This document shows, one piece after another, positions 1-64,000 of a DNA stretch of 64,000 nucleotides. The stretch lies in the NCBI GenBank assembly GCA_903844735.1, contig CAIMUX010000103.1:1-64000 (forward strand), in the 5' to 3' direction. Made by a program: the position numbers and the translations under genes. Source of the DNA: Candidatus Eiseniibacteriota bacterium. Lineage in GTDB: Bacteria > Eisenbacteria > RBG-16-71-46 > CAIMUX01. A model generated the notes under the pieces. It did not search any database. It was not told where the DNA came from and saw only the letters and a list, made by a program, of their open reading frames with translations. Position 1 is the first letter of the stretch, and each line of letters begins with the position of its first letter.

Positions 1-291
1 TCGTCTCCGTCTCCTCGACGTACGAAACGTACGCCTGCGTCGCCGGAGCCGAGCGCGCCTTGCATCCACGACCGACTGGCGCGACCCTGCGCCTTCGCTG
101 TCCGGCCGGGCCCGCGCCGTTGGGGCCTCGTCCGGTGTCTGGAAGGGATCGGGCAACGGACGGTCGTTCAACGTGTTGGCAGGACTCGCCGCGGTGTCGC
201 ATTTCAGGGGTGGTCAAACCCCTGGCCCATGCTGTAATCTTGGCGGGTTGTCTTGGCGGACGGATTCATCTCGGTTCGGAGGTACGGTTCC
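1..291 (+). promoter_or_regulatory. rpmE leader with hairpin and extended -10
   Basis: I recognise no coding sequence in the first 250 bases. Bases 205-224 form a perfect 7-bp stem (CAGGGGT / ACCCCTG) with a 6-base loop. Just downstream, 230-238 reads TGC-TGTAAT, an extended -10 differing from TATAAT at one position. The hairpin covers where a -35 would lie, so it could be an operator for the rpmE-prfA-prmC genes. It has no T-run, which argues against a terminator. Inference from pattern only. Confidence 0.35.
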
Positions 292-540
292 ATGAAGGAC
301 GGCATTCATCCCAGCTATCGGAAAGCCTCGGTCACGTGCGTCTGCGGGCATAGCTTCGAGACGCGGTCGACCCTGGGCAAGGACTTCCGCATCGAGATTT
401 GCTCGAATTGCCACCCGTTCTATACGGGCAAGCAGAAGCTGGTCGACTCGGCCGGCCGCGTCGAGCGTTACCTGCGGAAGTATGGTAAGGAAACGCCGAA
501 GCCGGAGACCGCTCCGACCGAGGCCGCGGCGGCTGAGTAG
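292..540 (+). CDS. rpmE: Large ribosomal subunit protein bL31
   Basis: An 82-residue bL31, a component of the 50S subunit. The start ATG at 292 follows GGAGGT (278-283) at good spacing; an upstream in-frame TTG at 253 lacks this. The N-terminus [11 protein letters not shown] is typical of the family. Four cysteines (C16, C18, C37, C40) form the zinc-ribbon pattern of the C+ (zinc-binding) type, and [20 protein letters not shown] is the usual C-terminal core. An Ala/Pro/Glu tail of about 15 residues extends past it. It leads a rpmE-prfA-prmC group, a common bacterial gene order. Very sure. Confidence 0.97.
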
Positions 541-562
541 TAGCGCGGCGGCCCAGGCGACA

Positions 563-622
563 GCCCGGCAAGTCAGGTAGCCGCCCGGCAAATCATCTGT
601 CCGTCTGGCGAATCAGGAAAGC
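563..622. repeat. Three degenerate 20-bp tandem units
   Basis: In the rpmE-prfA spacer three successive 20-base units start at 563, 583 and 603. They share a core close to CCCGGCAA(G/A)TCA; the third is the most diverged. The role is unknown and it may be chance. Confidence 0.3.
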
Positions 623-696
623 GGCTCCCGGGAGGATCCGTCCGTCCGGGGGCCTTGTCTTTGCCTAGAGGCGACCCTCGGGAGACATGCAGATCC

Positions 697-1773
697 ATGA
701 GCGATCTCCTGCGCAAACGTGACCAGCTCAAGGAGCGCATGCTCGAGCTGGATCGTGCCCTCGTCGATCCCAAGGTCCTCTGCGATGCCCGCGAAATGCG
801 CCGGCTCGGGCGCGAGCGGAACCATGCGACGGCGATCCTCTCCGCCATGGCGGAGTTCGACGTCGCGTCCCGGAACCTCGCCGAGCTGGAGGCGTTGCTG
901 CACGCCGGGGACGATCCCGACTTAGTCACGCTCGCGCGTGAGGAGATCGATGGGGCGCGGGAACGCGCGGTCAACGCCGAGACGGCGCTCCGGCAACAGC
1001 TCGTTCCGCGTGATCCCAACGACACCAAGAGCGCCATCGTGGAAATCCGCGCGGGCACCGGCGGCGAGGAGGCGGCCCTGTTCGCTCGGGATATCTACCG
1101 GATGTATGCCCGCTACGCCGAGGGCAAGGGGTTCCGTCTGGACCTCATGAGTTCGAGCACCACCGAGCTGGGCGGGGTCAAGGAGATCGTTCTGCTCCTC
1201 GAAGGCGAAGACGCGTACGGCACCATGAAGTACGAAAGCGGCGTCCACCGCGTGCAGCGCGTGCCGGAGACGGAGGCCCAGGGGAGGATCCATACCTCGG
1301 CCATCAGCGTGGCCGTTCTGCCGGAAGCCGAAGAGGTGGACGTTGAGGTCGCCGAGAAGGACCTGAAGATCGACGTGTTCCGGTCCTCCGGGCCCGGCGG
1401 GCAGAGTGTCAACACCACCGATTCGGCGGTGCGCGTCACCCACCTGCCCACCGGTCTCGTGGTGCAGTGCCAGGACGAGCGCAGCCAGCTCAAGAACAAG
1501 AACAAAGCGATGACGATCCTGCGATCACGGTTGCTCGACCGGATGCGTCAAGAGCGGGAGCAGGCCCAGGCTGCCGCCCGGCGCGGGATGGTTTCCACCG
1601 GCGACCGTAGTGCGAAGATCCGCACGTACAATTTTCCCCAGAGCCGCGTGACGGATCATCGAATCGGGCTTACAGTGTATAACCTTCCAGGCGTGCTCGA
1701 GGGAGATCTCGATCCTCTGATCGGACCGCTGCGTCTGGCGGACAACGAAGCGAGGCTTTCGGGCGAGGCCTGA
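697..1773 (+). CDS. prfA: Peptide chain release factor 1 (RF1)
   Basis: A 358-residue class I release factor that recognises UAA/UAG stop codons and triggers peptidyl-tRNA hydrolysis. The universal GGQ motif is at residues 234-236 within [12 protein letters not shown]. The preceding domain has the RF1 signature [14 protein letters not shown]-type sequence (here [17 protein letters not shown]), and the C-terminus has the conserved [15 protein letters not shown] segment. RF1 usually has about 360 residues, so the gene is full length. I chose ATG 697 ([15 protein letters not shown]) because the 14 upstream in-frame residues are not family-like. The stop is 3 bases before the prmC GTG, and prmC would methylate this GGQ glutamine. 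Confidence 0.97.
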
Positions 1774-1776
1774 GCG

Positions 1777-2700
1777 GTGCGGCAGATGAACCGGGCGGGC
1801 GGGATGACGATTCTCGGGCTTCTCCGCGATGCCGCGGCACACCTCTCGGACATCGACGCCGGGAATCCCCGGCTCGAAGCGGAATACCTCCTGGCGCTCG
1901 CCCTTGGCATTGAACGGCCGGTCTTGCTGGCACGCGATCCCGGTGTGCCGGTCGAGCCGTACGCCCAGACGCGCTTCGGCGTTTTGCTCGCAAGGCGCCT
2001 GGCCCGTGAGCCGCTCCAGTATGTCCTCGGCACCGTTCCGTTTGCCGGCCTCGACTTGGTGATCGGCCCCGGCGCGCTGATTCCGCGGGGAGAGACCGAG
2101 GTGCTCGTGGAGCAGGTGGCGTCGGCGCTGCGTTTTGCCTCCTCGGCCGGCTCGCCCGCTTCTCCCTCGGCTTCGCGCGAGCAAAGCCGCGCTCCCCTGC
2201 TCATCGATGTCGGTACCGGCTCCGGAGCCATCGTTCTGGCACTGCTGCACCTCTTGCCGGGTTGGCGCGGGATCGGGGTCGACCGCTCTCGGGCGGCGCT
2301 GTCCTGGGCGCAGCGAAACCGTGCGATCGTGGGGGAGCGACGGTGCGATCTCTTCCGCGGCGATCTCCTGACGTCGATCCGCCCCACAGTGGCTGACGCC
2401 GTGGTATCGAATCCGCCGTACGTCCGCTCCGCGGAGATCCCGGGGCTCGCCCCGGAGATTCTCGAGCACGAGCCGCACGAGGCGCTGGATGGCGGGGTCG
2501 ACGGTCTCGAGCCGTTCCGGCGATTGGTTGTCGAGGCGACGCGCGTGCTTCGACCCGGAGGACTCTTGGCCGTGGAACTTGCGCCGGACGAGCCGGAGCA
2601 GGCCGCGGAGCTCCTCGCGGCGAGCGGGGCCTTTCACCCGGCGTGGACTTTCCTCGATCTCGCCGGTAGGAAGCGGGGGCTCCTGGCGCGCCGGGTGTAG
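1777..2700 (+). CDS. prmC: Release-factor glutamine N5-methyltransferase
   Basis: A SAM-dependent methyltransferase that modifies the GGQ glutamine of release factors. The N-terminal helical domain (NPRLEAEYLLA) is followed by PRGETEVLVE, the SAM-binding IDVGTGSGAIVLAL segment and the catalytic NPPYVRS motif. It starts at GTG 1777 or ATG 1786, directly after prfA, indicating co-transcription. Oddity: a Ser/Ala/Pro-rich insertion (about 2130-2195) sits between the two domains and contains a small inverted repeat (CGGCTT / AAGCCG). It should be surface-exposed and tolerated. The family usually has about 280 residues, so 307 fits with the insert. Confidence 0.93.
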   Translation: MRQMNRAGGMTILGLLRDAAAHLSDIDAGNPRLEAEYLLALALGIERPVLLARDPGVPVEPYAQTRFGVLLARRLAREPLQYVLGTVPFAGLDLVIGPGALIPRGETEVLVEQVASALRFASSAGSPASPSASREQSRAPLLIDVGTGSGAIVLALLHLLPGWRGIGVDRSRAALSWAQRNRAIVGERRCDLFRGDLLTSIRPTVADAVVSNPPYVRSAEIPGLAPEILEHEPHEALDGGVDGLEPFRRLVVEATRVLRPGGLLAVELAPDEPEQAAELLAASGAFHPAWTFLDLAGRKRGLLARRV

Positions 2701-2763
2701 CGCGAGCTCATCGAGCAGGGGCGGCCATGCGAGGCACTCCCGGCCCCCGGGGGTCCCGATGAT

Positions 2764-2824
2764 CCGCAGAACATTCCCCGCAGCGAGTTGCGAGCGATCA
2801 CCAGACATTGATTTGTCACTCCGG
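2764..2824 (-). repeat. 61-bp dispersed repeat, copy A
   Basis: Read on the minus strand, these 61 bases match 53963-54023 (plus strand) at about 51 of 61 positions by eye. The copy lies 64 bases past the prmC stop. The other copy lies 36 bases past the tyrS stop, in the same orientation relative to the gene. Most differences fall at third positions of one reading frame (RRTFPAASC.RSPD..LSLR), so both could be pieces of an old coding sequence. Confidence 0.6.
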
Positions 2825-3197
2825 ACTCCATGCAGATCGGGATCCTCGCACTCCGGCACCCCACCGTTCCATTTCCCCCACCTTACCTTTCCCCGCGCTT
2901 CGTACGAATGGGTGGGCGGCTGTTCACCACAGAGGTACAGGTTCGTGTTCGGCATGGGGAGGCGGTTCTCTCGACTACGGAATTCTGTGGCGGGAGTGGT
3001 TGACGCAGGTCCCGGTGGTCCCGGCTGCCGGGGTCCTTTTGTTCGCGTTGTGGCAGAGGTTTGCGACGGTGATGGTGCGGGCGGATTCTCTGTTCCGCAA
3101 GGGTTCGGACCGGTACCGTGGCGAACCGTCTGGTTTTCGCAATGTGGCCTCGGGATTCTCTGCCTCTCGGTTCTCTGCGACGATCCGGTTAACGCGC

Positions 3198-3230
3198 CCG
3201 TTCGGCTCGCACCCCGTGCCGAACGGTTTT
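3198..3230 (+). terminator. Rho-independent terminator
   Basis: A perfect 9-bp stem CCGTTCGGC (3198-3206) / GCCGAACGG (3218-3226) with an 11-base loop is followed by TTTT at 3227-3230. It lies between prmC and the secreted-protein cluster and would stop plus-strand transcription from upstream. Confidence 0.6.
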
Positions 3231-3440
3231 CGAACTCGACGCCTGCGGTGACCGCCGCCACCGTCCGGCCCGCCACCCTGGGGTCTTGAGGCAGGCGGTT
3301 CTCGGGGTTTCCTTCCCCCGTGCGATCCGGCTGCTGCAAAATGGGTTGACGGCCCTGCTTCTGAGGAGTACAGCCTCATTCGTCGTTCGACAAGCGCCAC
3401 CTGCTCCAGACCTCAACTTCCGCTGTGGGGGGAACGTGAC

Positions 3441-5171
3441 ATGACGACTCGATCCCGATCCCTGAACCGACTGCTATGCGTTGGGCTCCTTCTCTTCATC
3501 CCAGGGCTCACCTTGGCCGGCCCCAATGAGGGCGGCACCCTCATCCTCCACGCGAATCCCTCGCTCGTGTTCACAAGCGACATGCAGAACCCTTGCGGGC
3601 ACTCCGGGCTGGCCGCCTGCTCGCTGGCTGTTACCAGCGTGCCGTGGGATCCCGGGAAACGGATCGTGTTCCATGCCATCGCGGCGTTTCCGCCGGAGTC
3701 CCAGCCGCGCCTGAAAGCGCTCTCGTTTGGAATCGACTACGACCCCGAGAAGTTCTTCCTGGTGGCGCGCCATACCTGCGCAGACTTCGAGATTCCGGGC
3801 ATTGACTGGCTGGCACCCGGCACCGGCACCAGTCAGTCCTGGACCACGGGCGCGCAGACCGGCTTGCTCACGGAAGTCTATTGGTTCGTGGGATATGCCA
3901 ATTCGGAGCAGACACTGGACTCGACATCGGTCTCGCTCATTCCGCATCCGTTGCAGCACGGCGTTTTCGTAGACGATGCGTTTCCGTCGGAGGTGGATAC
4001 GATTGCCGGATTCGGGAGATTGGGGTTCGGGGGGACCGGCGCCGCCCCGTGTCCGCGGGTTAGCGAGATCCCTGAACCGGAGTACGTCGTGCTGGCGGGC
4101 GACGATCAGTTTGCCTGGGCGCTCCACGCGACAGGGCCCGAGATAGAGGTGCAAGTAAACCGCTTCGGCGGGTCCGACAAATCCCGGATGTTCCCGGTAC
4201 CCTCCGTCAAGGTCATTACTGAAGACGGCCCCCTCGGCGGGTCAACCCTGACGATCGTTCCGGTTCTTCCCAATGGACAGATACCCGACTCATCGAAGCA
4301 CCTGCCGTCGAAGGGGCGGTCAGACAAGACCTTGTCAAGCTTGACTGACCAAAGGCGCCAGGAAGCACTTCGACAGCTCCAAGACCTTCAAATCAATCCG
4401 TCGGAGGTGTATGATTGCACTACCTCACCCAGTGGCTCAACCGAGTTCCTGCACCTTCCTTCGCGGACCATTGTGACGCAGCCCTCTCCTGCAGGTCGGT
4501 GGGTAGTCCATCCATTCGGCATAGAAGAGCCGGAATTCTCGGCCGACGAGACCCGGGCTGCCGCCGCGACGAAGGACGGGCGCATTGTTGTCTTCGGCCG
4601 GACTGGCGGTGTCATCATGCGCACAGCCAAATTGCCAGGCTCCGTTGATCAGCTTCACATTGATGCTGAAAACCAGACGGTGAGTTTTGTCCATCACGAT
4701 CTGACCACAGATGACTCGAAGGTACTGGACATCGCGACCGGGCAGATCACCACGATAGCCGGTCTCCCAGATGGATCGCGATACTACTCCGGCGATCGGC
4801 TTCGCATGCTGGTGATCCTCGACTACTATCATGGACTTGCACGGCTCTACGATACCGGTGATTCTTACAATCCCATCGCTCTCGCAGACTACTCCGCGGG
4901 TACCCCGCTCACCACCGCCGCCGTATCCAACGACGGGAATATGGTGGCGGTTCAGGTTCTCGAGGAGGGCAGTCGATCTCACACGGAGGTGCGATTGCTC
5001 AATGGCTCCCTCGATCCCCTAGGCTCGCCCTTGGTGACTCACATTCGGAACGACGGTCTGGACTTCAAGGGCGGGTACCTGTTCGTGGGCACGCAAGACC
5101 ATCGGATACCGGCGTGGGTTAGGGAGGTCCAGACACACGACATCCTGGTCTTTGACTTGCGGGAGAAGTAG
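3441..5171 (+). CDS. Secreted protein with lineage N-domain and propeller-like C-half
   Basis: 576 residues. The N-terminus has a signal peptide (basic start, then LLCVGLLLFIPGLTLAG). Residues about 30-215 match, from memory, a domain recurring in Eisenbacteria-type genomes: GGTLILHANPSLVFTSD, PRLKALSFGIDYD, EVYWFVGYA and FVDDAFPSEVDTI...LGFGG. Its function is unknown to me. The second half has repeated short strands (DGRIVVFGRTGG, DDSKVLDIATGQITTIAG, ARLYDTGDSYNPIALADYS) suggesting a beta-propeller. ATG 3441 follows a G-rich ribosome site. The next gene starts 4 bases after the stop, so the two are probably co-transcribed. No catalytic motif seen. Confidence 0.75.
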   Translation: MTTRSRSLNRLLCVGLLLFIPGLTLAGPNEGGTLILHANPSLVFTSDMQNPCGHSGLAACSLAVTSVPWDPGKRIVFHAIAAFPPESQPRLKALSFGIDYDPEKFFLVARHTCADFEIPGIDWLAPGTGTSQSWTTGAQTGLLTEVYWFVGYANSEQTLDSTSVSLIPHPLQHGVFVDDAFPSEVDTIAGFGRLGFGGTGAAPCPRVSEIPEPEYVVLAGDDQFAWALHATGPEIEVQVNRFGGSDKSRMFPVPSVKVITEDGPLGGSTLTIVPVLPNGQIPDSSKHLPSKGRSDKTLSSLTDQRRQEALRQLQDLQINPSEVYDCTTSPSGSTEFLHLPSRTIVTQPSPAGRWVVHPFGIEEPEFSADETRAAAATKDGRIVVFGRTGGVIMRTAKLPGSVDQLHIDAENQTVSFVHHDLTTDDSKVLDIATGQITTIAGLPDGSRYYSGDRLRMLVILDYYHGLARLYDTGDSYNPIALADYSAGTPLTTAAVSNDGNMVAVQVLEEGSRSHTEVRLLNGSLDPLGSPLVTHIRNDGLDFKGGYLFVGTQDHRIPAWVREVQTHDILVFDLREK

Positions 5172-5175
5172 ACAA

Positions 5176-6615
5176 ATGCACGGAATCATCCGGGTTCTTT
5201 TCATAGCAAGTGCGCTCCTGATAACCGGAAGCATGGCCGCAGCAAAGCCTAACTTCTTCTCCGAAGACGTATTTCCTGCGGACACTTCTAGCATCGCCTT
5301 TGTAACGGGCGAGTTCGGGGAGCTACGGACAGATCCGAACGTTTCGCACAATGGGCTCCACAGCGGAATTGACCTAGCAGTGCCATCAGGTACAGCGGTC
5401 CACGCGCCGTTTCGCTACACGGGAGAGTGCATCGTGGCAGAGCCCCCGAGCAGCTACCTCATGATTCGTGCCACGGACAAGAACACCGCTTTTGTCGCGG
5501 GTCACATTACAACGGGATGGCACAAGGATGATCATCTCTTCTCCAATGACGTGCTGGGCTGGACCGTAGGCAGTCATCTGCACGCGGAGATTCAGGAGAA
5601 GGACAACGCTGTGCTAGACTGGGGGCCAGAGTGGTCCGTGAATCCACGGCTGTATGCCTTTGACAATGTAACGACTTGGACTGCGGACACGCAGGGGCCA
5701 GCCTTCACGCGCTATACCCAGGATCACTACGGTAACACTTGGGACCTGGTGATTGGTGCCTATGATCGGAGAACCTCGACGGCAACGATCCGCAATGGTG
5801 TGTACCAAATCGCCTTGTACGTCGATGGAAACACCACCGCATACGTGCTGGACCATTGCTTCGACACGATGCACGGTTCTTCTAGTGAAATCTACTCGTC
5901 TGGTAACGTAACTCCGGAGACGGATTTCGAGTATTTCTTCCGGTGGAGGGCACCGGACGATGAGAAGCACACTTGGCAAGTGGCGATCTGGGACCTCACG
6001 AACGATCCCGTCCTCAGCGTCTCGGAAGAGTTCACCGCAGAAGCGCCTTCGGGGGTGTCCGCAGATTCGCAGGACGGGCGTGTCCACGTGTCCTGGCAGC
6101 ATCGGGACGTGCGTGCGGGTGGTTGGTTCGATGTCCTCGCCGCCAGGAGCAAGGTGAGCGGATTCGCGAAAGTCAATTCCGAGCCGATCTGGCGATGCGA
6201 GGGCCAGGATGCCTACTCCTACTCGTGGCTCGTGCCGGTGGCGTGGGACTCCGTATACGTGCATGTCGTAGCAGAGGACCAGGAGGGGCACAGAGAGCAG
6301 CTGGGCGAACAAGCTGTGCGCATCGAGCGGGCCTCGGTAATCGGCGTGAAGCTGTTACCTAATCCTTCGGCGGGCGCGTACAGCATTGAGACCAATGTCC
6401 CCGAAGCTGGAGAAGTGCGGATTGAGGTATTTGGAGTTGATGGTCGCCTTGTCGCACGGCCGTTCCTCGGACGGGCCGTTGCCGGACGACTGCTCGTTGA
6501 GTGGGATGGACGGGACGCCGGGGGCATACCGGTGGTGAGCGGGCAGTACTACGTGGCCATTAGCCTCCCCGGCGTACGGAATCGGCTCACGCGGAAGATG
6601 ACGGTAATGAAGTGA
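5176..6615 (+). CDS. Secreted M23-family metallopeptidase with FlgD-like tail
   Basis: 479 residues. A signal peptide (to about residue 23, ITGSMAAA) precedes an M23 (LytM-like) domain. H62 and D66 of GLHSGIDLAVPSG and H134/H136 of GSHLHAEIQ supply the usual zinc ligands and catalytic histidine. M23 enzymes cleave peptidoglycan cross-bridges or glycyl bonds. A Gly-Val-Ser-rich Fn3-like segment follows (about 295-390), then a C-terminal FlgD-like module (VFGVDGRLVARPF ... WDGRDAGGIPVVSGQYYV) that in related lineages is thought to be a surface-sorting or anchoring signal. The start is 4 bases after the upstream stop. Confident in family, not in substrate. Confidence 0.85.
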   Translation: MHGIIRVLFIASALLITGSMAAAKPNFFSEDVFPADTSSIAFVTGEFGELRTDPNVSHNGLHSGIDLAVPSGTAVHAPFRYTGECIVAEPPSSYLMIRATDKNTAFVAGHITTGWHKDDHLFSNDVLGWTVGSHLHAEIQEKDNAVLDWGPEWSVNPRLYAFDNVTTWTADTQGPAFTRYTQDHYGNTWDLVIGAYDRRTSTATIRNGVYQIALYVDGNTTAYVLDHCFDTMHGSSSEIYSSGNVTPETDFEYFFRWRAPDDEKHTWQVAIWDLTNDPVLSVSEEFTAEAPSGVSADSQDGRVHVSWQHRDVRAGGWFDVLAARSKVSGFAKVNSEPIWRCEGQDAYSYSWLVPVAWDSVYVHVVAEDQEGHREQLGEQAVRIERASVIGVKLLPNPSAGAYSIETNVPEAGEVRIEVFGVDGRLVARPFLGRAVAGRLLVEWDGRDAGGIPVVSGQYYVAISLPGVRNRLTRKMTVMK

Positions 6616-6694
6616 GGAAACGCGAGCGAATCCTGAGAACAGCGGGCAGGTTGACAACGCGGTCGAGTTGGGCATATCGATGAGGAGGACTCCA

Positions 6695-9259
6695 ATGTTG
6701 TATTGGCGCCGGATGTGCTGCGTTCTCGCGTCATGGGTGTGTCTGTTGCCGGCGGCGGCGATGGCTTTTGGTCCTCTGGATGTGAACAACTCGTACGACT
6801 TCGTGATCCTCACAGACGCCTCCCTTGCGACTGAGGCCCAGCGCCTCAACGCGCACCGTGGACAGACGCTCAGATCTTGTCTCGTTACAACATCCGAGGT
6901 CTCGGCGGCGTTCACGGGATCGACGATGGCGGAGAAGATCCGGGCGTTTGTCCTTTACGCGTACCAACACTGGAAGATTGCACCCACGTATCTCGTCCTT
7001 ATCGGAGACGCTGACCGAACGAACGCAGCATACGACCTCGTGCCGACAATGAATCGGTACAATGGCGACATCTCTCCCAACTGGAGCGGCGACTTCTTCT
7101 ACGCGGACGATGGGTACTTCGTTGGTCCGGTCGCTGCAGGCGAGAAGAAGCCGATACTCCTCATCGGCCGAATTCCGGCACGAACACCGGCGGAACTCGG
7201 CTGCGCGATCGACAAGATCATCGCCTATGATGCAATCACGGGGACGCCCACATGGCTCCAGAGCATCCTAATGGCCGCCGGCGACCACTACAACCTCTGG
7301 CCCGGGGACAATGACGAGTACAGGACGATGAATGAGGACGTTCGCGCCGACGAGTTCTCCGAGTGGGATCCAGCAAAGCTACAGACCCTGTACTCCTCGG
7401 AGCATCACTACCAAGGCGATGGTCCGACATACCTAAGGAACGCGTGGAACACTGGCATTGGCTTTGTTAATGCTTTCGGCCAGACGGAAGGTGCGCACAG
7501 CGACGTGCTTGTCGGGATGGCATCGTTCAACGTACCTCCGACTCCGCCCCCTACGTTCACGTACACTCTTGCGCCGACTGGATACTGCCCGGTGGTATTC
7601 GGTGCAACCTGTCTGGTTAACGAGTTCCACGAGGATCGAGTATCCAGTATTGCGGAGGACTTGCTGTTCAAGGCCTCGGATCGAGGGGCAGTTGCGGTGG
7701 TGGCGCCGAGTCACGTCATTGATGCCAGGGCGGGGTGTGCCATGGACCGGGTGTTCGTTCATGGCATGCTGCACGACGGCGTTCGGGGCATCGGCAGGCT
7801 GCTGACTGGTGCGCAAGAGCGGCTGCGGGAGTTCGGTTTGGCGGACGCTGTCGTCGAGCAATTTGTGATCATTGGCGATCCGGCAACGGAAGTCAAGCTG
7901 AGCCCGCTCCCCCCGCCGACGGACCTCGGAACCGGTTTTGAAATCGAGGACGCTTTTGCACTGCAGGATCACCGACTGGAGGACCAGCATGTCCAGAATA
8001 CAAGCACCCGGATCGTTCACGTGGAAGAAGAGGTGGCACCGCTCGGCGAGCGTATGTTGCGGGCGAAGGCGACGGTCTCCTCAGGCTGTTCTGTGACGCT
8101 TGTGGAGTGGGGGCTACAGGACGTGGGCTTCGAGATTGCCCCAAATGCGATCTTGTCGTTCTGGATCAATGTCACGGAGTCGCCGGGAAACCTGGATCAT
8201 ATCGTGTTGGAGGGAAACACGACGGATGGCGAGATATCGGACAAGCCGTTGATCGTGGACCAGAACGGGGTCCGACTGGTTGCGTACGGACGGAACGCAC
8301 TTCCGGCGGGCTGGCAGTTCGTGTACTCCGATCTCAGTTCACTGGCCGGAGAGACGCTGCTGGATCTTCGCTTGGTGTACTGGGACTTCTCGGGTCTGGG
8401 CGGACCTCTGACGGCCTATGTGGATGATGTGCGCGTGAAGAGGTACGAGGTTCCTGAAAGGGGGGAGCCAGATGCGATTCTGAACTCATCGTTCGAGGAG
8501 GACGTGGACGGAAATGGAACTCCGGACTTCTGGACGAACACGCTCGGTCTGGCCGAGACGGGTACCGTCACGCGCTCGGACCACGTAGCATGGAGCGGGC
8601 GCTACAGCATGGAAGTGGACGACGAGTACGGCCAGGGCGAGGGAGCGCAGTACCTCATGTTCGCGAACAGGGATGAGTCGGAGTACGTGTGTGAGTTTCG
8701 ATACATGTCTCCCTATGCAACGCAGTTCCGGGTGGAGTTCTACGACATCGGCTCAGGCAATGTCATCAGTGAGCGTGTGATCGAGGCGGGATACGACTGG
8801 CGGGTCGGGGTCGCTGGATTCTCCAACCCGCACCATGGATCATATACTGCCAGGGTGAAACTCCGGATCTTACCGCTGACAGAGTCAGAGCCGGTGTACA
8901 TCGACGATCTTCACGTTTATCCGGGCGTGCTGGCCGCGACGCGGGAGGTGGCGGGGCCGGATGGCCAGAGTCCATCGTACGGGCTTCTGCGGGTGGTTCC
9001 GAACCCAGGGAATGTGCGGTGCGGGGTGGAAGTGCGCTACGGGATCGGACGGGCGGCGGAGAAGATCGTCCTTGATGCGTTTGATGCGTCGGGGCGTCAC
9101 GTAGGGGGATCGAGCGTGATGTCGGTCCCGGCGGGCATTCATAGCATGGTGTGGAAGCCTGCGTCGGGAAGTACGCTGCCGCCAGGCCAGTACTTCCTGA
9201 AGGTACGTGCGGACGGAGAGCCGGTTCCTGGAAGTCTGAAGGTGATGCTGCTGCCTTAG
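6695..9259 (+). CDS. Secreted C25 (gingipain)-like peptidase with FlgD-like tail
   Basis: 854 residues. ATG 6695 has AGGAGG at 6683-6688; ATGs further upstream lack a spaced site. A signal peptide (VLASWVCLLPAAAMA) precedes a C25-like fold: YDFVILTDASL, APTYLVLIGDAD, GRIPARTPAEL, and a candidate nucleophile Cys in VFGATCLVNEF followed by SIAEDLLFKASDRGAVAVV. The usual GHG catalytic histidine position reads NAFGQTEGAHSD, so either the histidine has moved or the domain is inactive. Two jelly-roll, carbohydrate-binding-like domains follow (about residues 420-590 and 600-755), and the C-terminus (VPNPGNVRCGVEVRYG ... LPPGQYFLKVRADG) is the FlgD-like module. The family is a moderate-confidence call. 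Confidence 0.7.
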   Translation: MLYWRRMCCVLASWVCLLPAAAMAFGPLDVNNSYDFVILTDASLATEAQRLNAHRGQTLRSCLVTTSEVSAAFTGSTMAEKIRAFVLYAYQHWKIAPTYLVLIGDADRTNAAYDLVPTMNRYNGDISPNWSGDFFYADDGYFVGPVAAGEKKPILLIGRIPARTPAELGCAIDKIIAYDAITGTPTWLQSILMAAGDHYNLWPGDNDEYRTMNEDVRADEFSEWDPAKLQTLYSSEHHYQGDGPTYLRNAWNTGIGFVNAFGQTEGAHSDVLVGMASFNVPPTPPPTFTYTLAPTGYCPVVFGATCLVNEFHEDRVSSIAEDLLFKASDRGAVAVVAPSHVIDARAGCAMDRVFVHGMLHDGVRGIGRLLTGAQERLREFGLADAVVEQFVIIGDPATEVKLSPLPPPTDLGTGFEIEDAFALQDHRLEDQHVQNTSTRIVHVEEEVAPLGERMLRAKATVSSGCSVTLVEWGLQDVGFEIAPNAILSFWINVTESPGNLDHIVLEGNTTDGEISDKPLIVDQNGVRLVAYGRNALPAGWQFVYSDLSSLAGETLLDLRLVYWDFSGLGGPLTAYVDDVRVKRYEVPERGEPDAILNSSFEEDVDGNGTPDFWTNTLGLAETGTVTRSDHVAWSGRYSMEVDDEYGQGEGAQYLMFANRDESEYVCEFRYMSPYATQFRVEFYDIGSGNVISERVIEAGYDWRVGVAGFSNPHHGSYTARVKLRILPLTESEPVYIDDLHVYPGVLAATREVAGPDGQSPSYGLLRVVPNPGNVRCGVEVRYGIGRAAEKIVLDAFDASGRHVGGSSVMSVPAGIHSMVWKPASGSTLPPGQYFLKVRADGEPVPGSLKVMLLP

Positions 9260-9470
9260 GCCGTAGGTTCGTGGCAGGCTGGGCGGGGAGGACGTGCGGG
9301 CCGCGGGCTCGAGTGTCAGAGAGCGGTGGGGACAACGATGGAGGTTCCGTCGGTAGGCGCGGGAAGGTCACAGCGGAGGGCGTGGGAGCGAAGAGCAGGC
9401 CGTGGTTCCCTGGCGGAGATGCGATTCTCCATGCGCATTTAGGGTTGACGTGTTCTCCCCAACATAGTAC
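9260..9470. other. Right flank of IS110-type element
   Basis: Noncoding between the C25-like gene and the transposase stop. IS110-type elements lack terminal inverted repeats, so I cannot place the element edge. I see nothing else here. Confidence 0.3.
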
Positions 9471-10718
9471 CTATGAGTTCGTCAAGCGTGAAATACCCTC
9501 CGTTCGTATCTTTCTACGTTTCGGTGACTTCGCGACTGCGTTGGTGAGCCGGGTTCGGGCGCGGCGGTTGTTGGCAGCGGCGCGGCGCTCGCCTGTGGAC
9601 GCGGGCCGGAGCGCGGGCAATCCGGCCTCAGCGTAGACCTCCTCCAGCGTCTGCGGGATGCTCTCTGGTTTCGCCCGTTCGGCCGTCACCCTGGACAGCT
9701 TGGTCCGGGTCCGGGGGACGGGGGCATATCGGTACGGCTGGTTGGTGGTGAGCAGGTGCCAGACGACATGGATGAGCTTGCGCGCGAGAGCGGTGACGGC
9801 GACGTTGTGGCCGCGCTTGTGCCGGACCCGGTAGTAGATGGTCACGAGGGGCGAGGAGCTGCGTGCAAGGATCTGCGCGGCCCCGATGGCAAGCGAACGG
9901 CCATTGCTGTTGCCGGCCTTGGTGATGCCTCCATGGTGGCAGCGGTCTGCGGACTGCCGGACGCGTGGGACGAGCCCGAAGTACGCGGCGAGCTTCTGCG
10001 GGGTGGGGAAGCGCCGGAGATCATCGATGGCGGCGAGCAGTCCGATGGCGACGGTGACGTCGATGCCGGGGATGGTCATGAGAAGCCGGGCCGGTTCGGA
10101 GATTCGGGCATGCCGGAGGAGTTGTTCATCGACGCTGGCGACCCGGACCTCGATCTGTTCCAGAAGATCCAGGGCGTTGTGGAGGATGAATCGCTCCGTA
10201 GGAGGGAGTTCTAAGTCCCGCATCCATCCGCGGGTCTTCTGTGCGAAAGGAGTCCAGCCGGAAGGAAGAGGCTGGAGCCGCCGGTCGAGCAGGCCGTGGA
10301 TGGTGTTCTTGGTGGCGGTCTGCTGCTTGAGGATCAGGCGACGCTGGGAGACCAGTTGCCGGAGGGCCCAGGTCTCCGCGGAAGGCATCTGGACGGCGGG
10401 GAGGAAGTCCGCTCGCAGGAGTTGGGCGAGGATGTGCGCGTCGACCTTGTCGGTCTTGACCCGGGCCCAGGCGATGGCCCGGACCTCGGTGGCGTTTACG
10501 GGAACCACCCGCCCGGCGTGGGCAGCCAGGAGATGGTGGATGGCCCAGGTGTGGAAGGTCACCTCCAGGGCTACCTGGTCCTCGCGGGTGAGCGTCCGGG
10601 CGAAGGCCTCGATCGCCTCCGCCGTCGCGGGAATCTGAAAGTCCTGTCGTTGCTTGCCGTCGAGCGAGAGGCGGCAGACCTGGATGAAGTCCTTGTGGAC
10701 ATCGAGCCCGTAGTACAT
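9471..10718 (-). CDS. IS110-family transposase
   Basis: 415 residues. An N-terminal DEDD, RuvC-like domain begins MYYGLDVHKDFIQVC, with the first acidic residue D6 and a second acidic cluster in VKTDKVDAHILAQLLRADFLP. The C-terminal transposase_20 domain has LLMTIPGIDVTVAIGLLAAI, KLAAYFGLVPRV and GNSNGRSLAIGAAQ, with the catalytic-serine region. I chose ATG 10718; the 49 upstream in-frame residues are not family-like. The C-terminus is unusually long and basic (about 80 residues after the core). IS110 enzymes recombine using an element-encoded bridge RNA. It lies at the left edge of the recombinase-cassette island. Confidence 0.92.
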   Translation of the reverse strand: MYYGLDVHKDFIQVCRLSLDGKQRQDFQIPATAEAIEAFARTLTREDQVALEVTFHTWAIHHLLAAHAGRVVPVNATEVRAIAWARVKTDKVDAHILAQLLRADFLPAVQMPSAETWALRQLVSQRRLILKQQTATKNTIHGLLDRRLQPLPSGWTPFAQKTRGWMRDLELPPTERFILHNALDLLEQIEVRVASVDEQLLRHARISEPARLLMTIPGIDVTVAIGLLAAIDDLRRFPTPQKLAAYFGLVPRVRQSADRCHHGGITKAGNSNGRSLAIGAAQILARSSSPLVTIYYRVRHKRGHNVAVTALARKLIHVVWHLLTTNQPYRYAPVPRTRTKLSRVTAERAKPESIPQTLEEVYAEAGLPALRPASTGERRAAANNRRARTRLTNAVAKSPKRRKIRTEGISRLTNS

Positions 10719-11005
10719 GAGACACTCTCCTTGGTCTCGGGAGAGAAGCGTCTTCGGGGATGGACGACAGCTACCTATTCGCGCTCGAGGCGCATCCGGG
10801 TGGGTCGTAGGGCGGCCAGTTACAAACACGGGCTCGAAGCCCATACTACGTTCGGCCGTCCCCACGGACTCCCGACCTCTCCCGGGACTCCTGCTTCTTC
10901 ATCCCCGCCGGGGGTCCTTCCCGTACCCGGAGGCTTGAGGGAACTCCTCCGAACGCCGCCGAGCAAGGCCCCGGAACCTCTCTTCACGGAGAAATACATA
11001 CCCGT
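10719..11005 (-). ncRNA. Candidate bridge RNA region of the IS110 element
   Basis: About 290 bases upstream of the transposase start with no gene. In IS110 elements the 5' noncoding end encodes a structured bridge RNA that pairs with target and donor DNA (established for IS621). Short stems are visible, for example GGGCT-CGA-AGCCC near 10829-10841. I could not fold it or define the guide loops. Position and context carry this call. Confidence 0.35.
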
Positions 11006-11006
11006 T

Positions 11007-11440
11007 ACAAACTGACCCATCGCGGTGATCGCACCGCAAGACAGATTCACCAGACATCGACCCGGCCGCAAAGCGGAAGGCGTTGTGGGTGTTGCGAAGG
11101 CAGACCATGGCGCCTTTGTCGTTCCCGCCGATTCGGCCCGACACTTCGATCGGTCTTCCGGTAGGTAGGGAATAGAGGGTGCCACGGATCCGGCGCTCAC
11201 GATTCACCAGCACCGTGAGACCCCATGGCCTTCGACGACGACCCCGATGAGATGACGCCTGAGCGGCGGCTTGCTGAGGTCGCGGCGATCCTGGCAGGCG
11301 GCTGGTGACCGTTTGTCGCGACCCCGGGCCCGACATGCTCCGGGCGGGGACGAATCGGCTACGTCCACCGAGATACGCCTGGACTCCGCAGGCCAGATGA
11401 GTCCTTTGTGTGCCAGCGGGTTACCACCCGACACGGATGA
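11007..11440 (+). repeat. Direct repeat copy 1 (recombinase-cassette leader)
   Basis: Near-identical to 12455 onward for about 290 bases (11007-11300), then alignable but diverged to about 11440, where shared blocks remain with equal spacing (for example CCTGGACT and TGTGTG..A(G/A)CGGGTT). It contains a truncated copy of the small first gene of the recombinase cassette. Copy 1 precedes the 200-aa gene; copy 2 precedes DUF2924 and the recombinase. Confidence 0.85.
11225..11308 (+). pseudogene. Truncated copy of the cassette's small leader gene
   Basis: ATG 11225 opens a 27-residue frame beginning MAFDDDPDEMTPERRLAEVA, almost identical to the start of the 61-residue gene at 12675 (MPFEDDPDEMTPEQRLAEVA). 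It ends early at TGA 11306-11308. It is part of direct repeat copy 1. Confidence 0.6.
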
Positions 11441-11515
11441 CGCGCCATGAGCATGCACAATGGTGGAACCGGCTGAAGCGAGACCACGTTTCGTGTTGTG
11501 GATGTGTGTTATCAG

Positions 11516-11544
11516 TTGCACTGTGTTGCGGCACGTGTCATACT
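11516..11544 (+). promoter_or_regulatory. Promoter, possibly leaderless, for the 200-aa gene
   Basis: TTGCAC (11516-11521), a 17-base spacer, and CATACT (11539-11544) preceded by TGT, an extended -10. The -10 ends 7 bases before ATG 11552, so transcription should start at or next to the start codon. I see no Shine-Dalgarno sequence. Confidence 0.45.
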
Positions 11545-11551
11545 GTTGGGC

Positions 11552-12154
11552 ATGGCAGCGTCACGCCGAAAGTCTCCTGCCGCGATTCTCCAGGACGCCC
11601 TCCGGGCGGAGAGTCACGAATCGCTCGCTGAGCACCGCGGGACGATCGAAGTCCTCCGCGGCAAGGACTACTCATGGCGCGACATCGCCCAGTTCCTGGT
11701 CGAACGGGGCGTCGAGATCGATCACACGAAGATCTTTCGCTTCATGAAGCAGAGAGGACGAGTCGCCATGACCCCAAAGGTGCTGTCCGTTCCGACGGCG
11801 GAGAAGTACGCGAAGGCCCTTGAATCCATCAAGAACAGGATCGGCAAGAACCAGTTAGAGATGCTCAAGTATCACTTCAACGCCCACAATCGAACGGCCA
11901 CGTTCGGCGAACTGGGTCGGCACGTCGGCTACAAGAACGAGGACGGCGCGAACCTCCACTACGGCAAGTTGGGTGCGATGCTTGGGGAAGCAGTCGGAAT
12001 GGAATTCTACAAGTTCGAGGATGGCACACCGTTCCAGAGCAGTGCCATTGGTTCCGGAAGCCACTTCCCGCAGAAGGACACAGGGCACTTTCAGCTGATC
12101 ATGCACCACGAGCTGGCGAAGGCGCTCGACCAGCTGGGTTGGTTCAGGCCCTAG
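11552..12154 (+). CDS. Two-domain DNA-binding-like protein of unknown function
   Basis: 200 residues; ATG 11552 (MAASRRKSPAAILQ) chosen from the promoter position. Residues about 15-60 look like a small helix-turn-helix of the kind seen in mobilisation or relaxosome accessory proteins (YSWRDIAQFLVERGVEIDHT followed by KIFRFMKQRG). Residues about 90-150 (MLKYHFNAHNRTATFGELGR then HVGYKNEDGANLHYGKLGAM) resemble the domain that precedes HNH nucleases in some McrA-type restriction proteins; no HNH motif follows. It lies between the two direct repeats, so it is probably cargo of the element. The domain assignments are from pattern memory and need a profile search. Confidence 0.6.
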   Translation: MAASRRKSPAAILQDALRAESHESLAEHRGTIEVLRGKDYSWRDIAQFLVERGVEIDHTKIFRFMKQRGRVAMTPKVLSVPTAEKYAKALESIKNRIGKNQLEMLKYHFNAHNRTATFGELGRHVGYKNEDGANLHYGKLGAMLGEAVGMEFYKFEDGTPFQSSAIGSGSHFPQKDTGHFQLIMHHELAKALDQLGWFRP

Positions 12155-12190
12155 CTGACGAGACTTGGCTGCGAAGATTGACCCGCCCAG

Positions 12191-12220
12191 GCTGGCGCCA
12201 CCTCCCCCGGTGGCGCTAGC
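12191..12220 (+). terminator. Strong stem-loop after the 200-aa gene
   Basis: GCTGGCGCCACC / GGTGGCGCTAGC pair at 11 of 12 positions around a 6-base C-rich loop, 37 bases past the stop at 12154. There is no T-run, so it may be a processing or partial-terminator hairpin rather than a classical terminator. Confidence 0.45.
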
Positions 12221-12430
12221 ATGGATCTCTCGTTCCCACCACCGGCCTGCTTCCTCACCGACTCCGACGTGGCGGGGAGGATCCCGTATGGGCCAGAAAT
12301 GGGAACGAACGTCAACTCGGCCCGGAAAGGCAAGGTGAGTCAGTTCGCGGAGCCGATTCTTGATCGAGGCAGAAGGCCGCGTTGCGGCGATCGTTACCGG
12401 GGAGCAGCGGGCCTCCTTCCGCAAACGGTC

Positions 12431-12459
12431 TTGACACGGACCATTCAACGTAGTACAAA
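12431..12459 (+). promoter_or_regulatory. Promoter of the recombinase cassette
   Basis: A perfect -35 TTGACA (12431-12436), a 17-base spacer and TACAAA (12454-12459). Direct repeat 2 begins at this -10, so copy 1 carries the same -10 with a different upstream half (TTCACG at 17-base spacing). It would drive the small gene, DUF2924, recombinase and HTH genes. Confidence 0.55.
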
Positions 12460-12850
12460 CTACCCATCGCGGTGAACGCACCGTCAGAATAGAATTCACC
12501 AGACATCGACCCGGCCGCGAAGCGGAAGGCGTTGTGGGTGCTTGCTCCGGCAGCCCATGGCGCCTTTGTCGTTTCCGCCGGTTCGGCCCGACAGTTCGAT
12601 CGGTCTTCCGGTAGGTAGGGAATGGAGGGTGCCAGGGATCCGGCGCTCACGATTCACCAGCACCGGGAGACCCCATGCCCTTCGAAGACGACCCTGATGA
12701 GATGACGCCCGAGCAGCGGCTTGCTGAGGTCGCGGCCATTCTCACGGCAGTTTGGCTCCGCCGCCCGTTCACCGAGAAACCCCTGGACTGTTCTGCCGCA
12801 CCGATGGCTGTGTGTGTCAACGGGTTCACCGAGATAGACCCGAAGGAGCA
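12455..12850 (+). repeat. Direct repeat copy 2 (recombinase-cassette leader)
   Basis: Second copy of the 11007-11440 sequence, running from the -10 through the start of the small leader gene. The 5' 290 bases are close to identical; the remainder is diverged. It directly precedes the intact cassette, so it is probably the parental copy. Confidence 0.85.
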
Positions 12851-12860
12851 TGCAGCATGA
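12675..12860 (+). CDS. Small acidic leader protein of the recombinase cassette
   Basis: 61 residues beginning MPFEDDPDEMTPEQRLAEVA. Small proteins with a 'MTPEERLxEVAAILA' core commonly precede DUF2924 and serine-recombinase genes in Planctomycetes-like and other environmental genomes (from memory), which supports it as real. Its stop (TGA 12858-12860) overlaps the ATG of DUF2924 as ATGA, indicating translational coupling. Function unknown. The first 21 residues are duplicated in the truncated copy at 11225. Confidence 0.7.
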   Translation: MPFEDDPDEMTPEQRLAEVAAILTAVWLRRPFTEKPLDCSAAPMAVCVNGFTEIDPKEHAA

Positions 12861-13330
12861 TGCCCAAGGTCGCACAGCAGATGGAGGCACTCCGGGACAT
12901 GACCGTCGCCGAGTTGCGGGAGCGGTACGCCGAGATCTTCGGCGAGGCCACCCGCTCCAGCCACAAGGACTTCCTCCGCAAACGCATCGCCTGGCGTCTG
13001 CAGGCGAACGAGGAGGGCGGCCTGTCGGCCCGTGCCCTGCGCCGCGCCAAGGAACTGGCCAACGACGCCGACCTGCGGCTGCTGGCCCCGGCGGCGCGCA
13101 CCGTGGTCCGTCCATTCCGCCCATTCCACGACCGGCGTCTCCCGATGCCCGGGACGGTGCTGCAGCGCGAGTACCGCGGCCAGACCGTGACGGTCACCAT
13201 CCTGGACGCCGGGTTCGAATACGCGGGCCAGGTCTACCGGTCGCTGACTGCGGTGGCGAAGGCGGTTACGGGGTCGCACTGGAATGGATATCAGTTCTGG
13301 GGGTTGACCAGTGATGGAGGTGACCGATGA
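12857..13330 (+). CDS. DUF2924 family protein
   Basis: 157 residues; start at ATG 12857 (a second ATG follows at 12860). The N-terminal half (MTVAELRERYAEIFGEATRS then SHKDFLRKRIAWRLQANEEG) and C-terminal half (PGTVLQREYRGQTVTVTIL ... YRSLTAVAKAVTGSHWNGYQ) are the DUF2924 signature. The family has no established function but is very often encoded next to a large serine recombinase, and could be an accessory DNA-binding or directionality factor (inference). It overlaps the recombinase start by ATGA (13327-13330). Confidence 0.88.
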   Translation: MMPKVAQQMEALRDMTVAELRERYAEIFGEATRSSHKDFLRKRIAWRLQANEEGGLSARALRRAKELANDADLRLLAPAARTVVRPFRPFHDRRLPMPGTVLQREYRGQTVTVTILDAGFEYAGQVYRSLTAVAKAVTGSHWNGYQFWGLTSDGGDR

Positions 13331-14901
13331 AGACCCCGACGGCTCGCCAGCGCACGCAGGCGACCCCGCAAGCGACAAAGTCGGTCCGCTGCGCCATCTA
13401 CACCCGCAAGTCCACCGAGGAAGGCCTGGACCAGGCGTTCAACTCCCTGGACGCCCAGCGCGAGGCCGCCGAGGCCTACATCGCCAGCCAGAAGCATGAG
13501 GGCTGGACCTGCGTTCCTGACCGCTACGACGACGGGGGATTCTCCGGTGGCAGCATGGACCGGCCCGCCCTGCGGCGGCTCCTGGCCGATGTCGAGGCCG
13601 GTCGGGTGGACGCCGTCGTGGTCTACAAGGTCGATCGCCTCAGCCGCTCGCTCCTCGACTTCTCCCGCATCATCGGGGCCCTGGACCAACAGGGTGTCAC
13701 GTTCGTCTCGGTCACCCAGCAGTTCAACACGACGACCTCGATGGGGCGCCTGACGCTGAACATCCTGTTGTCGTTCGCCCAGTTCGAAAGGGAGACTATC
13801 GCCGAGCGGACCCGCGACAAGATGTCCGCGGCTCGCCGGAAGGGAAAGTGGATCGGGGGCAGCCCACTCCTCGGCTACGACCTCGACCCGAACGGGGGTC
13901 GGCTGCTCGTGAACGAGGCCGAGGCCGTCCATGTGCGGGGCGTCTTCGGTCTCTACCTGGAGACTGAGTCGGTCCTGGAGACCGCTCGGGAGCTGAACCG
14001 GCGTGGCTGGACCGCGAAACGCTGGGTGACCCGGGCAGATCGGGAACGTGGCGGGAAGCCGTTCACCAAGGGCACGCTGTTCGCCCTGCTGACCAACGCG
14101 ACGTACACCGGGCAGGTCGACTTCCGGGGTACGGTCTACCCCGGCGAACACGCTGGGATCGTCGATGCGGCCGTCTGGGAGCGCGTCCAACGACTCCTGC
14201 GGCGCAACGGCCGGGCCGGTGGCCAGGCAGCGCGGAACAAGCACGGCGCGCTGCTGAGCGGGCTCCTGCGGTGCGGGCCCTGCGACTCAGGCATGACCCA
14301 CACCTATTCGCAGAAGGGCGAACGCCGGTACCGGTACTACGTCTGCGGCCACGCCCGGCAGCACGGATGGGAGACTTGTCCAACGAAGTCGATCCCGGCG
14401 GGGGAGATCGAGCGGTTCGTCGTCGACCGGATCCGGGCGATCGGCACCGACCCGGTGCTCACGGCGGAGGTGCTGGCGAAGGTCCGCAGCGAGACGCGGG
14501 CCCGGATGGACGTCCTCGTGCGCGAGCGTGTGGGTCTCGAGCTGAAGCTGTTCCGATGGGCGGCGGAGATCAAGGACCTGGTGGGCTCCCTCCCGCGGCC
14601 GAACGGAAAGCAGTCGGTTGCCACAGCTCGGCTGGTGGAGCTGCAGGACATGACGGCGCAGGCGGAGGCGCGGCTGGCCGAGATTCCCCCGGCCGAGAAC
14701 ACCGACGAGGGATCTGAGAAGGACCTGGTCGCCGCGCTCCGGAGGTTCGATCCGATCTGGGAGACCCTCTCGCCTCGAGAGCAGGCGCGGATCGTCCACC
14801 TGCTGGTCGAGCAGGTCGCCTACGACGGGGAGAAGGAAACGGTCGCGATCACGTTCAGGCCCACCGGGATCAAGGCGCTCGCCGAGAAGGGAATCGCGTG
14901 A
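13327..14901 (+). CDS. Large serine recombinase
   Basis: 524 residues. The N-terminal resolvase domain has the catalytic Ser29 in IYTRKSTEEG, then SLDAQREAAEAYI, DDGGFSGGSMDRPALRRLL, VYKVDRLSRSLLDFSRII and FAQFERETIAERTRDKM. The 'recombinase' domain follows (GGSPLLGYDLDP ... TLFALLTNATYTG), then a Zn-ribbon (LLRCGPCDSGMTH ... YVCGHARQHGWETCPTK) and a coiled coil. All catalytic arginines I would look for appear present. Such enzymes integrate or excise elements at att sites. No phage structural or conjugation genes accompany it. Translationally coupled on both sides (ATGA before, GTGATG after). Confidence 0.94.
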   Translation: MKTPTARQRTQATPQATKSVRCAIYTRKSTEEGLDQAFNSLDAQREAAEAYIASQKHEGWTCVPDRYDDGGFSGGSMDRPALRRLLADVEAGRVDAVVVYKVDRLSRSLLDFSRIIGALDQQGVTFVSVTQQFNTTTSMGRLTLNILLSFAQFERETIAERTRDKMSAARRKGKWIGGSPLLGYDLDPNGGRLLVNEAEAVHVRGVFGLYLETESVLETARELNRRGWTAKRWVTRADRERGGKPFTKGTLFALLTNATYTGQVDFRGTVYPGEHAGIVDAAVWERVQRLLRRNGRAGGQAARNKHGALLSGLLRCGPCDSGMTHTYSQKGERRYRYYVCGHARQHGWETCPTKSIPAGEIERFVVDRIRAIGTDPVLTAEVLAKVRSETRARMDVLVRERVGLELKLFRWAAEIKDLVGSLPRPNGKQSVATARLVELQDMTAQAEARLAEIPPAENTDEGSEKDLVAALRRFDPIWETLSPREQARIVHLLVEQVAYDGEKETVAITFRPTGIKALAEKGIA

Positions 14902-15464
14902 TGGCGCGACAGACGACCGCGGTGGCCAAGGACGCCGCCTGTGACGCGACCTCAGGCACCACGGTGACGTTCGACGTCCACTTCCGGGCTGGCGTCCGCG
15001 GGCGGCGACGACTGCGCACGGGGGGGCGGCCGACGACGCCTGCGGTCGCGCCGGGGCGGATCCCGCGGATCTCCCGGCTGATGGCGCTGGCGATCAGGTT
15101 CGATTCGCTGATCCGGCAGGGGGCGGTCAAGGACTACGCCGAGCTGGCGCGGCTGGGGGGCGTGAGTCGGGCTCGGATTTCGCAGGTCATGGATCTGCTG
15201 AGTCTGGCGCCGGACATCCAGGAGCAGATCTTGTTCTTGCCCCGCCAGGCGAGCGGCCGGGATCGGATCACCGAGAGGAGCCTGCGCTCGATCACTTGTC
15301 ACGTGGATTGGAGCAAGCAACGGGCGGAAGCCGCCCGCTCCCTGCTACGATCGACTCCGGATCATGAATCGGGCTGTCCAAGTAGGGGCCGGCCAGAGCG
15401 GTCCCAGCCGAGTAGGGAGAACGGCCGAGGAAAGGAAACCCATGCTGAAGCAAGTCATCGTTGA
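14898..15464 (+). CDS. Recombinase-associated HTH protein
   Basis: 187-188 residues, starting at GTG 14898 or ATG 14901, overlapping the recombinase stop. The central part (ISRLMALAIRFDSLIRQGAV, then KDYAELARLGGVSRARISQV) is a ParB/KorB-like helix-turn-helix, followed by the conserved PDIQEQILFLP segment. Proteins with this pattern recur directly after DUF2924-associated recombinases. It is probably a regulator or accessory DNA-binding factor of the element. The last about 30 residues overlap the next small gene by 23 bases and may not be conserved. Confidence 0.72.
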   Translation: MMARQTTAVAKDAACDATSGTTVTFDVHFRAGVRGRRRLRTGGRPTTPAVAPGRIPRISRLMALAIRFDSLIRQGAVKDYAELARLGGVSRARISQVMDLLSLAPDIQEQILFLPRQASGRDRITERSLRSITCHVDWSKQRAEAARSLLRSTPDHESGCPSRGRPERSQPSRENGRGKETHAEASHR

Positions 15465-15630
15465 TGAGACGGCCAAGACCCTGACGCTGGTCCTAGATCT
15501 GGAGGAGCCGACGCCGAGCGCGAGCGGCAAGACACTGGTTGTGGCATCGACGCGGGGGACCGCGCGGACGGATGCTCAGATCAACGGCAAGACGCTGGTC
15601 GTAGGGGTGAATGCCTACGTCGCCAAGTAG
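15442..15630 (+). CDS. Conserved 62-residue protein of the recombinase cassette
   Basis: 62 residues, ATG 15442 after AAAGGAAA. The sequence MLKQVIVDETAKTLTLVLDL, EEPTPSASGKTLVVAST and INGKTLVVGVNAYVAK is beta-strand rich with two 'GKTLVVxxx' repeats. From memory, near-identical short proteins occur beside other environmental serine-recombinase cassettes, where they are unannotated. Function unknown. Bases 15667-15683, just downstream, form a 7-bp hairpin (CAGACTC-CGG-GAGTCTG). Confidence 0.65.
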   Translation: MLKQVIVDETAKTLTLVLDLEEPTPSASGKTLVVASTRGTARTDAQINGKTLVVGVNAYVAK

Positions 15631-15702
15631 CGGGTAGGCGACGGGCGGGATTTGGGGATTTAGAGGCAGACTCCGGGAGTCTGGAATCAAGGAGGAGACG
15701 CC

Positions 15703-15804
15703 ATGGGGAAGAACCAGGATGCCAAGAAAGAGTCAAAGAAGCCTGCAAGCAAGAACCTGAAGGAGAAACGGGCCGAAAAGCAGGCCAAGAAGACGGTGAA
15801 GTGA
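15703..15804 (+). CDS. Small lysine-rich protein
   Basis: 33 residues, ATG 15703 with an excellent GGAGGAG ribosome site at 15691. About 40% lysine (MGKNQDAKKESKKPASK ...), so probably a nucleic-acid-binding or intrinsically disordered protein. Similar tiny basic proteins exist in many high-GC bacteria. The strong ribosome site and codon content favour a real gene. It closes the recombinase cassette. Confidence 0.55.
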   Translation: MGKNQDAKKESKKPASKNLKEKRAEKQAKKTVK

Positions 15805-15945
15805 TCGGCCGGGAGGAGCGGGATGGGCAAAGCCGCGGCAGCCCGCGGAACGCGGGGGGGGCGGACTTGCTGGCCACGTTCCGTGTCCCGGTGACGGGGC
15901 GCTCGCGGCCGGCCACGCTCTCACCATTCTCCGGTCGACCGAACT

Positions 15946-16059
15946 TCAGCGCGCACCGCGGAGCCCGACTGGAACCAACGGACCCACGTAGCAGCGAATG
16001 TGCTTCTCGGGCGTCAGTGGCATCGGTGGTGGCATCGGTAGTCCCGGTGGTAGCCCCAT
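15946..16059 (-). other. Possible small ORF upstream of murA
   Basis: A 37-residue minus-strand frame (MGLPPGLPMPPPMPLTPEKH...) in the 350-base gap before murA, with GAGG about 8 bases upstream of its ATG. No opposing gene explains it as a shadow, but it is short, proline-rich and unrecognised. The rest of 15805-16155 shows nothing I can name. Confidence 0.2.
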
Positions 16060-16155
16060 CGCGGCAGCCTCGTCGGTGCGTCCGTGATCGGCTCGTTGTA
16101 TGCTCCTGCCCCGGGACGGCAGGGTCTTACGGACGGCGGGGCAGGGAGGCATGAC

Positions 16156-17538
16156 ATGGACGCATTCCGCGTGCTGGGCGGGCGACGGCTCCAGGGAACG
16201 GTGGAGATCGGTGGGGCGAAAAACGCCGCCCTCCCGATGATGGCGGCGGCTCTTCTCGTGCCGGGCAGAACGTTCCTGCGCCGCGTGCCGCACCTGCGCG
16301 ATGTCCGCACCATGCGCGAGCTGCTCGGCGCCCTCGGGGTGCGGGGCGACTACACCGACCACTGTTTCGAGATCGATGCCACCACCCTCGATTCCCATGT
16401 CGCCCCTTACGACATCGTGCGCCGGATGCGCGCCTCGATCTACGTCTTGGGGCCACTGTTGGCCAGGGTGGGGAAGGCGAAGGTCTCGCTTCCGGGTGGC
16501 TGCGCATGGGGGCCGCGGCCGGTCGATCTCCACCTCAAGGGGATGGAAGCGCTCGGCGCCAGCGTCAGTCTGGAAGAGGGATACATCCTGGCCGAGGCGC
16601 CGCCCGGCGGCCTGCGGGGCGGGCGGATCGCCTTCGACATATCGAGCGTGGGCGCGACCGGCAACGTCCTCATGGCGGCCAGTCTGGCCAAGGGGACGAC
16701 GGTCATCGAGAACGCGGCCTGCGAGCCGGACATCGTAGCACTTGCGGAATTCCTGATCGCCGCTGGGGCACGGATCACCGGTCAGGGGACCGCCACCATC
16801 GCGGTCGAGGGCGTGGCTGGCCTTCATTCGGTTGAATTCGAGAACATCCCCGATCGGATCGAAGCAGGGACCTATGCCGTGGCTGCGGCGATCACCTGGG
16901 GGGACGTCCTCCTGCGCGGCGCGCGCGCTGACCAGATGGCGATCGTGTTGGAGCGACTCCGGGAGATGGGAGCGGCAGTGACCGAGGAGTTGGGGGGGGT
17001 GCGGGTTCGGGGGGATGGCGGAGGAATCAGCGGTTCGGGCGCTGCCCGCGTCGGGGCTGACGTCGTTGGGGTCGGCGCGGGCGGGATCGGTGCCGCCCGG
17101 ACGGGCCCTCCCGGGGCCGCTTCCGCGCCTGAGGGCTTGCGCGCGATCGACATCACCACACAACCGTATCCGGGCTTTCCGACCGACCTCCAGGCCCAGT
17201 TCACGGCGCTTCTCTGTCTGGCCCAGGGGACCGGCGTGGTCACCGACACGATCTACCCCGATCGGTTCACCCACATCCCCGAGCTGATCCGCCTCGGCGC
17301 CGAGATCAAGCTGCATGCGAATGTCGTCACGGTGAGCGGCGTGGCATCACTGCAAGGGGCCGAGGTCATGTCGACGGACATCCGGGCTTCCTCGGCTTTG
17401 GTGCTGGCGGGGCTGGCGGCGCAGGGGGAGACGCGGATCCATCGCGTCTATCACATCGATCGGGGCTACGAGTCGATCGAGACGCGGCTGCAGGGGTTGG
17501 GGGCGATGATCGAGCGGTATGACGCCGGGGGGCCGTAG
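16156..17538 (+). CDS. murA: UDP-N-acetylglucosamine 1-carboxyvinyltransferase
   Basis: 460 residues. First committed step of peptidoglycan synthesis, transferring enolpyruvate from PEP to UDP-GlcNAc in the cytoplasm. ATG 16156 (MDAFRVLGGRRLQGTVEIGG) is family-like and follows GGGAGG. The catalytic cysteine is present (Cys116 in GGCAWGPRPVDLH, equivalent to E. coli Cys115), as are GGAKNAALP, ATGNVLMAA, QPYPGFPTDLQAQF and DIRASSALVLAGL. Oddity: a Gly/Ala-rich insertion of about 40 residues (17010-17140) lies in the second domain just before the conserved DITTQPYPGFPTD, making it longer than the usual about 420. murA is separated from prmC by 13.4 kb of accessory DNA. Confidence 0.96.
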   Translation: MDAFRVLGGRRLQGTVEIGGAKNAALPMMAAALLVPGRTFLRRVPHLRDVRTMRELLGALGVRGDYTDHCFEIDATTLDSHVAPYDIVRRMRASIYVLGPLLARVGKAKVSLPGGCAWGPRPVDLHLKGMEALGASVSLEEGYILAEAPPGGLRGGRIAFDISSVGATGNVLMAASLAKGTTVIENAACEPDIVALAEFLIAAGARITGQGTATIAVEGVAGLHSVEFENIPDRIEAGTYAVAAAITWGDVLLRGARADQMAIVLERLREMGAAVTEELGGVRVRGDGGGISGSGAARVGADVVGVGAGGIGAARTGPPGAASAPEGLRAIDITTQPYPGFPTDLQAQFTALLCLAQGTGVVTDTIYPDRFTHIPELIRLGAEIKLHANVVTVSGVASLQGAEVMSTDIRASSALVLAGLAAQGETRIHRVYHIDRGYESIETRLQGLGAMIERYDAGGP

Positions 17539-17729
17539 GTGGCGATCGCGGCTCTCGGCGAGGGCCGAGCGCTGGAGGTTGATTGCGCGGCCCGGCGCCC
17601 GAGCGCTACCCTCGCCGTCGGCGTCACGGAAAGAGATTTGTCCCCGCGGCGGGGACCGATTTGTGTCATCCCCCGTTGGTCGGCTGGGAATCGCCGGGGG
17701 GCGAGCATCGTCGTCGCGGAGTGGAAGCA

Positions 17730-19304
17730 TTGAAACTCTCGCCAAAGCATTCTTGGCTTCTCGCGGGCGTCCTCGCCTTCCTCGCCGTGGTGTTGACCTT
17801 CGACCCGAAGCTCTACATCAACGGAGACAACGTCGACTACATGAACCTGGCGCGAGGTGTCCGACATGGACATCTCTGGGCCTCGGATAAATATCCGCCT
17901 CTGTTTCCTATGGTGCTGGCGCCGGTGCAGGCCCTTTTCGGGATGCGTCTTCTTCCGCAGAAAATCCTCGTCACGCTGTTCGCGGCCGGGGCGATAGGAC
18001 TTCTCGCAGGGATCGTGCGTCGGCGTGCCGGCCCCCGGTCCGGCCCCTGGCTTCTCTTCGTCTCGGCGACGCTCATTCCGTTTGTGGAGTACGCGCACTA
18101 CGTCATGAGCGAGGTGCCGTTTCTGTTTTTCCAGCTAGGAGCCATTGCCGCGTGCGATCGCTTGCGTGATCGTGCTGCCGCGCATCCCGCCGGCCGGAGC
18201 ACGGTGTGTCTCGCCCTCTGGATCGCGGCCGCCTTCTACACGCGTACGGCGGGAGTAGCTTTGGCCGCAGGCGTCGTGCTGTGGCTCTTGCTCAGCCGGA
18301 GGCCCCGGCATGCCATCGTCCTGGCCGGTTTCCTGACGATCGCGGCGGTGCCGTGGATCTTGCACGCGCTCGCCACGACCGGAGGCAGTCCCTACGTCCG
18401 CCAGCTCCTGCAGGTCAATCCGTACTATCCCGAATTCGGCACGCTTTCGGCCGTGGGGTTCCTACAACGAATGGGCGAGAACGCACGGATCTATTTCCTG
18501 GGTATCGTGCCGATCACCGTCATGCCGGCGCTCTACGGATCCACGTACTCGCCGCCCGAGATGCAGAAGCTCTTCTACCCTCCCTGGATTTCCATCCCGT
18601 TGCTCATTCCGTTTGCGGCCGGCCTTTGGCGGGGGCTGGGCGGTGATGGCCCCAAGCCAAAGCGCGTGGGCGTTCCCGCGTCGGAGTTCAAGGCGGACCC
18701 CGTGGTCTGCGTCGTCCTCTTGTCGCTCTTGCTTGTCTGCGTGTGGCCGGCGATCTGGGCAGGCAGTCGCTTTCTGGTGCCGATCACGCCCCTGTTGCTG
18801 CTTGTCTGGTGGCGCGGGTGGGGTTTACCGGAGGAGATCGGCCTGTGGGGCCACTGGAACAAGGCGCGCACGGGGCTACTGGTGATCATGCTCCTCCTGG
18901 GTGTCCGCAACCTCATCTTCTACACGCAGGAGACGCGATCCTATCCGCCGGAGTGGGAAAACTACTTCTCCTCGCTTGCGTGGATCCGGGAGAACACGCC
19001 CAAGGACGCGGTGATCATCGACCGCAAGCCGGGTTTCGCGGAGTATACGGCCGAAAGGAAGGCCCGGAACTTCCCACGGGAGGCGGATCCGACCCGCATG
19101 ATCGAGAGCTTCCGGATGTGCGGCGCCACGCACGTGGTGCTGTCCGCGCTTCCCTATGACGACATCGATCGCTATCTTCGCCCAGCCCTCGAAAAGCGGC
19201 CTGCTTCCTTTCGACTGGTGCATCAGACCTCCGAGCCGGCCACCTACGTGCTCGAGTTCTATCCAGAGGATGGAGGGGGCCTGACTGCGCCGGGAGTGCG
19301 CTAA
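17730..19304 (+). CDS. ArnT/PMT-like (GT39-type) membrane glycosyltransferase
   Basis: 524 residues starting at TTG 17730, which has GGAG (17718-17721) at 8-base spacing; GTG 17721 is the alternative. Many hydrophobic segments (for example WLLAGVLAFLAVVLTF, ILVTLFAAGAIGLLAGIV, VALAAGVVLWLLL). An acidic pair in the first loop (NGDNVDYMNLAR) followed by KYPPLFPMVLAP is the pattern of polyprenyl-phosphate-sugar-dependent GT-C enzymes. The C-terminal 130 residues form an extracytoplasmic domain (WIRENTPKDAVIIDRKPGFA). Donor and acceptor are unknown. It follows murA by 190 bases and may be transcribed with it. Confidence 0.8.
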   Translation: MKLSPKHSWLLAGVLAFLAVVLTFDPKLYINGDNVDYMNLARGVRHGHLWASDKYPPLFPMVLAPVQALFGMRLLPQKILVTLFAAGAIGLLAGIVRRRAGPRSGPWLLFVSATLIPFVEYAHYVMSEVPFLFFQLGAIAACDRLRDRAAAHPAGRSTVCLALWIAAAFYTRTAGVALAAGVVLWLLLSRRPRHAIVLAGFLTIAAVPWILHALATTGGSPYVRQLLQVNPYYPEFGTLSAVGFLQRMGENARIYFLGIVPITVMPALYGSTYSPPEMQKLFYPPWISIPLLIPFAAGLWRGLGGDGPKPKRVGVPASEFKADPVVCVVLLSLLLVCVWPAIWAGSRFLVPITPLLLLVWWRGWGLPEEIGLWGHWNKARTGLLVIMLLLGVRNLIFYTQETRSYPPEWENYFSSLAWIRENTPKDAVIIDRKPGFAEYTAERKARNFPREADPTRMIESFRMCGATHVVLSALPYDDIDRYLRPALEKRPASFRLVHQTSEPATYVLEFYPEDGGGLTAPGVR

Positions 19305-19808
19305 GCTGCTGCCATGATGGTGTCAGTGGGCCTCTTCCTGCAGTGCAGGCAAGGCAGGGGCCATATTCCTGCGAAGCGGGCACACGGGGGGATCTTCCCG
19401 CGACACCGGCAACCCATCGGGTCTCTTCCCGGTATGCCGGCAAGCCGATGCACTTCGATCATCATTGTTGAGATGGCGTATGTCACTGTCGCCTTTCCAA
19501 TTCCACTGACGACATCCTGATTGCTCCGCCGGGATCATCCTGCCGACTACGCTTGCGGTGTCCCGCTCCGTCCGCTGGAGGCGCCCTTCCAGGCACTCCA
19601 CCGTTGACCTTCCGCGACTTACCAGTGCGATGTTGCAATGTGGGATGAACTCCGAGATACTTAGTGGTCCGAGGGCTGATTCTGATCTCGGACGAGAGTC
19701 CTGACTCCGGATGAGCTTTCCGGAGCGCCCCCGGCCAATGTGGCCCACGTTCCACAAAGGCCTGGTTCGATTCGCCCAGGGAGCAACGCGAAACAAGACG
19801 GAGGCACT
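19305..19808. other. Intergenic stretch before the S8 protease
   Basis: About 500 bases with no supported gene. The opposing open frames are unlike any family I know. Short imperfect repeats of CCGGCAA occur near 19400-19445. The sequence just before ATG 19809 has a GACGGAGG ribosome site. Confidence 0.4.
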
Positions 19809-22800
19809 ATGACCAGACGGATACTCTCTTTGCGAGCACGGATCGCCGGTTCGCTCTTAGCTGTCTTGGCCTTTTCGGCGACTCAATTCGGCGCGCCCGA
19901 CGCTCGGGCCTACTCCCAGCCGGTGAGTGGCGATGCCTCTGCTACCGCAGTGACGACGTCTCTTCCATCTTGGGGCACCAGCACGCTCATCCGCGAGCTG
20001 CCCAAGGGGCTCTCGTCCCCCGAGGCACCGCTCTCGCCATCCCTGATACATCTCGGCGCCGGGTACACTCTCGATCCGGCTTCCGGCAATCCGGAGCGGG
20101 CCCTGTCGCCGGTGTGGCGCGCGCGACCGCCGTCGGGCAACGAGCGCGGGTACTTCCTGGTGCAGTTTCGGGGACCGGTGACCGAGGCGGATCGGGCCTC
20201 CGTGGAACAGCAGGGTGGAAAGATAGTCAGCTACATTCCGGACTACACCTTCTTGGTTTCTCTGCCCGGCTCCGCCCCGGAAAGGCTGGCCGCCTCGGCC
20301 CGGGTGGCCTGGGTCGGTTTGTACCAACCTGCGTATAAGATCAGCACGATGGCGCCGATGAGGGAATCCGGTTCGCGCTCGCTGGTCATACTGCTCTTTC
20401 CCGAGGAGTCCCTCGTGGCGACGGCCGAGGCCGTGCGCCAGGCGGGCGGGACGATCGAGGAGACCTCCGACAACGGCATCAACACGATGCTCAAGGTGAA
20501 CCTGGACGCAGCCAATCTCTCACGCGTGGCGCAGATCCCCGCCATCGCGTGGATCGAGCCGCACCAGGTTCCGCAATGGCACAACGATCTGTGCCAGTGG
20601 GTCGTCCAGACCAAGGTCACGAACAGCCGCCATCTCTGGGATCTGGGGATCAAGGGGCAGGGCCAGGTCTTGAGCAGCTCCGACACGGGGATCCGCACGA
20701 CACACTATCAGTTCTATGATTCCGCCGTGCCGATCAGCACGTTCGGCGACTACCCCACGCACCGGAAGATCATCGGCTACAAGAAGACGGTCGAGTCGAC
20801 CAGCATCACCTTCGGGGACGACGCTGCTAACTCCTACCACGGAACCCACACAGCCGGCACGATGGCAGGGGACGACTCCCCCAGTGGAACGAGCGCGAAG
20901 GATGGGATGGCCATCAACGCCAAGATCTTCTTCCTGGACGGGGGCGGTACCGCCGCGACCGGCGTGTTCCTTCCTCTCGACCTGAATGACGTGTTCATCA
21001 TTCCGTACAACGGCAACGCGGGCGGTGCCGCCCGGATCATGAGCAACAGTTGGGGCAATTCCAATGGCGGTGTCTACGACACGGAGTCGATGGCGGCCGA
21101 TCAGTTTATGTGGAATCACCCCGATTTCCTGCTCTTCTTCTCCAATGGCAACGACGGCACCGCGAACTCGGTCGGCAGCCCCGCTACGGCCAAGAACGTG
21201 GTCTCCGCCGGCGGGACCGGGGACGGCACGTTGGCAAGCTCGATCTACACGTATACCAGCCGCGGACCCACCGACGACGGGAGGATCAAGCCCACGATCT
21301 GCGCGCCGGCTACGCTCTCCTCAGCCAATGGCGGAAGTAACACCACCTATGTCTCCATGTCCGGAACGAGCATGGCGAGTCCGGCCATGGCGGGGGCAGC
21401 GGTGTTGCTGCGGCAGTACCTGGTCGACGGGTGGTACCCGACTGGTGCCGCGGTCCCGGCCAACTCGATCCCGAACCCCTCGGCCGCCATGCTCAAGGCG
21501 ATGGCGATCAACTCGGCCGACTCGGACGTCAGCGGCTACACGGTCCCGGACAACAACGTCGGGTGGGGCCGAATCAACGACGACAACGTCTGCTACTTTG
21601 CCGGCGACGCGCGCCGGCTGGCCCTGGTGGACAACGCCGCGGGACTGCTCACCGGTGAGTACGTGGAGTACCAAGTCTACGTGGCCGACAATACCATTCC
21701 ACTCAAGGCAAGCCTGGTCTGGACCGACTATCCGGGAACGCCGGCCGCGGCCGTGGAGTTGGTCAACGACCTCAACCTGACCGCGACGGACGGCGCCGCC
21801 TCGTACAAGGGGAACGTCTACACATCCGGTCAATCCACGACGGGAGGGACCGCCGACAGCCGCAACGTCGAAGAGTGCGTGCGGAGGAATACTCCCACAG
21901 TAGGGCTTTGGACGTTCCGCGTGCAGGCCCAGAACGTCCCGATCGGTCCGCAGAGGTTCGCGCTGGTTGTCACCGGCGGTTTGGCCAGTGATGCCGGCAT
22001 CGTCACGCTGGACAAGGTCGTGTACGGTGCTCCGGCCAATTCCGGGCTCCGCGTTGTGGACACCAATGCCGGGTCTTCCGTCTCCGTCACCATCGCGAGT
22101 ACCACCGAGCCGTCGGGCGAAAGCATTGTTCTGAACGGGAGCGGGGGCATCTACGCCACGGCCTTTCCTCTCTCCCTGGTCTATCCAGTGTCCGGCGACG
22201 GCGCTCTTTCCGTCAGCGATGGCGACCAGATTACGCTGACCTACCAGGACGCCGATCCGGTCATCACCTTGACGGCTACGGCGAGCGTCAACATCTCAGG
22301 TCCGGCCATCTCCGATGTGCACGCCACGGCCCTTGGGGAGACGAGCGCGACGCTCGCCTGGACCACGACCGCAGCTTCGGACTCCAGGGTCTATTACGGC
22401 ATCACGGCTGGACTCGGGAGCCAGGTCAGCGTGTCCACTCTTGCTACGGCTCACGCGGTCGGTCTGACCGGCCTTTCCGCCGCCACGCTGTACTATTACG
22501 ACGTGGAGTCGCTGGATTCCCAGGGTAACGGCGTCCGGGACGACAACGGCGGCCTGCACTACACCTTCAGCACGGACAACAGCCGGGATGTCCTGCTCGT
22601 CATCGGCGATGCCAGTTTTGCGAAGACCAGCTACTATCAGAACGCCTTCGCGCGGTCGGGATGGACCTACTCAACGTGGGAGGGAACGCAGGCCGCCGTG
22701 CCGTATGTGGGCGATCTCAGCGCGGGGATGGCCTCGTACAAGGCTGTCGTGTGGCAGACGGGCCCTGAGCAGTACCCGATGTTCACCGATGCCGCCCGCG

Positions 22801-24269
22801 ATTCCATCGCCCGACTCAATCTTCTGGGCAGCCGCTTGGCGGTCTTCTCCCAGGACGTGGCGTGGGACTTCTCTGACGCGACGTCGCCCGACTACACGGT
22901 TGCGCGCAAGGCCTGGTTCGAGAATGAGCTGAAAGCGACCTGGCAGGTTGATCCCACCACGTTCTCGCTGGTGAAGGGCTACGTGGGAGATCCGATCAGC
23001 GCCGCCTACACGGCGGGGGTGAGCTACACGCCGATTCGCGATGGCGGCGCCGGCGACGAGGTCAACGGTATCGCCACGGGCGGCAGCTTTGCCAATGTGT
23101 GGAAAGACAACAACACGGTCGCGGACGACATCGCCATTCGTTGGACGAGCGGCACGAATACCGGGGATCCCGCGAGGGCGGTCTGGGGCGGCACGCCCCG
23201 CAAAGTGTCGAGCAACTTTTACGAGTGGACGCAGCTCAACGCGGCGATCGCCGATGACGTCACGCGCTCCGACATCCTGGACAAGACGCTGATCTGGCTC
23301 GTCGGTCACGACCATCCGTCGGTAACGGTCACCGCGCCGAACGGGGGCGAAACCATCGCGGGGAATACGGCATCGATCGACTGGACCGAGGTCACGGACA
23401 CCGGCTACACCGCGGCAACGCGGCGGATCTACTACAGCGACAATGGCGGCGATAGCTGGACTCTGATTACCTCCTCGGCCGGGCCTAGCCCGTACTCCTG
23501 GGACATCAGCGCGATTCCGAACGGGATCCAGTACCGGGTGCGAGTGCTGCTGACAGATAGCGGCGCGCCGGCGCTGTCTGCCTCCGACGGGTCCAATGCC
23601 AATGTCACGATCAATCGTCCAGGTGGCGACACGCGCGGTCCGGTCGTCCTGGCCGGATCCATCAGCGTCAACCCGAATCCCGTCTTAGTTCCGAATCCGG
23701 CGGTGCTGAGTGCCACGATCAGCGACGCGTATGCGGGGAACTCCAACGTGGCGGCGGCCGAGTGGTCGAACGGGGTGAGCCCGGCGTCGGCCGGAAGCGG
23801 ATCGGCCATGAGCGGGCTTTTCACGACGCCGATCGTGACGGCGACGGCGACCCTGGACAGCAACGCCCTCGCTCCGGGGACCGAGACGCTTTGGGTGCGG
23901 GGAAGGGACGCTGAGGGAAACTGGGGCAACGCGGTGAGTCTGGTCATTCAGGTCAACGCGCTGCTAACCGCGGTCGATGGGCAGGTCCCGCGCCGGTTCG
24001 CGCTCTACCAGAGCAATCCGAACCCGTTCGGGCCGCAGACAGCCATCCGGCTCGACGTGCCGCAGTCCGGCCGCGTGCTGCTGGAGATCTTTGACGTGAG
24101 CGGACGGCGTCTGCGCACCCTGGTGGATGCAGTCTTGAGCCCGGGATCGAAGGCCCTGGCCTGGGACGGGACTGACGATGCCGGGCGACCGGTCGGAAGT
24201 GGCGTGTACTTCTATCGGGCGCATGCGGGGCAGTTCGAGGCCACGCGGAAGCTGACGTTGCTGCGATAA
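19809..24269 (+). CDS. Secreted subtilisin-like (S8) serine protease, multidomain
   Basis: 1486 residues. ATG 19809 opens a signal peptide (AGSLLAVLAFSATQFGAPDA). A pro-region (about 110-265) precedes an S8 domain with the full triad: Asp292 (SSDTGIRTTH), His344 (NSYHGTHTAG) and Ser521 (GTSMASPAMAG). The remainder includes a fibronectin III-like domain (about 835-925, SATLAWTTTAASDSRVYYG), a region with repeated aromatic strands, an Ig-like 'NGGETIAGNTASIDWTEV' domain, and the FlgD-like C-terminal module (FDVSGRRLRTLVD ... GRPVGSGVYFYRA). It is probably exported and surface-anchored to degrade proteins. No operon partner is evident. High confidence for protease class. Confidence 0.92.
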   Translation: MTRRILSLRARIAGSLLAVLAFSATQFGAPDARAYSQPVSGDASATAVTTSLPSWGTSTLIRELPKGLSSPEAPLSPSLIHLGAGYTLDPASGNPERALSPVWRARPPSGNERGYFLVQFRGPVTEADRASVEQQGGKIVSYIPDYTFLVSLPGSAPERLAASARVAWVGLYQPAYKISTMAPMRESGSRSLVILLFPEESLVATAEAVRQAGGTIEETSDNGINTMLKVNLDAANLSRVAQIPAIAWIEPHQVPQWHNDLCQWVVQTKVTNSRHLWDLGIKGQGQVLSSSDTGIRTTHYQFYDSAVPISTFGDYPTHRKIIGYKKTVESTSITFGDDAANSYHGTHTAGTMAGDDSPSGTSAKDGMAINAKIFFLDGGGTAATGVFLPLDLNDVFIIPYNGNAGGAARIMSNSWGNSNGGVYDTESMAADQFMWNHPDFLLFFSNGNDGTANSVGSPATAKNVVSAGGTGDGTLASSIYTYTSRGPTDDGRIKPTICAPATLSSANGGSNTTYVSMSGTSMASPAMAGAAVLLRQYLVDGWYPTGAAVPANSIPNPSAAMLKAMAINSADSDVSGYTVPDNNVGWGRINDDNVCYFAGDARRLALVDNAAGLLTGEYVEYQVYVADNTIPLKASLVWTDYPGTPAAAVELVNDLNLTATDGAASYKGNVYTSGQSTTGGTADSRNVEECVRRNTPTVGLWTFRVQAQNVPIGPQRFALVVTGGLASDAGIVTLDKVVYGAPANSGLRVVDTNAGSSVSVTIASTTEPSGESIVLNGSGGIYATAFPLSLVYPVSGDGALSVSDGDQITLTYQDADPVITLTATASVNISGPAISDVHATALGETSATLAWTTTAASDSRVYYGITAGLGSQVSVSTLATAHAVGLTGLSAATLYYYDVESLDSQGNGVRDDNGGLHYTFSTDNSRDVLLVIGDASFAKTSYYQNAFARSGWTYSTWEGTQAAVPYVGDLSAGMASYKAVVWQTGPEQYPMFTDAARDSIARLNLLGSRLAVFSQDVAWDFSDATSPDYTVARKAWFENELKATWQVDPTTFSLVKGYVGDPISAAYTAGVSYTPIRDGGAGDEVNGIATGGSFANVWKDNNTVADDIAIRWTSGTNTGDPARAVWGGTPRKVSSNFYEWTQLNAAIADDVTRSDILDKTLIWLVGHDHPSVTVTAPNGGETIAGNTASIDWTEVTDTGYTAATRRIYYSDNGGDSWTLITSSAGPSPYSWDISAIPNGIQYRVRVLLTDSGAPALSASDGSNANVTINRPGGDTRGPVVLAGSISVNPNPVLVPNPAVLSATISDAYAGNSNVAAAEWSNGVSPASAGSGSAMSGLFTTPIVTATATLDSNALAPGTETLWVRGRDAEGNWGNAVSLVIQVNALLTAVDGQVPRRFALYQSNPNPFGPQTAIRLDVPQSGRVLLEIFDVSGRRLRTLVDAVLSPGSKALAWDGTDDAGRPVGSGVYFYRAHAGQFEATRKLTLLR

Positions 24270-24330
24270 GGTTATAGGAGTTCCCCCTTCCTGCGTGCGG
24301 GAGAGGGGCAGTCCGGCATTGAGACATGCG

Positions 24331-24373
24331 AGGACGGTGGAACGCGGGCTTTGTGCCGGCGTTGTACCGTCCT
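24331..24373. terminator. Long imperfect stem-loop between S8 and PDZ-protein genes
   Basis: AGGACGGT ... ACCGTCCT closes a hairpin whose inner part continues AACGC-G-GG / CC-G-GCGTT around CTTTGTG, about 16 paired bases in an 18-base arm. It lies 62 bases past the S8 stop and is followed by TTGCTG. It may be a factor-dependent terminator or a structured element. Confidence 0.45.
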
Positions 24374-24490
24374 TTGCTGACCGGCCCGGCACTCCGCGAG
24401 ATCGCCTTCTGGGGGAGCGGAAAGAGGGGTTCTGACGGGCCTCGAAACGATACACTGCTGACCGTCTGGCACTCAGGCTGGGGAGGAAAC

Positions 24491-27151
24491 GTGAAGGCAG
24501 CTTCCATGACCAACGACTTCCTGACCCGGCGCGCCCGCCGTCTGCCGTTCTTTCCGGCCGCCGGCGGTGCCTTGCTTCTCCTCGCAGGGCTCTTCTCCAT
24601 CCCGGCTCCTGCCGCCCCCGACACCCGCGGCTGGCTCGGCATCTATCACGAGCCGGTTTCGCCGCTCCCGGCGGTGGAAACGCAGGTGGGCGGAGCGGCC
24701 GCGCTGCGTGGCGCCACGGCGGGTCTGCGCGTGACGGCTGTCTTTCCCGACTCGCCTGCAGAGCAAGGTGGTCTCCTCCTCGGTGACATCATCCTGGCGG
24801 CAGGCGGCGTGCCGTTCACCTGCCTGCCGGAGAGCCTGGGCGCGACCTTCCTGCGGTGGATGGCACTGCGACAGGCCGGCGAAACCTGCCCGATCCTCGT
24901 CCTGCGCGATGGAGTGGAGCGGACGCTGCGGCGTGATTCGCAGCCGGCCCGACGCGAAGACGAAGCGGCGTTCTGGCGGAAGCCTGGCGCACTCCTGGAC
25001 AGCCTGCGCTCCGGTGAGACGCTGGAGGCGCGCGCCGAGAAGCGGCAGCAGGTGGTAGAGCTGCCGGTGGTCCTGGGCTTGCGGCCGGAGGCGCGCTGGG
25101 CGCCCGGCCTCGCGGATTCCGCCATCGCACCGCCGAGGCGCTTTGTGGAGAGCGACCTGGCACCGCTGGTCTGGACTCTCGTCGACGCCAACGACCTGCG
25201 TGCCGACACCGAAAATCTCTTCGCCCGCCTGGCAAAGTGTCAGGAGACGGCCGATCCGCGGCGCCTATCGTGCATGACCTATGTGCACCGCAATCCGTTT
25301 CGCGCTTCGTCGGTGGCCCGCGAGATCAGCGGGTTCTTCCTTGGCGAGAGCGATCCGGCGCAGCTTCTCGACTACGCGGGGACGATGTGGATCCGCGGGC
25401 GCGAGGCCGGCGGATGGGCGGGAACCGCCGATCATTCCGGCTTGGTGCCTGCCCGCCGTTTTGGTGCGGACCGCGTGGCCGATCACCGCCCGCGCTCTGA
25501 CCCGAGTTTGCCGGCGCCCGCCACCTCCGGGGCGAAGGAGCGGAGCGGTGGGAGCCGTCCGTACAGGTCAGCCGTCAGCGCCGCCGAGCGAAGCGCCCTC
25601 GGCGACCCCCTGGTAGCCGAGATCACCGCGATCCTGGCGGCGGCCACGGAGCACCATCGTCGCGCCTTCGCCGCCTTCACCGACGAAGAGCGCCGGCTCC
25701 TCGAAGCGAGCCGCTTCGACCTCTCCGATGCCTTTGCCGCCGACATCTACATTCATCTCGACGAAGATCGGGAGCGGTTCCGGCGCAACCATCGGCTGGT
25801 GGAGCTTGCCGGGCGGGTGGACCGCGGGGCGCTCCTCGACGCGGCGCGGGAACTGTCGCGGCTGGTCGATCCGGCCTGGGCTGTGCGGGCCGGCGAGATC
25901 GTGCGGGCGGCCTGGGCCGACTCGCTCGACAGCGAGATCCTCGTCGACCGAACGACTCCCTACGGCCGGATTCTCTTCGGGGGCACATCCAGCCACTGGT
26001 ATCGCGACATCGACGCCGCTTTCATCCTCGATCTCGACGGCGACGACTTCTACACCGGCAACAACGGTGGCAGCAACGGTTGGGTGCTCCCGGTGGCCGC
26101 CTGCGTCGATCTCGGCGGCAATGACGCCTACGAATCGACGCTGAAGGGCTGCCAGGGCGCGGGCGTGCTTGGCGTGGGGGAGCTCCTGGACTGCGGCGGC
26201 GATGACCAGTACATCGGCATCCAGTGGTGCCAGGGGATCGGCTACTTCGGCATCGGTTGGTTGCGCGACCTCAACGGGGACGACACCTATCGAGGGCGCA
26301 GCTTTTGCCAAGGGGTGGGACTCTTCGGGATCGGCCTGCTGATCGACGAGGCGGGCCGCGACCGGTACGAGGGTGACGTCCATGTGCAGGGCACCGGCCT
26401 GCCGGGCGGGATCGGTGCGGTGATCGACCGGGCCGGCGACGACGAATATTACGCCAAGGGGCTCATTCCCACGAACTACGGCGATGCCGGGATCTTCGAC
26501 GCCTGGTCCCAGGGGTGCGGCATGGGCTTCCGCACGATCGCCTCCGGAGGGCTGGGGCTCTTCGTCGATGGTGGCGGCGCTGACCGGATGGAGGCGGGCA
26601 ACTTTTCTCAGGGCGGCGGTTACTACTTCGGCCTGGGCATTCTGCGGGCCGCGGGCCGGGAAGGCGACCGGTACATCGGCTCGCGGTACAACCAGGGGTT
26701 CACCGCTCACCAGGCGGTGGGAGTGTTCATCGAGGATGGCGGTGACGACGTCTACACGACGCGGCAGGCGGTGGCGCAGGGCCTGGCCTGGGACGAGTGC
26801 GTGACGGTTTTCGATGACGCCGGGGGCGATGATACGTACGAGGGTGGGAGTGGGTTCTCGCAGGGCGCCTCGGCGCACAACTCGGTCTGCTTGTTCCGTG
26901 ATCGGGGCGGGCGTGATACGTACGGATACACCCCGGGGCAGGCTCTGGCCGGTGGGAACGACTATCACGGTGGGACCAGCTTGTCGCTCTTTGTGGATGA
27001 GGGAGGGGCGGAGGACTTGTACAACTCCACTGCTTCGCGGAATGGCGCATGCCGGCTGCGACCGCAGCACGGGTTCTTTCTCGACCTGCCGGGGGATTGC
27101 CGGGAGGCATTTCGGTCGGGGGCGTGGAGAGGGATGCCGCGGGTGGAGTAA
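24491..27151 (+). CDS. Exported PDZ protein with acidic GGDDxY repeats
   Basis: 886 residues from GTG 24491 (GGGAGG 5 bases upstream); ATG 24506 is the alternative. A hydrophobic segment (AGGALLLLAGLFSIPAPAA) suggests export. Residues about 45-150 are PDZ-like (GWLGIY ... GLRVTAVFPDSPAEQGGLLL then GDIILAAGGVPF). A helical middle follows, with an Ala/Ser/Gly linker near 25495-25570. The last about 340 residues hold about 12 units with a core like D.GGDD.Y.G followed by QG.G..G.G.L.D (for example DCGGDDQYIG, DLNGDDTYRG, DDAGGDDTYEG), probably a metal-binding solenoid. I do not know this repeat as a named family. No protease triad seen. Confidence 0.7.
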   Translation: MKAASMTNDFLTRRARRLPFFPAAGGALLLLAGLFSIPAPAAPDTRGWLGIYHEPVSPLPAVETQVGGAAALRGATAGLRVTAVFPDSPAEQGGLLLGDIILAAGGVPFTCLPESLGATFLRWMALRQAGETCPILVLRDGVERTLRRDSQPARREDEAAFWRKPGALLDSLRSGETLEARAEKRQQVVELPVVLGLRPEARWAPGLADSAIAPPRRFVESDLAPLVWTLVDANDLRADTENLFARLAKCQETADPRRLSCMTYVHRNPFRASSVAREISGFFLGESDPAQLLDYAGTMWIRGREAGGWAGTADHSGLVPARRFGADRVADHRPRSDPSLPAPATSGAKERSGGSRPYRSAVSAAERSALGDPLVAEITAILAAATEHHRRAFAAFTDEERRLLEASRFDLSDAFAADIYIHLDEDRERFRRNHRLVELAGRVDRGALLDAARELSRLVDPAWAVRAGEIVRAAWADSLDSEILVDRTTPYGRILFGGTSSHWYRDIDAAFILDLDGDDFYTGNNGGSNGWVLPVAACVDLGGNDAYESTLKGCQGAGVLGVGELLDCGGDDQYIGIQWCQGIGYFGIGWLRDLNGDDTYRGRSFCQGVGLFGIGLLIDEAGRDRYEGDVHVQGTGLPGGIGAVIDRAGDDEYYAKGLIPTNYGDAGIFDAWSQGCGMGFRTIASGGLGLFVDGGGADRMEAGNFSQGGGYYFGLGILRAAGREGDRYIGSRYNQGFTAHQAVGVFIEDGGDDVYTTRQAVAQGLAWDECVTVFDDAGGDDTYEGGSGFSQGASAHNSVCLFRDRGGRDTYGYTPGQALAGGNDYHGGTSLSLFVDEGGAEDLYNSTASRNGACRLRPQHGFFLDLPGDCREAFRSGAWRGMPRVE

Positions 27152-27293
27152 GGAGGCTCGCCACCTGCACACTCGCCTACGCGACGCAGCTCATCCGGTC
27201 TCGCTCGACAATCTGACACGGGGGAGCAGAACAGGGTGGCAGGCTACAGCGTGTCGGCCTTCTATCAGGCAAGACAACGCCCTCCCGGCAAAG

Positions 27294-27309
27294 GGGTTGC
27301 GCGCAACCC
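27294..27309. promoter_or_regulatory. 16-bp perfect palindrome upstream of hsdM
   Basis: GGGTTGCGCGCAACCC lies 72 bases before the hsdM GTG. A perfect dyad at this distance is a plausible operator for the restriction-modification operon; the binding protein is unknown. Confidence 0.4.
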
Positions 27310-29245
27310 TGCATGGAGTTACCGTTCCCCACCGTCGATCCCATGTGGTTTGGGCGGCTAGTTCCCGGAAGATTGAGCACGGTGGCCAACGACACGTTCA
27401 AAGACATCGAGAAGCTGGAAACCGACCTCTGGGAGGCCGCGGACAACCTCCGCGCCAACTCCAAGCTCACCTCCAGCGACTACTTTATGCCGGTGCTGGG
27501 CGTCATCTTCCTGCGCCACGCGGCCAACCGCTTCGACGCTGCCCATCGGCAGATCGAGGAGGAGCAAGCCAACGGCACGATGCCCAAGCGCAAGGTCCTC
27601 CCGGCCGACTACCTCCGCCGTCGCGCGCTCTGGTTGCCGGAGTCAGCCCGCTACGACGCGATCATGCAACGGGCGGCCACCAGCGGCGCCGACCTGCCGA
27701 AGCTTATCACCGACGCCATGACGGCCATCGAGGCCGAGTTCGAGCCGCTGCTGGGTGTCCTGCCTAAGGACTTTGGCATCTTCGAGCCGAAGGTGCTCGA
27801 AGACCTGATGCGCCTGTTCAACAGCGAGCAGATCAAGCAAGCCACCGGCGACGTCTTCGGCCGCATCTACGAATACTTCCTCGCCAAGTTCTCGATGCAG
27901 AAGGCGCACGACAACGGCGAGTTCTTCACCCCGTCCTCGATCGTGCAGACCATCGTCAACGTCATCGAGCCGGACCATGGCGTGGTGTTCGACCCGGCCT
28001 GCGGCTCGGGCGGCATGTTTGTGCAGTCCAGCCACTTCATCGAGCAGGCGGGCGGCGACACCGCGCAGAAGGTCGTCTTCTACGGTCAGGAGAAGAACCG
28101 CGACACGATCCGACTCGCCAAGATGAACCTTGCGGTCCACGGTCTGGAGGGGAAGATCGCCGAGGCGATCACCTACTACCAGGACGAGCACACCCTTGCG
28201 GCCAAGTGCGACTTCGTGATGGCCAATCCGCCCTTCAACGTCGATCTCGTCGATGCCGAGCGCATCAAGACCGACCCGCGCCTCCCCTTCGGCCTGCCGG
28301 GCGTGAACAAGGGCAAGAAGGTCTCGAACGGCAACTACCTCTGGATCTCCTATTTCCGGAGCTACCTGGGAGAGAAGGGGCGCGCCGGCTTCGTCATGTC
28401 CTCGCAGGCGTCGAGCGTCGGCCACGGCGAGAAGGAGGTGCGGCAGAAGATCGTCGAGACGGGAGACGTGGACGTCATGATCTCCATCCGCTCCAACTTC
28501 TTCTACACCCGCACCGTTCCCTGCGAGCTGTGGCACTTCGACCGGACGAAGCCCGCGACGCGCAGGGACAAGGTGCTGATGCTCGACGCCCGCAACGTCT
28601 ATCGCAACGTCTATCGCAAGGTCACCCGCAAGATCTACGACTTCTCGCCCGAGCAGATGCGGAATCTCGCCGCCATCGTCTGGCTCTACCGCGGTCATCG
28701 GGAGCGCTTCTTCGGCCTGGTGAAGGACTATCTCGGGCGCGTCTGCGAGGAGAGTTCGGCGATACCGGTGGCGCTCACCACATTCGAGACGACGCTCTCC
28801 GATCTGCGCGAGCGGTTCGACCGTCTCGCCGGTGCGGCGGCCAAGCACGGCGTGATCGAGGCCGACAAGAAGGCGTCGCTGGCCGACGCCGCGACCGAGC
28901 TGCGGGAAGCCTTTGCGCCCTACGAGGCGGACCGCACGAGGCTCCTTGCGAGCGTGCGGGCCTTCGGCGAGGCGTACGCCAAGGCGCTTCCCGGCGAGAA
29001 TGACAAACAGCACGCCGCGCGCACGGCGTTCGACGCCAACGCGGAGGGGATTCGCGGCCTGATCAAGCAGGTGGATCTTCTCTACAAGCTTGCCGCGCGT
29101 GTCGCGGACGTGGGCGCCGCACTGGCCGGCGATAGCTTGATCGCCGCGGCCTATGACCGGCGCTCTGCGGCCAAGCTCGCGAAGCAGCTTGACGAGCAGC
29201 GCAAGGCGGCCGTCGAGCAGCTCAAGGCCGCTGTCTACTTCCACC

Positions 29246-29539
29246 GGCAAGGTCGCGATCGAGCTGAAGATCGGCAAGTTCCAGCCGGAGTTCGTCGGCA
29301 AGACGCAGTTCTATCTGGCCGCCCTTGACCGGCAGGTGCGCGAAGCGGACGAGAACCCCAGCATTGGCATCATCCTGTGCAAAGAGAAGAAGCGAACGGT
29401 CGTCGAGTATGCGCTGTACGACGCCAGCAAACCCATCGGCGTCGCGACGTACCGGACCGTCAAGCGTCTGCCGGCTGGACTCAAAGGCATGCTTCCCGCG
29501 CCGGGAGAGATCGCTAGGTTGTTGGAGGCGACAGAGTGA
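29246..29539 (+). pseudogene. YhcG (DUF1016) PDDEXK nuclease, C-terminal fragment
   Basis: From 29246 the plus frame reads GKVAIELKIGKFQPEFVGKT, QFYLAALDRQVREADENPSI and GIILCKEKKRTVVEYAL, the C-terminal PDDEXK nuclease half of YhcG/PDDEXK_1 proteins, including the catalytic E-x-K (IELKIG). It ends in a proper stop at 29537-29539. It joins hsdM out of frame and has no start of its own, so it is debris or an insertion. YhcG genes are frequent neighbours of type I systems. Confidence 0.85.
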
Positions 29540-29625
29540 GTGGGATCGATGGATTCTGCGACGTTCGCACCGAGCCGGGCGGCCTGACGAAGATTGCGGC
29601 GGAACCGGGGGCGAAGAATCAGCGG

Positions 29626-29865
29626 AGCGTCTCCCCGGGTGACCTCAGGTACATACGGTCGTTCGCCGCGGCCTGGACGGAACTTTCAATTGTGCAGCAG
29701 CCTGCTGCACAAATCCTGGGGTCCTAGGACTGCATGCTTCTGGAACGGCGTTCCGCTGCCTCGCGGGCTGCGGGTTGGCCTGCCAGGCGGGGAGGAGATC
29801 GAGGCGGCACTGGCAGGAGAGGACGAATGGCCGCGGAACGATGGTGTGAGATGAGAGGCACGCGG
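29626..29865 (+). pseudogene. YhcG (DUF1016) N-terminal fragment
   Basis: The frame around 29626-29760 reads SPGDLRYIRSFAAAW, SIVQQPAAQILGS-stop-DCMLLERR, clearly the N-terminal DUF1016 segment (usually ...LKYMRAFAEAW...QQAAAQIPWGHN.MLL...) with the PWGHN site mutated to LGS-stop-D. It lies downstream of the C-terminal fragment, so the two halves are in permuted order. Bases 29770-29865 lead into the hsdM tail and show no further homology I can name. Confidence 0.7.
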
Positions 29866-29960
29866 ATGCTGAGGGACAGCCACGTGGAGTTGGCCGACCT
29901 GAACAAGGAGGCGGTGGCGCTGGCGGCGGGCATTCAGGCCAACTTCGACGGGTTGGGGGC

Positions 29961-30310
29961 ATGATGTTGGCCTCATTCGCGCGCTTGGGTGACATCACTG
30001 AGCCAGAACGCTCGATCACATACGGCGTCGTGAAGCCTGGTCCCGAGCACGAGGATGGGATCCTATTCGTTCGGGGTGGCGATGTTCTCGGTGGTCGAGT
30101 TGCCATTAGTGGGCTTCGTACCATCACGTCCGAGGTGTCGACCGAGTACAAGCGGACTTTGCTTCGCGGCGGTGAACTCCTGGTGTCGCTGGTGGGCAAT
30201 CCAGGGGAAGTCGCAGTTGCCCCAGAAGCGCTGACAGGCGCCAATATTGCCCGCCAGGTGGGGCTCGTTGCCTTGCGCGCCGAGGTCAATACGAAGTATG
30301 TGTATCCGCC
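29961..30310 (+). pseudogene. hsdS: Type I specificity subunit, 5' fragment
   Basis: ATG 29961 overlaps the ancestral hsdM stop. The residues MMLASFARLGDITEPERSITYGVV, split here as MMLASFARLGDI and TEPERSITYGVV, through ILFVRGGDVLGG, LVSLVGNPGEVAVAPEA and GANIARQVGLVALRAEVNTKYV form the first target-recognition domain of HsdS. After about 30310 the family match ends (YPPGEAHLPADLPRT-stop, 30350). The other half resumes at 31149 beyond an inserted brnTA pair. Confidence 0.85.
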
Positions 30311-30450
30311 CGGCGAAGCACACCTGCCAGCTGATCTACCGAGGACGTAGGCTGGTCACGTGGATCAGGCGTGGGCACAGAGGGGGAAGGTCAGAGCGCC
30401 GGCGTGCCGATCTGTTTGTGCAGACAGGCGGCGCCGTCCAACGCTGGAGC

Positions 30451-30792
30451 TCAGCGGCGGGACGCGGAGCGGACCGGCCGCTGCAGCTCCTTGTTGGGCC
30501 TTGCCACCCGCTTCTTGCCTGGAACGACCTTCTTCATGACTCGCGGTTTCGGTAGCTCCTCGCGAAGAACTCGGCGAAGAACGTCTTCCAACGGCTCGGC
30601 CTGTCGGGCCACATGATCGCACAGGGCGTCGTTGATCAGAGTCTGGTAGCTACCTCCGCCGGCCGCGTGCACGGCGGCGCGGAACCAGTCTAGAACCTCC
30701 CGGTCGATCCGAATCGTGATGCGGGTCTTCCCCCGCGGCAGTGGATCAACGGCTCCCCGCCGTCCCGCACTGAAATCGTATTCAGCCTTCAT
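30451..30792 (-). CDS. brnA: BrnA antitoxin
   Basis: 113 residues. The N-terminal part (MKAEYDFSAGRRGAVDPLPR then GKTRITIRIDREVLDWFRAA) is the BrnA ribbon-helix-helix-type signature: KxRITIRIDxDVLxWFRxxA and GGSYQTLINDAL. In the family BrnA binds BrnT and autoregulates the operon. A basic C-terminal extension of about 30 residues (VMKKVVPGKKRVARPNKELQ) is longer than usual. It starts 3 bases after brnT, the usual toxin-first order. The pair lies in antisense orientation inside hsdS. Confidence 0.9.
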   Translation of the reverse strand: MKAEYDFSAGRRGAVDPLPRGKTRITIRIDREVLDWFRAAVHAAGGGSYQTLINDALCDHVARQAEPLEDVLRRVLREELPKPRVMKKVVPGKKRVARPNKELQRPVRSASRR

Positions 30793-30795
30793 GAT

Positions 30796-31059
30796 CTATG
30801 CCTCGTACTGCTGGCGCTCCAGTCGGCTGGGCCGCCGAGCGGAAATGACCCGAATGGTGTCTCCGCGCCACACAAAGACGACAACAAGCAACTGCCCCTG
30901 GGCGTCGGTCCCGACCGTCACGAAACGGTCTTCAGCGTGTCGATCATCGCGCATCGTGATGGCCAGGGGATCTGCGAAGACAGTGACAGCGTCGGCGAAG
31001 TCGACCCGGTGCTTCCGGTGGTTGAGTGTCGCCTTGGTCGGATCCCACTCATAGTCCAT
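30796..31059 (-). CDS. brnT: BrnT ribonuclease toxin
   Basis: 87 residues, a typical length. The sequence MDYEWDPTKATLNHRKHRVD, FADAVTVFADPLAITM, DDRHAEDRFVTVGTD, GQLLVVVFVWRGDTIRVISA and RRPSRLERQQYE matches BrnT (RelE-like fold) end to end: WDPxKxxxNxxKHxVxF and the C-terminal ISARxxxxxERxxYE. BrnT inhibits translation by RNA cleavage and is neutralised by BrnA. No truncation or missing segment seen, so it is probably functional. Its promoter and operator lie immediately upstream. Confidence 0.93.
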   Translation of the reverse strand: MDYEWDPTKATLNHRKHRVDFADAVTVFADPLAITMRDDRHAEDRFVTVGTDAQGQLLVVVFVWRGDTIRVISARRPSRLERQQYEA

Positions 31060-31066
31060 AGATCAC

Positions 31067-31095
31067 AGGGTATGCACACGTGTGCACCGTGTCAA
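31067..31095 (-). promoter_or_regulatory. brnTA promoter with operator in the spacer
   Basis: On the minus strand: perfect -35 TTGACA (31095-31090), 17-base spacer, TACCCT (31072-31067), then 7 bases to the brnT ATG. The spacer contains the perfect 14-bp palindrome TGCACACGTGTGCA (31073-31086). A repressor bound there would occlude RNA polymerase, fitting the known BrnA autoregulation. The spacing predicts a leaderless brnT mRNA. Confidence 0.7.
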
Positions 31096-31148
31096 GCACC
31101 CTTTCTGGCCCTGAAGCCGGGCCTGCCTCACAACATGAGCGGCTGATT

Positions 31149-32012
31149 CCCCCGCGTCAGCCGGCCCAACAGGTCATTAACCGGGCTGATCTCGAACGCG
31201 TCCAGATCCCTCTTCCCTCTCGATGTGAGCAAGACCGCATCGCCGACATCCTTTCCGCCTACGACGACCTCATCGAGAACAACCGGCGGCGGATGTCGTT
31301 GCTGGAAGAGGCGGCGCGGCAGTTCTACCGCGAGTGGTTCGTCAGCCTCCGCTTCCCCGGCCATGAACACACCCGCATCAGCGACGGTGTGCCGGAGGGG
31401 TGGGAGCGTCGAGCCTTGGCCGACGTGTGCGAAAGCATTGAGGATGGCGATTGGATCGAGAGTAAGGATCAAGGTGGCGAGGACTTCCGATTGCTCCAGG
31501 TCTCGAACATCGGTGTCAATGAGTTCGTTGAAACCGGTAACTTCCGTTACATCACGGAGCAGACATTCAAGCGCCTCAACTGCCGCGAGATACTTCCGGG
31601 GCAAGTGCTGATCTCTCGCATGCCGAAACCAATAGGCCGTGCGTGGCTTGTTACCGAGATGCCGTGGCGGATGATCACCGCAGTCGATGTGGCGATTCTT
31701 GACCCAGGCGATGACCTCACAGACGCTCATTTCTTGACCCAGCTCCTCAATTCATCGGCCAGCCTGGAACACTGCGAGCGTAGGGCGGTCGGGGCCACCC
31801 GTCCGAGGGTCGCGAGGAGGGAGGTTGCTTCGCTTCCGCTCTTGTTCCCACCGCGTCGATTGCAGCAACTCTTCAGGGAGGTTGCCGAACCGCTCAATCA
31901 GCAGCGCGCCAACCTGTACCGGCAGAATGGCCTGTACCGGCAGAATGGCAAGCTCCGCGCCGCTCGCGACCTCCTCCTCCCGCGCCTGATGAGCGGGGAG
32001 GTGGCAGTCTAG
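31149..32012 (+). pseudogene. hsdS: Type I specificity subunit, 3' fragment
   Basis: From about 31149 the frame reads AQQVINRADLERVQIPLPSR then CEQDRIADILSAYDDLIENN and REWFVSLRFPGHE, the central conserved region of HsdS, followed by the second target-recognition domain (WERRALADVCESIEDGDWIE ... VLISRMPKPIGRAWLV) and the C-terminal conserved helix ending LRAARDLLLPRLMSGEV. Only about 15-25 codons seem missing at the brnTA junction. The helix carries an 18-bp tandem duplication (LYRQNG twice). A half-specificity subunit could be made if a start exists, but I see none convincing. Confidence 0.85.
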
Positions 32013-32406
32013 CGGTCGTCCTCCAAACCGGGGTAGATCCCTTGCTGGGGAACTATCCTGGGAATGGAGTACGATGATGAAGAAGCAGATCGTGCGGATC
32101 GCGGCCGGAGGCAAGGTCAGACTTCCTGATCCCGGCGCGACAGGGGATCGCGCCTCAAAGTGCCAGGGCACTCTCCTGCCAAACCAGACAGAATGAAGAG
32201 GGATTTCCGGACGGCGCCCTTCGAATCGGCCCGAGCCTCAGCGTGCTGAAAGAGGACGGGCCGGTCGCGTATCTCGTGGGAAAGATGCTGAGCGGCACCC
32301 TTCGGCACGGTTGTTCGGTGTGTGAACGGCATAGAAACGGGCTCCGCCTGACGGCAGCCGGTCCCACCGGGAGGACGGCCGGTTGCGTCTTTGATCCGGC
32401 TCGGGC

Positions 32407-32436
32407 GGACATTCAGAAAGTGAAGTGCGATTGAGC
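32407..32436 (+). repeat. Inverted repeat, left of the 41-bp array
   Basis: 30 bases matching the reverse complement of 32884-32913 at 25 of 30 positions by eye (shared core TGAA(G/A)TGCGATT(G/C)AGC). Both point into the array. It also encodes the tail of a short frame ending ADIQKVKCD. Confidence 0.6.
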
Positions 32437-32790
32437 GCGGGGTCGGTCGGCCATTCTCAATGACGGAAGTGATCGTGCGGAGGGGCGGGCGGCTCTTTCC
32501 AATGACGGAAGTGATCGTGCGGAGGGTCGGACAGCTTTTGGTACTGGCGGGTGCGATTGTGCGGAGGATCTGGCGAATGTTCTACCGGCTGGCGCGTTGT
32601 GCGGAGGGTCGGGCGACTGCTTCTACCGCCGGCTGCATTCGTGCGGAGGGCCGGCATCCTTGTGTACCGGTGGGTTCATTTGTGCAGAGCCCCGGGAGGA
32701 GTTCCGCACCGGCTCGCGCTGTGTCGCAGAGGGTCGGATGGCGATCTGTACCGGTGCGCGCGATCGTAGAACCACCCGGCAGGTTTGTGA
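32417..32790. repeat. Degenerate 41-42 bp tandem repeat array
   Basis: About 8-9 consecutive units, clearest starts at 32459, 32501, 32542, 32583, 32624 and 32665. Each has TACCGG or AATGAC at its start, a central T(C/T)GTGCGGAGG box and a C-rich end. Units are 41-43 bases with no unique spacers. Sequence identity falls off towards the right. No coding explanation: the unit is not a multiple of 3. Confidence 0.8.
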
Positions 32791-32883
32791 ACTCCCGTCT
32801 GCACTGGCACACCCGCCGGTACAGATTGTCAGACTGGTCTTTGTTCCCATCCGGACGGCTTTGGGGACTCTGCGTCCATTCAT

Positions 32884-32913
32884 GCTGAATCGCATTTCAC
32901 ATTGTGAATGTTC
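32884..32913 (-). repeat. Inverted repeat, right of the 41-bp array
   Basis: Partner of 32407-32436. Internally it has a short dyad (CATTTCAC-ATT-GTGAATG). Its reverse frame ends TNIHNVKCDSA, mirroring the left copy's ADIQKVKCD, so both could descend from one coding end. Confidence 0.6.
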
Positions 32914-33390
32914 GTACGGGCAGGCGCACAAAACAATCTGTCATTGGGACGAGCCAGCTCCTGGCTTGCCCGGGATGTCTGGGCATTCACGATCATCGCC
33001 GACGGGGATTCCCGGCGGGTGTGTGAGTTGAAGCAGTGGACCGGGCCGTCGCACGGCTTCGCCCGGGATGGTGACAGCGAGAGCAGCGTTCGCGCTGTTG
33101 ATCTCGCCGGGCCAAAAGTTCGCCTGGCCGGTGACGAGGATTCGGGACGCGGTTTCATTCGGCGCGGCCGGGCGCGATCCAGTTCCCCAGCTCGTCGATG
33201 GACGTGACTCGGAATCCGCTGTCGAACGGGTAGCCGTTGGAAGACGGGCAGACTCCACAACGAAGTCCACCTCTCGTGTCCGGTCGCGCCAGTAGTACAG
33301 GCTCCGCACTCACCGGAGACGCCAAAAGGTGCCGAATCACTTTCCGCCGGGATCAGGAAGTCCGAAGGTACGCTACTTCTCCCAAAGTGC

Positions 33391-33418
33391 TTGAAAGGCA
33401 ATGTGACCGAAATAGAAT
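33391..33418 (+). promoter_or_regulatory. Strong promoter, probably leaderless
   Basis: TTGAAA (33391-33396), a 16-base spacer, and TAGAAT (33413-33418), each one base from consensus. The -10 ends 6 bases before ATG 33425, predicting a leaderless transcript. Confidence 0.5.
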
Positions 33419-33424
33419 GCACCC

Positions 33425-33562
33425 ATGAAGCGAGCGCTGGGGGACCTGGAATGGAGCCCCCAGGAAGCCCTCGTGCTCGACGCGCTGATGCATCTAGGGA
33501 GAACGCTTGGTCGGGGCGGTGGCCTTGACGCCGATCAAGGCGCACTGCGTGGAACCCCGTGA
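33425..33562 (+). CDS. Short ORF behind a strong promoter, possible remnant
   Basis: 45 residues (MKRALGDLEWSPQEALVLDA...). No family recognised. The promoter placement is the main support. The first 27 residues look like a normal helical protein and the rest is Gly-rich, so it may be the broken start of a longer gene lost during island decay. Confidence 0.3.
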   Translation: MKRALGDLEWSPQEALVLDALMHLGRTLGRGGGLDADQGALRGTP

Positions 33563-33644
33563 GGCCGAAGCGCCGGACCCTCGACCAGCGCTGGGGCGTC
33601 GGGTGGAATGACCGTGTCTGAGTTGCCGCGGGCTCACTGTCTTG

Positions 33645-33685
33645 TATTTCTCCCAAATCCCTTGACAGGGGATTTACGAGAAATA
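33645..33685. promoter_or_regulatory. Predicted AbiEi operator (17-bp inverted repeat)
   Basis: TATTTCTCCCAAATCCC (33645-33661) and the reverse complement of 33669-33685 (TATTTCTCGTAAATCCC) match at 15 of 17 positions around a TTGACA-containing centre (33662-33667). It ends 22 bases before the abiEi ATG. AbiEi antitoxins are known to repress their own promoter by binding inverted repeats, so this is a good operator candidate even though the gene is frameshifted. Confidence 0.65.
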
Positions 33686-33706
33686 TGGGGTGGCCGCGGG
33701 GAGGCT

Positions 33707-34508
33707 ATGGTGAACGAGCGGATCGGACGGCTGGAGGCGCAGTTCCTGGCGTACGCGCAGACGCGGAAGCTCCGTACGGTGCGCCTGGGCGATCTGACGC
33801 AGACCATGCTCGGTCTGACGGCGGATCAGGAGCGCAAACTCCTGAGCCGGCTCTCCCGGAAGCAGATGATCGCGGGTGCGGCGCGGTCTCTATCTGATTC
33901 CGCCCCGGTTGCCGCTCGGTGGGGCCTGGACACCCGACGAGATTCTGGCGATCAACACCTTGATCGAGGACCGCGACGGCCGCTACCAGATCTGCGGTCC
34001 CAACGCTTTCAATCGCTACGGCTACGACGAGCAAGTGCCCAACCGGATCTATGCCTACAACAACCGCATCTGCGGCGACCGGGCGATCGGGGCCGTCAAC
34101 CTGAGCCTCATCAAGGTCGCGGACGAGCGGTTGGGGGCGACCGAAGAACAGCAGACGATCGATGACGAGACCACCGTCTACTCCTCGCGTGCTCGCACTC
34201 TCCTCGACGCGGTGTACGACTGGTCGCGGTTCGGTAGTCTACCGCGCGCCTACGACTGGATTCTCGGCGACCTCGCGGCCGGGCGAATCCGCACCGCAGA
34301 CTTCGTTCGTGTCACCTTGCGCTTCGGGGATGTCGGCACCATCCGGCGGATCGGTGCGCTACTCGAACGTGGGGGCGCCGACGCGCGGCAGCTACGGAAG
34401 CTCGACCATGATCTGCGCGCGCCCAAGAATCCGATCCCCTGGATCTCGGGACGCGCCCCGCGAGGCGCGGTGGATCGACGCTGGGGCGTCGTTTGCAACG
34501 ATGCCTGA
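33707..34508 (+). pseudogene. AbiEi-family antitoxin/regulator, frameshifted
   Basis: Two frames join into one AbiEi-type protein. The first (ATG 33707, IGRLEAQFLAYAQTRKLRTV ... LLSRLSRKQMIA) is the winged-helix half; the second (from 33876, VRRGLYLIPPRLPLGGAWTP, ICGPNAFNRYGYDEQVPNRI, YDWSRFGSLPRAYDWI) is the rest. The join needs one extra base near 33870-33876 (family: ...MIARVRRGLY). This is a real single-base deletion or a sequencing error. No AbiEii nucleotidyltransferase toxin follows. AbiEi-like genes often sit inside type I operons, as here between hsdS and hsdR. Confidence 0.82.
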
Positions 34509-34665
34509 TTTCACTCGCATCCGCTGGCACGAGTCCCAGCTCGAACATCCGCTGAAGCCGGTGCTTCACCCGGCGGACTCCGCGAGCTTCGACCTGGAGC
34601 GGGCATACGCGGCGGTTGCCGGGGTCGCCGACTCCGTCGCCCGCACACCCGGTAGCCGGCCATGA
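34501..34665 (+). CDS. Short ORF between abiEi and hsdR
   Basis: 54 residues (MPDFTRIRWHESQLEHPLKP...). It overlaps the abiEi stop and its own TGA overlaps the hsdR ATG (ATGA), so it is positioned as a real coupled gene. I do not recognise the family. It could be the truncated remains of a toxin partner, which normally overlaps abiEi in the same way, but the sequence does not resemble AbiEii. Confidence 0.4.
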   Translation: MPDFTRIRWHESQLEHPLKPVLHPADSASFDLERAYAAVAGVADSVARTPGSRP

Positions 34666-37072
34666 TCACCGACATCAACAGCGAGGACCGCCTGGTCCAG
34701 CAGACCCTCGCCAAGCATCTGGAGAACGTGCTCGGCTGGGAAAGCATCTACGCCCACAACACCGAGACGTTCGGTCCGAGCGGCACTCTGGGCCGCTTGT
34801 CCGATCGCGAGGTGGTGCTGGTCCGCGATCTCCGAGCCGCGCTGGAAAGACTCAACCCCGACCTGCCGGCCGAAGCGCGCGAGCAGGCCGTCGAGAGGCT
34901 CACCCGCATCGACTTCGCCCGCTCGCGGGTGCAGCACAACCGCGAGTTTGATGACTTCATCCGCACCGGCGTCCCGGTCCAGTGGCGCGACGCAGCGGGC
35001 GAGACGCGCTACGCGCGAGCGCGGGTGATCGACTTCGGCAACCGCATCGGCCCGGATGGCAAACCCAACAATCGCTTTCTCGCGGTGCGCGAGCTTAAGA
35101 TCCAGGGCGTCCGGGTGCCGCACTACAACCGCCGGGCCGACCTGATCTGCTTTGTCAACGGTCTGCCGCTGGTGTTCATCGAGTTGAAGGCCGTGTACCG
35201 AAACATCCGCGCCGGCTTCGACAACAACCTGACCGACTACCTGAGCGAGCACGGCATCGCCCACGCCTTTCGCCACAACGCCTTCCTGGTGGTGAGCAAC
35301 GGCGACCAGGCTCGCTACGGCTCGATCACCAGCAAGTGGGGGCACTTCGTCGAGTGGAAGCGCAACGCGGAACGGGACCAAGGCCGCGTGGACGCTGAGG
35401 CGCTACTCGATAGCATGCTGGGCAAGGAACGGCTGCTGGACCTGGTCGAGAGCTTCATCCTGCTGGATGACAGCCGGGCCGGGGGCACGCGCAAGATCGT
35501 GGCCGGCAATCACCAGGTGCTCGGTGTGAACAATGCGGTCGCCTCCGTCTTGCGGCAGGAGGAGCTGAAGCGCCGGTTTCCGCCGGAGGAACGGATCGCG
35601 GAGTTCCGAGTGCCCAGGCAGGAGTTGCTCCAGATTGCCGACGCGCCGGCGGCGGACTTAGATCCCGGGCGACTGGTAGCCGCGAAACGAAAGGTCGGTG
35701 ATGACCTGCCCCTGCTGAAGCGAGCTTACCCGGACCTCGGCCGGTTGGGCGTCTTCTGGCACACCCTGGGCAGCGGCAAGTCCTATTCGATGGCGTTCTT
35801 CGCCGAGAAGGTGCGGCGGGTCGTGCCCGGCAACTTCACCTTCCTCGTGATGACCGACCGCGAGGATCTGGACGACCAGATCTGGCGCACCTTCATCGGC
35901 TGTGGGGTCGCCGACGAGAAGACGCCGCGCGCGAGTTCCGGCAAGGACTACGAGGTCATCACCGCGGACGATCGCCTCGACAAGCTGGCCGCCGACTTCG
36001 TCGAGCACTGCACCACCCGCTGGCAGAGCGGGAAGTCGATGCTCGTGTGCATCGACAAGGTGACCTGTGCGCGGATGTTCCAGCGCATCGAGCCGCGCTG
36101 GAGGGCCAAGCTCGCGGAGCTGAAGGCGATCATCCCGACCTTGGAAGGGGAGATCACAGCCTCGGCCGACCCCGACGCGCGGGAGCGCCTGGCCAAACAA
36201 CTCGATGAGCTTCGCGGGCGCGCGCAGTGGATGGAGAGGCCAAACGTCGCTACGAGATCATGGCGCGCTCCGTGTTCATCCGCTTCAAGGCCCTGCTGAT
36301 GGAGCCGAGCGGGCTCGCCTACGCGGAGCGTCACGACAACATCGAGGCCATCTACAAGAAGCTCCAGGAGAAGCGCGACACAGCGGACGTGACGGCGGTG
36401 CTCAAGGAGTTGCACAGGATCGTCAACGAGGCGATCCGCGCGGCGGCACCCGGGGGTGACCACGCGGAGGGGCTCACGGTGGACTTAAGCCGGATCGACT
36501 TCGCGAAGCTGCGAGATGAGTTCACGAGCAAGGTCAAGCGGAAGTACGCCGTCCTGCAGGACATCCGTGAGATCGTCGAGAGGAAGCTGGCGCAGATGCT
36601 CGCCCAGAACCTGATGCGGATGGACTACTACAAGAAGTACCAGGAGATCATCGCGGACTACAACCGCGAGAAGGATCGGGTTACCATCGAGGCGACTTTT
36701 GCCCAACTGATCGAGCTCGCATCCACCCTCGATGTCGAGCAGCGGCGTGCGGCCGACGAAGGCCTCAGCGATACCGAGCTCGCGCTGTTCGATCTTTCGT
36801 TCAAGGAGACCATCAGTAAGGCGAACCGGGAGCGTCTTGAGCAGGCGAGCAAGGGCCTCCTGGCGTCGCTACGAGAGTTGCTCCGCCCCATGCACGACTG
36901 GACGCAGAACACGACCACCCAAGCCGAAGTGCGGGTGTGCATTGTCGACAGTCTCTGGCGAACGCTGCCGAGGCCACCCTTCACGGAAGAGGAGACCGAA
37001 GCAGTTGCCAGTCGGGTGCACGACTTCGTCTGGCAGCAGAGCGCGAGCGGTGTTGATCTGGTGGCGGCATGA
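34662..37072 (+). pseudogene. hsdR: Type I restriction endonuclease subunit with internal deletion
   Basis: The first part (34662 to about 36225; MITDINSEDRLVQQTLAKHL) has the nuclease core (YNRRADLICFVNGLPLVFIE, with D and E-x-K in FIELK) and the Walker A region (FWHTLGSGKSYSMAFFAEK). At about 36225 the frame shifts and the sequence resumes with the family's C-terminal helical domain (EAKRRYEIMARSVFIRFKAL ... RTLPRPPFTEEETEAVA). The DEAH box and motifs III-VI, roughly 350 residues, are gone. HsdR normally has over 1000 residues; these parts total about 800. The product cannot translocate DNA, so restriction is presumably lost. Confidence 0.88.
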
Positions 37073-37152
37073 TATCAGGGTCCAGGCTCAGATGCGGTCC
37101 TGCCGATAGCCGTCTCGACTCGCGGAGGCTCGAAAGGCCGCGAAGATTCTCG

Positions 37153-40100
37153 TCACGCTGCCCGGCGGTCGGGTCTCCCGTCGCCGGATTCGGCACTCTC
37201 GGTCTCCGGGCCCAGCCAGTGTCTGAGCACTGCGCGGAGTGTCTCCGGCCGGACCGGCTTCGCTATGTAGTCGTCCATCCCCGCAGCCAGACAGCGCTCG
37301 CGGTCTCCCTCCATGGCGCTGGCCGTCATGGCCACGATCGGGAGACGGCGGCCCGTTCCCTTTTCGTGAAGGCGCAGAACCTCGGTCGCCTCGTAGCCGT
37401 CCATTTCGGGCATGAGGCAATCCATCAGGACGAGATCGTAGGCACGCTCTTCGATCGCCGCCAGGGCCTGGCGACCGTCGGCCGCGGCGTCGGCGCGGAC
37501 GCCGAGCCGTTCCAGCATGCGCAGCGCGACCTTTCGGTTCACCGCGTTGTCTTCAACGACCAGGATGCGTGCACCCACGAGGGAGATCGCGGCCCCGGCG
37601 GCCGGATCGGTCGCGAATGCCGCCGAAGCCCCGGTCTTCCCGTATTCCTGGCTTTCCCCGCTGTGCACGTTCTCCCCGTTCTCATCGCTCTCCTCGCTCT
37701 GCAGTGCCGCAGCCAGGGCAGACCGAAGCTGGGCCTGGCGGATCGGCTTGACCATCGAGCCGAGGAAGCCCATCACGCGCAGGACCATCGCAGAGCGATA
37801 GGAGCCGGGGCTGGAGATGCTGAGCAGAATCCGCCGCAGATCGCGGAGCAGGGGATCCCGCTGCATCGCCTGTGACACCGCCTCCCCGTCCATTTCCGGC
37901 ATGAGTTGATCGAGGAGCACGACACGGAACGGGTCGTCCGGCGGCGCGGCCCGCAGCATGGACAGGGCCTCAAGACCGGTGCCCGCCGTCTCGGGCCGCA
38001 GACCAAGGGCGCTGATTTCATCCCGGAGTTGATTCCGCGCTACTTCGTTGTCGTCGACCACGAGGACACGGACCGCATCCGCAAGCGTAGGCTCCAGCGA
38101 GGCGGCCGGGGCCGACTTCTCCAGCGGCAAGTCCACAAAGAAGGTGCTACCGTGGCCAGGCTCGCTTGTAAGGCCGATGCTGCCGCCCATCATCTCCGTC
38201 AGGCGTCGCGAGATGGTGAGCCCGAGGCCGGTTCCGCCATAGCGACGCGTGGTGCTGCTGTCAGCTTGGGTGAAGCTCTCGAAGACTAAGGGCTGCTTCT
38301 CGCGGGGGATGCCGATACCGGTGTCACGCACCGAGAGGCGGACGGTGACCGAATCGGTCGATTCGGCGAGCATTGAGGCGGCGATCACGACTTCGCCGGT
38401 CTCGGTGAACTTGAGGGCGTTGCCGAGCAGGTTCATCAGCACTTGGCGGATGCGGACGTCGGCTCCGCGGAGGGCGACCGGGAAGCCGGGCGGCACGGTG
38501 CAGACCAGCTCGATCCCCTTGGCGTGGGCGCGCTGAGCCACCATCGCCGCGCTCTCTTCGATGAGTGTCCGCAGGTCGAAGTCGAGGCTGTCCAGCTCGA
38601 GGCGCCCGGCTTCGATCTTGGAGAAGTCCAGGATGTCGTTGACCACGCTCAAGAGCGCCTCGCCGCTGTTGCGGATCACCTGGGCGTACTCCAACTGTTC
38701 CTTGCTGAGCGGCGTCTCGATGAGAATCCCCGTCATTCCGATGACGCCGTTCAACGGGGTGCGGATCTCGTGGCTCATGGTGGCGAGGAAGTCGGCCTTC
38801 GTCCGGGCCGCGCTTTCCGCCTCGTCGCGTGCGTCGATCAGCGCCAGCTCGGCGTGGTGTCGCCGCCGTCGGTCGGAGATCGCCCGGGCAGCCTCCCCGA
38901 CCAACGTCGCCAGCTGCACCACCCGCGCCGGGCCGAAAGCACCGGGGACAGCCCCGTAGACCACTACCCCGCCCTCGACCTGGCCGTCGATCCGCACCGG
39001 AATGGCGAGGTTCGAGCGGAACCCTTGCGCGAGGGCCTTTTCACGCCAGGGCCGGAATTCCTCGTCGTTCTCGATGTCTTCATAGCCGAACGGCTGGCCA
39101 TCGAGGATCGCCCGGATGACGGCGGACCGTGCATCGGGAGAATCCGGATCATCCAGCGTGAGAATCATCCCGTCGAGGTAGTCGTCAACCTTTCCGTCGG
39201 ACACCACCGGCTCCACCGTGCTCTCGAGACGAAGGCCGTACCAGCTCATGACCATCCGGTAGTGGTCGGTCAGAGTGGCCAGGAAGACCCGCCAGAGGGC
39301 TTCCTCGCTCTTTTCCGGGGGTACGCCACGCAGGGCCACGAGGACCGCCTGGAAGGCCGCGTGCTCGCGCTGGCGCTCCTCGGCCTGTCGCCGCTCGGAG
39401 ATGTCGCGGATTACTCCGACCGCCCACCACTCTCCGTTGCGCTCCAACGGGGAGAGAGAAAGCTCGACGGGGAACTCCGTCCCGTCGCGATGGAGGCCGG
39501 TCAACTCGACGACGTGCCCGATGGCAGCACCGGTTCCAGTCTTCTGGAAGCCCGCCATGCCCAGGCGGGCATCCCCCCGATGTCGCGTGGGAGCCAACAG
39601 TTCGTGAAGGTCCCGGCCCAGAACCTCCTCGGACTGCAGGCCGAAGATGCGGGTGGCTGCATCGTTCCAGAAGCTGACCCGTCCCCGGCCATCCATCATC
39701 ACGATCGCATCGAGGACGGCGCCGGTGATGCTGCGGGTCTGCTCTTCCGATTCGCGCAGGGCAGCCTCGGCCCGCGCCCGCTCCGTGACATCGTGGATGA
39801 TCGTGTAGAGAAGATCTCGACCATGCATGCGCATGGGCATGGCATGCGCCTCGATGTCGCGCATCTCTCCCGAGGCCAATCGGTGTTTGAAGAGGAAGCT
39901 TCGGCCGCCATGGTCCTCCACTACTGCCATGTGGCGATGGGCATCGTCAGGAGGAATGGGGTTGATGTCGGTGATCCGCTTGGCGAGCAGGACCTCGCGC
40001 GGCCAGCCGTAGAAGACGACGGCTGCGTCGTTGACCTCGATCAGGCGGCCGGTCTGGGGTTCGATCAGGAGCATGACGGCCGTGTTTTCCTGGAACATCT

Positions 40101-41439
40101 TCCGGTAGCGTTGCTCCGATTCCGCCACCCGGTCCGTGGTCTCGGCGCTTCGCAGTTCTCCCGCAAAGAGCATCACCATCAGCAGCGCGAGGAGCAGTGT
40201 CAGCAGGATCGGATTCAGGCGCATCCTGGCGATCCTCTGCGCCCAGTCGCGGGCGTCGATATCGAAGCCGAGCAAGGCGAGAACCTGCCCGCTCACCGGG
40301 TCACGCACCGCGGCGAGGGCGCTGACCCACGTCCCCCAGGCGTCGGTGAGGGGACCTTCGGTGATGGCCGTTCCGGTGTGAGTGGCCTGGATCAATGCGG
40401 CGCTGGCCTCCGCGTAGGGAGAGCCCGGCGGCGAAAAGTCCGGTGAGTCCTCCGGTTCATTGTCGGCGAGGAAGACGACCTGCCCGTTGTGTTCCGCCAG
40501 GAGATAGAGGAACCGGCACCCCTCCGTGGCCGCTCTCATGCGGATCAGTTGTCGGCGTTGAATCTCCCAGGACCGCGGGTCGGGGTGATCGGGATCAACG
40601 GCCAAAGGCCCGACGACCGAGGCATCCATCGCCGCGGCCGCCATGCAGGCCTCGGAGAGTATAAGGGACCTCAGCTCCCGATCGGCCCTCTGTCCCACCA
40701 GGCTGGTGGTGGCCCAGCCGAGCACGATGAAGGCCGACAGAGCCGCCACGATCCAACCTTCCCGCCTGATGTGGGTTTCGGCAAACGCGGCGCGTCGGAG
40801 GTCGCCGTAGTGCAGCCGCAGGGCCGCGGCCATCCCGCCGAGGAGGATGGCGGGAAGGACTTGGATCGGCATTCCCGTCGCCGCCAGAAACCAGTCTCGG
40901 TTGAGAAACGAGGCGGGTGGATAGGGCGCCGCGGGCGGGAAGACGCCCGACAGCAAGCCGTAGGCGCATGCGCCCAGCCCGGCGGCGGTGAGCATGCGTC
41001 CGCTCCGCCCTTGCCGGCGTGAAGCCTGGATCATCACCACGCCCGCCGCCAGTCCGGCCGGCATCCCCAAGGCTTGACGCAGGCTCGCTGCGAGGCCCGG
41101 GAGGCCCGCGAGAGCGCCGAGTGAGGCCACCATCAAAGGCGGTAGGAGCACCCACCGAGGCAGTCTCAGGCCACAACGCGCGAACTCCACCAAACAGAGG
41201 TAGGAAGCGGTGAGGAGGACCAGATGGGCCACGCGGAAGTGGGGAGTGTCGCCCAGGGCCCCGGTGAGCAGACTGAGCACGTTCGAGACGCTGTGGAGAA
41301 GGGCGAACAAAGCGAGCCAGTTCCACCGCAGACGATCGTCTAGCCGCGCAAGCGCGTGCCCCATTGCGGCTAAGAGCACAAGCCCCAGTCCGTAGAGGAA
41401 CCAGACAAAGTCTGTTTGGCCGGCAAAGAACCCGCTCAT
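37153..41439 (-). CDS. Hybrid sensor histidine kinase with two receiver domains
   Basis: 1428 residues; start ATG 41439 (MSGFFAGQTDFVWFLYGLGL) after GGGAG. Order: about 8 membrane segments (1-270), an extracytoplasmic sensor region (270-430) closed by a further membrane segment, PAS (about 455-580), PAS (585-715), GAF (725-880), HisKA with FLATMSHEIRTPLNGVIGMT, HATPase (DTGIGIPREKQP, GGTGLGLTISRRL), then two REC domains (VLVVDDNEVARN ... LLDQLMPEMDG and ILVVEDNAVNRK ... LMDCLMPEMDGYEA). The phospho-acceptor Asp residues and the second REC's C-terminal Lys are present. No partner regulator is adjacent, so phosphotransfer is probably internal or to a distant protein. Signal unknown. Confidence 0.93.
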   Translation of the reverse strand: MSGFFAGQTDFVWFLYGLGLVLLAAMGHALARLDDRLRWNWLALFALLHSVSNVLSLLTGALGDTPHFRVAHLVLLTASYLCLVEFARCGLRLPRWVLLPPLMVASLGALAGLPGLAASLRQALGMPAGLAAGVVMIQASRRQGRSGRMLTAAGLGACAYGLLSGVFPPAAPYPPASFLNRDWFLAATGMPIQVLPAILLGGMAAALRLHYGDLRRAAFAETHIRREGWIVAALSAFIVLGWATTSLVGQRADRELRSLILSEACMAAAAMDASVVGPLAVDPDHPDPRSWEIQRRQLIRMRAATEGCRFLYLLAEHNGQVVFLADNEPEDSPDFSPPGSPYAEASAALIQATHTGTAITEGPLTDAWGTWVSALAAVRDPVSGQVLALLGFDIDARDWAQRIARMRLNPILLTLLLALLMVMLFAGELRSAETTDRVAESEQRYRKMFQENTAVMLLIEPQTGRLIEVNDAAVVFYGWPREVLLAKRITDINPIPPDDAHRHMAVVEDHGGRSFLFKHRLASGEMRDIEAHAMPMRMHGRDLLYTIIHDVTERARAEAALRESEEQTRSITGAVLDAIVMMDGRGRVSFWNDAATRIFGLQSEEVLGRDLHELLAPTRHRGDARLGMAGFQKTGTGAAIGHVVELTGLHRDGTEFPVELSLSPLERNGEWWAVGVIRDISERRQAEERQREHAAFQAVLVALRGVPPEKSEEALWRVFLATLTDHYRMVMSWYGLRLESTVEPVVSDGKVDDYLDGMILTLDDPDSPDARSAVIRAILDGQPFGYEDIENDEEFRPWREKALAQGFRSNLAIPVRIDGQVEGGVVVYGAVPGAFGPARVVQLATLVGEAARAISDRRRRHHAELALIDARDEAESAARTKADFLATMSHEIRTPLNGVIGMTGILIETPLSKEQLEYAQVIRNSGEALLSVVNDILDFSKIEAGRLELDSLDFDLRTLIEESAAMVAQRAHAKGIELVCTVPPGFPVALRGADVRIRQVLMNLLGNALKFTETGEVVIAASMLAESTDSVTVRLSVRDTGIGIPREKQPLVFESFTQADSSTTRRYGGTGLGLTISRRLTEMMGGSIGLTSEPGHGSTFFVDLPLEKSAPAASLEPTLADAVRVLVVDDNEVARNQLRDEISALGLRPETAGTGLEALSMLRAAPPDDPFRVVLLDQLMPEMDGEAVSQAMQRDPLLRDLRRILLSISSPGSYRSAMVLRVMGFLGSMVKPIRQAQLRSALAAALQSEESDENGENVHSGESQEYGKTGASAAFATDPAAGAAISLVGARILVVEDNAVNRKVALRMLERLGVRADAAADGRQALAAIEERAYDLVLMDCLMPEMDGYEATEVLRLHEKGTGRRLPIVAMTASAMEGDRERCLAAGMDDYIAKPVRPETLRAVLRHWLGPETESAESGDGRPDRRAA

Positions 41440-42254
41440 CGCTCTCCCACCCGCAGGGCGTGTTCCCACGACGCGCGACTCGCGTCGATTCCGGAAACGA
41501 CCGCATCCCGATGGGGTTATCGGATCCGAGGGGGAGGATCGTTAGCGTGGTGTCGAGCCGGGCCCGGCTGGGTCAGGAGTGCCGCAGCGCCTTCAGTGGG
41601 TCCCACCGTGTCTCTTGCGGGGGAGAGTCCGAAGAACACCTCCGGCAGCGGGTTGTGGGAGGTGGCCGAATGTTGGGTTGTCGCTCCGGGCTGTGGTCGC
41701 GACTCCTCAGGGGACACGGCGGGAAGGACCGGCTGTCCGTTCGCGTTTTCGGACAGAACGAGGGCCGGAGCTTCTCCTGATCCAACTCCTCCAAGCCCAC
41801 GCGGACGTAGTGCGACTATCGAAGGCTGGGGAACACCCTCTGCTTGGTGTTGAACAGCGTGCTGATGACAGCCGTGGCTCTCGCAGCCCGTTTCTCCCGC
41901 ATGATCGGAAGCAAGGCATAGGCCACCTGGGCCGGCACGTCGCAGAGGTCAGACGGCGGAAATTCCTTGCTGCCGCCCTCCGCCGATCTGATAGTGGCTG
42001 GCGGTCCCCAGGCCGGACGGGGGCGAAGTCCAGGAGATCGCCAACATCCACGCGGAGATCCACGCGGATCATCAGCGACGGTTCACGGAATGGCTGGTCA
42101 GCGGACTGCGAAGGCTGCGGGGCGTTTCGCGTCTGGGTCCACGTAGAGGGGGTATGCCGTCTCCGGGCCTGCGTGGGGCGGGGAGCGGGTGGCCCTACCG
42201 TCTTCCCCGCCTGTGCGAGAAACGCCGTGGTCACCGGACCGGAAGAGGCCGCCG
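41440..42254. other. Intergenic stretch between two divergent signalling genes
   Basis: About 815 bases between the divergent sensor-kinase and Ser/Thr-kinase genes. Both promoters should lie here, but I cannot place them. The frames present have no recognised family. A short direct repeat ACGCGGA-TCC/GATCC occurs near 42050-42070. Possible gene remnant. Confidence 0.4.
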
Positions 42255-45068
42255 ATGGAAAACGAGAGGCCGAACAAGCCGAATGAGCTAGGCAAGCAGC
42301 GTCAACCAAACGCCCCAAACGAACCGAACCCGCCGGACGCGGCGGCCAATTCGATCGAGCCGAACCAGACGCCCGGTACAAACCCGATCCAACGCATCCC
42401 CCGCGAATTCGACCCGACGGTGTTGATGGACATCCCTCCGGCGGCCGTTCCCGCTACCCTTCCTTCCTGGATCGCGGGCTACCGCATGATCCGCAAGTTG
42501 GGCGAGGGCGGCATGGGGGTGGTCTACGAGGTCGAACAGCAGAGTCCCCGTCGTTCCGTGGCCCTCAAGGTCATCCGCGGTGGGCCTTTCGTCGACGAGC
42601 ACTCCGTTCGACTTTTCCACCGCGAGGCACAGAGCCTCGCGCGCCTCAGACACCCCGGGATCGCCGCCATCTACGAAGCGGGCCGCACCGAGTCCGGGCA
42701 GCGTTTCTTCACGATGGAGCTGGTGTCCGGAATCCCGCTCGACCGATATCTCGACTCCCATCCCCTGGGCGAAACTGAACTCCGCGACCGGACGAAGGAA
42801 CGGCTGAGCATCTTTTTCCAGATCTGCGAGGCGATCAACTACGCTCACCAGCGCGGGGTCATCCATCGGGACATCAAGCCCTCCAATATCGTGGTCGTCC
42901 GCGAGCCCGATACCGACGCGGGTCCGACCGCACTGCGCCGAGGGCCGCGGATCAAGATCCTGGACTTCGGCCTCGCCCGCATCACCGACCTGGATGCGCC
43001 CGATGCGATCGAGCGCACCCGGGCGGGGCAGATCCAGGGATCGCTTCCCTGCATGAGTCCGGAACAGGCATCGGGCAGCGTGGACGAGATCGACCTGCGG
43101 ACCGACGTCTACTCGCTCGGGATCATTCTCTACGAGATGCTCACCGATCGGCCTCCCTACGACATCCGCGGTCTGAAGCTGCACGAGGCGCTCCGGGTGA
43201 TCCGCGAACAGCCGCCGCAAAGACCGGGCGCGCATTTCCGGCATCTCCGCGGCGACCTCGATACGATCGTGTGTAAGGCCCTGGAAAAGGAACCTGGACG
43301 GCGATACCAGAGCGCGCTCGCCCTCGCCGAAGACCTTGAACGCTTTCAGACCGATCAGCCCATCTTGGCGCATCCCCCTAGCGCGAGCTACCAACTGCGG
43401 AAGCTGATCGCGCGGCACCGTCCCGCCTTCGCGGGCGCCGCCGTGATCCTCGTCCTCCTGGTGGCTTTCGGCGCCACCATGTCGGTGATGTTCCAACAGC
43501 AGCGCCGCGAGAGGATGAGAGCGGATGCGGCGCGGCGGGAGGCGGTGATCGAAGCGGAGAAGGCGAAACAGGTGACGGTCTTCCTTCAGCGGATGCTCGC
43601 CTCCGTAGATCCCGGAAATGCGCTCGGCCGCGATGTGACCGTGAGGGAGATTCTGGACGAAGCGGCGCGAACGGTCGCGCGGGACCTGGCGGATCAGCCG
43701 GAGGTCGCGGCGGCCGTGCGGAGCACCATTGGTCTCACCTACATGGCGCTCGGGCTCTACGAACAGGCGGACTCTCACCTCCGGTCAGCCCTGGCGGCCC
43801 GCGAAAGCCTCCTTGGGATGGAGGATCTCGATGTGGCCGAGAGTCTGAACGACCTCGCCGCGCTCCTCTGGAGGCAGGGGGAATATGCGCAGGCGGAGTC
43901 GCTCATTACGCAGGCGCTGGTGATGCAGCGGCATCTGCTGGGGAACGAGAACGCCGAGGTCGCCGCCAGCCTGAACAACCTGGGCATGTTGCGCAAGGAC
44001 CGAGGCAGGTACGCACAGGCCGAGTCGCTGTGCGGGCAGGCGCTGGCGCTTCGCCGGAAACTCTTCGGCACGGAGAACACCGAGATCGCCGTGAGCCTGA
44101 GCAACCTGGCGACCCTTCAGCAGGTCCAGGGAAAGCTCGTCGAGGCCGAGGCTTCCGGTCGGGATGCCCTGGCGATCCGCCGAAGGCTGCTGGGCGATCG
44201 GCATCCCGACGTGGCCCTGAGCCTCAACAACCTCGCGCTCACGCTCCAGGCGGAAAGCAAGTATGCCGAGGCCGAGGACTTGATGCGCGAATCCCTGGTC
44301 ATGGGGAAGGCGATTCTCGGCGAGGGGCACCCCTCGGTGGCCTCGACGCTCAACAACCTGGGCACCGTGCTCTCCTACGAAGGCAAGTATGCGGAGGCGG
44401 AATCGCTCTACCGGGAGGCACTCCGGCTGTACCGCAAGCAGTTTGGCGAGGAACATCCCGTGGTTGCCTCGGCCCTGAACAACTTGGCGGGCCTGTTCCA
44501 GACGGTCGGGCAGCCCGAGAAGGCCGAGCCTCTCTACCGGCAGACCCTGGCGATGCGTCGCAAGCTTCTGGGTCCGCGGCACCCCGCAGTGGCCACGAGC
44601 CTGAGCAACCTCGCTCTGGTCCTACAGGACCAGGGCAAGCTCGCCGAAGCGGAGCCCCTCTTTCGCCAGTGCCTGGAGATGCGCCGGGCGTTGCTGGGCA
44701 GCGGGCATCCGCACACCGCCAACGCGCTTTTCGGGCTTGGTTCTTTCCTCTTGCAGAAGGGTGACGCACGCGAGGCGGAGCCTCTCCTGCGGGAGTGCGT
44801 GGCGATCCGACGCAAGGCCGTGTCGTCGGAGCCCTGGCAGCTCGCCCTGGCGAAAAACGCGCTGGGAGCGTCCCTGGCCGCGCAGCGCCGATACAGCGAA
44901 GCCGAATCGCTTCTCGTGGGAAGCACGCCGGTGATCACCGGATCCCCAGCGCCCTCCCTGCAGCGGAAGCGGGAGGCGCTGCGCCGGACCATCAGCTTGT
45001 ACGAGGCCATGGGAAGACCGCAGGCGGCTGTGGTCTTCCGCTCCGAGTTGGACAGCCTCGGACGCTGA
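42255..45068 (+). CDS. Transmembrane Ser/Thr protein kinase with TPR tail
   Basis: 937 residues from ATG 42255 (MENERPNKPNELGKQRQPN, an Asn/Pro-rich tail). The kinase domain (about 75-380) has the glycine loop KLGEGGMGVVYEVE, VALKVI, catalytic HRDIKPSN, DFGLARI and MSPEQASGSVDE. One membrane segment follows (FAGAAVILVLLVAFGATMSV), then about 9 TPR units of the kinesin-light-chain type (42-residue period: SLNNLA ... YAEAESLYREAL ... LGxxHPxVA) to the C-terminus. The architecture is common in Planctomycetes and FCB bacteria. The TPRs probably recruit substrates on the outer face. Targets unknown. It is convergent with the next gene, 15 bases apart. Confidence 0.93.
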   Translation: MENERPNKPNELGKQRQPNAPNEPNPPDAAANSIEPNQTPGTNPIQRIPREFDPTVLMDIPPAAVPATLPSWIAGYRMIRKLGEGGMGVVYEVEQQSPRRSVALKVIRGGPFVDEHSVRLFHREAQSLARLRHPGIAAIYEAGRTESGQRFFTMELVSGIPLDRYLDSHPLGETELRDRTKERLSIFFQICEAINYAHQRGVIHRDIKPSNIVVVREPDTDAGPTALRRGPRIKILDFGLARITDLDAPDAIERTRAGQIQGSLPCMSPEQASGSVDEIDLRTDVYSLGIILYEMLTDRPPYDIRGLKLHEALRVIREQPPQRPGAHFRHLRGDLDTIVCKALEKEPGRRYQSALALAEDLERFQTDQPILAHPPSASYQLRKLIARHRPAFAGAAVILVLLVAFGATMSVMFQQQRRERMRADAARREAVIEAEKAKQVTVFLQRMLASVDPGNALGRDVTVREILDEAARTVARDLADQPEVAAAVRSTIGLTYMALGLYEQADSHLRSALAARESLLGMEDLDVAESLNDLAALLWRQGEYAQAESLITQALVMQRHLLGNENAEVAASLNNLGMLRKDRGRYAQAESLCGQALALRRKLFGTENTEIAVSLSNLATLQQVQGKLVEAEASGRDALAIRRRLLGDRHPDVALSLNNLALTLQAESKYAEAEDLMRESLVMGKAILGEGHPSVASTLNNLGTVLSYEGKYAEAESLYREALRLYRKQFGEEHPVVASALNNLAGLFQTVGQPEKAEPLYRQTLAMRRKLLGPRHPAVATSLSNLALVLQDQGKLAEAEPLFRQCLEMRRALLGSGHPHTANALFGLGSFLLQKGDAREAEPLLRECVAIRRKAVSSEPWQLALAKNALGASLAAQRRYSEAESLLVGSTPVITGSPAPSLQRKREALRRTISLYEAMGRPQAAVVFRSELDSLGR

Positions 45069-45083
45069 ACGATCCGGCCGGCG

Positions 45084-47477
45084 TCACGGCATGAACGTTA
45101 CGCTCCTGGACTTCTCTCCGGCCGGGGTTCGCAACCGTACGAAGTAGACGCCCGAGGCCAGCGCGCGGCGTTCCTCGTCCGTCCCGTCCCATGCGATCTT
45201 GTGAAGTCCCGCCACCGCCTCGCCGTCGAACAGGGTCCGAATGATCCGGCCGCTGACATCGAAGACCTGCAGAGAAACATGCATCGTCTTCGGCAGCGAA
45301 TAGGAAACCTCCACGCCGGTCCGCACCGGGTTCGGGACGATCGGTCTGAGGTCGAAGGCCAGCGGGGACTGCAGCGTCGGGTCCGGCGCATCCCCCGGGA
45401 TCTCGCGCACGACGACCCTCGTCAGGCGGTAGGAATGCTGGGCGCCGTTGATGAGAACCAGATGGACGAACCAGGAACCGGCTTCCGGCAGAAAGACAGG
45501 CACGTGATAGGGGGGCGGCCCTGGAGGAAGCCCGTCGAAGATCGGCTCTCCCGGACCGCCGCCGCCGATGCCGGTTTCGGCCGGGCAGACGATCATCGTC
45601 AAGCCGATGTAGGCGGAGCCCCCGGTTCCGGCGCCGGAGATGTTGTAGACCACCCCCGCCTCCGGGTCGAGCTCGCCTGTCGAGGTCAGACCGGTCCACG
45701 GGTCTTTCATGCCGATGATGATGCGTCCGTCGGGCAGTGCCGGATGGACGATCGCGTCGAGCGTTACCGCGTGCCCGCCGCCCGTCGACCAGAGCAGGCC
45801 GAGGAGGACGTCCTGGCACCGCTCCAGCTCGTTGCGCATGACCGACCAGTTCCTTGGGCACCAGGTCCATAGCCCCTCGTCGGTGAACGTCTTCAGGGCT
45901 CGAACCGTGTAGTTCGCCGCTTGGTTCCGGATCCACGAGGTGGTTCCCCCGACCCAGTCGGAGAGGAGGGTTCCGTCGACATAGCTGGTGTGCATTTCGT
46001 TGGCTAGCGATCCGACGAGTTGGTAGTCGGTCAGCCCGCCCGTGACGATGGTGTCGCCGTGCGCTTCGAAGTACTTGAGACACTGAGCGGTGGCGGTCGG
46101 GGCACAGTGGCGGTCGGAGTACATCTGTTGGCTGATGCCGGGAATCCCCTTGATGAAGGTGTCGGCCATGCGGCTGCGGAAGACGACGATCCGCGTGATG
46201 TCGGACCCGTTCGGGTCGAGGTCAACCCCCATGGTATCCCGGTCGCTCACCTGCCAGTCCTCGATATTGGTCCGTCCAAGGGACGGAGGCGCGGGGTCGA
46301 GATCCCTCTCGTCGGTGACGACCCGCGTGCCCTCGTCCGTGTAGACCAAGGCCTTGAATCGCATCGTCGGATAGGGAAGCGGAATCGGGAGAACGGCGAC
46401 CGCCGACCAGCCGTCTCCCACGGCGTGAACCTCGGGGTCGAGGGTGTCGAACCGCGGTTCGAAGCCGTTGTCATCAAACCCGAACATCTGCCAGGTGGCG
46501 CCCTGATCGACGGAGTTGAAGAACTCCACGGCGATGATGTTCGCGTCGATGTCTCCCGGGAGGACCTCGACCGGAATCTCGGAACCCGCGGTTGCGTCGA
46601 TCCAGTTGTGCCAGGGCTCGGGACGGACGTAGTCGCCCAGGCGCAGATGGGCATCGGGGATCGGTTGCGGACATGGGTTCGGGACGCAGGAGTTCCACTC
46701 CGGGTGCCATTCGCCCCCCGTCGCGATGCACTCGTCCCCCTGTATCAACCGGCACTCGCCGGTGGCGAGGTTGCAGCAAGCGTGCGGCAAAGGCGCGGGG
46801 TTCCCGACGCGGATGCGGCCGAGGTACCAACCGGGTGCGTTGGCGCTGTTGTCGGAGCCGAAATCGAACTCGAGCCGGATCTCCTGGCCCAGGTACTCCG
46901 ACAAGTCGAAACAGTCGAGGCGCCAGACGGCATCGTGCCCGGTCCATCCGGGCTCCCCGCCGACACAGAAAGCGTAGAAGTCCTGTTTCGGGAAGATCTG
47001 GGTCGTTGTGTAGCCTTCAAGTGGCGTAATGATCTGGCTTGACGGCCAGGCGCCGACGGACACGTTCGCACCGTCGTACCACGGCTCGGTGTCGAAGTAG
47101 TGCAGAACCTCCACGCGCAGGCACTGCTCGGTCACGAGGAAGGCGGGAGAGAGCAGGCCGCCACCGGCGTTGTCGGGGTAGGGCCCATTGAGGACGGTTC
47201 CCCAGACCCTCGCCGGTGCCCCCGGAATCAGGGTCGTCGCTCCGTACTCCCAGGACGGGATTCCGCTGTTGTCGCAGTCCACGATCTGGAATCCCTGGCT
47301 CCCGATCGAGAAGTCCCAGTCGATGACGACCTCCGCGAGGTCACAGGAGACGCGGACCGGCTGAACGGGCTCCGCGCGAGCGGGTTTCCGGGCTGAAGCC
47401 GGGATGCCTGAGGCGAGAAGAAGGAGAACAGAAAACGAAACGGAAACGGGAGAGGGAAGGGCACGAAACGCTTTCAT
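45084..47477 (-). CDS. Secreted C39-like cysteine-peptidase-fold protein with FlgD-like tail
   Basis: 797 residues; ATG 47477 with AGGAGG 7 bases upstream. A signal peptide (PSPVSVSFSVLLLLASGIPASA) is followed by a jelly-roll domain similar to those of immune-inhibitor-A-type proteases, then a short Cys-rich unit (HACCNLATGECRLIQGDECI ... NSCVPNPCPQP) seen in Eisenbacteria-like secretomes. Next is a peptidase C39-like domain with candidate Cys (YSDRHCAPTATAQCL), His (GGGHAVTLDAI) and Asp (GMKDPWTG). The end is the FlgD-like module (FDVSGRIIRTLFDGEAVAG). It is probably surface-attached. Whether it is proteolytic is unproven. Confidence 0.78.
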   Translation of the reverse strand: MKAFRALPSPVSVSFSVLLLLASGIPASARKPARAEPVQPVRVSCDLAEVVIDWDFSIGSQGFQIVDCDNSGIPSWEYGATTLIPGAPARVWGTVLNGPYPDNAGGGLLSPAFLVTEQCLRVEVLHYFDTEPWYDGANVSVGAWPSSQIITPLEGYTTTQIFPKQDFYAFCVGGEPGWTGHDAVWRLDCFDLSEYLGQEIRLEFDFGSDNSANAPGWYLGRIRVGNPAPLPHACCNLATGECRLIQGDECIATGGEWHPEWNSCVPNPCPQPIPDAHLRLGDYVRPEPWHNWIDATAGSEIPVEVLPGDIDANIIAVEFFNSVDQGATWQMFGFDDNGFEPRFDTLDPEVHAVGDGWSAVAVLPIPLPYPTMRFKALVYTDEGTRVVTDERDLDPAPPSLGRTNIEDWQVSDRDTMGVDLDPNGSDITRIVVFRSRMADTFIKGIPGISQQMYSDRHCAPTATAQCLKYFEAHGDTIVTGGLTDYQLVGSLANEMHTSYVDGTLLSDWVGGTTSWIRNQAANYTVRALKTFTDEGLWTWCPRNWSVMRNELERCQDVLLGLLWSTGGGHAVTLDAIVHPALPDGRIIIGMKDPWTGLTSTGELDPEAGVVYNISGAGTGGSAYIGLTMIVCPAETGIGGGGPGEPIFDGLPPGPPPYHVPVFLPEAGSWFVHLVLINGAQHSYRLTRVVVREIPGDAPDPTLQSPLAFDLRPIVPNPVRTGVEVSYSLPKTMHVSLQVFDVSGRIIRTLFDGEAVAGLHKIAWDGTDEERRALASGVYFVRLRTPAGEKSRSVTFMP

Positions 47478-47635
47478 GACACGCCTCCTTGCCGGTACGG
47501 CATTCCTTCCGGAACGGATCGAGTCCGAAGACTCATCTCCCATCCGAACGCCGGGAACATAGGCCTCTCCAAAGAGGCGGCAAAGGGAAAAAGTCCTGTC
47601 ACCTCGCGTTACACCTCCGCGCATCACGAGCTCAC

Positions 47636-47845
47636 TCATTCGATGGGGCTGACCAGAACGATCCGAATGAAAAGCCCGAATCGCCGGAGAGCCTCGGCAA
47701 GGCCCTCGAAACTCAGAGACTTGGCGATGCAGCAACTGCAGCCGAGGCGGTAGCATTCCTGTACGTCCCGGGGGTCGAAGGGACGAAGGCACGAGGCTGC
47801 TTCGGCCGCTAACGTCTCGGCCCGACGAGCGAGCGCTGCGCCCAT
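47636..47845 (-). CDS. Possible small Cys-containing protein
   Basis: A 69-residue frame (MGAALARRAETLAAEAASCL ... ECYRLGCSCCIAKSLSFEGL) in the 414-base gap between the export operon and the C39-like gene, same strand. The ribosome site is weak and no family is known. Bases 47563-47578 nearby form a 6-bp stem with a CCAA loop. The remaining gap shows nothing else. Confidence 0.25.
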   Translation of the reverse strand: MGAALARRAETLAAEAASCLRPFDPRDVQECYRLGCSCCIAKSLSFEGLAEALRRFGLFIRIVLVSPIE

Positions 47846-47891
47846 CCGATCCGCCGCCGCAGGCAGGCGGCCGCGCGCCCTCTTCGACCTG

Positions 47892-49064
47892 TCAGCTTTC
47901 CCGAAGTGCCTCCGCCACGGTCCGGCGGGCCGCGTTTCGGGCAGGGAAGTAGCCGCCGATAATCCCGAGGACGATCGAGGCGAGAAGTCCCGTGAGCAAG
48001 ATCCCCGGCGTGATCCGGAACTTGAACGCCACTTCGCTGAAGCTTGACCAGTTCGTGGTACCGGTGGTGACACCGTGGATCGGCAGGGCGAGCAGGCAAC
48101 CGAGGACGCCGCCCACCAGACAGAGCAGCACCGACTCGATGAGAAAGCTCAGGAGAATGCTCTGTGGTCGGAAACCCAGTGCGAGCATGGTGCCGATCTC
48201 CTTGGCGCGTGCTCCCACGGCGGCGTACATCGTATTCAGTGCGCCGAACACCGCCCCCACCGCCATGATGGCGACTAAGAAGAATCCGAGAGCTCGGATG
48301 ACATTGGCCAGCATCTCCGACTGGGCGCGGTAGTAGTCGTCCTCGTGGCGCGCGTCGATGTGCAGGCGGGGGTCGGCCTCGACCCGCTTGACCAGCGACT
48401 CCAACCCGGATGACGGGTCGGCCAGTCGCAGGGTCAGCGAGCTGTAGCCGACGCGGTTGAACGCCGGGCCCAGGATCTCGCCATCGCCCCAGATCTCCGA
48501 CTCGAAACCGCTGCCATCCGCCTCGAAAACTCCCACCACCTTCCACTCGCGAGAGCCGAAACGGACCGTCTCCCCGAGACCGCACCCGGCGAACCGCTGG
48601 GAAAGTGGTCTTCCCACGATGACCTCCGGCACTCCGAGGTGGTACAGCCTGCCCGCCACCAGCCGCACCATGGGGCGAAGCAGGAGCGCCCGCGCGTCCG
48701 CGCCGCGCACCGTGACATTGGAGGAGCCGACCGGATCGTTGCGGCGCGGCAGGTTCGTCACCACCACGATCTCGGCCGCGGCAAACGCCTGTCCGTTGGC
48801 CAGCCTCGCCACCTCCGGCATCGACTCGATGATGCGCGCCGTCTCCCGGTTCATACCGGAGAGGACCTCGCTGTTGGAGCCGGACCTAGTGATAATGACG
48901 TTGTCGGGGCTACCGGTGACGACCAGCGCCTGGCGAAATCCGCTGGCCAAGGCGAGCGTAAGGACGAGAATGGCCACCACCAGCGCGATGCCGCCCGCCG
49001 TCATCAAGGTAGCGGTCCGCCGCACAAGAAGGTTCCGCAGGTTGTACTGCAAAGGAATCGCCAC
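47892..49064 (-). CDS. ABC transporter permease (MacB/FtsX type), last gene of operon
   Basis: 390 residues. The N-terminal membrane segment (TLMTAGGIALVVAILVLTLA) precedes a large periplasmic MacB-PCD domain, then the FtsX domain with three membrane segments (FFLVAIMAVGAVFGALNTMY, SFLIESVLLCLVGGVLGCLL, ILLTGLLASIVLGIIGGYF) ending PARNAARRTVAEALRES. It exports substrates or acts mechanically with the ATPase at 50410. It is probably co-transcribed with the adaptor, ATPase and second permease in order adaptor-ATPase-permease-permease. A GA-rich repeat separates it from the other permease. Confidence 0.92.
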   Translation of the reverse strand: MAIPLQYNLRNLLVRRTATLMTAGGIALVVAILVLTLALASGFRQALVVTGSPDNVIITRSGSNSEVLSGMNRETARIIESMPEVARLANGQAFAAAEIVVVTNLPRRNDPVGSSNVTVRGADARALLLRPMVRLVAGRLYHLGVPEVIVGRPLSQRFAGCGLGETVRFGSREWKVVGVFEADGSGFESEIWGDGEILGPAFNRVGYSSLTLRLADPSSGLESLVKRVEADPRLHIDARHEDDYYRAQSEMLANVIRALGFFLVAIMAVGAVFGALNTMYAAVGARAKEIGTMLALGFRPQSILLSFLIESVLLCLVGGVLGCLLALPIHGVTTGTTNWSSFSEVAFKFRITPGILLTGLLASIVLGIIGGYFPARNAARRTVAEALRES

Positions 49065-49080
49065 GTCTCTACTCCTCTAC

Positions 49081-49130
49081 TCTCCACTCACTACTCTCCA
49101 CTCACTACTCTCCACTCACTACTCTCCACT
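49081..49130. repeat. 14-bp minisatellite (3.6 units)
   Basis: TCTCCACTCACTAC repeats at 49081, 49095 and 49109, followed by a partial unit at 49123-49130. It lies in the 84-base gap between the two permease genes and, on the coding strand, is purine-rich. Confidence 0.9.
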
Positions 49131-49148
49131 CTTTTCTCTCTCCGCCCT

Positions 49149-50294
49149 CTACCCCACATGCCGCAGGGCATCAACGACCTTGAGCCTGGAGGCGTTCCAG
49201 GCCGGAATCGCCCCGCTGAGCAGCCCCATGACCACCGCGATGCCGGTGGCCTGCCCCATGGTCCCGCCGGTGACCACGAAGGTCGGGAAGAACCCTCCGC
49301 CGGTGAAGCCGCTGACATCGTAGACAACCCGGGCCAGCACGGTTCCGAGGATCCCGCCGGTGAGAGAGATGAGCAGCGACTCGGTGAGCACGAGAACCAG
49401 AATCGTCCGGTCGGTGAACCCGACGGCCTTGAGTATAGCCACTTCCCGGGTCCGCTCCCTTGCCGCCATCATCATCGTGTTCATGGAAACCAGCATGATC
49501 GCGATGACGATGGCGGTGCCGACGGCATAGATGACGGCCCGAATGTTTCCCAACATGGTGATGAAGCCGAGCTGGAACGCTTTCTCCGTCTCGGTCTTGG
49601 TCTCGGCCGCGCTGTTGGCGAAGGTGGCGTCAATGGTACGCGAAAGGTCCCCGGCTCGGTTCGGATCGGCCAGCTTGACCACATACCAGCCGACCTGCCC
49701 GAAGTTGCCCAACCGCTGATTGATATACTCCCACGAAAAGAGAAGGAAGTTGGTGTCGAGGTTCGCCGTCCGCGCGCGGGCGATCCCGCGGACGGTGAGG
49801 TCCCAGTTTCCCGGGAAGATCGTTCCCTTGAGTGGGATCCGATCTCCGATCTTGAACCCGTACTTGGCAGCCAGCTTCTCGCCGACGATGCAGGCTGTGC
49901 GCTCGCGGCGGAACGCCTCCTTTTCCTGCGGCGTCAGCAAGTACTCCGAGTACATCTCCAGATAACCGTCGGGATCGACGGCGAATTGCGAGAAGAAGTG
50001 TCGCTCATCGATGTAGATCCCGCCGAACCAGGTTCCGAACGAGACGGCGCTGACTCCGGGGATCTGTGCCAGTCGGCCTTTGTATGCGAGCGGCAGGAAC
50101 ACGGTGAGCGAGGTTCTGTTGCGGGTGACGAGGCGCGCCGCGTCGGCCATCTCCAGCGACTGATCGAACGAGGTCAGCACCGTGCGCATGGTGCAGAAGA
50201 GGAACATCGACACGACGATGCTGAGCACGGTCAGGATCGTGCGTCGCTTGCTACGCAGGGCGTTGCGGAGGATGAAGGGGAGAAAGCGGGTCAC
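49149..50294 (-). CDS. ABC transporter permease (MacB/FtsX type)
   Basis: 381 residues from GTG 50294, which has GGGAGG upstream; the longer open frame upstream lacks family features. The N-terminus VTRFLPFILRNALRSKRRTI and first membrane segment (VLSIVVSMFLFCTM) are typical, then the periplasmic domain and FtsX segments (IRAVIYAVGTAIVIAIMLVS, ILVLVLTESLLISLTGGI) to the end AWNASRLKVVDALRHVG. It is a paralogue of the neighbouring permease. Two different permeases plus one ATPase resembles LolC/LolE or FtsX-type heterodimers. Confidence 0.92.
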   Translation of the reverse strand: MTRFLPFILRNALRSKRRTILTVLSIVVSMFLFCTMRTVLTSFDQSLEMADAARLVTRNRTSLTVFLPLAYKGRLAQIPGVSAVSFGTWFGGIYIDERHFFSQFAVDPDGYLEMYSEYLLTPQEKEAFRRERTACIVGEKLAAKYGFKIGDRIPLKGTIFPGNWDLTVRGIARARTANLDTNFLLFSWEYINQRLGNFGQVGWYVVKLADPNRAGDLSRTIDATFANSAAETKTETEKAFQLGFITMLGNIRAVIYAVGTAIVIAIMLVSMNTMMMAARERTREVAILKAVGFTDRTILVLVLTESLLISLTGGILGTVLARVVYDVSGFTGGGFFPTFVVTGGTMGQATGIAVVMGLLSGAIPAWNASRLKVVDALRHVG

Positions 50295-50409
50295 CGGCGA
50301 CGCGCCTCCCCGACCCGCGAGAGGCTCCCGGCCCGGTACGTCGGAGCAACCCTGGCGCGGTGGGCCGGAATCGACCCGCCCCGGACCATCACCGCCTCGC
50401 TGTCGGCAT

Positions 50410-51108
50410 TCACGGTCGCTTCCTTTCGACCGACTCGACCAGAACGCCCTTCTCGAGGTGAAGGATCCGGTCGGCCCGCTCGGCGGCATGAGGATCGTGG
50501 GTCACCATGACAATGCTCTTGCCGAACTCGGTGTGCAGGCGCTGGAGCAGGTGCAGCACCTCGGTTGCGCTCTGGGCGTCGAGGTCGCCGGTGGGCTCGT
50601 CGGCCACAAAGAGGGTCGGATCGGTGACGATGGCGCGGGCGATGGCCACGCGCTGCTCCTGTCCACCCGAAAGTTGGCGCGGGTAGTGGTCGAGCCGGTC
50701 GGTGAGCGCCACGACCGCCATGGCCGCGAGGACATGCTCGCGCCGCTCCTTGCGCGTGAGATCGGTGAGAAGCAGCGGCAGCTCCACGTTCTGGTAGGCG
50801 GTCAGCACGGGAATGAGGTTGTACGACTGGAAGATGAACCCGATGTGCCGCGAGCGGAACTCGGCCAGCGCGGAGGCGTCGAGGTCGCCGAGGTCGATGC
50901 CGGCCACGATGACGCGCCCGTCGGTCGGCGTGTCGATGCCGCTGACCAAATTGAGGATGGTCGACTTGCCGGAGCCCGAGGGGCCCATGAGGGCGAGAAA
51001 CTCGCCGCGTGCGACCTCGAGATCCAGCCGCTGCAGCACCGGCACGTCCACCGAGCCCCGGCGATAAACCTTGGTCACTCCTTCGAGGCGGATGATTGGA
51101 CCGGTCAC
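50410..51108 (-). CDS. ABC transporter ATPase (LolD/MacB type)
   Basis: 232 residues. Walker [11 protein letters not shown]-loop [13 protein letters not shown], signature [15 protein letters not shown] (Glu for the usual Gln), Walker [13 protein letters not shown] and H-loop MVTHDPHAA are all present, so it should hydrolyse ATP. Its start overlaps the adaptor stop by ATGA (51105-51108). It energises the two permeases downstream. Substrate unknown; candidates from the family are lipoproteins, peptides or macrolides. Confidence 0.95.
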
Positions 51109-52337
51109 TTTGCCGCCTTGACGCGCATCCCCTTGTGCAGGCGCGCCGCGCCGTCGACGACCACCTGGTCTCCCTCGTTGAGGCCGGAGATCACCTCGAT
51201 GTCCGTGCCCTGCGTCTCGCCCACCGAGATGGTGACCGATTCTGCTTTTCCCTCGCGGACGAGCCAGGCGACCTTCTCGCCGTTGCGGGCCCGCACCGCG
51301 GAGGCCGGGATGCGCAGGGACTTCCTCATCGTGACGATCGCGGTGGTCGGTCGCCTCTCGAGGAAGGTGACCTTGGCGCCGAGATCAGGGCGGATCCTAT
51401 CGTCGGGGACCAGGAAACGAACCCGCACCGGAATGGTGGCCTTGTCGCGATCGGCCGAGGGATAGATGGCCCGAATCTCACCGGGGAAGTGCACCTCGGG
51501 ATAAGCGTCTAAGACGACGTCGGCCGGCATCCTGACCGAGAGGCGCGCGATATACGACTCGTTGATGTCGACGCCGACCTCCAGGGTGTGCATGTCGGCG
51601 ATGGTCACAACCGCCCCGGCGCGGGCCGTGGTGCTGGTCATGATGGGGCCGACGATCTCGCCCACTTCGGCATCTTTGCGCAGCACCAAGCCGGCGAACG
51701 GAGCCGTGATGCGGGTCTTGTCCAGCTCGAGGCGGGCCGACTCGACATTGGCCTGCGCCACCTTCACTCCGGCGTCGGCAGCCTGCCGGTCGGCTCGGGC
51801 GCCCTCGGCGGCCGTCTCCGCTGACTGACCCTCTTCCTCGCTGATAAGGTTGTTGCCCTGCAGTTCCGTGCGTCGCTTGGCGCGGCGATCCGCATCGTTC
51901 TCCGCGGCCTTCGCCTGGGCGAGGCGCGCTCGGGCCAAGGCAAGGTTGGCCTCCGTCTGCATGAGCACCGCGCGCTGGTCCTCGTCGATGAGCCGGGCCA
52001 CCACCTCGCTGGAGTCAACGGCATCGCCTTCCTCCACCAAGACGGCGGCGAGCCGGCCGGTGGTCCGGGCGGCGACCGAGGCCTGATGCCTCGCCTCGAC
52101 GTAGCCGTTCGCGCTCAGGACCGAGCCGCCGGTCTCGGCCGGAGTGCCGCCGCCCACCCGCACCGGGGCGACCTTCACGGTCGCGGGCCGCAACAACATC
52201 ATCAGCACGACAACCAGGAGCACGATGCCGCCGAGGACGAACGGCCAGCGGCGGCGGGGCTTGATGCGGCGACGGTCGGTATCGGTGATCCGAAGCTTGC
52301 CGAGGTCGGCGCTGCCGGATCGGGTGGCGTCGGTCAT
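51105..52337 (-). CDS. Periplasmic adaptor subunit (HlyD/MacA type)
   Basis: 410 residues; ATG 52337 with AGGAG 8 bases upstream. One N-terminal membrane anchor (WPFVLGGIVLLVVVLMMLL) is followed by a lipoyl-like half (GYVEARHQASVAARTTGRLA), a long coiled-coil hairpin (about 115-200, Ala/Gln-rich), the second lipoyl half (TRITAPFAGLVLRKDAEVGE) and beta-barrel domains ending INESYIARL and GLNEGDQVVVDGAARLHKGM. It links the inner-membrane ABC permeases to an outer-membrane channel, not present here. First gene of a four-gene operon. Confidence 0.93.
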   Translation of the reverse strand: MTDATRSGSADLGKLRITDTDRRRIKPRRRWPFVLGGIVLLVVVLMMLLRPATVKVAPVRVGGGTPAETGGSVLSANGYVEARHQASVAARTTGRLAAVLVEEGDAVDSSEVVARLIDEDQRAVLMQTEANLALARARLAQAKAAENDADRRAKRRTELQGNNLISEEEGQSAETAAEGARADRQAADAGVKVAQANVESARLELDKTRITAPFAGLVLRKDAEVGEIVGPIMTSTTARAGAVVTIADMHTLEVGVDINESYIARLSVRMPADVVLDAYPEVHFPGEIRAIYPSADRDKATIPVRVRFLVPDDRIRPDLGAKVTFLERRPTTAIVTMRKSLRIPASAVRARNGEKVAWLVREGKAESVTISVGETQGTDIEVISGLNEGDQVVVDGAARLHKGMRVKAAK

Positions 52338-52491
52338 GATCGGGTCTCCTGGGGTCGATGGTTCCGGGGCCGGGAAAACCCAGCTTGATGTTGCAAGACA
52401 GAGAACGGCCGATGGCGCGGATTCTGCGGGAGGATGGAGGTCCGGATCAACCGGCAGTTCCCGGACTGAGATTCGGAGGGAACGAAGACGG

Positions 52492-52775
52492 TCACTCCTC
52501 GGCTTGAAGGGGACTAGAGGAAGACCCGATCACCGGGGTTCTCGCCTTTCGTTCTCCCAGAGCTCTGTCGATGGCCGCCAACAACTGATCGTTGTCGACG
52601 GGCTTCTGGAAGAAAGCGTCCGCGCCCGCCTTGAGGGTGCGATCCCGGTGCGTGGAAGCATCGGCCGCCGTGATAATGACAATCGGTATGTGGGCCAGGG
52701 GCATGTGCGATCGCAAACGGGTCATGGTCATGTAGCCGTCGCCACCTGGAAGGCCAATGTCCAGACCAGAGGGAT
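52492..52775 (-). pseudogene. Response-regulator receiver fragment
   Basis: The frame contains LDIGLPGGDGYMTMTRLRS, HIPIVIITAADASTHRDRTL and KAGADAFFQKPVDNDQLLAA, the C-terminal two-thirds of a REC domain including the K of KPVD. Upstream the frame shifts near 52770 (PDLIPLV then LDIGLPGG), and the N-terminal acidic pair is absent. Non-functional. Confidence 0.75.
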
Positions 52776-52788
52776 CAGATCAGGCTCG

Positions 52789-53108
52789 CTAATAGAAGGT
52801 GCTTCCCCGGCCCGGCTCGCTTTCCGCGCAAATCCGTCCTCCCTGCCGCCAAACCAGCTCTCTACAGATGAAGAGCCCCAAACCCAACCGTTTGCGGCTC
52901 GATGAAATCGAGTCTTTCACCTTGTGCATGGAGTCGAAGATCTTCGAACGGTCCTCGGCGCTGAAGCCGCACCCCGTGTCGGAGATGGCCACCCGAACAG
53001 AGTACGGGTCTTCCGGAAGCACCTCAGCCCGCGCTTTCACCAGTCCGCCTTCGGGTGTGAGCTTCACCGCGTTGTCGATGAGGTTCATGAGGATCTGGCG
53101 GACGCGCC
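52789..53108 (-). pseudogene. Histidine-kinase ATPase-domain fragment
   Basis: RVRQILMNLIDNAVKLTPEGG split as RVRQILMNL and IDNAVKLTPEGG, then VRVAISDTGCGFSAEDRSKI, LGLGLFICRELVWRQGGRIC and ESEPGRGSTFY-stop: N, G1 and G2 boxes of a kinase HATPase domain. The dimerisation domain and histidine are missing; the upstream side joins an unrelated AlbA_2 fragment at about 53109. Confidence 0.82.
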
Positions 53109-53500
53109 TGCAGACCCTCGAACCGGATGCGATTCAGGCGAACTGCCAGATCGAGGATCTCGTCTCGGGAGAGCTTCTGATTGGCGGCTCCCGAACGGAG
53201 ATAGAATCCGTCGGCGCATTTGTAGGGTTTCTGCTCTCCCTCCTTGACGATCATGGCGAGAGCCTTTCCGAGGTCGAGGCACGAGATATCGACCGGAGGA
53301 TCCGTGTTGCGAGCGATGCTCTGAACCTCTGCTCTCAGGCGGTTCGTGATCCGCAATCCGGAGAAGGCGCCGTCGTCCTCGACACCCAGAAAGATGATTC
53401 CGCCTCGGGCATTGGCGAAGGCGACCATGGTCCGGTCCAGTTTCTCGACCGAGCGCTTGAACTCCTGGAGGACACCCTCTCCCTCGGGGATTCTCTTCAA
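53109..53500 (-). pseudogene. AlbA_2 (Schlafen-like) domain fragment
   Basis: The frame from TTG 53500 (KRIPEGEGVLQEFKRSVEKL, DRTMVAFANARGGIIFLGV, DDGAFSGLRITNRLRAEVQ, KPYKCADGFYLRSGAANQKL) is the N-terminal AlbA_2 DNA-binding domain of transcriptional-regulator or RecG-like proteins. It stops matching at RLNRIRFE and runs out of frame into the kinase fragment. About 130 residues remain of a usually 400-500 residue protein. Confidence 0.8.
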
Positions 53501-53555
53501 TAGCTCCTGTGCGTCCGTGGATGGATGCTAGGTCGAGCACCTCTCGAAGTCAATC

Positions 53556-53586
53556 GCGATTCGCGACTATTCGCGACTATTCGCGA
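53556..53586. repeat. Short TTCGCGA-containing triplet repeat
   Basis: ATTCGCGACT occurs twice, flanked by TCGCGATTCGCG and TTCGCGAA, giving three near-identical 11-base units. Small; role unknown. Confidence 0.6.
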
Positions 53587-53689
53587 ACAGATACCGTTCG
53601 TCCATCTGGCTCCGCCATGCGGGATCATGTCTCATCACGTTGCTATGCCGCAGGTTAGTGTGTTGCCCAGGCTGGGTGCAGCCAGTCAA

Positions 53690-53962
53690 ACGACGGGTCT
53701 CCGACATGGTTGTTGTCGAGGCGGGCAGCTTCAAGCACGCGCCGCGGAGAGAGTCTCGCCCTACCCCGGTCGCCAGGTAGAACTGCCGGATGGGGCGGGC
53801 GTCGACCACGGCGATGACGGTTCCGAGCCCGCTCCCGCGCGGGTGTAGAGATCGACTTCGGTGAAGATGCCGGCGGCGGTCAGTTGCCGGCGGGCCTGGA
53901 CAAGCGTCGCCGCGTCGACCATCCGGCCGGTGTGTAGTGATAGGTTGCGGCGGACCAGCCGG
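53690..53962 (-). pseudogene. POTRA/BamA-like outer-membrane protein fragment
   Basis: One frame gives LVRRNLSLHTGRMVDAATLV and QARRQLTAAGIFTEVDLYTR, a POTRA-like repeat; after a shift near 53835 another gives VIAVVDARPIRQFYLATGVG-RDSLRG and a third RLDNNHVGD. Together these resemble the POTRA-to-barrel transition of BamA/TamA-type proteins with at least two frameshifts. It ends at dispersed-repeat copy B. Assignment by eye only. Confidence 0.5.
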
Positions 53963-54023
53963 CCGGAGTGACAAACCAGCGTCCGGTGACCGCCCACAGC
54001 TCGCTGCTGGGAATGTTCTCCGG
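53963..54023 (+). repeat. 61-bp dispersed repeat, copy B
   Basis: Matches the reverse complement of 2764-2824 at about 51 of 61 positions. It lies 36 bases past the tyrS stop (tyrS is on the minus strand). The plus frame here reads SDKPASGDRPQLAAGNVLR; copy A gives SDKSMSGDRSQLAAGNVLR. Confidence 0.6.
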
Positions 54024-54058
54024 GTTTTCCCCTCAAAGGACACGGCGAGCCCCACAGG

Positions 54059-55456
54059 TTACTGGCCTATCCGGAAGTACCTCCGCTTGCCCAGGCGTAC
54101 CAGAACCGACGGCCCCGGCTCGTAGGGCACGGCCGCATCGCGTACCGGCTCTTGCTCGACGTAGAACCCCCCCTGGGCCATGAGGCGCCTCGCCTCGCCC
54201 TTGCTCGCGGCGAGCGGCTTCCCCTCGTGCGTCAGCGCGACGAGAAGGTCAGGCCACGGCACCGGGCGCCCTTGCAGCTCGGCGGGCACCTGCAACTCCG
54301 GCACATCCTCGGGGATCTCCTTTTCCTGGACCAGGGCGCGGAACTGATCGGCCGCCGCGCGGGCGGTTGTCTCGTCGAAGTACTGGCGAACCAGGCTGAA
54401 GGCGACCTCTTTCTTCACATCCATCGGGTTGGTCCCGTGCTGCGTGAGACGCGTCTTCAGTTCGTCCACCACCTCCGATTCATAGTCCGTGGTCAGGTCG
54501 AGGTAGCTCGGCAGCATCGTATCGGCGATCCGCATGCACTTGCCGTACATGTCATCGGGGGTGTCGGTGATGTTGATCGTGTTGCCGAATGACTTCGACA
54601 TCTTGCGGCCGTCGGTGCCCGGCAGCAGCGGCAACGTCCAGATGATGTGGGGTCGGTCAGCGAAGTGTTCCTGGATCCAGCGGCCGGCCAGCATGTTCAG
54701 GTGCTGGTCGTAGGCGCCGATCTGCACGTCGCACTTGAGCGCGTAAGCGTCATAGCCCTGCATCAGGCAGTAGAGCGTTTCGTGAAAGCGCAGCGGTTCG
54801 CCGCGCTCCATGCGCTCCCGGAAGTCGCGGCGGCCCACCACCCACTTCAGCGGGAAGATGGCGGCGATCTCCACGATCTCCATGAATGTCAGCTTGGACA
54901 GCCACTCGCCGTTGTAGCGGATCTCGGTCTTCTCCGGGTCGAGCAATCGGTAGGCCTGGCGGGCGAAGTCGATCGCGTTTTCGAGGATCTCCTCGTGCGT
55001 GATCTTCTGCCGCTCGTCCTTGCGGCCGGTGGGGTCGCCGATGAGCGTGGTGTAGTCGCCGATGAGGAAGGTCACGTGGTGGCCCAGTTTCTGGAAGAGG
55101 CACAGCTTTTGCAGCGGCACGAAGTGGCCGATGTGCAGGTTCCGAGCGGTGGCATCGACGCCCAGGTAGACGCGGAGCGGGCGGCCCGTCTTCAGCCGCT
55201 CCCGGAGTTCGGCGGTCATCTGCTCGCGCAGGGTGCGGCCGGCCGCGGGAGCGGTCGGGACGCCGCTCGCGATGCCGCCCGGCGGGCCTGGCGCGGGAGC
55301 GGTCAGCGGAGCGGCCGGCTTGTCGGAACGGGATGCCGTGTCGTCGGCATCCTGGGTCTCGGCCAGGGAAGAGGCCTCGGCCTCGCCCCCTTCGACCTCG
55401 TCGGCGAACCGGGTGCCCCGGAGCAGGAGCGTGATCTGGCGTTCGATGTCCGTCAT
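54059..55456 (-). CDS. tyrS: Tyrosine-tRNA ligase
   Basis: 465 residues. A class I aminoacyl-tRNA synthetase charging tRNA-Tyr in the cytoplasm. HIGH motif at residues 108-111 (LHIGHFVPLQKL), LIGDYTTLIGDPTGR, the tyrosine-binding MQGYDAYALKCDVQIGAYDQ region and KMSKSFGN are all intact; a C-terminal S4-like RNA-binding domain ends in SVLVRLGKRRYFRIG. Oddity: residues about 22-73 are a low-complexity Glu/Ala/Pro/Gly insertion between the first helix and the catalytic fold, absent from ordinary TyrS, which explains the extra length. It is followed closely by dispersed repeat copy B. Confidence 0.96.
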   Translation of the reverse strand: MTDIERQITLLLRGTRFADEVEGGEAEASSLAETQDADDTASRSDKPAAPLTAPAPGPPGGIASGVPTAPAAGRTLREQMTAELRERLKTGRPLRVYLGVDATARNLHIGHFVPLQKLCLFQKLGHHVTFLIGDYTTLIGDPTGRKDERQKITHEEILENAIDFARQAYRLLDPEKTEIRYNGEWLSKLTFMEIVEIAAIFPLKWVVGRRDFRERMERGEPLRFHETLYCLMQGYDAYALKCDVQIGAYDQHLNMLAGRWIQEHFADRPHIIWTLPLLPGTDGRKMSKSFGNTINITDTPDDMYGKCMRIADTMLPSYLDLTTDYESEVVDELKTRLTQHGTNPMDVKKEVAFSLVRQYFDETTARAAADQFRALVQEKEIPEDVPELQVPAELQGRPVPWPDLLVALTHEGKPLAASKGEARRLMAQGGFYVEQEPVRDAAVPYEPGPSVLVRLGKRRYFRIGQ

Positions 55457-55492
55457 GCGGTTCCTTTCGGCTTGCCCCCACGGAATCCTAAG

Positions 55493-56182
55493 CTACCAGA
55501 GATGCCACGCCCCTCGCGCGAGGATCCATCCGCCCAGGGCCAAGTTGGCCACCAAGTGGCTGACGAAACAGGCGGACACGCTCTTTGACCAACGAAGCAG
55601 CCCGACCCAGAGGAGCCCGGTGATGAGTGCGGGCAGCCACTCCGGATGCGCCAGAGCGAACAGTCCAGCGGTCACCGCGGCGGCCAACGGGGTTACGCGT
55701 CCGATCGGCACCTGCCGGAAGTCCTGGTGCGCGATCCAGCGGACGAGGAACGATCGCCAGAATAGCTCCTCCACGAGCGGCACCATCAGCACCAGTCCAT
55801 AGAATCGCACCGCGAGGAACGCGGCGCGTGCGGTGGCCGGGAGCTGTCCGGGGTCGAACGCGACACGCTTCTCGGTCAGCGGCAGCGGTGGCACCTTGCC
55901 GTCGAGCCCGACCCAGAGCGCCGCCACCGCGAGGCCGATGGCCACGGAAACCGCCAGGACCATGACCGACGGGCACGGTCGCAGGTCTCGCCAGGTCGAG
56001 CGGCAGGCCCAGGCCGCTGCGGTCACGAGAACGGCTTTGCTGCCATAGGCCGCGGCGTAGGCGAGCGGCACTGTTTGGCCGTCCCGCTTCGATACCAGCC
56101 CCTCGAGCGCGGTCAGGATGAGAAACGCCGCCATCGGGGCGACGTAGGGGAGCCAAGGTCGGTCCACGGCTGTGCGGTTCAT
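55493..56182 (-). CDS. CPBP-family (CAAX-type) intramembrane metalloprotease
   Basis: 229 residues from ATG 56182 (MNRTAVDRPWLPYVAPMAAF) with GGAGG 5 bases upstream. Several membrane helices. The family motif is present: VPLVEELFWRSFLVRW (Glu-Glu and Arg), FALAHPEW and CFVSHLVANLAL (His residues), which form the intramembrane active site. The EELFWRxFL spelling is like the 'CAAX prenyl protease-related' proteins that accompany exosortase systems, but no exosortase is seen here. It lies 36 bases upstream of tyrS on the same strand and may be co-transcribed. Confidence 0.87.
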   Translation of the reverse strand: MNRTAVDRPWLPYVAPMAAFLILTALEGLVSKRDGQTVPLAYAAAYGSKAVLVTAAAWACRSTWRDLRPCPSVMVLAVSVAIGLAVAALWVGLDGKVPPLPLTEKRVAFDPGQLPATARAAFLAVRFYGLVLMVPLVEELFWRSFLVRWIAHQDFRQVPIGRVTPLAAAVTAGLFALAHPEWLPALITGLLWVGLLRWSKSVSACFVSHLVANLALGGWILARGAWHLW

Positions 56183-56366
56183 GTGTGCCTCCGGGCCATC
56201 GGCCAGGCCCGGACTGTAGCCGCTGGGAGTCAACTCCGGAAGAGGCAAGACGCCCCGTTCGGGGCCCCTCACGATGCTGCCGTATCTCGTCCGGACCGTG
56301 GTCGGCCCGATCGAGGACTTCGACGAAGACAGACGCGGGGCGTTCTGCCGCGACGCTCCGCGGGTC

Positions 56367-56897
56367 TCAGCGGTCGCCGAGGATCTTGTCCCGTGTCACC
56401 AGGCGTGTTTCGACCCGCTCGATGTCGGCATCAAGATCGGCGAGAAAGGCGGTGAAGGCGGTCTTGGTGCGCGGTGGGAAGGTGGCCCCGCGCAGCCGTT
56501 CCACCGTCTCATCGAGATCCTGGAAGAGGAGCAGATCCGTCTCGAGGATCTTTTCCAAGGTGTCCTCGCGGATCTTCTCGGCGTCGAAGAAACCGCTGAA
56601 GCCATACGGCGCGTAGCGCACGGCATCGGCCACCCCTTCGACACGTCGCAGGCGGCGATCCAACGCCTCCGCTCCCGAGTCGAGTGACTGCTCGGTCAGG
56701 CGGCCGAGGCGCTCCTCCAAGAGCGCTTTCACCATCTGAAGTTTGGCAAGCACCCGGCCGCGCAGGCGCGCGTCCTCCTCGCGGCGCAGCTCCTTTTCCT
56801 TGTAACCCCGGTAGCCGGGGACGAGGTAGGCCAGGTTTTCGAGGAAGCGTGTTCCACCTGCGCTGCCGCCCGGGTCCGTTCTGCCCGCTCCGCTCAT
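56367..56897 (-). CDS. Conserved coiled-coil protein of unknown function
   Basis: 176 residues; ATG 56897 with GGAGG 6 bases upstream. After a Gly-rich start, FLENLAYLVPGYRGYKEKEL then RREEDARLRGRVLAKLQMVK is a segment I recall from uncharacterised bacterial proteins with 'PGYxGYKEKExRRxxD'. The rest is charged helix with coiled-coil potential and a short DAVRYAPYGFSGFFDAEKI loop. No signal peptide or membrane span. Transcribed towards CPBP and tyrS, divergent from aceE. A longer frame extends upstream only as a shadow of aceE. Confidence 0.65.
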   Translation of the reverse strand: MSGAGRTDPGGSAGGTRFLENLAYLVPGYRGYKEKELRREEDARLRGRVLAKLQMVKALLEERLGRLTEQSLDSGAEALDRRLRRVEGVADAVRYAPYGFSGFFDAEKIREDTLEKILETDLLLFQDLDETVERLRGATFPPRTKTAFTAFLADLDADIERVETRLVTRDKILGDR

Positions 56898-57176
56898 GCC
56901 GATCCTCCGCGATGCCACGCCGGGGTTGCAAATCGCGGCGGCCCACGCCGCCGCCGATGCAGGGCCACCCGCCCCGCGAGGCCCGTCCATGTCCCGAGAC
57001 GTCCGCAATCGGGCGTTGTGCATCGTTTCCGCCTGATTCCGTTCGCCATCGGCCGCCTGCCGGTTCTTCACGGTGCAAGGGGCATGCCGCCGACCTTTGG
57101 GTGAGCTCGATGGCTCCGGTTGCGGTATCGTGTGGGTGTCACAGGCACGAGATAGGCGAGCCAGCCGGAGGTTCCC

Positions 57177-59861
57177 ATGCTCTTCGACCAGTACAAAGAC
57201 CAGCTCCCCGACATCGACCCGGTGGAGACACGGGAGTGGATGGCTTCCCTCGACGGGGTCCTGCAGGCAGGTGGCCGCAGCCGCGCGCAGTTCCTGCTCT
57301 ACCGCCTGTTGAAGCGGGCGCGCCAACTCGGCATCGGCCTGCCGCCCACGATCCAGACGCCGTACATCAATACGATCAGCCCCGAGCACGAGCCGTACTT
57401 CCCGGGTGACGAGGCGCTGGAGAAGCGCATTCGTCGGCTCGTCCGCTGGAACGCGGTGGCGATGGTGACCCGGGCGAATCACGAGTTTCCCGGGATCGGC
57501 GGCCACCTTTCCACCTACGCCTCGTCGGCCTCGCTCTACGAGGTCGGGTTCAATCACTTCTTCCGAGGCAAGGACGGGCGCAACATCGGCGACCAGATCT
57601 TCTACCAGGGACACGCCGCGCCCGGGATCTATGCCCGGGCCTTTCTCATGGGACGGATCAGCGAAGAGCAGCTCGATCACTTCCGGCGCGAGGCGATGGG
57701 GAAGGGGCTCTCCAGCTATCCCCACGCGCGCCTCATGCCGGGTTTCTGGGAATTCCCGACCGTCTCCATGGGGTTGGGTCCCATCTCCGCCATCTACCAG
57801 GCTCGCTTCAACCGCTACCTGCACGCGCGCGGGATGGCCGACACGAGCCGCTCGAGGGTCTGGGCGTTCCTCGGCGACGGCGAGACCGACGAGGTCGAGG
57901 CGGTCGGCGCCCTCTCGCTTGCGGCGCGCGAGGGGCTCGACAACCTGGTTTTCGTGGTGAACTGCAACCTGCAGCGGTTGGATGGCCCGGTGCGCGGCAA
58001 CGGCAAGATCATCCAGGAGCTGGAAGCGACCTTCCGCGGCGCCGGCTGGAATGTGATCAAGGTGATCTGGGGGCGCGAGTGGGATGAACTCCTGGCGCGC
58101 GACACCGACGGCGTCCTGCTGAGCCGGATGAATGAGACGCTCGACGGGGACTACCAGCGCTTCGCGGCCGAGGACGGGGCGCATGTCCGCGAGCACTTCT
58201 TCGGGGGAGATCCGCGGCTGCGCCGACTCGTCGAGCATCTTTCCGACGGACAGATCGAACGGCTCAGGCGCGGCGGCCATGACTACCGGAAAGTGTACAC
58301 GGCTTACCGGGTCGCCACCGAGATGACCGGCGCTCCCACCGTCATCCTCGCCAAGACGGTCAAGGGCTGGACCCTGGGCGACGTGGCCGAGGGGCGCAAT
58401 GTCACGCACCAGATCAAGAAACTGGGTGAGGACGAGTTGCGCACGTTTCGCGATCGGCTGGAGCTGCCGATCCCCGACGCCAAACTGAAAGAGGCGCCGT
58501 ATTACCACCCCGGCATGGAGAGCGAGGAAGTGCAGTACATGCTGGAGCGTTCTCGCCAGCTCGGTGGGGCACTGCCGAAACGCACCGTGGCGCCGGTCTC
58601 GATCACGCTGCCCGCCGATGACCTGTACGCGGAGTTCCGTCAGGGCACCGTCGGCTCATCGGTGCAGGTCTCCACAACCATGGGGTTCGTGCGACTGCTG
58701 CGGAAGCTCCTCAAGGATCCCCATATCGGCCGGCGCATCGTGCCGATCATCCCCGACGAGGCGCGCACGTTCGGGATGGAGTCGCTGTTCCGCGAAATCA
58801 AGATCTACGCGGCGCTGGGACAGAAGTACACACCGGTGGATCACGAAGTCCTCATGAGCTACGCGGAAGCGGTGGACGGGCAGATCCTTGAAGAAGGGAT
58901 CACCGAGGCGGGAGCGATGGCCAGCTTCCTGGCGGCGGGTACGGCCTATGCCACCCACCGGGAGCCGATGATCCCGTTCTTCATCTTCTACTCGATGTTC
59001 GGGTTCCAGCGCACAGCCGACCAGGCCTGGGCCTTCGGCGACGCGCGCGGCCGCGGCTTCCTGCTCGGCGCCACGGCCGGGCGCACCACCTTGAACGGCG
59101 AAGGGCTGCAGCACGAGGACGGCCATTCACTGGTGCTGGCTTCCACGAATCCCGCTTGCCTGGCCTACGACCCGGCTTGGGCGTACGAAGTCGCCACCAT
59201 CGTGCAGGATGGCTTGCGGCGGATGCACGCGGTGGGGGAGGACCTGTTCTATTACATCACGTTGTACAACGAGAACTTCACCATGCCGGCGATGCCGGAG
59301 GGCGCGCGCGATGGGATTCTCCGCGGCCTGTACCTGTTCCGACCGAGCCCGGAGGCGCGACCGCTGCGCGCCCAGCTCCTCGGCAGCGGCACGATGATGG
59401 CGCAGGTCCTTCGCGCACAGGAGATTCTGCTGGAGAAGTACGGTGTGGCGGCGGACGCCTGGTCGGCGACGAGCTACGGCGAGTTGCGGCGCGAGGCTTT
59501 GGGCGTCGAGCGTTGGAACCGGCTTCACCCGGGGGAGAAGCCGCGGGTGCCGCACGTCACGCAGCTTCTCGTCTCCACCGAGGGACCGGTCGTGGCGTCC
59601 ACGGACTTCATGAAGGCGGTGCCCGACATGGTGGGGCGGTGGGTTCCGCGGGAGTTCACGATTCTTGGCACCGACGGGTTTGGACGTAGCGATACGCGGG
59701 AGGTGTTGCGGCGGTTCTTCGAGGTCGACGCGGAGCACATCGTGGTAGCGACGCTTTCGGCACTCGCGCGAGCGGGAAAGTGTGATGGAGGGCTGGCCGT
59801 GGCGGCGATGGCAGAGTATGGGATCGACCCGGACTCGCCGGATCCGGGGCGGGTGGGGTGA
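57177..59861 (+). CDS. aceE: Pyruvate dehydrogenase E1 component (homodimeric)
   Basis: 894 residues, close to E. coli AceE (887). A thiamine-diphosphate enzyme that decarboxylates pyruvate and acetylates lipoyl-E2. ATG 57177 follows CCGGAGG. Seen: NTISPEHEPYFPGD, HLSTYASSASLYEVGFNHFF, the ThDP-binding FLGDGETDEVEAVG ... VNCNLQRLDGPVRG, KTVKGWTLGD, and the C-terminal EGLQHEDGHSLVLA. No E2/E3 genes adjoin it in this window, so they are elsewhere or it works with a separate complex. It is followed by a 43-bp repeat array rather than a clear terminator. Confidence 0.97.
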   Translation: MLFDQYKDQLPDIDPVETREWMASLDGVLQAGGRSRAQFLLYRLLKRARQLGIGLPPTIQTPYINTISPEHEPYFPGDEALEKRIRRLVRWNAVAMVTRANHEFPGIGGHLSTYASSASLYEVGFNHFFRGKDGRNIGDQIFYQGHAAPGIYARAFLMGRISEEQLDHFRREAMGKGLSSYPHARLMPGFWEFPTVSMGLGPISAIYQARFNRYLHARGMADTSRSRVWAFLGDGETDEVEAVGALSLAAREGLDNLVFVVNCNLQRLDGPVRGNGKIIQELEATFRGAGWNVIKVIWGREWDELLARDTDGVLLSRMNETLDGDYQRFAAEDGAHVREHFFGGDPRLRRLVEHLSDGQIERLRRGGHDYRKVYTAYRVATEMTGAPTVILAKTVKGWTLGDVAEGRNVTHQIKKLGEDELRTFRDRLELPIPDAKLKEAPYYHPGMESEEVQYMLERSRQLGGALPKRTVAPVSITLPADDLYAEFRQGTVGSSVQVSTTMGFVRLLRKLLKDPHIGRRIVPIIPDEARTFGMESLFREIKIYAALGQKYTPVDHEVLMSYAEAVDGQILEEGITEAGAMASFLAAGTAYATHREPMIPFFIFYSMFGFQRTADQAWAFGDARGRGFLLGATAGRTTLNGEGLQHEDGHSLVLASTNPACLAYDPAWAYEVATIVQDGLRRMHAVGEDLFYYITLYNENFTMPAMPEGARDGILRGLYLFRPSPEARPLRAQLLGSGTMMAQVLRAQEILLEKYGVAADAWSATSYGELRREALGVERWNRLHPGEKPRVPHVTQLLVSTEGPVVASTDFMKAVPDMVGRWVPREFTILGTDGFGRSDTREVLRRFFEVDAEHIVVATLSALARAGKCDGGLAVAAMAEYGIDPDSPDPGRVG

Positions 59862-59897
59862 TTCGGCGGGACGACGGGATGTTGGCTCTGAGCGTAG

Positions 59898-60326
59898 GCG
59901 GGCCTCCGTGCCATGGGCACGGCCGGCTACTCACACGTGAGCGGGCTACCGCGCCATTGGCACGGCCGGCTACTCACACGTGAGCGGGCCACCGTGCCAT
60001 TGGCATGGCCGGCTACCCGCAGGCGAGTAAGCCTTGGTGGCAGTGGCACGGTGGCTTACTCGCATGCAAGTGGACCATGGTGACGGCGACACGGGGGCCT
60101 ACTCGCATGCAAGTGGACCATGTGACGGCGGCACGGTGCCTTACTCGAATGCAGGTGGACCATGGTGACGGCGGCACGGTGCCTTACTCGAATGCAGGTG
60201 GACCATGGTGACGGCGGCACGGTGCCTTACTCGCATGCAGGTGGACCATGGTGTCGGCGGCACGCTGGCCTACTCGCACGCAAGTGACCGGCCACACCAA
60301 TGGTACGGTGGCACGCTCACGTGTGC
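59898..60326. repeat. Ten-unit 43-bp tandem repeat array
   Basis: Units start at 59898, 59941, 59984, 60027, 60070, 60113, 60155, 60198, 60241 and 60284; the sixth is 42 bases. Middle units 7-9 are almost identical (shared GTGGACCATGGTG, CGGCGGCACGGTGCCTTACT, CG(A/C)ATGCAG), and the outer units diverge on both sides. Each unit ends in a short dyad-like box (TCGCATGCAAG or TCACACGTGAG). No spacers, so not CRISPR. Confidence 0.93.
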
Positions 60327-60761
60327 GTGCACCTTGGTGATTCCGTCACGACGACCCCGGTTGCGCTGCTCCCGCAATATCCGAAAGACGCGAATGCCCT
60401 GCTGTCTAGCAGGTTACGCGGCCGAGAGCGGAGTCGCCAGATGGAGGGCCGACGGCTCAGGATTTGCGGTCGATGTCTGATTACAGCGGGTTCCCGCCGA
60501 GGTGCGCCTTCCACAGGCACGGCGTGAGCAGCGCGACGTCCTTGGCCGGTTGTGGGTGAGGGGCGAGGGTAACGTCCCGCCGTGGAATCCAGGGGCCCGG
60601 TCGGGCCTCAGGCCAGCTCAGGTGGAGGGGTTTGGGGTGGCCACAGGTGGGGGCATTTGGGTGGCCGCCGGGGGCGAGGTACGCAGAGACGGTCATTTTG
60701 GGGCGGTCCCCCTTCGTTCCATGCAGGGAGCCACAGACCTTAGTCCTCAGAGAGCCGCCGG
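60327..60761. other. Intergenic stretch between repeat array and helicase
   Basis: 435 bases with no gene I can support. It is G-rich, with near-repeats of GGGGTGGCC and GGGTGGCCGCC near 60640-60672. It is the last stretch before the 3' end of the minus-strand helicase. Confidence 0.4.
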
Positions 60762-63566
60762 TCATCCACCCACCTCCACCCACCCGATCAGCTTCGCCGC
60801 GTAGCTGCCCCCCTGCGGAACGATCTGCCGGTGCCGAAGCTCCCGCTCCAACATTGGTTCGACCTGCTCGTGGAGGAGCTTCTGCCTCGCCGCGGGCGAG
60901 GAACCACCGTCCCGATACCCCCGCCGATCGAAGATGCCTGTGCCCGCGCGCTCGAGGCGACCATCCCGTCGCCCGTCGTCACCGACCGCGAGAGGGAGCA
61001 CGCAAGCGCGATGCTCCCCGGATGGTCCCCTCGTCTCCACCAGCCACCAGGTGAGCACTCCGGCGCCGTTGGAGCCATCGGACCCCACGGACCCCTCGGG
61101 CTCACCGGACCCGGCAACGGCGTATCCGATCCTCTCCGGGGCCAACTCCTGCCACCGGCGAATCGCCGCCTGCACGAGTGGGTGGTCGAGGCCGAGAAGC
61201 TCCAGGCCCGCGCGCTCGCGGGCCGCCTCGCGGTTCAGTGTGAAGTGGCATTCGATCGCCTCGTCGCCGCCGGTCACGACATAGGTCCCGTCGTCCCGTG
61301 CGGTGATCTTCTTGCCCTCCGCCTCCAGCGCGACCCGCAGGAAGCAAAGCACGCGGTCAAGGCCAGGCTTGACGTCGGCGAACGGCCTGTAGTCGTCGAG
61401 ACAGAAACCGTCGAGGTCCTGGAACAGCTCAAACACAACCTTCCTGGCTTCGGAGGCGTTCGAAAGCGCAGCTTCGAGCTCTTCCTTGGTGCGCCGGAGC
61501 TCAGGGTCCGAGAGCGCCTCGCGGTACAGGCGGTCGTACGAGAGACGCTCCGAGAGTTGGCCCAGGACCTGGCTACGAAGATCCTCCGCGACATTTCCAT
61601 GCTCGTCGACCTTGCCCAGCGCCTTGGCGATCTCCTGCAGCTTCTCATCCAGCAGCAGGAAGATGCGCCCCTCGATCGTGTCGGACAGAACGAGGTTGTA
61701 AACCTGTGCCGTGTGCTTCTGGCCGTAACGATGGATGCGGCCGATCCGCTGTTCCATGTCCATCGGGTTCCACGGCAGGTCGAAGTTGAAGAGCACCCGG
61801 GCGATCTGGAGGTTGATGCCTTCCCGGCCGGCGGCGGTGCAGACCAGGACCTTTGGGCCGTCGGCCTTGCGGAACCGGCGCTCCGCGGCCAGCTTGGCCC
61901 CGTGATCGCCACCGCGCAGCACGACGACACCCTGACCCGGATAGGTTCTCTCGATCTCGCGCCCGAGCAGGTCCACCGTTCCGAGGTAGGTGGCGAAAAT
62001 GACGATCTTCTCGTTCGGGTCCTGGTCCCAGAGCGCGCCCAGTCCGCGCAGGAGCATCTCCACCTTTGTCTCGCGGCGCTCGGGAAACGCGTCCAAGAGA
62101 TTGCGAATACGAAGTCGTTCCTCCGGCAGGGCAAGACTCACGGCCATGGCGGCCACGTCTTCGCCGGTCGCGGCGGCATACTCTCCGGCGGCGGCATCAG
62201 ACGCCAGCTCGAGCTCCTCCTCATTGAGCCGCTTGAGCAGCTTCACCCGCAGCTCCGCAAGAATGGCATCGACGCGGCCGCACCCGATCGCGTCGCGCGG
62301 GACGTCGTACTCCTCGTGGATCAGTTCGCGGGCCTCCGCCAGAAGCTGCTGTCGGCCGTCGATGTTCAGTTCCTGGTCCTTGATGATCGCCTCGTGCAGC
62401 GTGAGCATCAGCAGCCGTCGGCGCAGCGTGCGGCGAACTGCCGCGAAACTCGAGGCGGCGATCTTCTGGAAGATCGTCATCACGAAGCCCAGGGCGCGCC
62501 CCTGGTTACCCCGCCGCAACGCCAGCGCGAACCCGTCTTCCAGGTAGTCCTTGAGCGCCGCGTAGAACGCTCGCTCCTCGTCCACCATCGTGAACGATTC
62601 GGTGTGGACCCACCGGCGCGCGAAGAGCGGCGAACCATCCGGACGGCACGCATCGGCCTTGGTGCGGCGAAAGACAACGGCGTTCAGGCGGTGGCGGTTG
62701 TCGATCATGTCCTCGTGGCTCTTGAACAGCGTGGGGTTTAGCAACTGAATGAGCATCCAAAACCGGAAGTGGTCGCCCTGGTGCGGCGTTGCCGAGAGCA
62801 GTACCAGGTCGCGGGCGTGGCCTTTCAGGGCCTCGGCCAGCTTGTAGTTCTCCGTCTTGGTGATCTTCTTGCCGTTGCGGCAGGCGGTCAGGTGGTGAGC
62901 CTCGTCGAACACCACCAGGTCCCAGGGCGGGGCATCGAGCAGCCGCTTGATGCGCGCGGGGCGTTTCAGGGTGTCGATGCTGGCGATCAGCAGGTCGTGC
63001 TTCATGAACGCGTTCGACCGGCGATCGGTGACGTCACCCTCGCTGCCGAAGACCTCGAAGTCCAGGCGAAAAACCTCGTTCATCTCCCGGTGCCAGTTGT
63101 TCACCAGCCCGGCCGGGACGACGAGCAGCGCGCGCCGCAGTTCGCCCCGACTCGCGAGTTCGCGCAGCAGAAGAGCCGTCTCGATCGTCTTGCCGAGCCC
63201 CACCTCATCTGCGACTAGGAATCGGCGGGGAGACGCGGTGGCGATGCGGTGCGTCAACACGACTTGATGGGGGAGCAGGTCGATTGGGGCGGCGGTCAGT
63301 GCGGCCGCGCTTTCCATGAGAGGCAGGGCATGCGCCTCGTATTCCAGCCACGCCTCTCGGCGCCGCTCGTCGCCCGAGGCGACCCCGTCGATGACCCGGT
63401 CGGTGCGGGATTGGAACGCCTGTAGAGCATCGACCGCGACCAGCCGCTCGCCACCGGCGAAGAACGCCCGGACGTAACCGTTGCGCTCCGGGGCGACGAC
63501 GACTCCTTCGCCGTGCGCCGCGTGGCTGACACGCTGCCCGGGGAGGTAGGCGAGGGGTTCGGTCAT
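60762..63566 (-). CDS. SNF2/RapA-like DEAD-box helicase
   Basis: 934 residues from ATG 63566 (MTEPLAYLPGQRVSHAAHGE); 32 upstream in-frame residues are not family-like. An N-terminal domain (GEGVVVAPERNGYVRAFFAG, similar to an SH3-like fold) precedes the helicase: Walker A ADEVGLGKTIETALLLREL, DEAH in VVFDEAHHL, LLSATPHQGDHF, and motif VI QRIGRIHRYGQKHTAQVYNL. A Gly/Ser-rich insert (GSGEPEGSVGSDGSNGAG) lies near the C-terminus. Such helicases occur as DNA translocases in DISARM (DrmD) and some BREX types, and alone. Neighbouring gene and position suggest a defence locus, but the type is not established. Confidence 0.88.
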   Translation of the reverse strand: MTEPLAYLPGQRVSHAAHGEGVVVAPERNGYVRAFFAGGERLVAVDALQAFQSRTDRVIDGVASGDERRREAWLEYEAHALPLMESAAALTAAPIDLLPHQVVLTHRIATASPRRFLVADEVGLGKTIETALLLRELASRGELRRALLVVPAGLVNNWHREMNEVFRLDFEVFGSEGDVTDRRSNAFMKHDLLIASIDTLKRPARIKRLLDAPPWDLVVFDEAHHLTACRNGKKITKTENYKLAEALKGHARDLVLLSATPHQGDHFRFWMLIQLLNPTLFKSHEDMIDNRHRLNAVVFRRTKADACRPDGSPLFARRWVHTESFTMVDEERAFYAALKDYLEDGFALALRRGNQGRALGFVMTIFQKIAASSFAAVRRTLRRRLLMLTLHEAIIKDQELNIDGRQQLLAEARELIHEEYDVPRDAIGCGRVDAILAELRVKLLKRLNEEELELASDAAAGEYAAATGEDVAAMAVSLALPEERLRIRNLLDAFPERRETKVEMLLRGLGALWDQDPNEKIVIFATYLGTVDLLGREIERTYPGQGVVVLRGGDHGAKLAAERRFRKADGPKVLVCTAAGREGINLQIARVLFNFDLPWNPMDMEQRIGRIHRYGQKHTAQVYNLVLSDTIEGRIFLLLDEKLQEIAKALGKVDEHGNVAEDLRSQVLGQLSERLSYDRLYREALSDPELRRTKEELEAALSNASEARKVVFELFQDLDGFCLDDYRPFADVKPGLDRVLCFLRVALEAEGKKITARDDGTYVVTGGDEAIECHFTLNREAARERAGLELLGLDHPLVQAAIRRWQELAPERIGYAVAGSGEPEGSVGSDGSNGAGVLTWWLVETRGPSGEHRACVLPLAVGDDGRRDGRLERAGTGIFDRRGYRDGGSSPAARQKLLHEQVEPMLERELRHRQIVPQGGSYAAKLIGWVEVGG

Positions 63567-63573
63567 GCCGGAC

Positions 63574-64000
63574 TCACGAGATCCGCGGGTGATGCAGGCC
63601 GACGTAGGCCTCCCCGTCGAAGTCGGGATCCTTCTCCTCGGAAACGAGAATCCGCTCGACATCCGCCTCGGCGCCGCCCCACAGGCACCGGCCGATCGGA
63701 ATCCGGGCCTCGTCCCGCCCCGCAGCCGTGCGCCAGAAGTACTCCTCGGTGGCCCGCACCATCCCGAGACGCGTTCGGCCCGAGGGCAGCCAGAAGATCA
63801 ACGCCGCCTGGGCTTCGTAGTGCTCCTGGAAGCTGAGCACGGCCGCCTTGAGGTCGGTTTCCAGCCACGTCTCGGCGTCCGACTCAGCCAGGGAGTCGAG
63901 GCAACCCTCAAGCCCGGCCACCACGAGAGCGTCACCTTGCCGGCCGGGCAGATCTTCCGGCCAGGCTTTCCGCAGAGCGAAGAACTCGCGCAGGGAAAGA
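63574..64000 (-). CDS. Partial conserved gene upstream of the helicase
   Basis: The frame runs off the window end and stops at 63574, 7 bases before the helicase ATG, so the two are probably in one operon. The visible 141 residues include LREFFALRKAWPEDLPGRQG, DALVVAGLEGCLDSLAESD, QEHYEAQAALIFWLPSGRTR and DPDFDGEAYVGLHHPRIS-stop. I recognise the pattern as a conserved protein next to this kind of helicase but cannot name it. The conserved tryptophans and 'IFWLPSGR' suggest a structured domain. Confidence 0.7.
   Translation of the reverse strand, partial: LSLREFFALRKAWPEDLPGRQGDALVVAGLEGCLDSLAESDAETWLETDLKAAVLSFQEHYEAQAALIFWLPSGRTRLGMVRATEEYFWRTAAGRDEARIPIGRCLWGGAEADVERILVSEEKDPDFDGEAYVGLHHPRIS

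Follow-up and report, generated by a model that had tools for sequence, protein, structure and literature searches.

BOX elements of Streptococcus pneumoniae are composite repeats of the form boxA-boxB(n)-boxC (PMC3049150). In these elements, which are dispersed between genes and specific to their lineage, a variable tandem core of short units is enclosed by conserved end modules. Stem-loops are predicted, and array changes are explained by slippage, by unequal crossover, or by excision followed by reinsertion. REP, BIME, and REPIN elements, which are associated with TnpA-REP (RAYT; PMC2817692, PMC8266576), comprise extragenic palindromic units that are sometimes arrayed and occur in both orientations, in association with a GTAG-like tetranucleotide next to the palindrome. 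MITEs, in turn, are non-coding, dispersed elements with inverted arms. Here, we describe a tandem array of 43-bp units in a 64-kb stretch of bacterial DNA (referred to here as the window), which shares features with all three types. We consider it likely that this array is one copy of a dispersed, non-coding intergenic repeat family that spread by duplication or by transposition within its genome. That estimate covers both modes of spread, of which segmental duplication and non-autonomous transposition are sub-cases weighed separately below. The best reading of the family is a lineage-specific, BOX-like composite intergenic repeat that is now decaying.

The array lies on the plus strand at positions 59885 to 60313, between the convergent genes for an aceE-type pyruvate dehydrogenase E1 (57177 to 59861, plus strand) and an SNF2 helicase of the HmaA/DrmD type (60762 to 63662, minus strand), and it starts 24 to 37 bp past the aceE stop codon at 59861. 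The 43-bp array recognized in an earlier sequence-only reading was borne out by two measures. TRF returned two adjoining arrays of 43-bp period (59898 to 60016, 2.8 copies, score 203; 60045 to 60286, 5.7 copies, score 372), and self-identity at a lag of 43 reached 73% over 59898 to 60326, the highest value among the 1,272 windows of 429 nt in the 64 kb (lags 20 to 80). Individual units start at 59885, 59928, 59971, 60014, 60057, 60100, 60142, 60185, 60228, and 60271. The units abut, with no unique spacers between them as a CRISPR would have.

Within the array, a degenerate first unit (59885 to 59927) is followed by two A-type units with CACGTG boxes (59928 to 60013; 93% identical), a transitional unit that joins the two blocks (60014 to 60056), and five B-type units with GCATGC-type boxes (60057 to 60270). 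Two of the B-type units are identical, and the one at 60100 is a base shorter (42 bp); the other four, starting at 60057, 60142, 60185, and 60228, are 86 to 100% identical among themselves. An inverted end unit on the minus strand (60288 to 60328) matches the reverse complement of 59972 to 60033 and forms a long imperfect hairpin with it. The proposal that the middle units are nearly identical and the ends diverged thus holds only in part, since the A and B blocks are only about 50 to 60% alike and the last unit is inverted. A candidate explanation of the B block as an A unit turned round was rejected by in-register comparison, one orientation being dominant; most minus-strand unit matches stem from the palindromes and from the inverted end unit. 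The 43-bp unit itself consists of two imperfect palindromes, and positions G10, G24, and C28 are invariant across 40 distinct units of the family. The palindromic boxes that had been ascribed to every unit are enriched (GCATGC and CACGTG occur three times each in the array, where the window-wide rates predict 0.17 and 0.09), but they are missing from some units.

The array proved to be far from unique in its genome, a 5.4-Mb draft of 142 contigs that is about 96% complete. A search with the unit retrieved 68 matches there. The family occupies about 14 places: the window copy, on contig C103; about 11 copies on other contigs (C135, C12, C133, C110, C98, C22, two on C13, C130, C84, and C30); and a few relics (C2, C110:73156, and C80). 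The copies on C110 and C98 stand at two contig ends with about 22 end bases in common and probably belong to one array. Copies hold from one or two up to about twelve units (counts at contig ends being lower bounds) and are diverged (about 65 to 90% identity). A conserved part of the family is a non-coding right end of about 105 to 165 bp, which adjoins the array in every copy not cut by a contig end and is partly deleted in one C13 copy. In the window it occupies 60316 to 60420 on the plus strand; this stretch recurs at 11 places adjoining an array, with a partial match on C20 besides. The right end is constant and the unit number variable, but a common left end is seen only inside subgroups of copies.

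Outside this genome, the repeat was not detected. The array sequence had no match in the 46 other genomes of the phylum, and a unit profile gave no credible match in them; its single partial match (G039, E value of 0.0066) is taken as chance. A distant BLAST search of phages and plasmids and a unit-pattern scan of IMG/VR viral contigs likewise returned no match to the repeat. As for the site behind aceE, the most similar aceE in an order-mate (G006, 81%) is cut by a contig end, and a family-mate (G002) has other genes directly after aceE; neither offers an orthologous site to compare. The nearest aceE, from a "Candidatus Eisenbacteria" bin (81%), points to the probable taxon of the genome.

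The history of the arrays can instead be read from paralogs within the genome. The window copy and the C130 copy have in common 31 bp of left flank (GCGGGACGACGGGATGTTGGCTCTGAGCGTA, reaching into the first unit; identical in both; window left flank, 59862 to 59897, plus strand), a counterpart of the degenerate first unit, and some 240 bp of right-hand sequence, including a further right flank (60421 to 60556, plus strand) that is common only to these two copies (87% identity). Between these shared flanks stand about ten units in one case and about one in the other, which indicates that the array expands or contracts inside fixed flanks. In addition, units within an array can be far more alike (identity of 0.96 in C98, 0.89 in C110, and 0.87 in C133) than units from different arrays (about 0.66). 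In C12 and C135, by contrast, the units have stayed distinct, and the two copies can be aligned over their full length at 74%. Such differences in unit number, together with homogenization within arrays, form the pattern that slippage or unequal crossing-over would give, in agreement with the sequence-only reading on this point.

A second kind of within-copy matching concerns the inverted arms found in long copies. These span 100 nt with 81% complementarity in C135, where both arms contain CTCTGTACCGTTGCACGGCCGGT, and 79 nt with 72% complementarity in C12, where both contain GTGTCATGGACCGGCCGGT; the arms of the window copy are gapped, and C133 has none. In each of the three copies with arms, the right arm scores higher against its own copy (76 for C103, 98 for C135, and 72 for C12) than against any other (at most 64, 76, and 68), which suggests, for these three copies only, that arms are homogenized inside each copy by template switching. 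Homogenization of inverted-repeat arms by this route is a known process (PMC8604942), and the observed matching fits template switching between imperfect inverted repeats with no need for selection. The window array folds as one long imperfect hairpin, far more stable than shuffled sequences, with a z score of −7.6 for DNA and, when the right end is added, of −5.0 for RNA. In the hairpins of single units, however, compensatory change and covariation were no better than in shuffled controls, and neither selection on an RNA nor a protein that binds the dyads is therefore supported.

On the preferred reading, in which the array is a copy of a dispersed repeat, copies would have arisen by duplication or transposition within the genome, each with a left end, a variable number of 43-bp units, an inverted end unit in the long copies, and the right end of about 105 to 165 bp. 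Every copy would then have changed independently, with unit number altered presumably by slippage or unequal crossing-over and the inverted arms re-matched within the copy by putative template switching at hairpins. We think that the element serves no dedicated function in the cell and probably persists between genes, where it would do the least harm; some copies may have a regulatory role. The family offers a compact natural case, in a little-studied and probably uncultured lineage, in which array growth and within-copy arm matching are readable from paralogs in one genome.

Compared to BOX, the family resides in a GC-rich host, numbers about 11 copies, has a unit of two palindromes, and carries inverted arms inside the element. 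No single left-end module is conserved across all copies, and no insertion sequence with matching ends was found; the likeness is one of layout, and no sequence kinship is claimed. The family differs from REP, BIME, and REPIN elements in its few loci, in long arrays that run mostly in one direction, and in having no intact RAYT gene. From MITEs, it is set apart by the tail of 105 to 165 bp beyond the arms, by several copies that have no inverted arms, and by the lack of demonstrated target duplications.

How the copies spread is less clear than that they did. One possibility, which we hold tentatively, is that they are by-products of segmental duplication of an ancestral locus with the order EamA, array, right end, and leader, and were not mobile themselves. 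In the C133 copy, and apparently in C12, the left flank runs up to the stop codon of an EamA transporter remnant; C135 has an inner EamA piece on its left, and C30 and C13 carry sequence resembling that after the intact EamA gene on C80, which is itself followed by a single unit-like hairpin. On the right, C135 and both C13 copies continue into a 350-bp leader and a gene of the unnamed family P0001, and C12 and C22 into the leader alone, with no P0001 gene. Since the EamA and leader flanks are common to several copies, the copies spread partly with neighboring sequence, and such fragments would be expected equally from transposition and from plain segmental duplication. On the other hand, the C84 left flank is unrelated to the others, C103 and C130 have a different one again, and the breakpoints vary from copy to copy.

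Slightly more doubtful is a non-autonomous transposable element of the MITE or REP/REPIN type, served by a transposase in trans. In its favor are the dispersal of copies between genes, their conserved end, the inverted arms that long copies carry, and a CTAC/GTAG-like tetranucleotide between many units (CTAC in many, TTAC, CCAC, and others elsewhere, and thus not constant). The conserved right end, however, lies outside the inverted arms, unlike in a textbook MITE, and this placement counts against the main reading as well. No terminal repeats held in common and no target duplications were seen at the shared ends; inspection of the C103 and C130 borders, which are not sharp, showed no target-site duplication. 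Nor was an empty site seen or a mobilizing enzyme found in the genome, where the Y1 family was searched, and the copies are diverged from one another. The sole Y1 (IS200/REP-type) transposase match in the draft genome is a broken fragment (L231, C118:57345-57610) that lies close to a contig end, with its parts in two frames. As no intact, repeat-flanked TnpA-REP gene turned up in this draft and no units lie near the fragment, a RAYT-linked REP repeat was rejected.

Some further explanations fared worse. It is improbable that the copies belong to an unnamed family of mobile elements whose mobile form is a long single-strand hairpin bearing a conserved right tail, and which takes along pieces of adjacent genes (EamA, leader-P0001) and is moved by an unrecognized enzyme. 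Equally hard to sustain is a structured RNA, such as a 3′ untranslated region stabilizer or a terminator between convergent genes: the stable RNA fold and the convergent genes around the C103 and C22 copies are what it predicts, but no terminator or promoter and no Rfam match was found at the array, the unit hairpins do not covary, and other copies, for example, that on C30, are not between convergent genes. The proposed array of binding sites for a matS-like, iteron-like, or nucleoid protein that recognizes a dyad in each unit is very unlikely, for although the spacing is regular at 43 bp (about four helical turns), dyad boxes occur in most units, and three positions are invariant, the dyad halves do not covary beyond shuffled controls, the two different box centers (CACGTG and GCATGC) lie about one base apart, no replication gene was noticed next to the window array, and the repeat was found in this genome only, where its copies decay to relics.

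The genes to the right of the window array do look like a defense locus, as the earlier reading had suggested. The SNF2 helicase resembles HmaA, BrxH, and DrmD, with scores below the NCBIfam cutoffs, and it is followed on the same strand by a PIN-domain gene, a DUF1156-type methylase, and a DUF499 protein; the defense-like set spans C103 60762-72028 on the minus strand (window 60762-64000 and L111). The supposed tie between the array and this locus did not survive comparison with the other copies, which adjoin unrelated genes or gene remnants. No defense-like set was noticed beside them (neighbors were mostly judged by eye, from mechanical gene calls), and the array family is therefore not part of the defense locus. 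This case warns against counting such arrays beside defense genes as parts of defense systems.

Several minor observations concern other features. The 350-bp leader (76 to 88% DNA identity) precedes multicopy genes of the P0001 family, which has no Pfam or NCBIfam match (L101:7872-8982, L107:9808-10918, L107:13936-14738, L226, L227, L228, and L229); on C119 and C76, the gene bodies behind it are strongly diverged. Immediately after the leader in the C22 copy (L106, approximately 6280 to 6420, minus strand) lies a broken reverse-transcriptase-like stretch (YRLVR.GDDFVVLCKDLE) that, read by eye, looks like a group II intron remnant. A further palindromic repeat of the type GGAGGTGTG...CACRCCTC is found at the leader start (L102, approximately 200 to 290, minus strand; L107, approximately 9820 to 9900) and is common to C12, C135, and both C13 copies. 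Elsewhere in the window, another tandem array (32517 to 32654), whose period is 40 to 42 bp, is possibly a coding repeat of 14 residues, and a simple 7/14-bp tandem repeat (CCACTCT) occupies 49061 to 49132.
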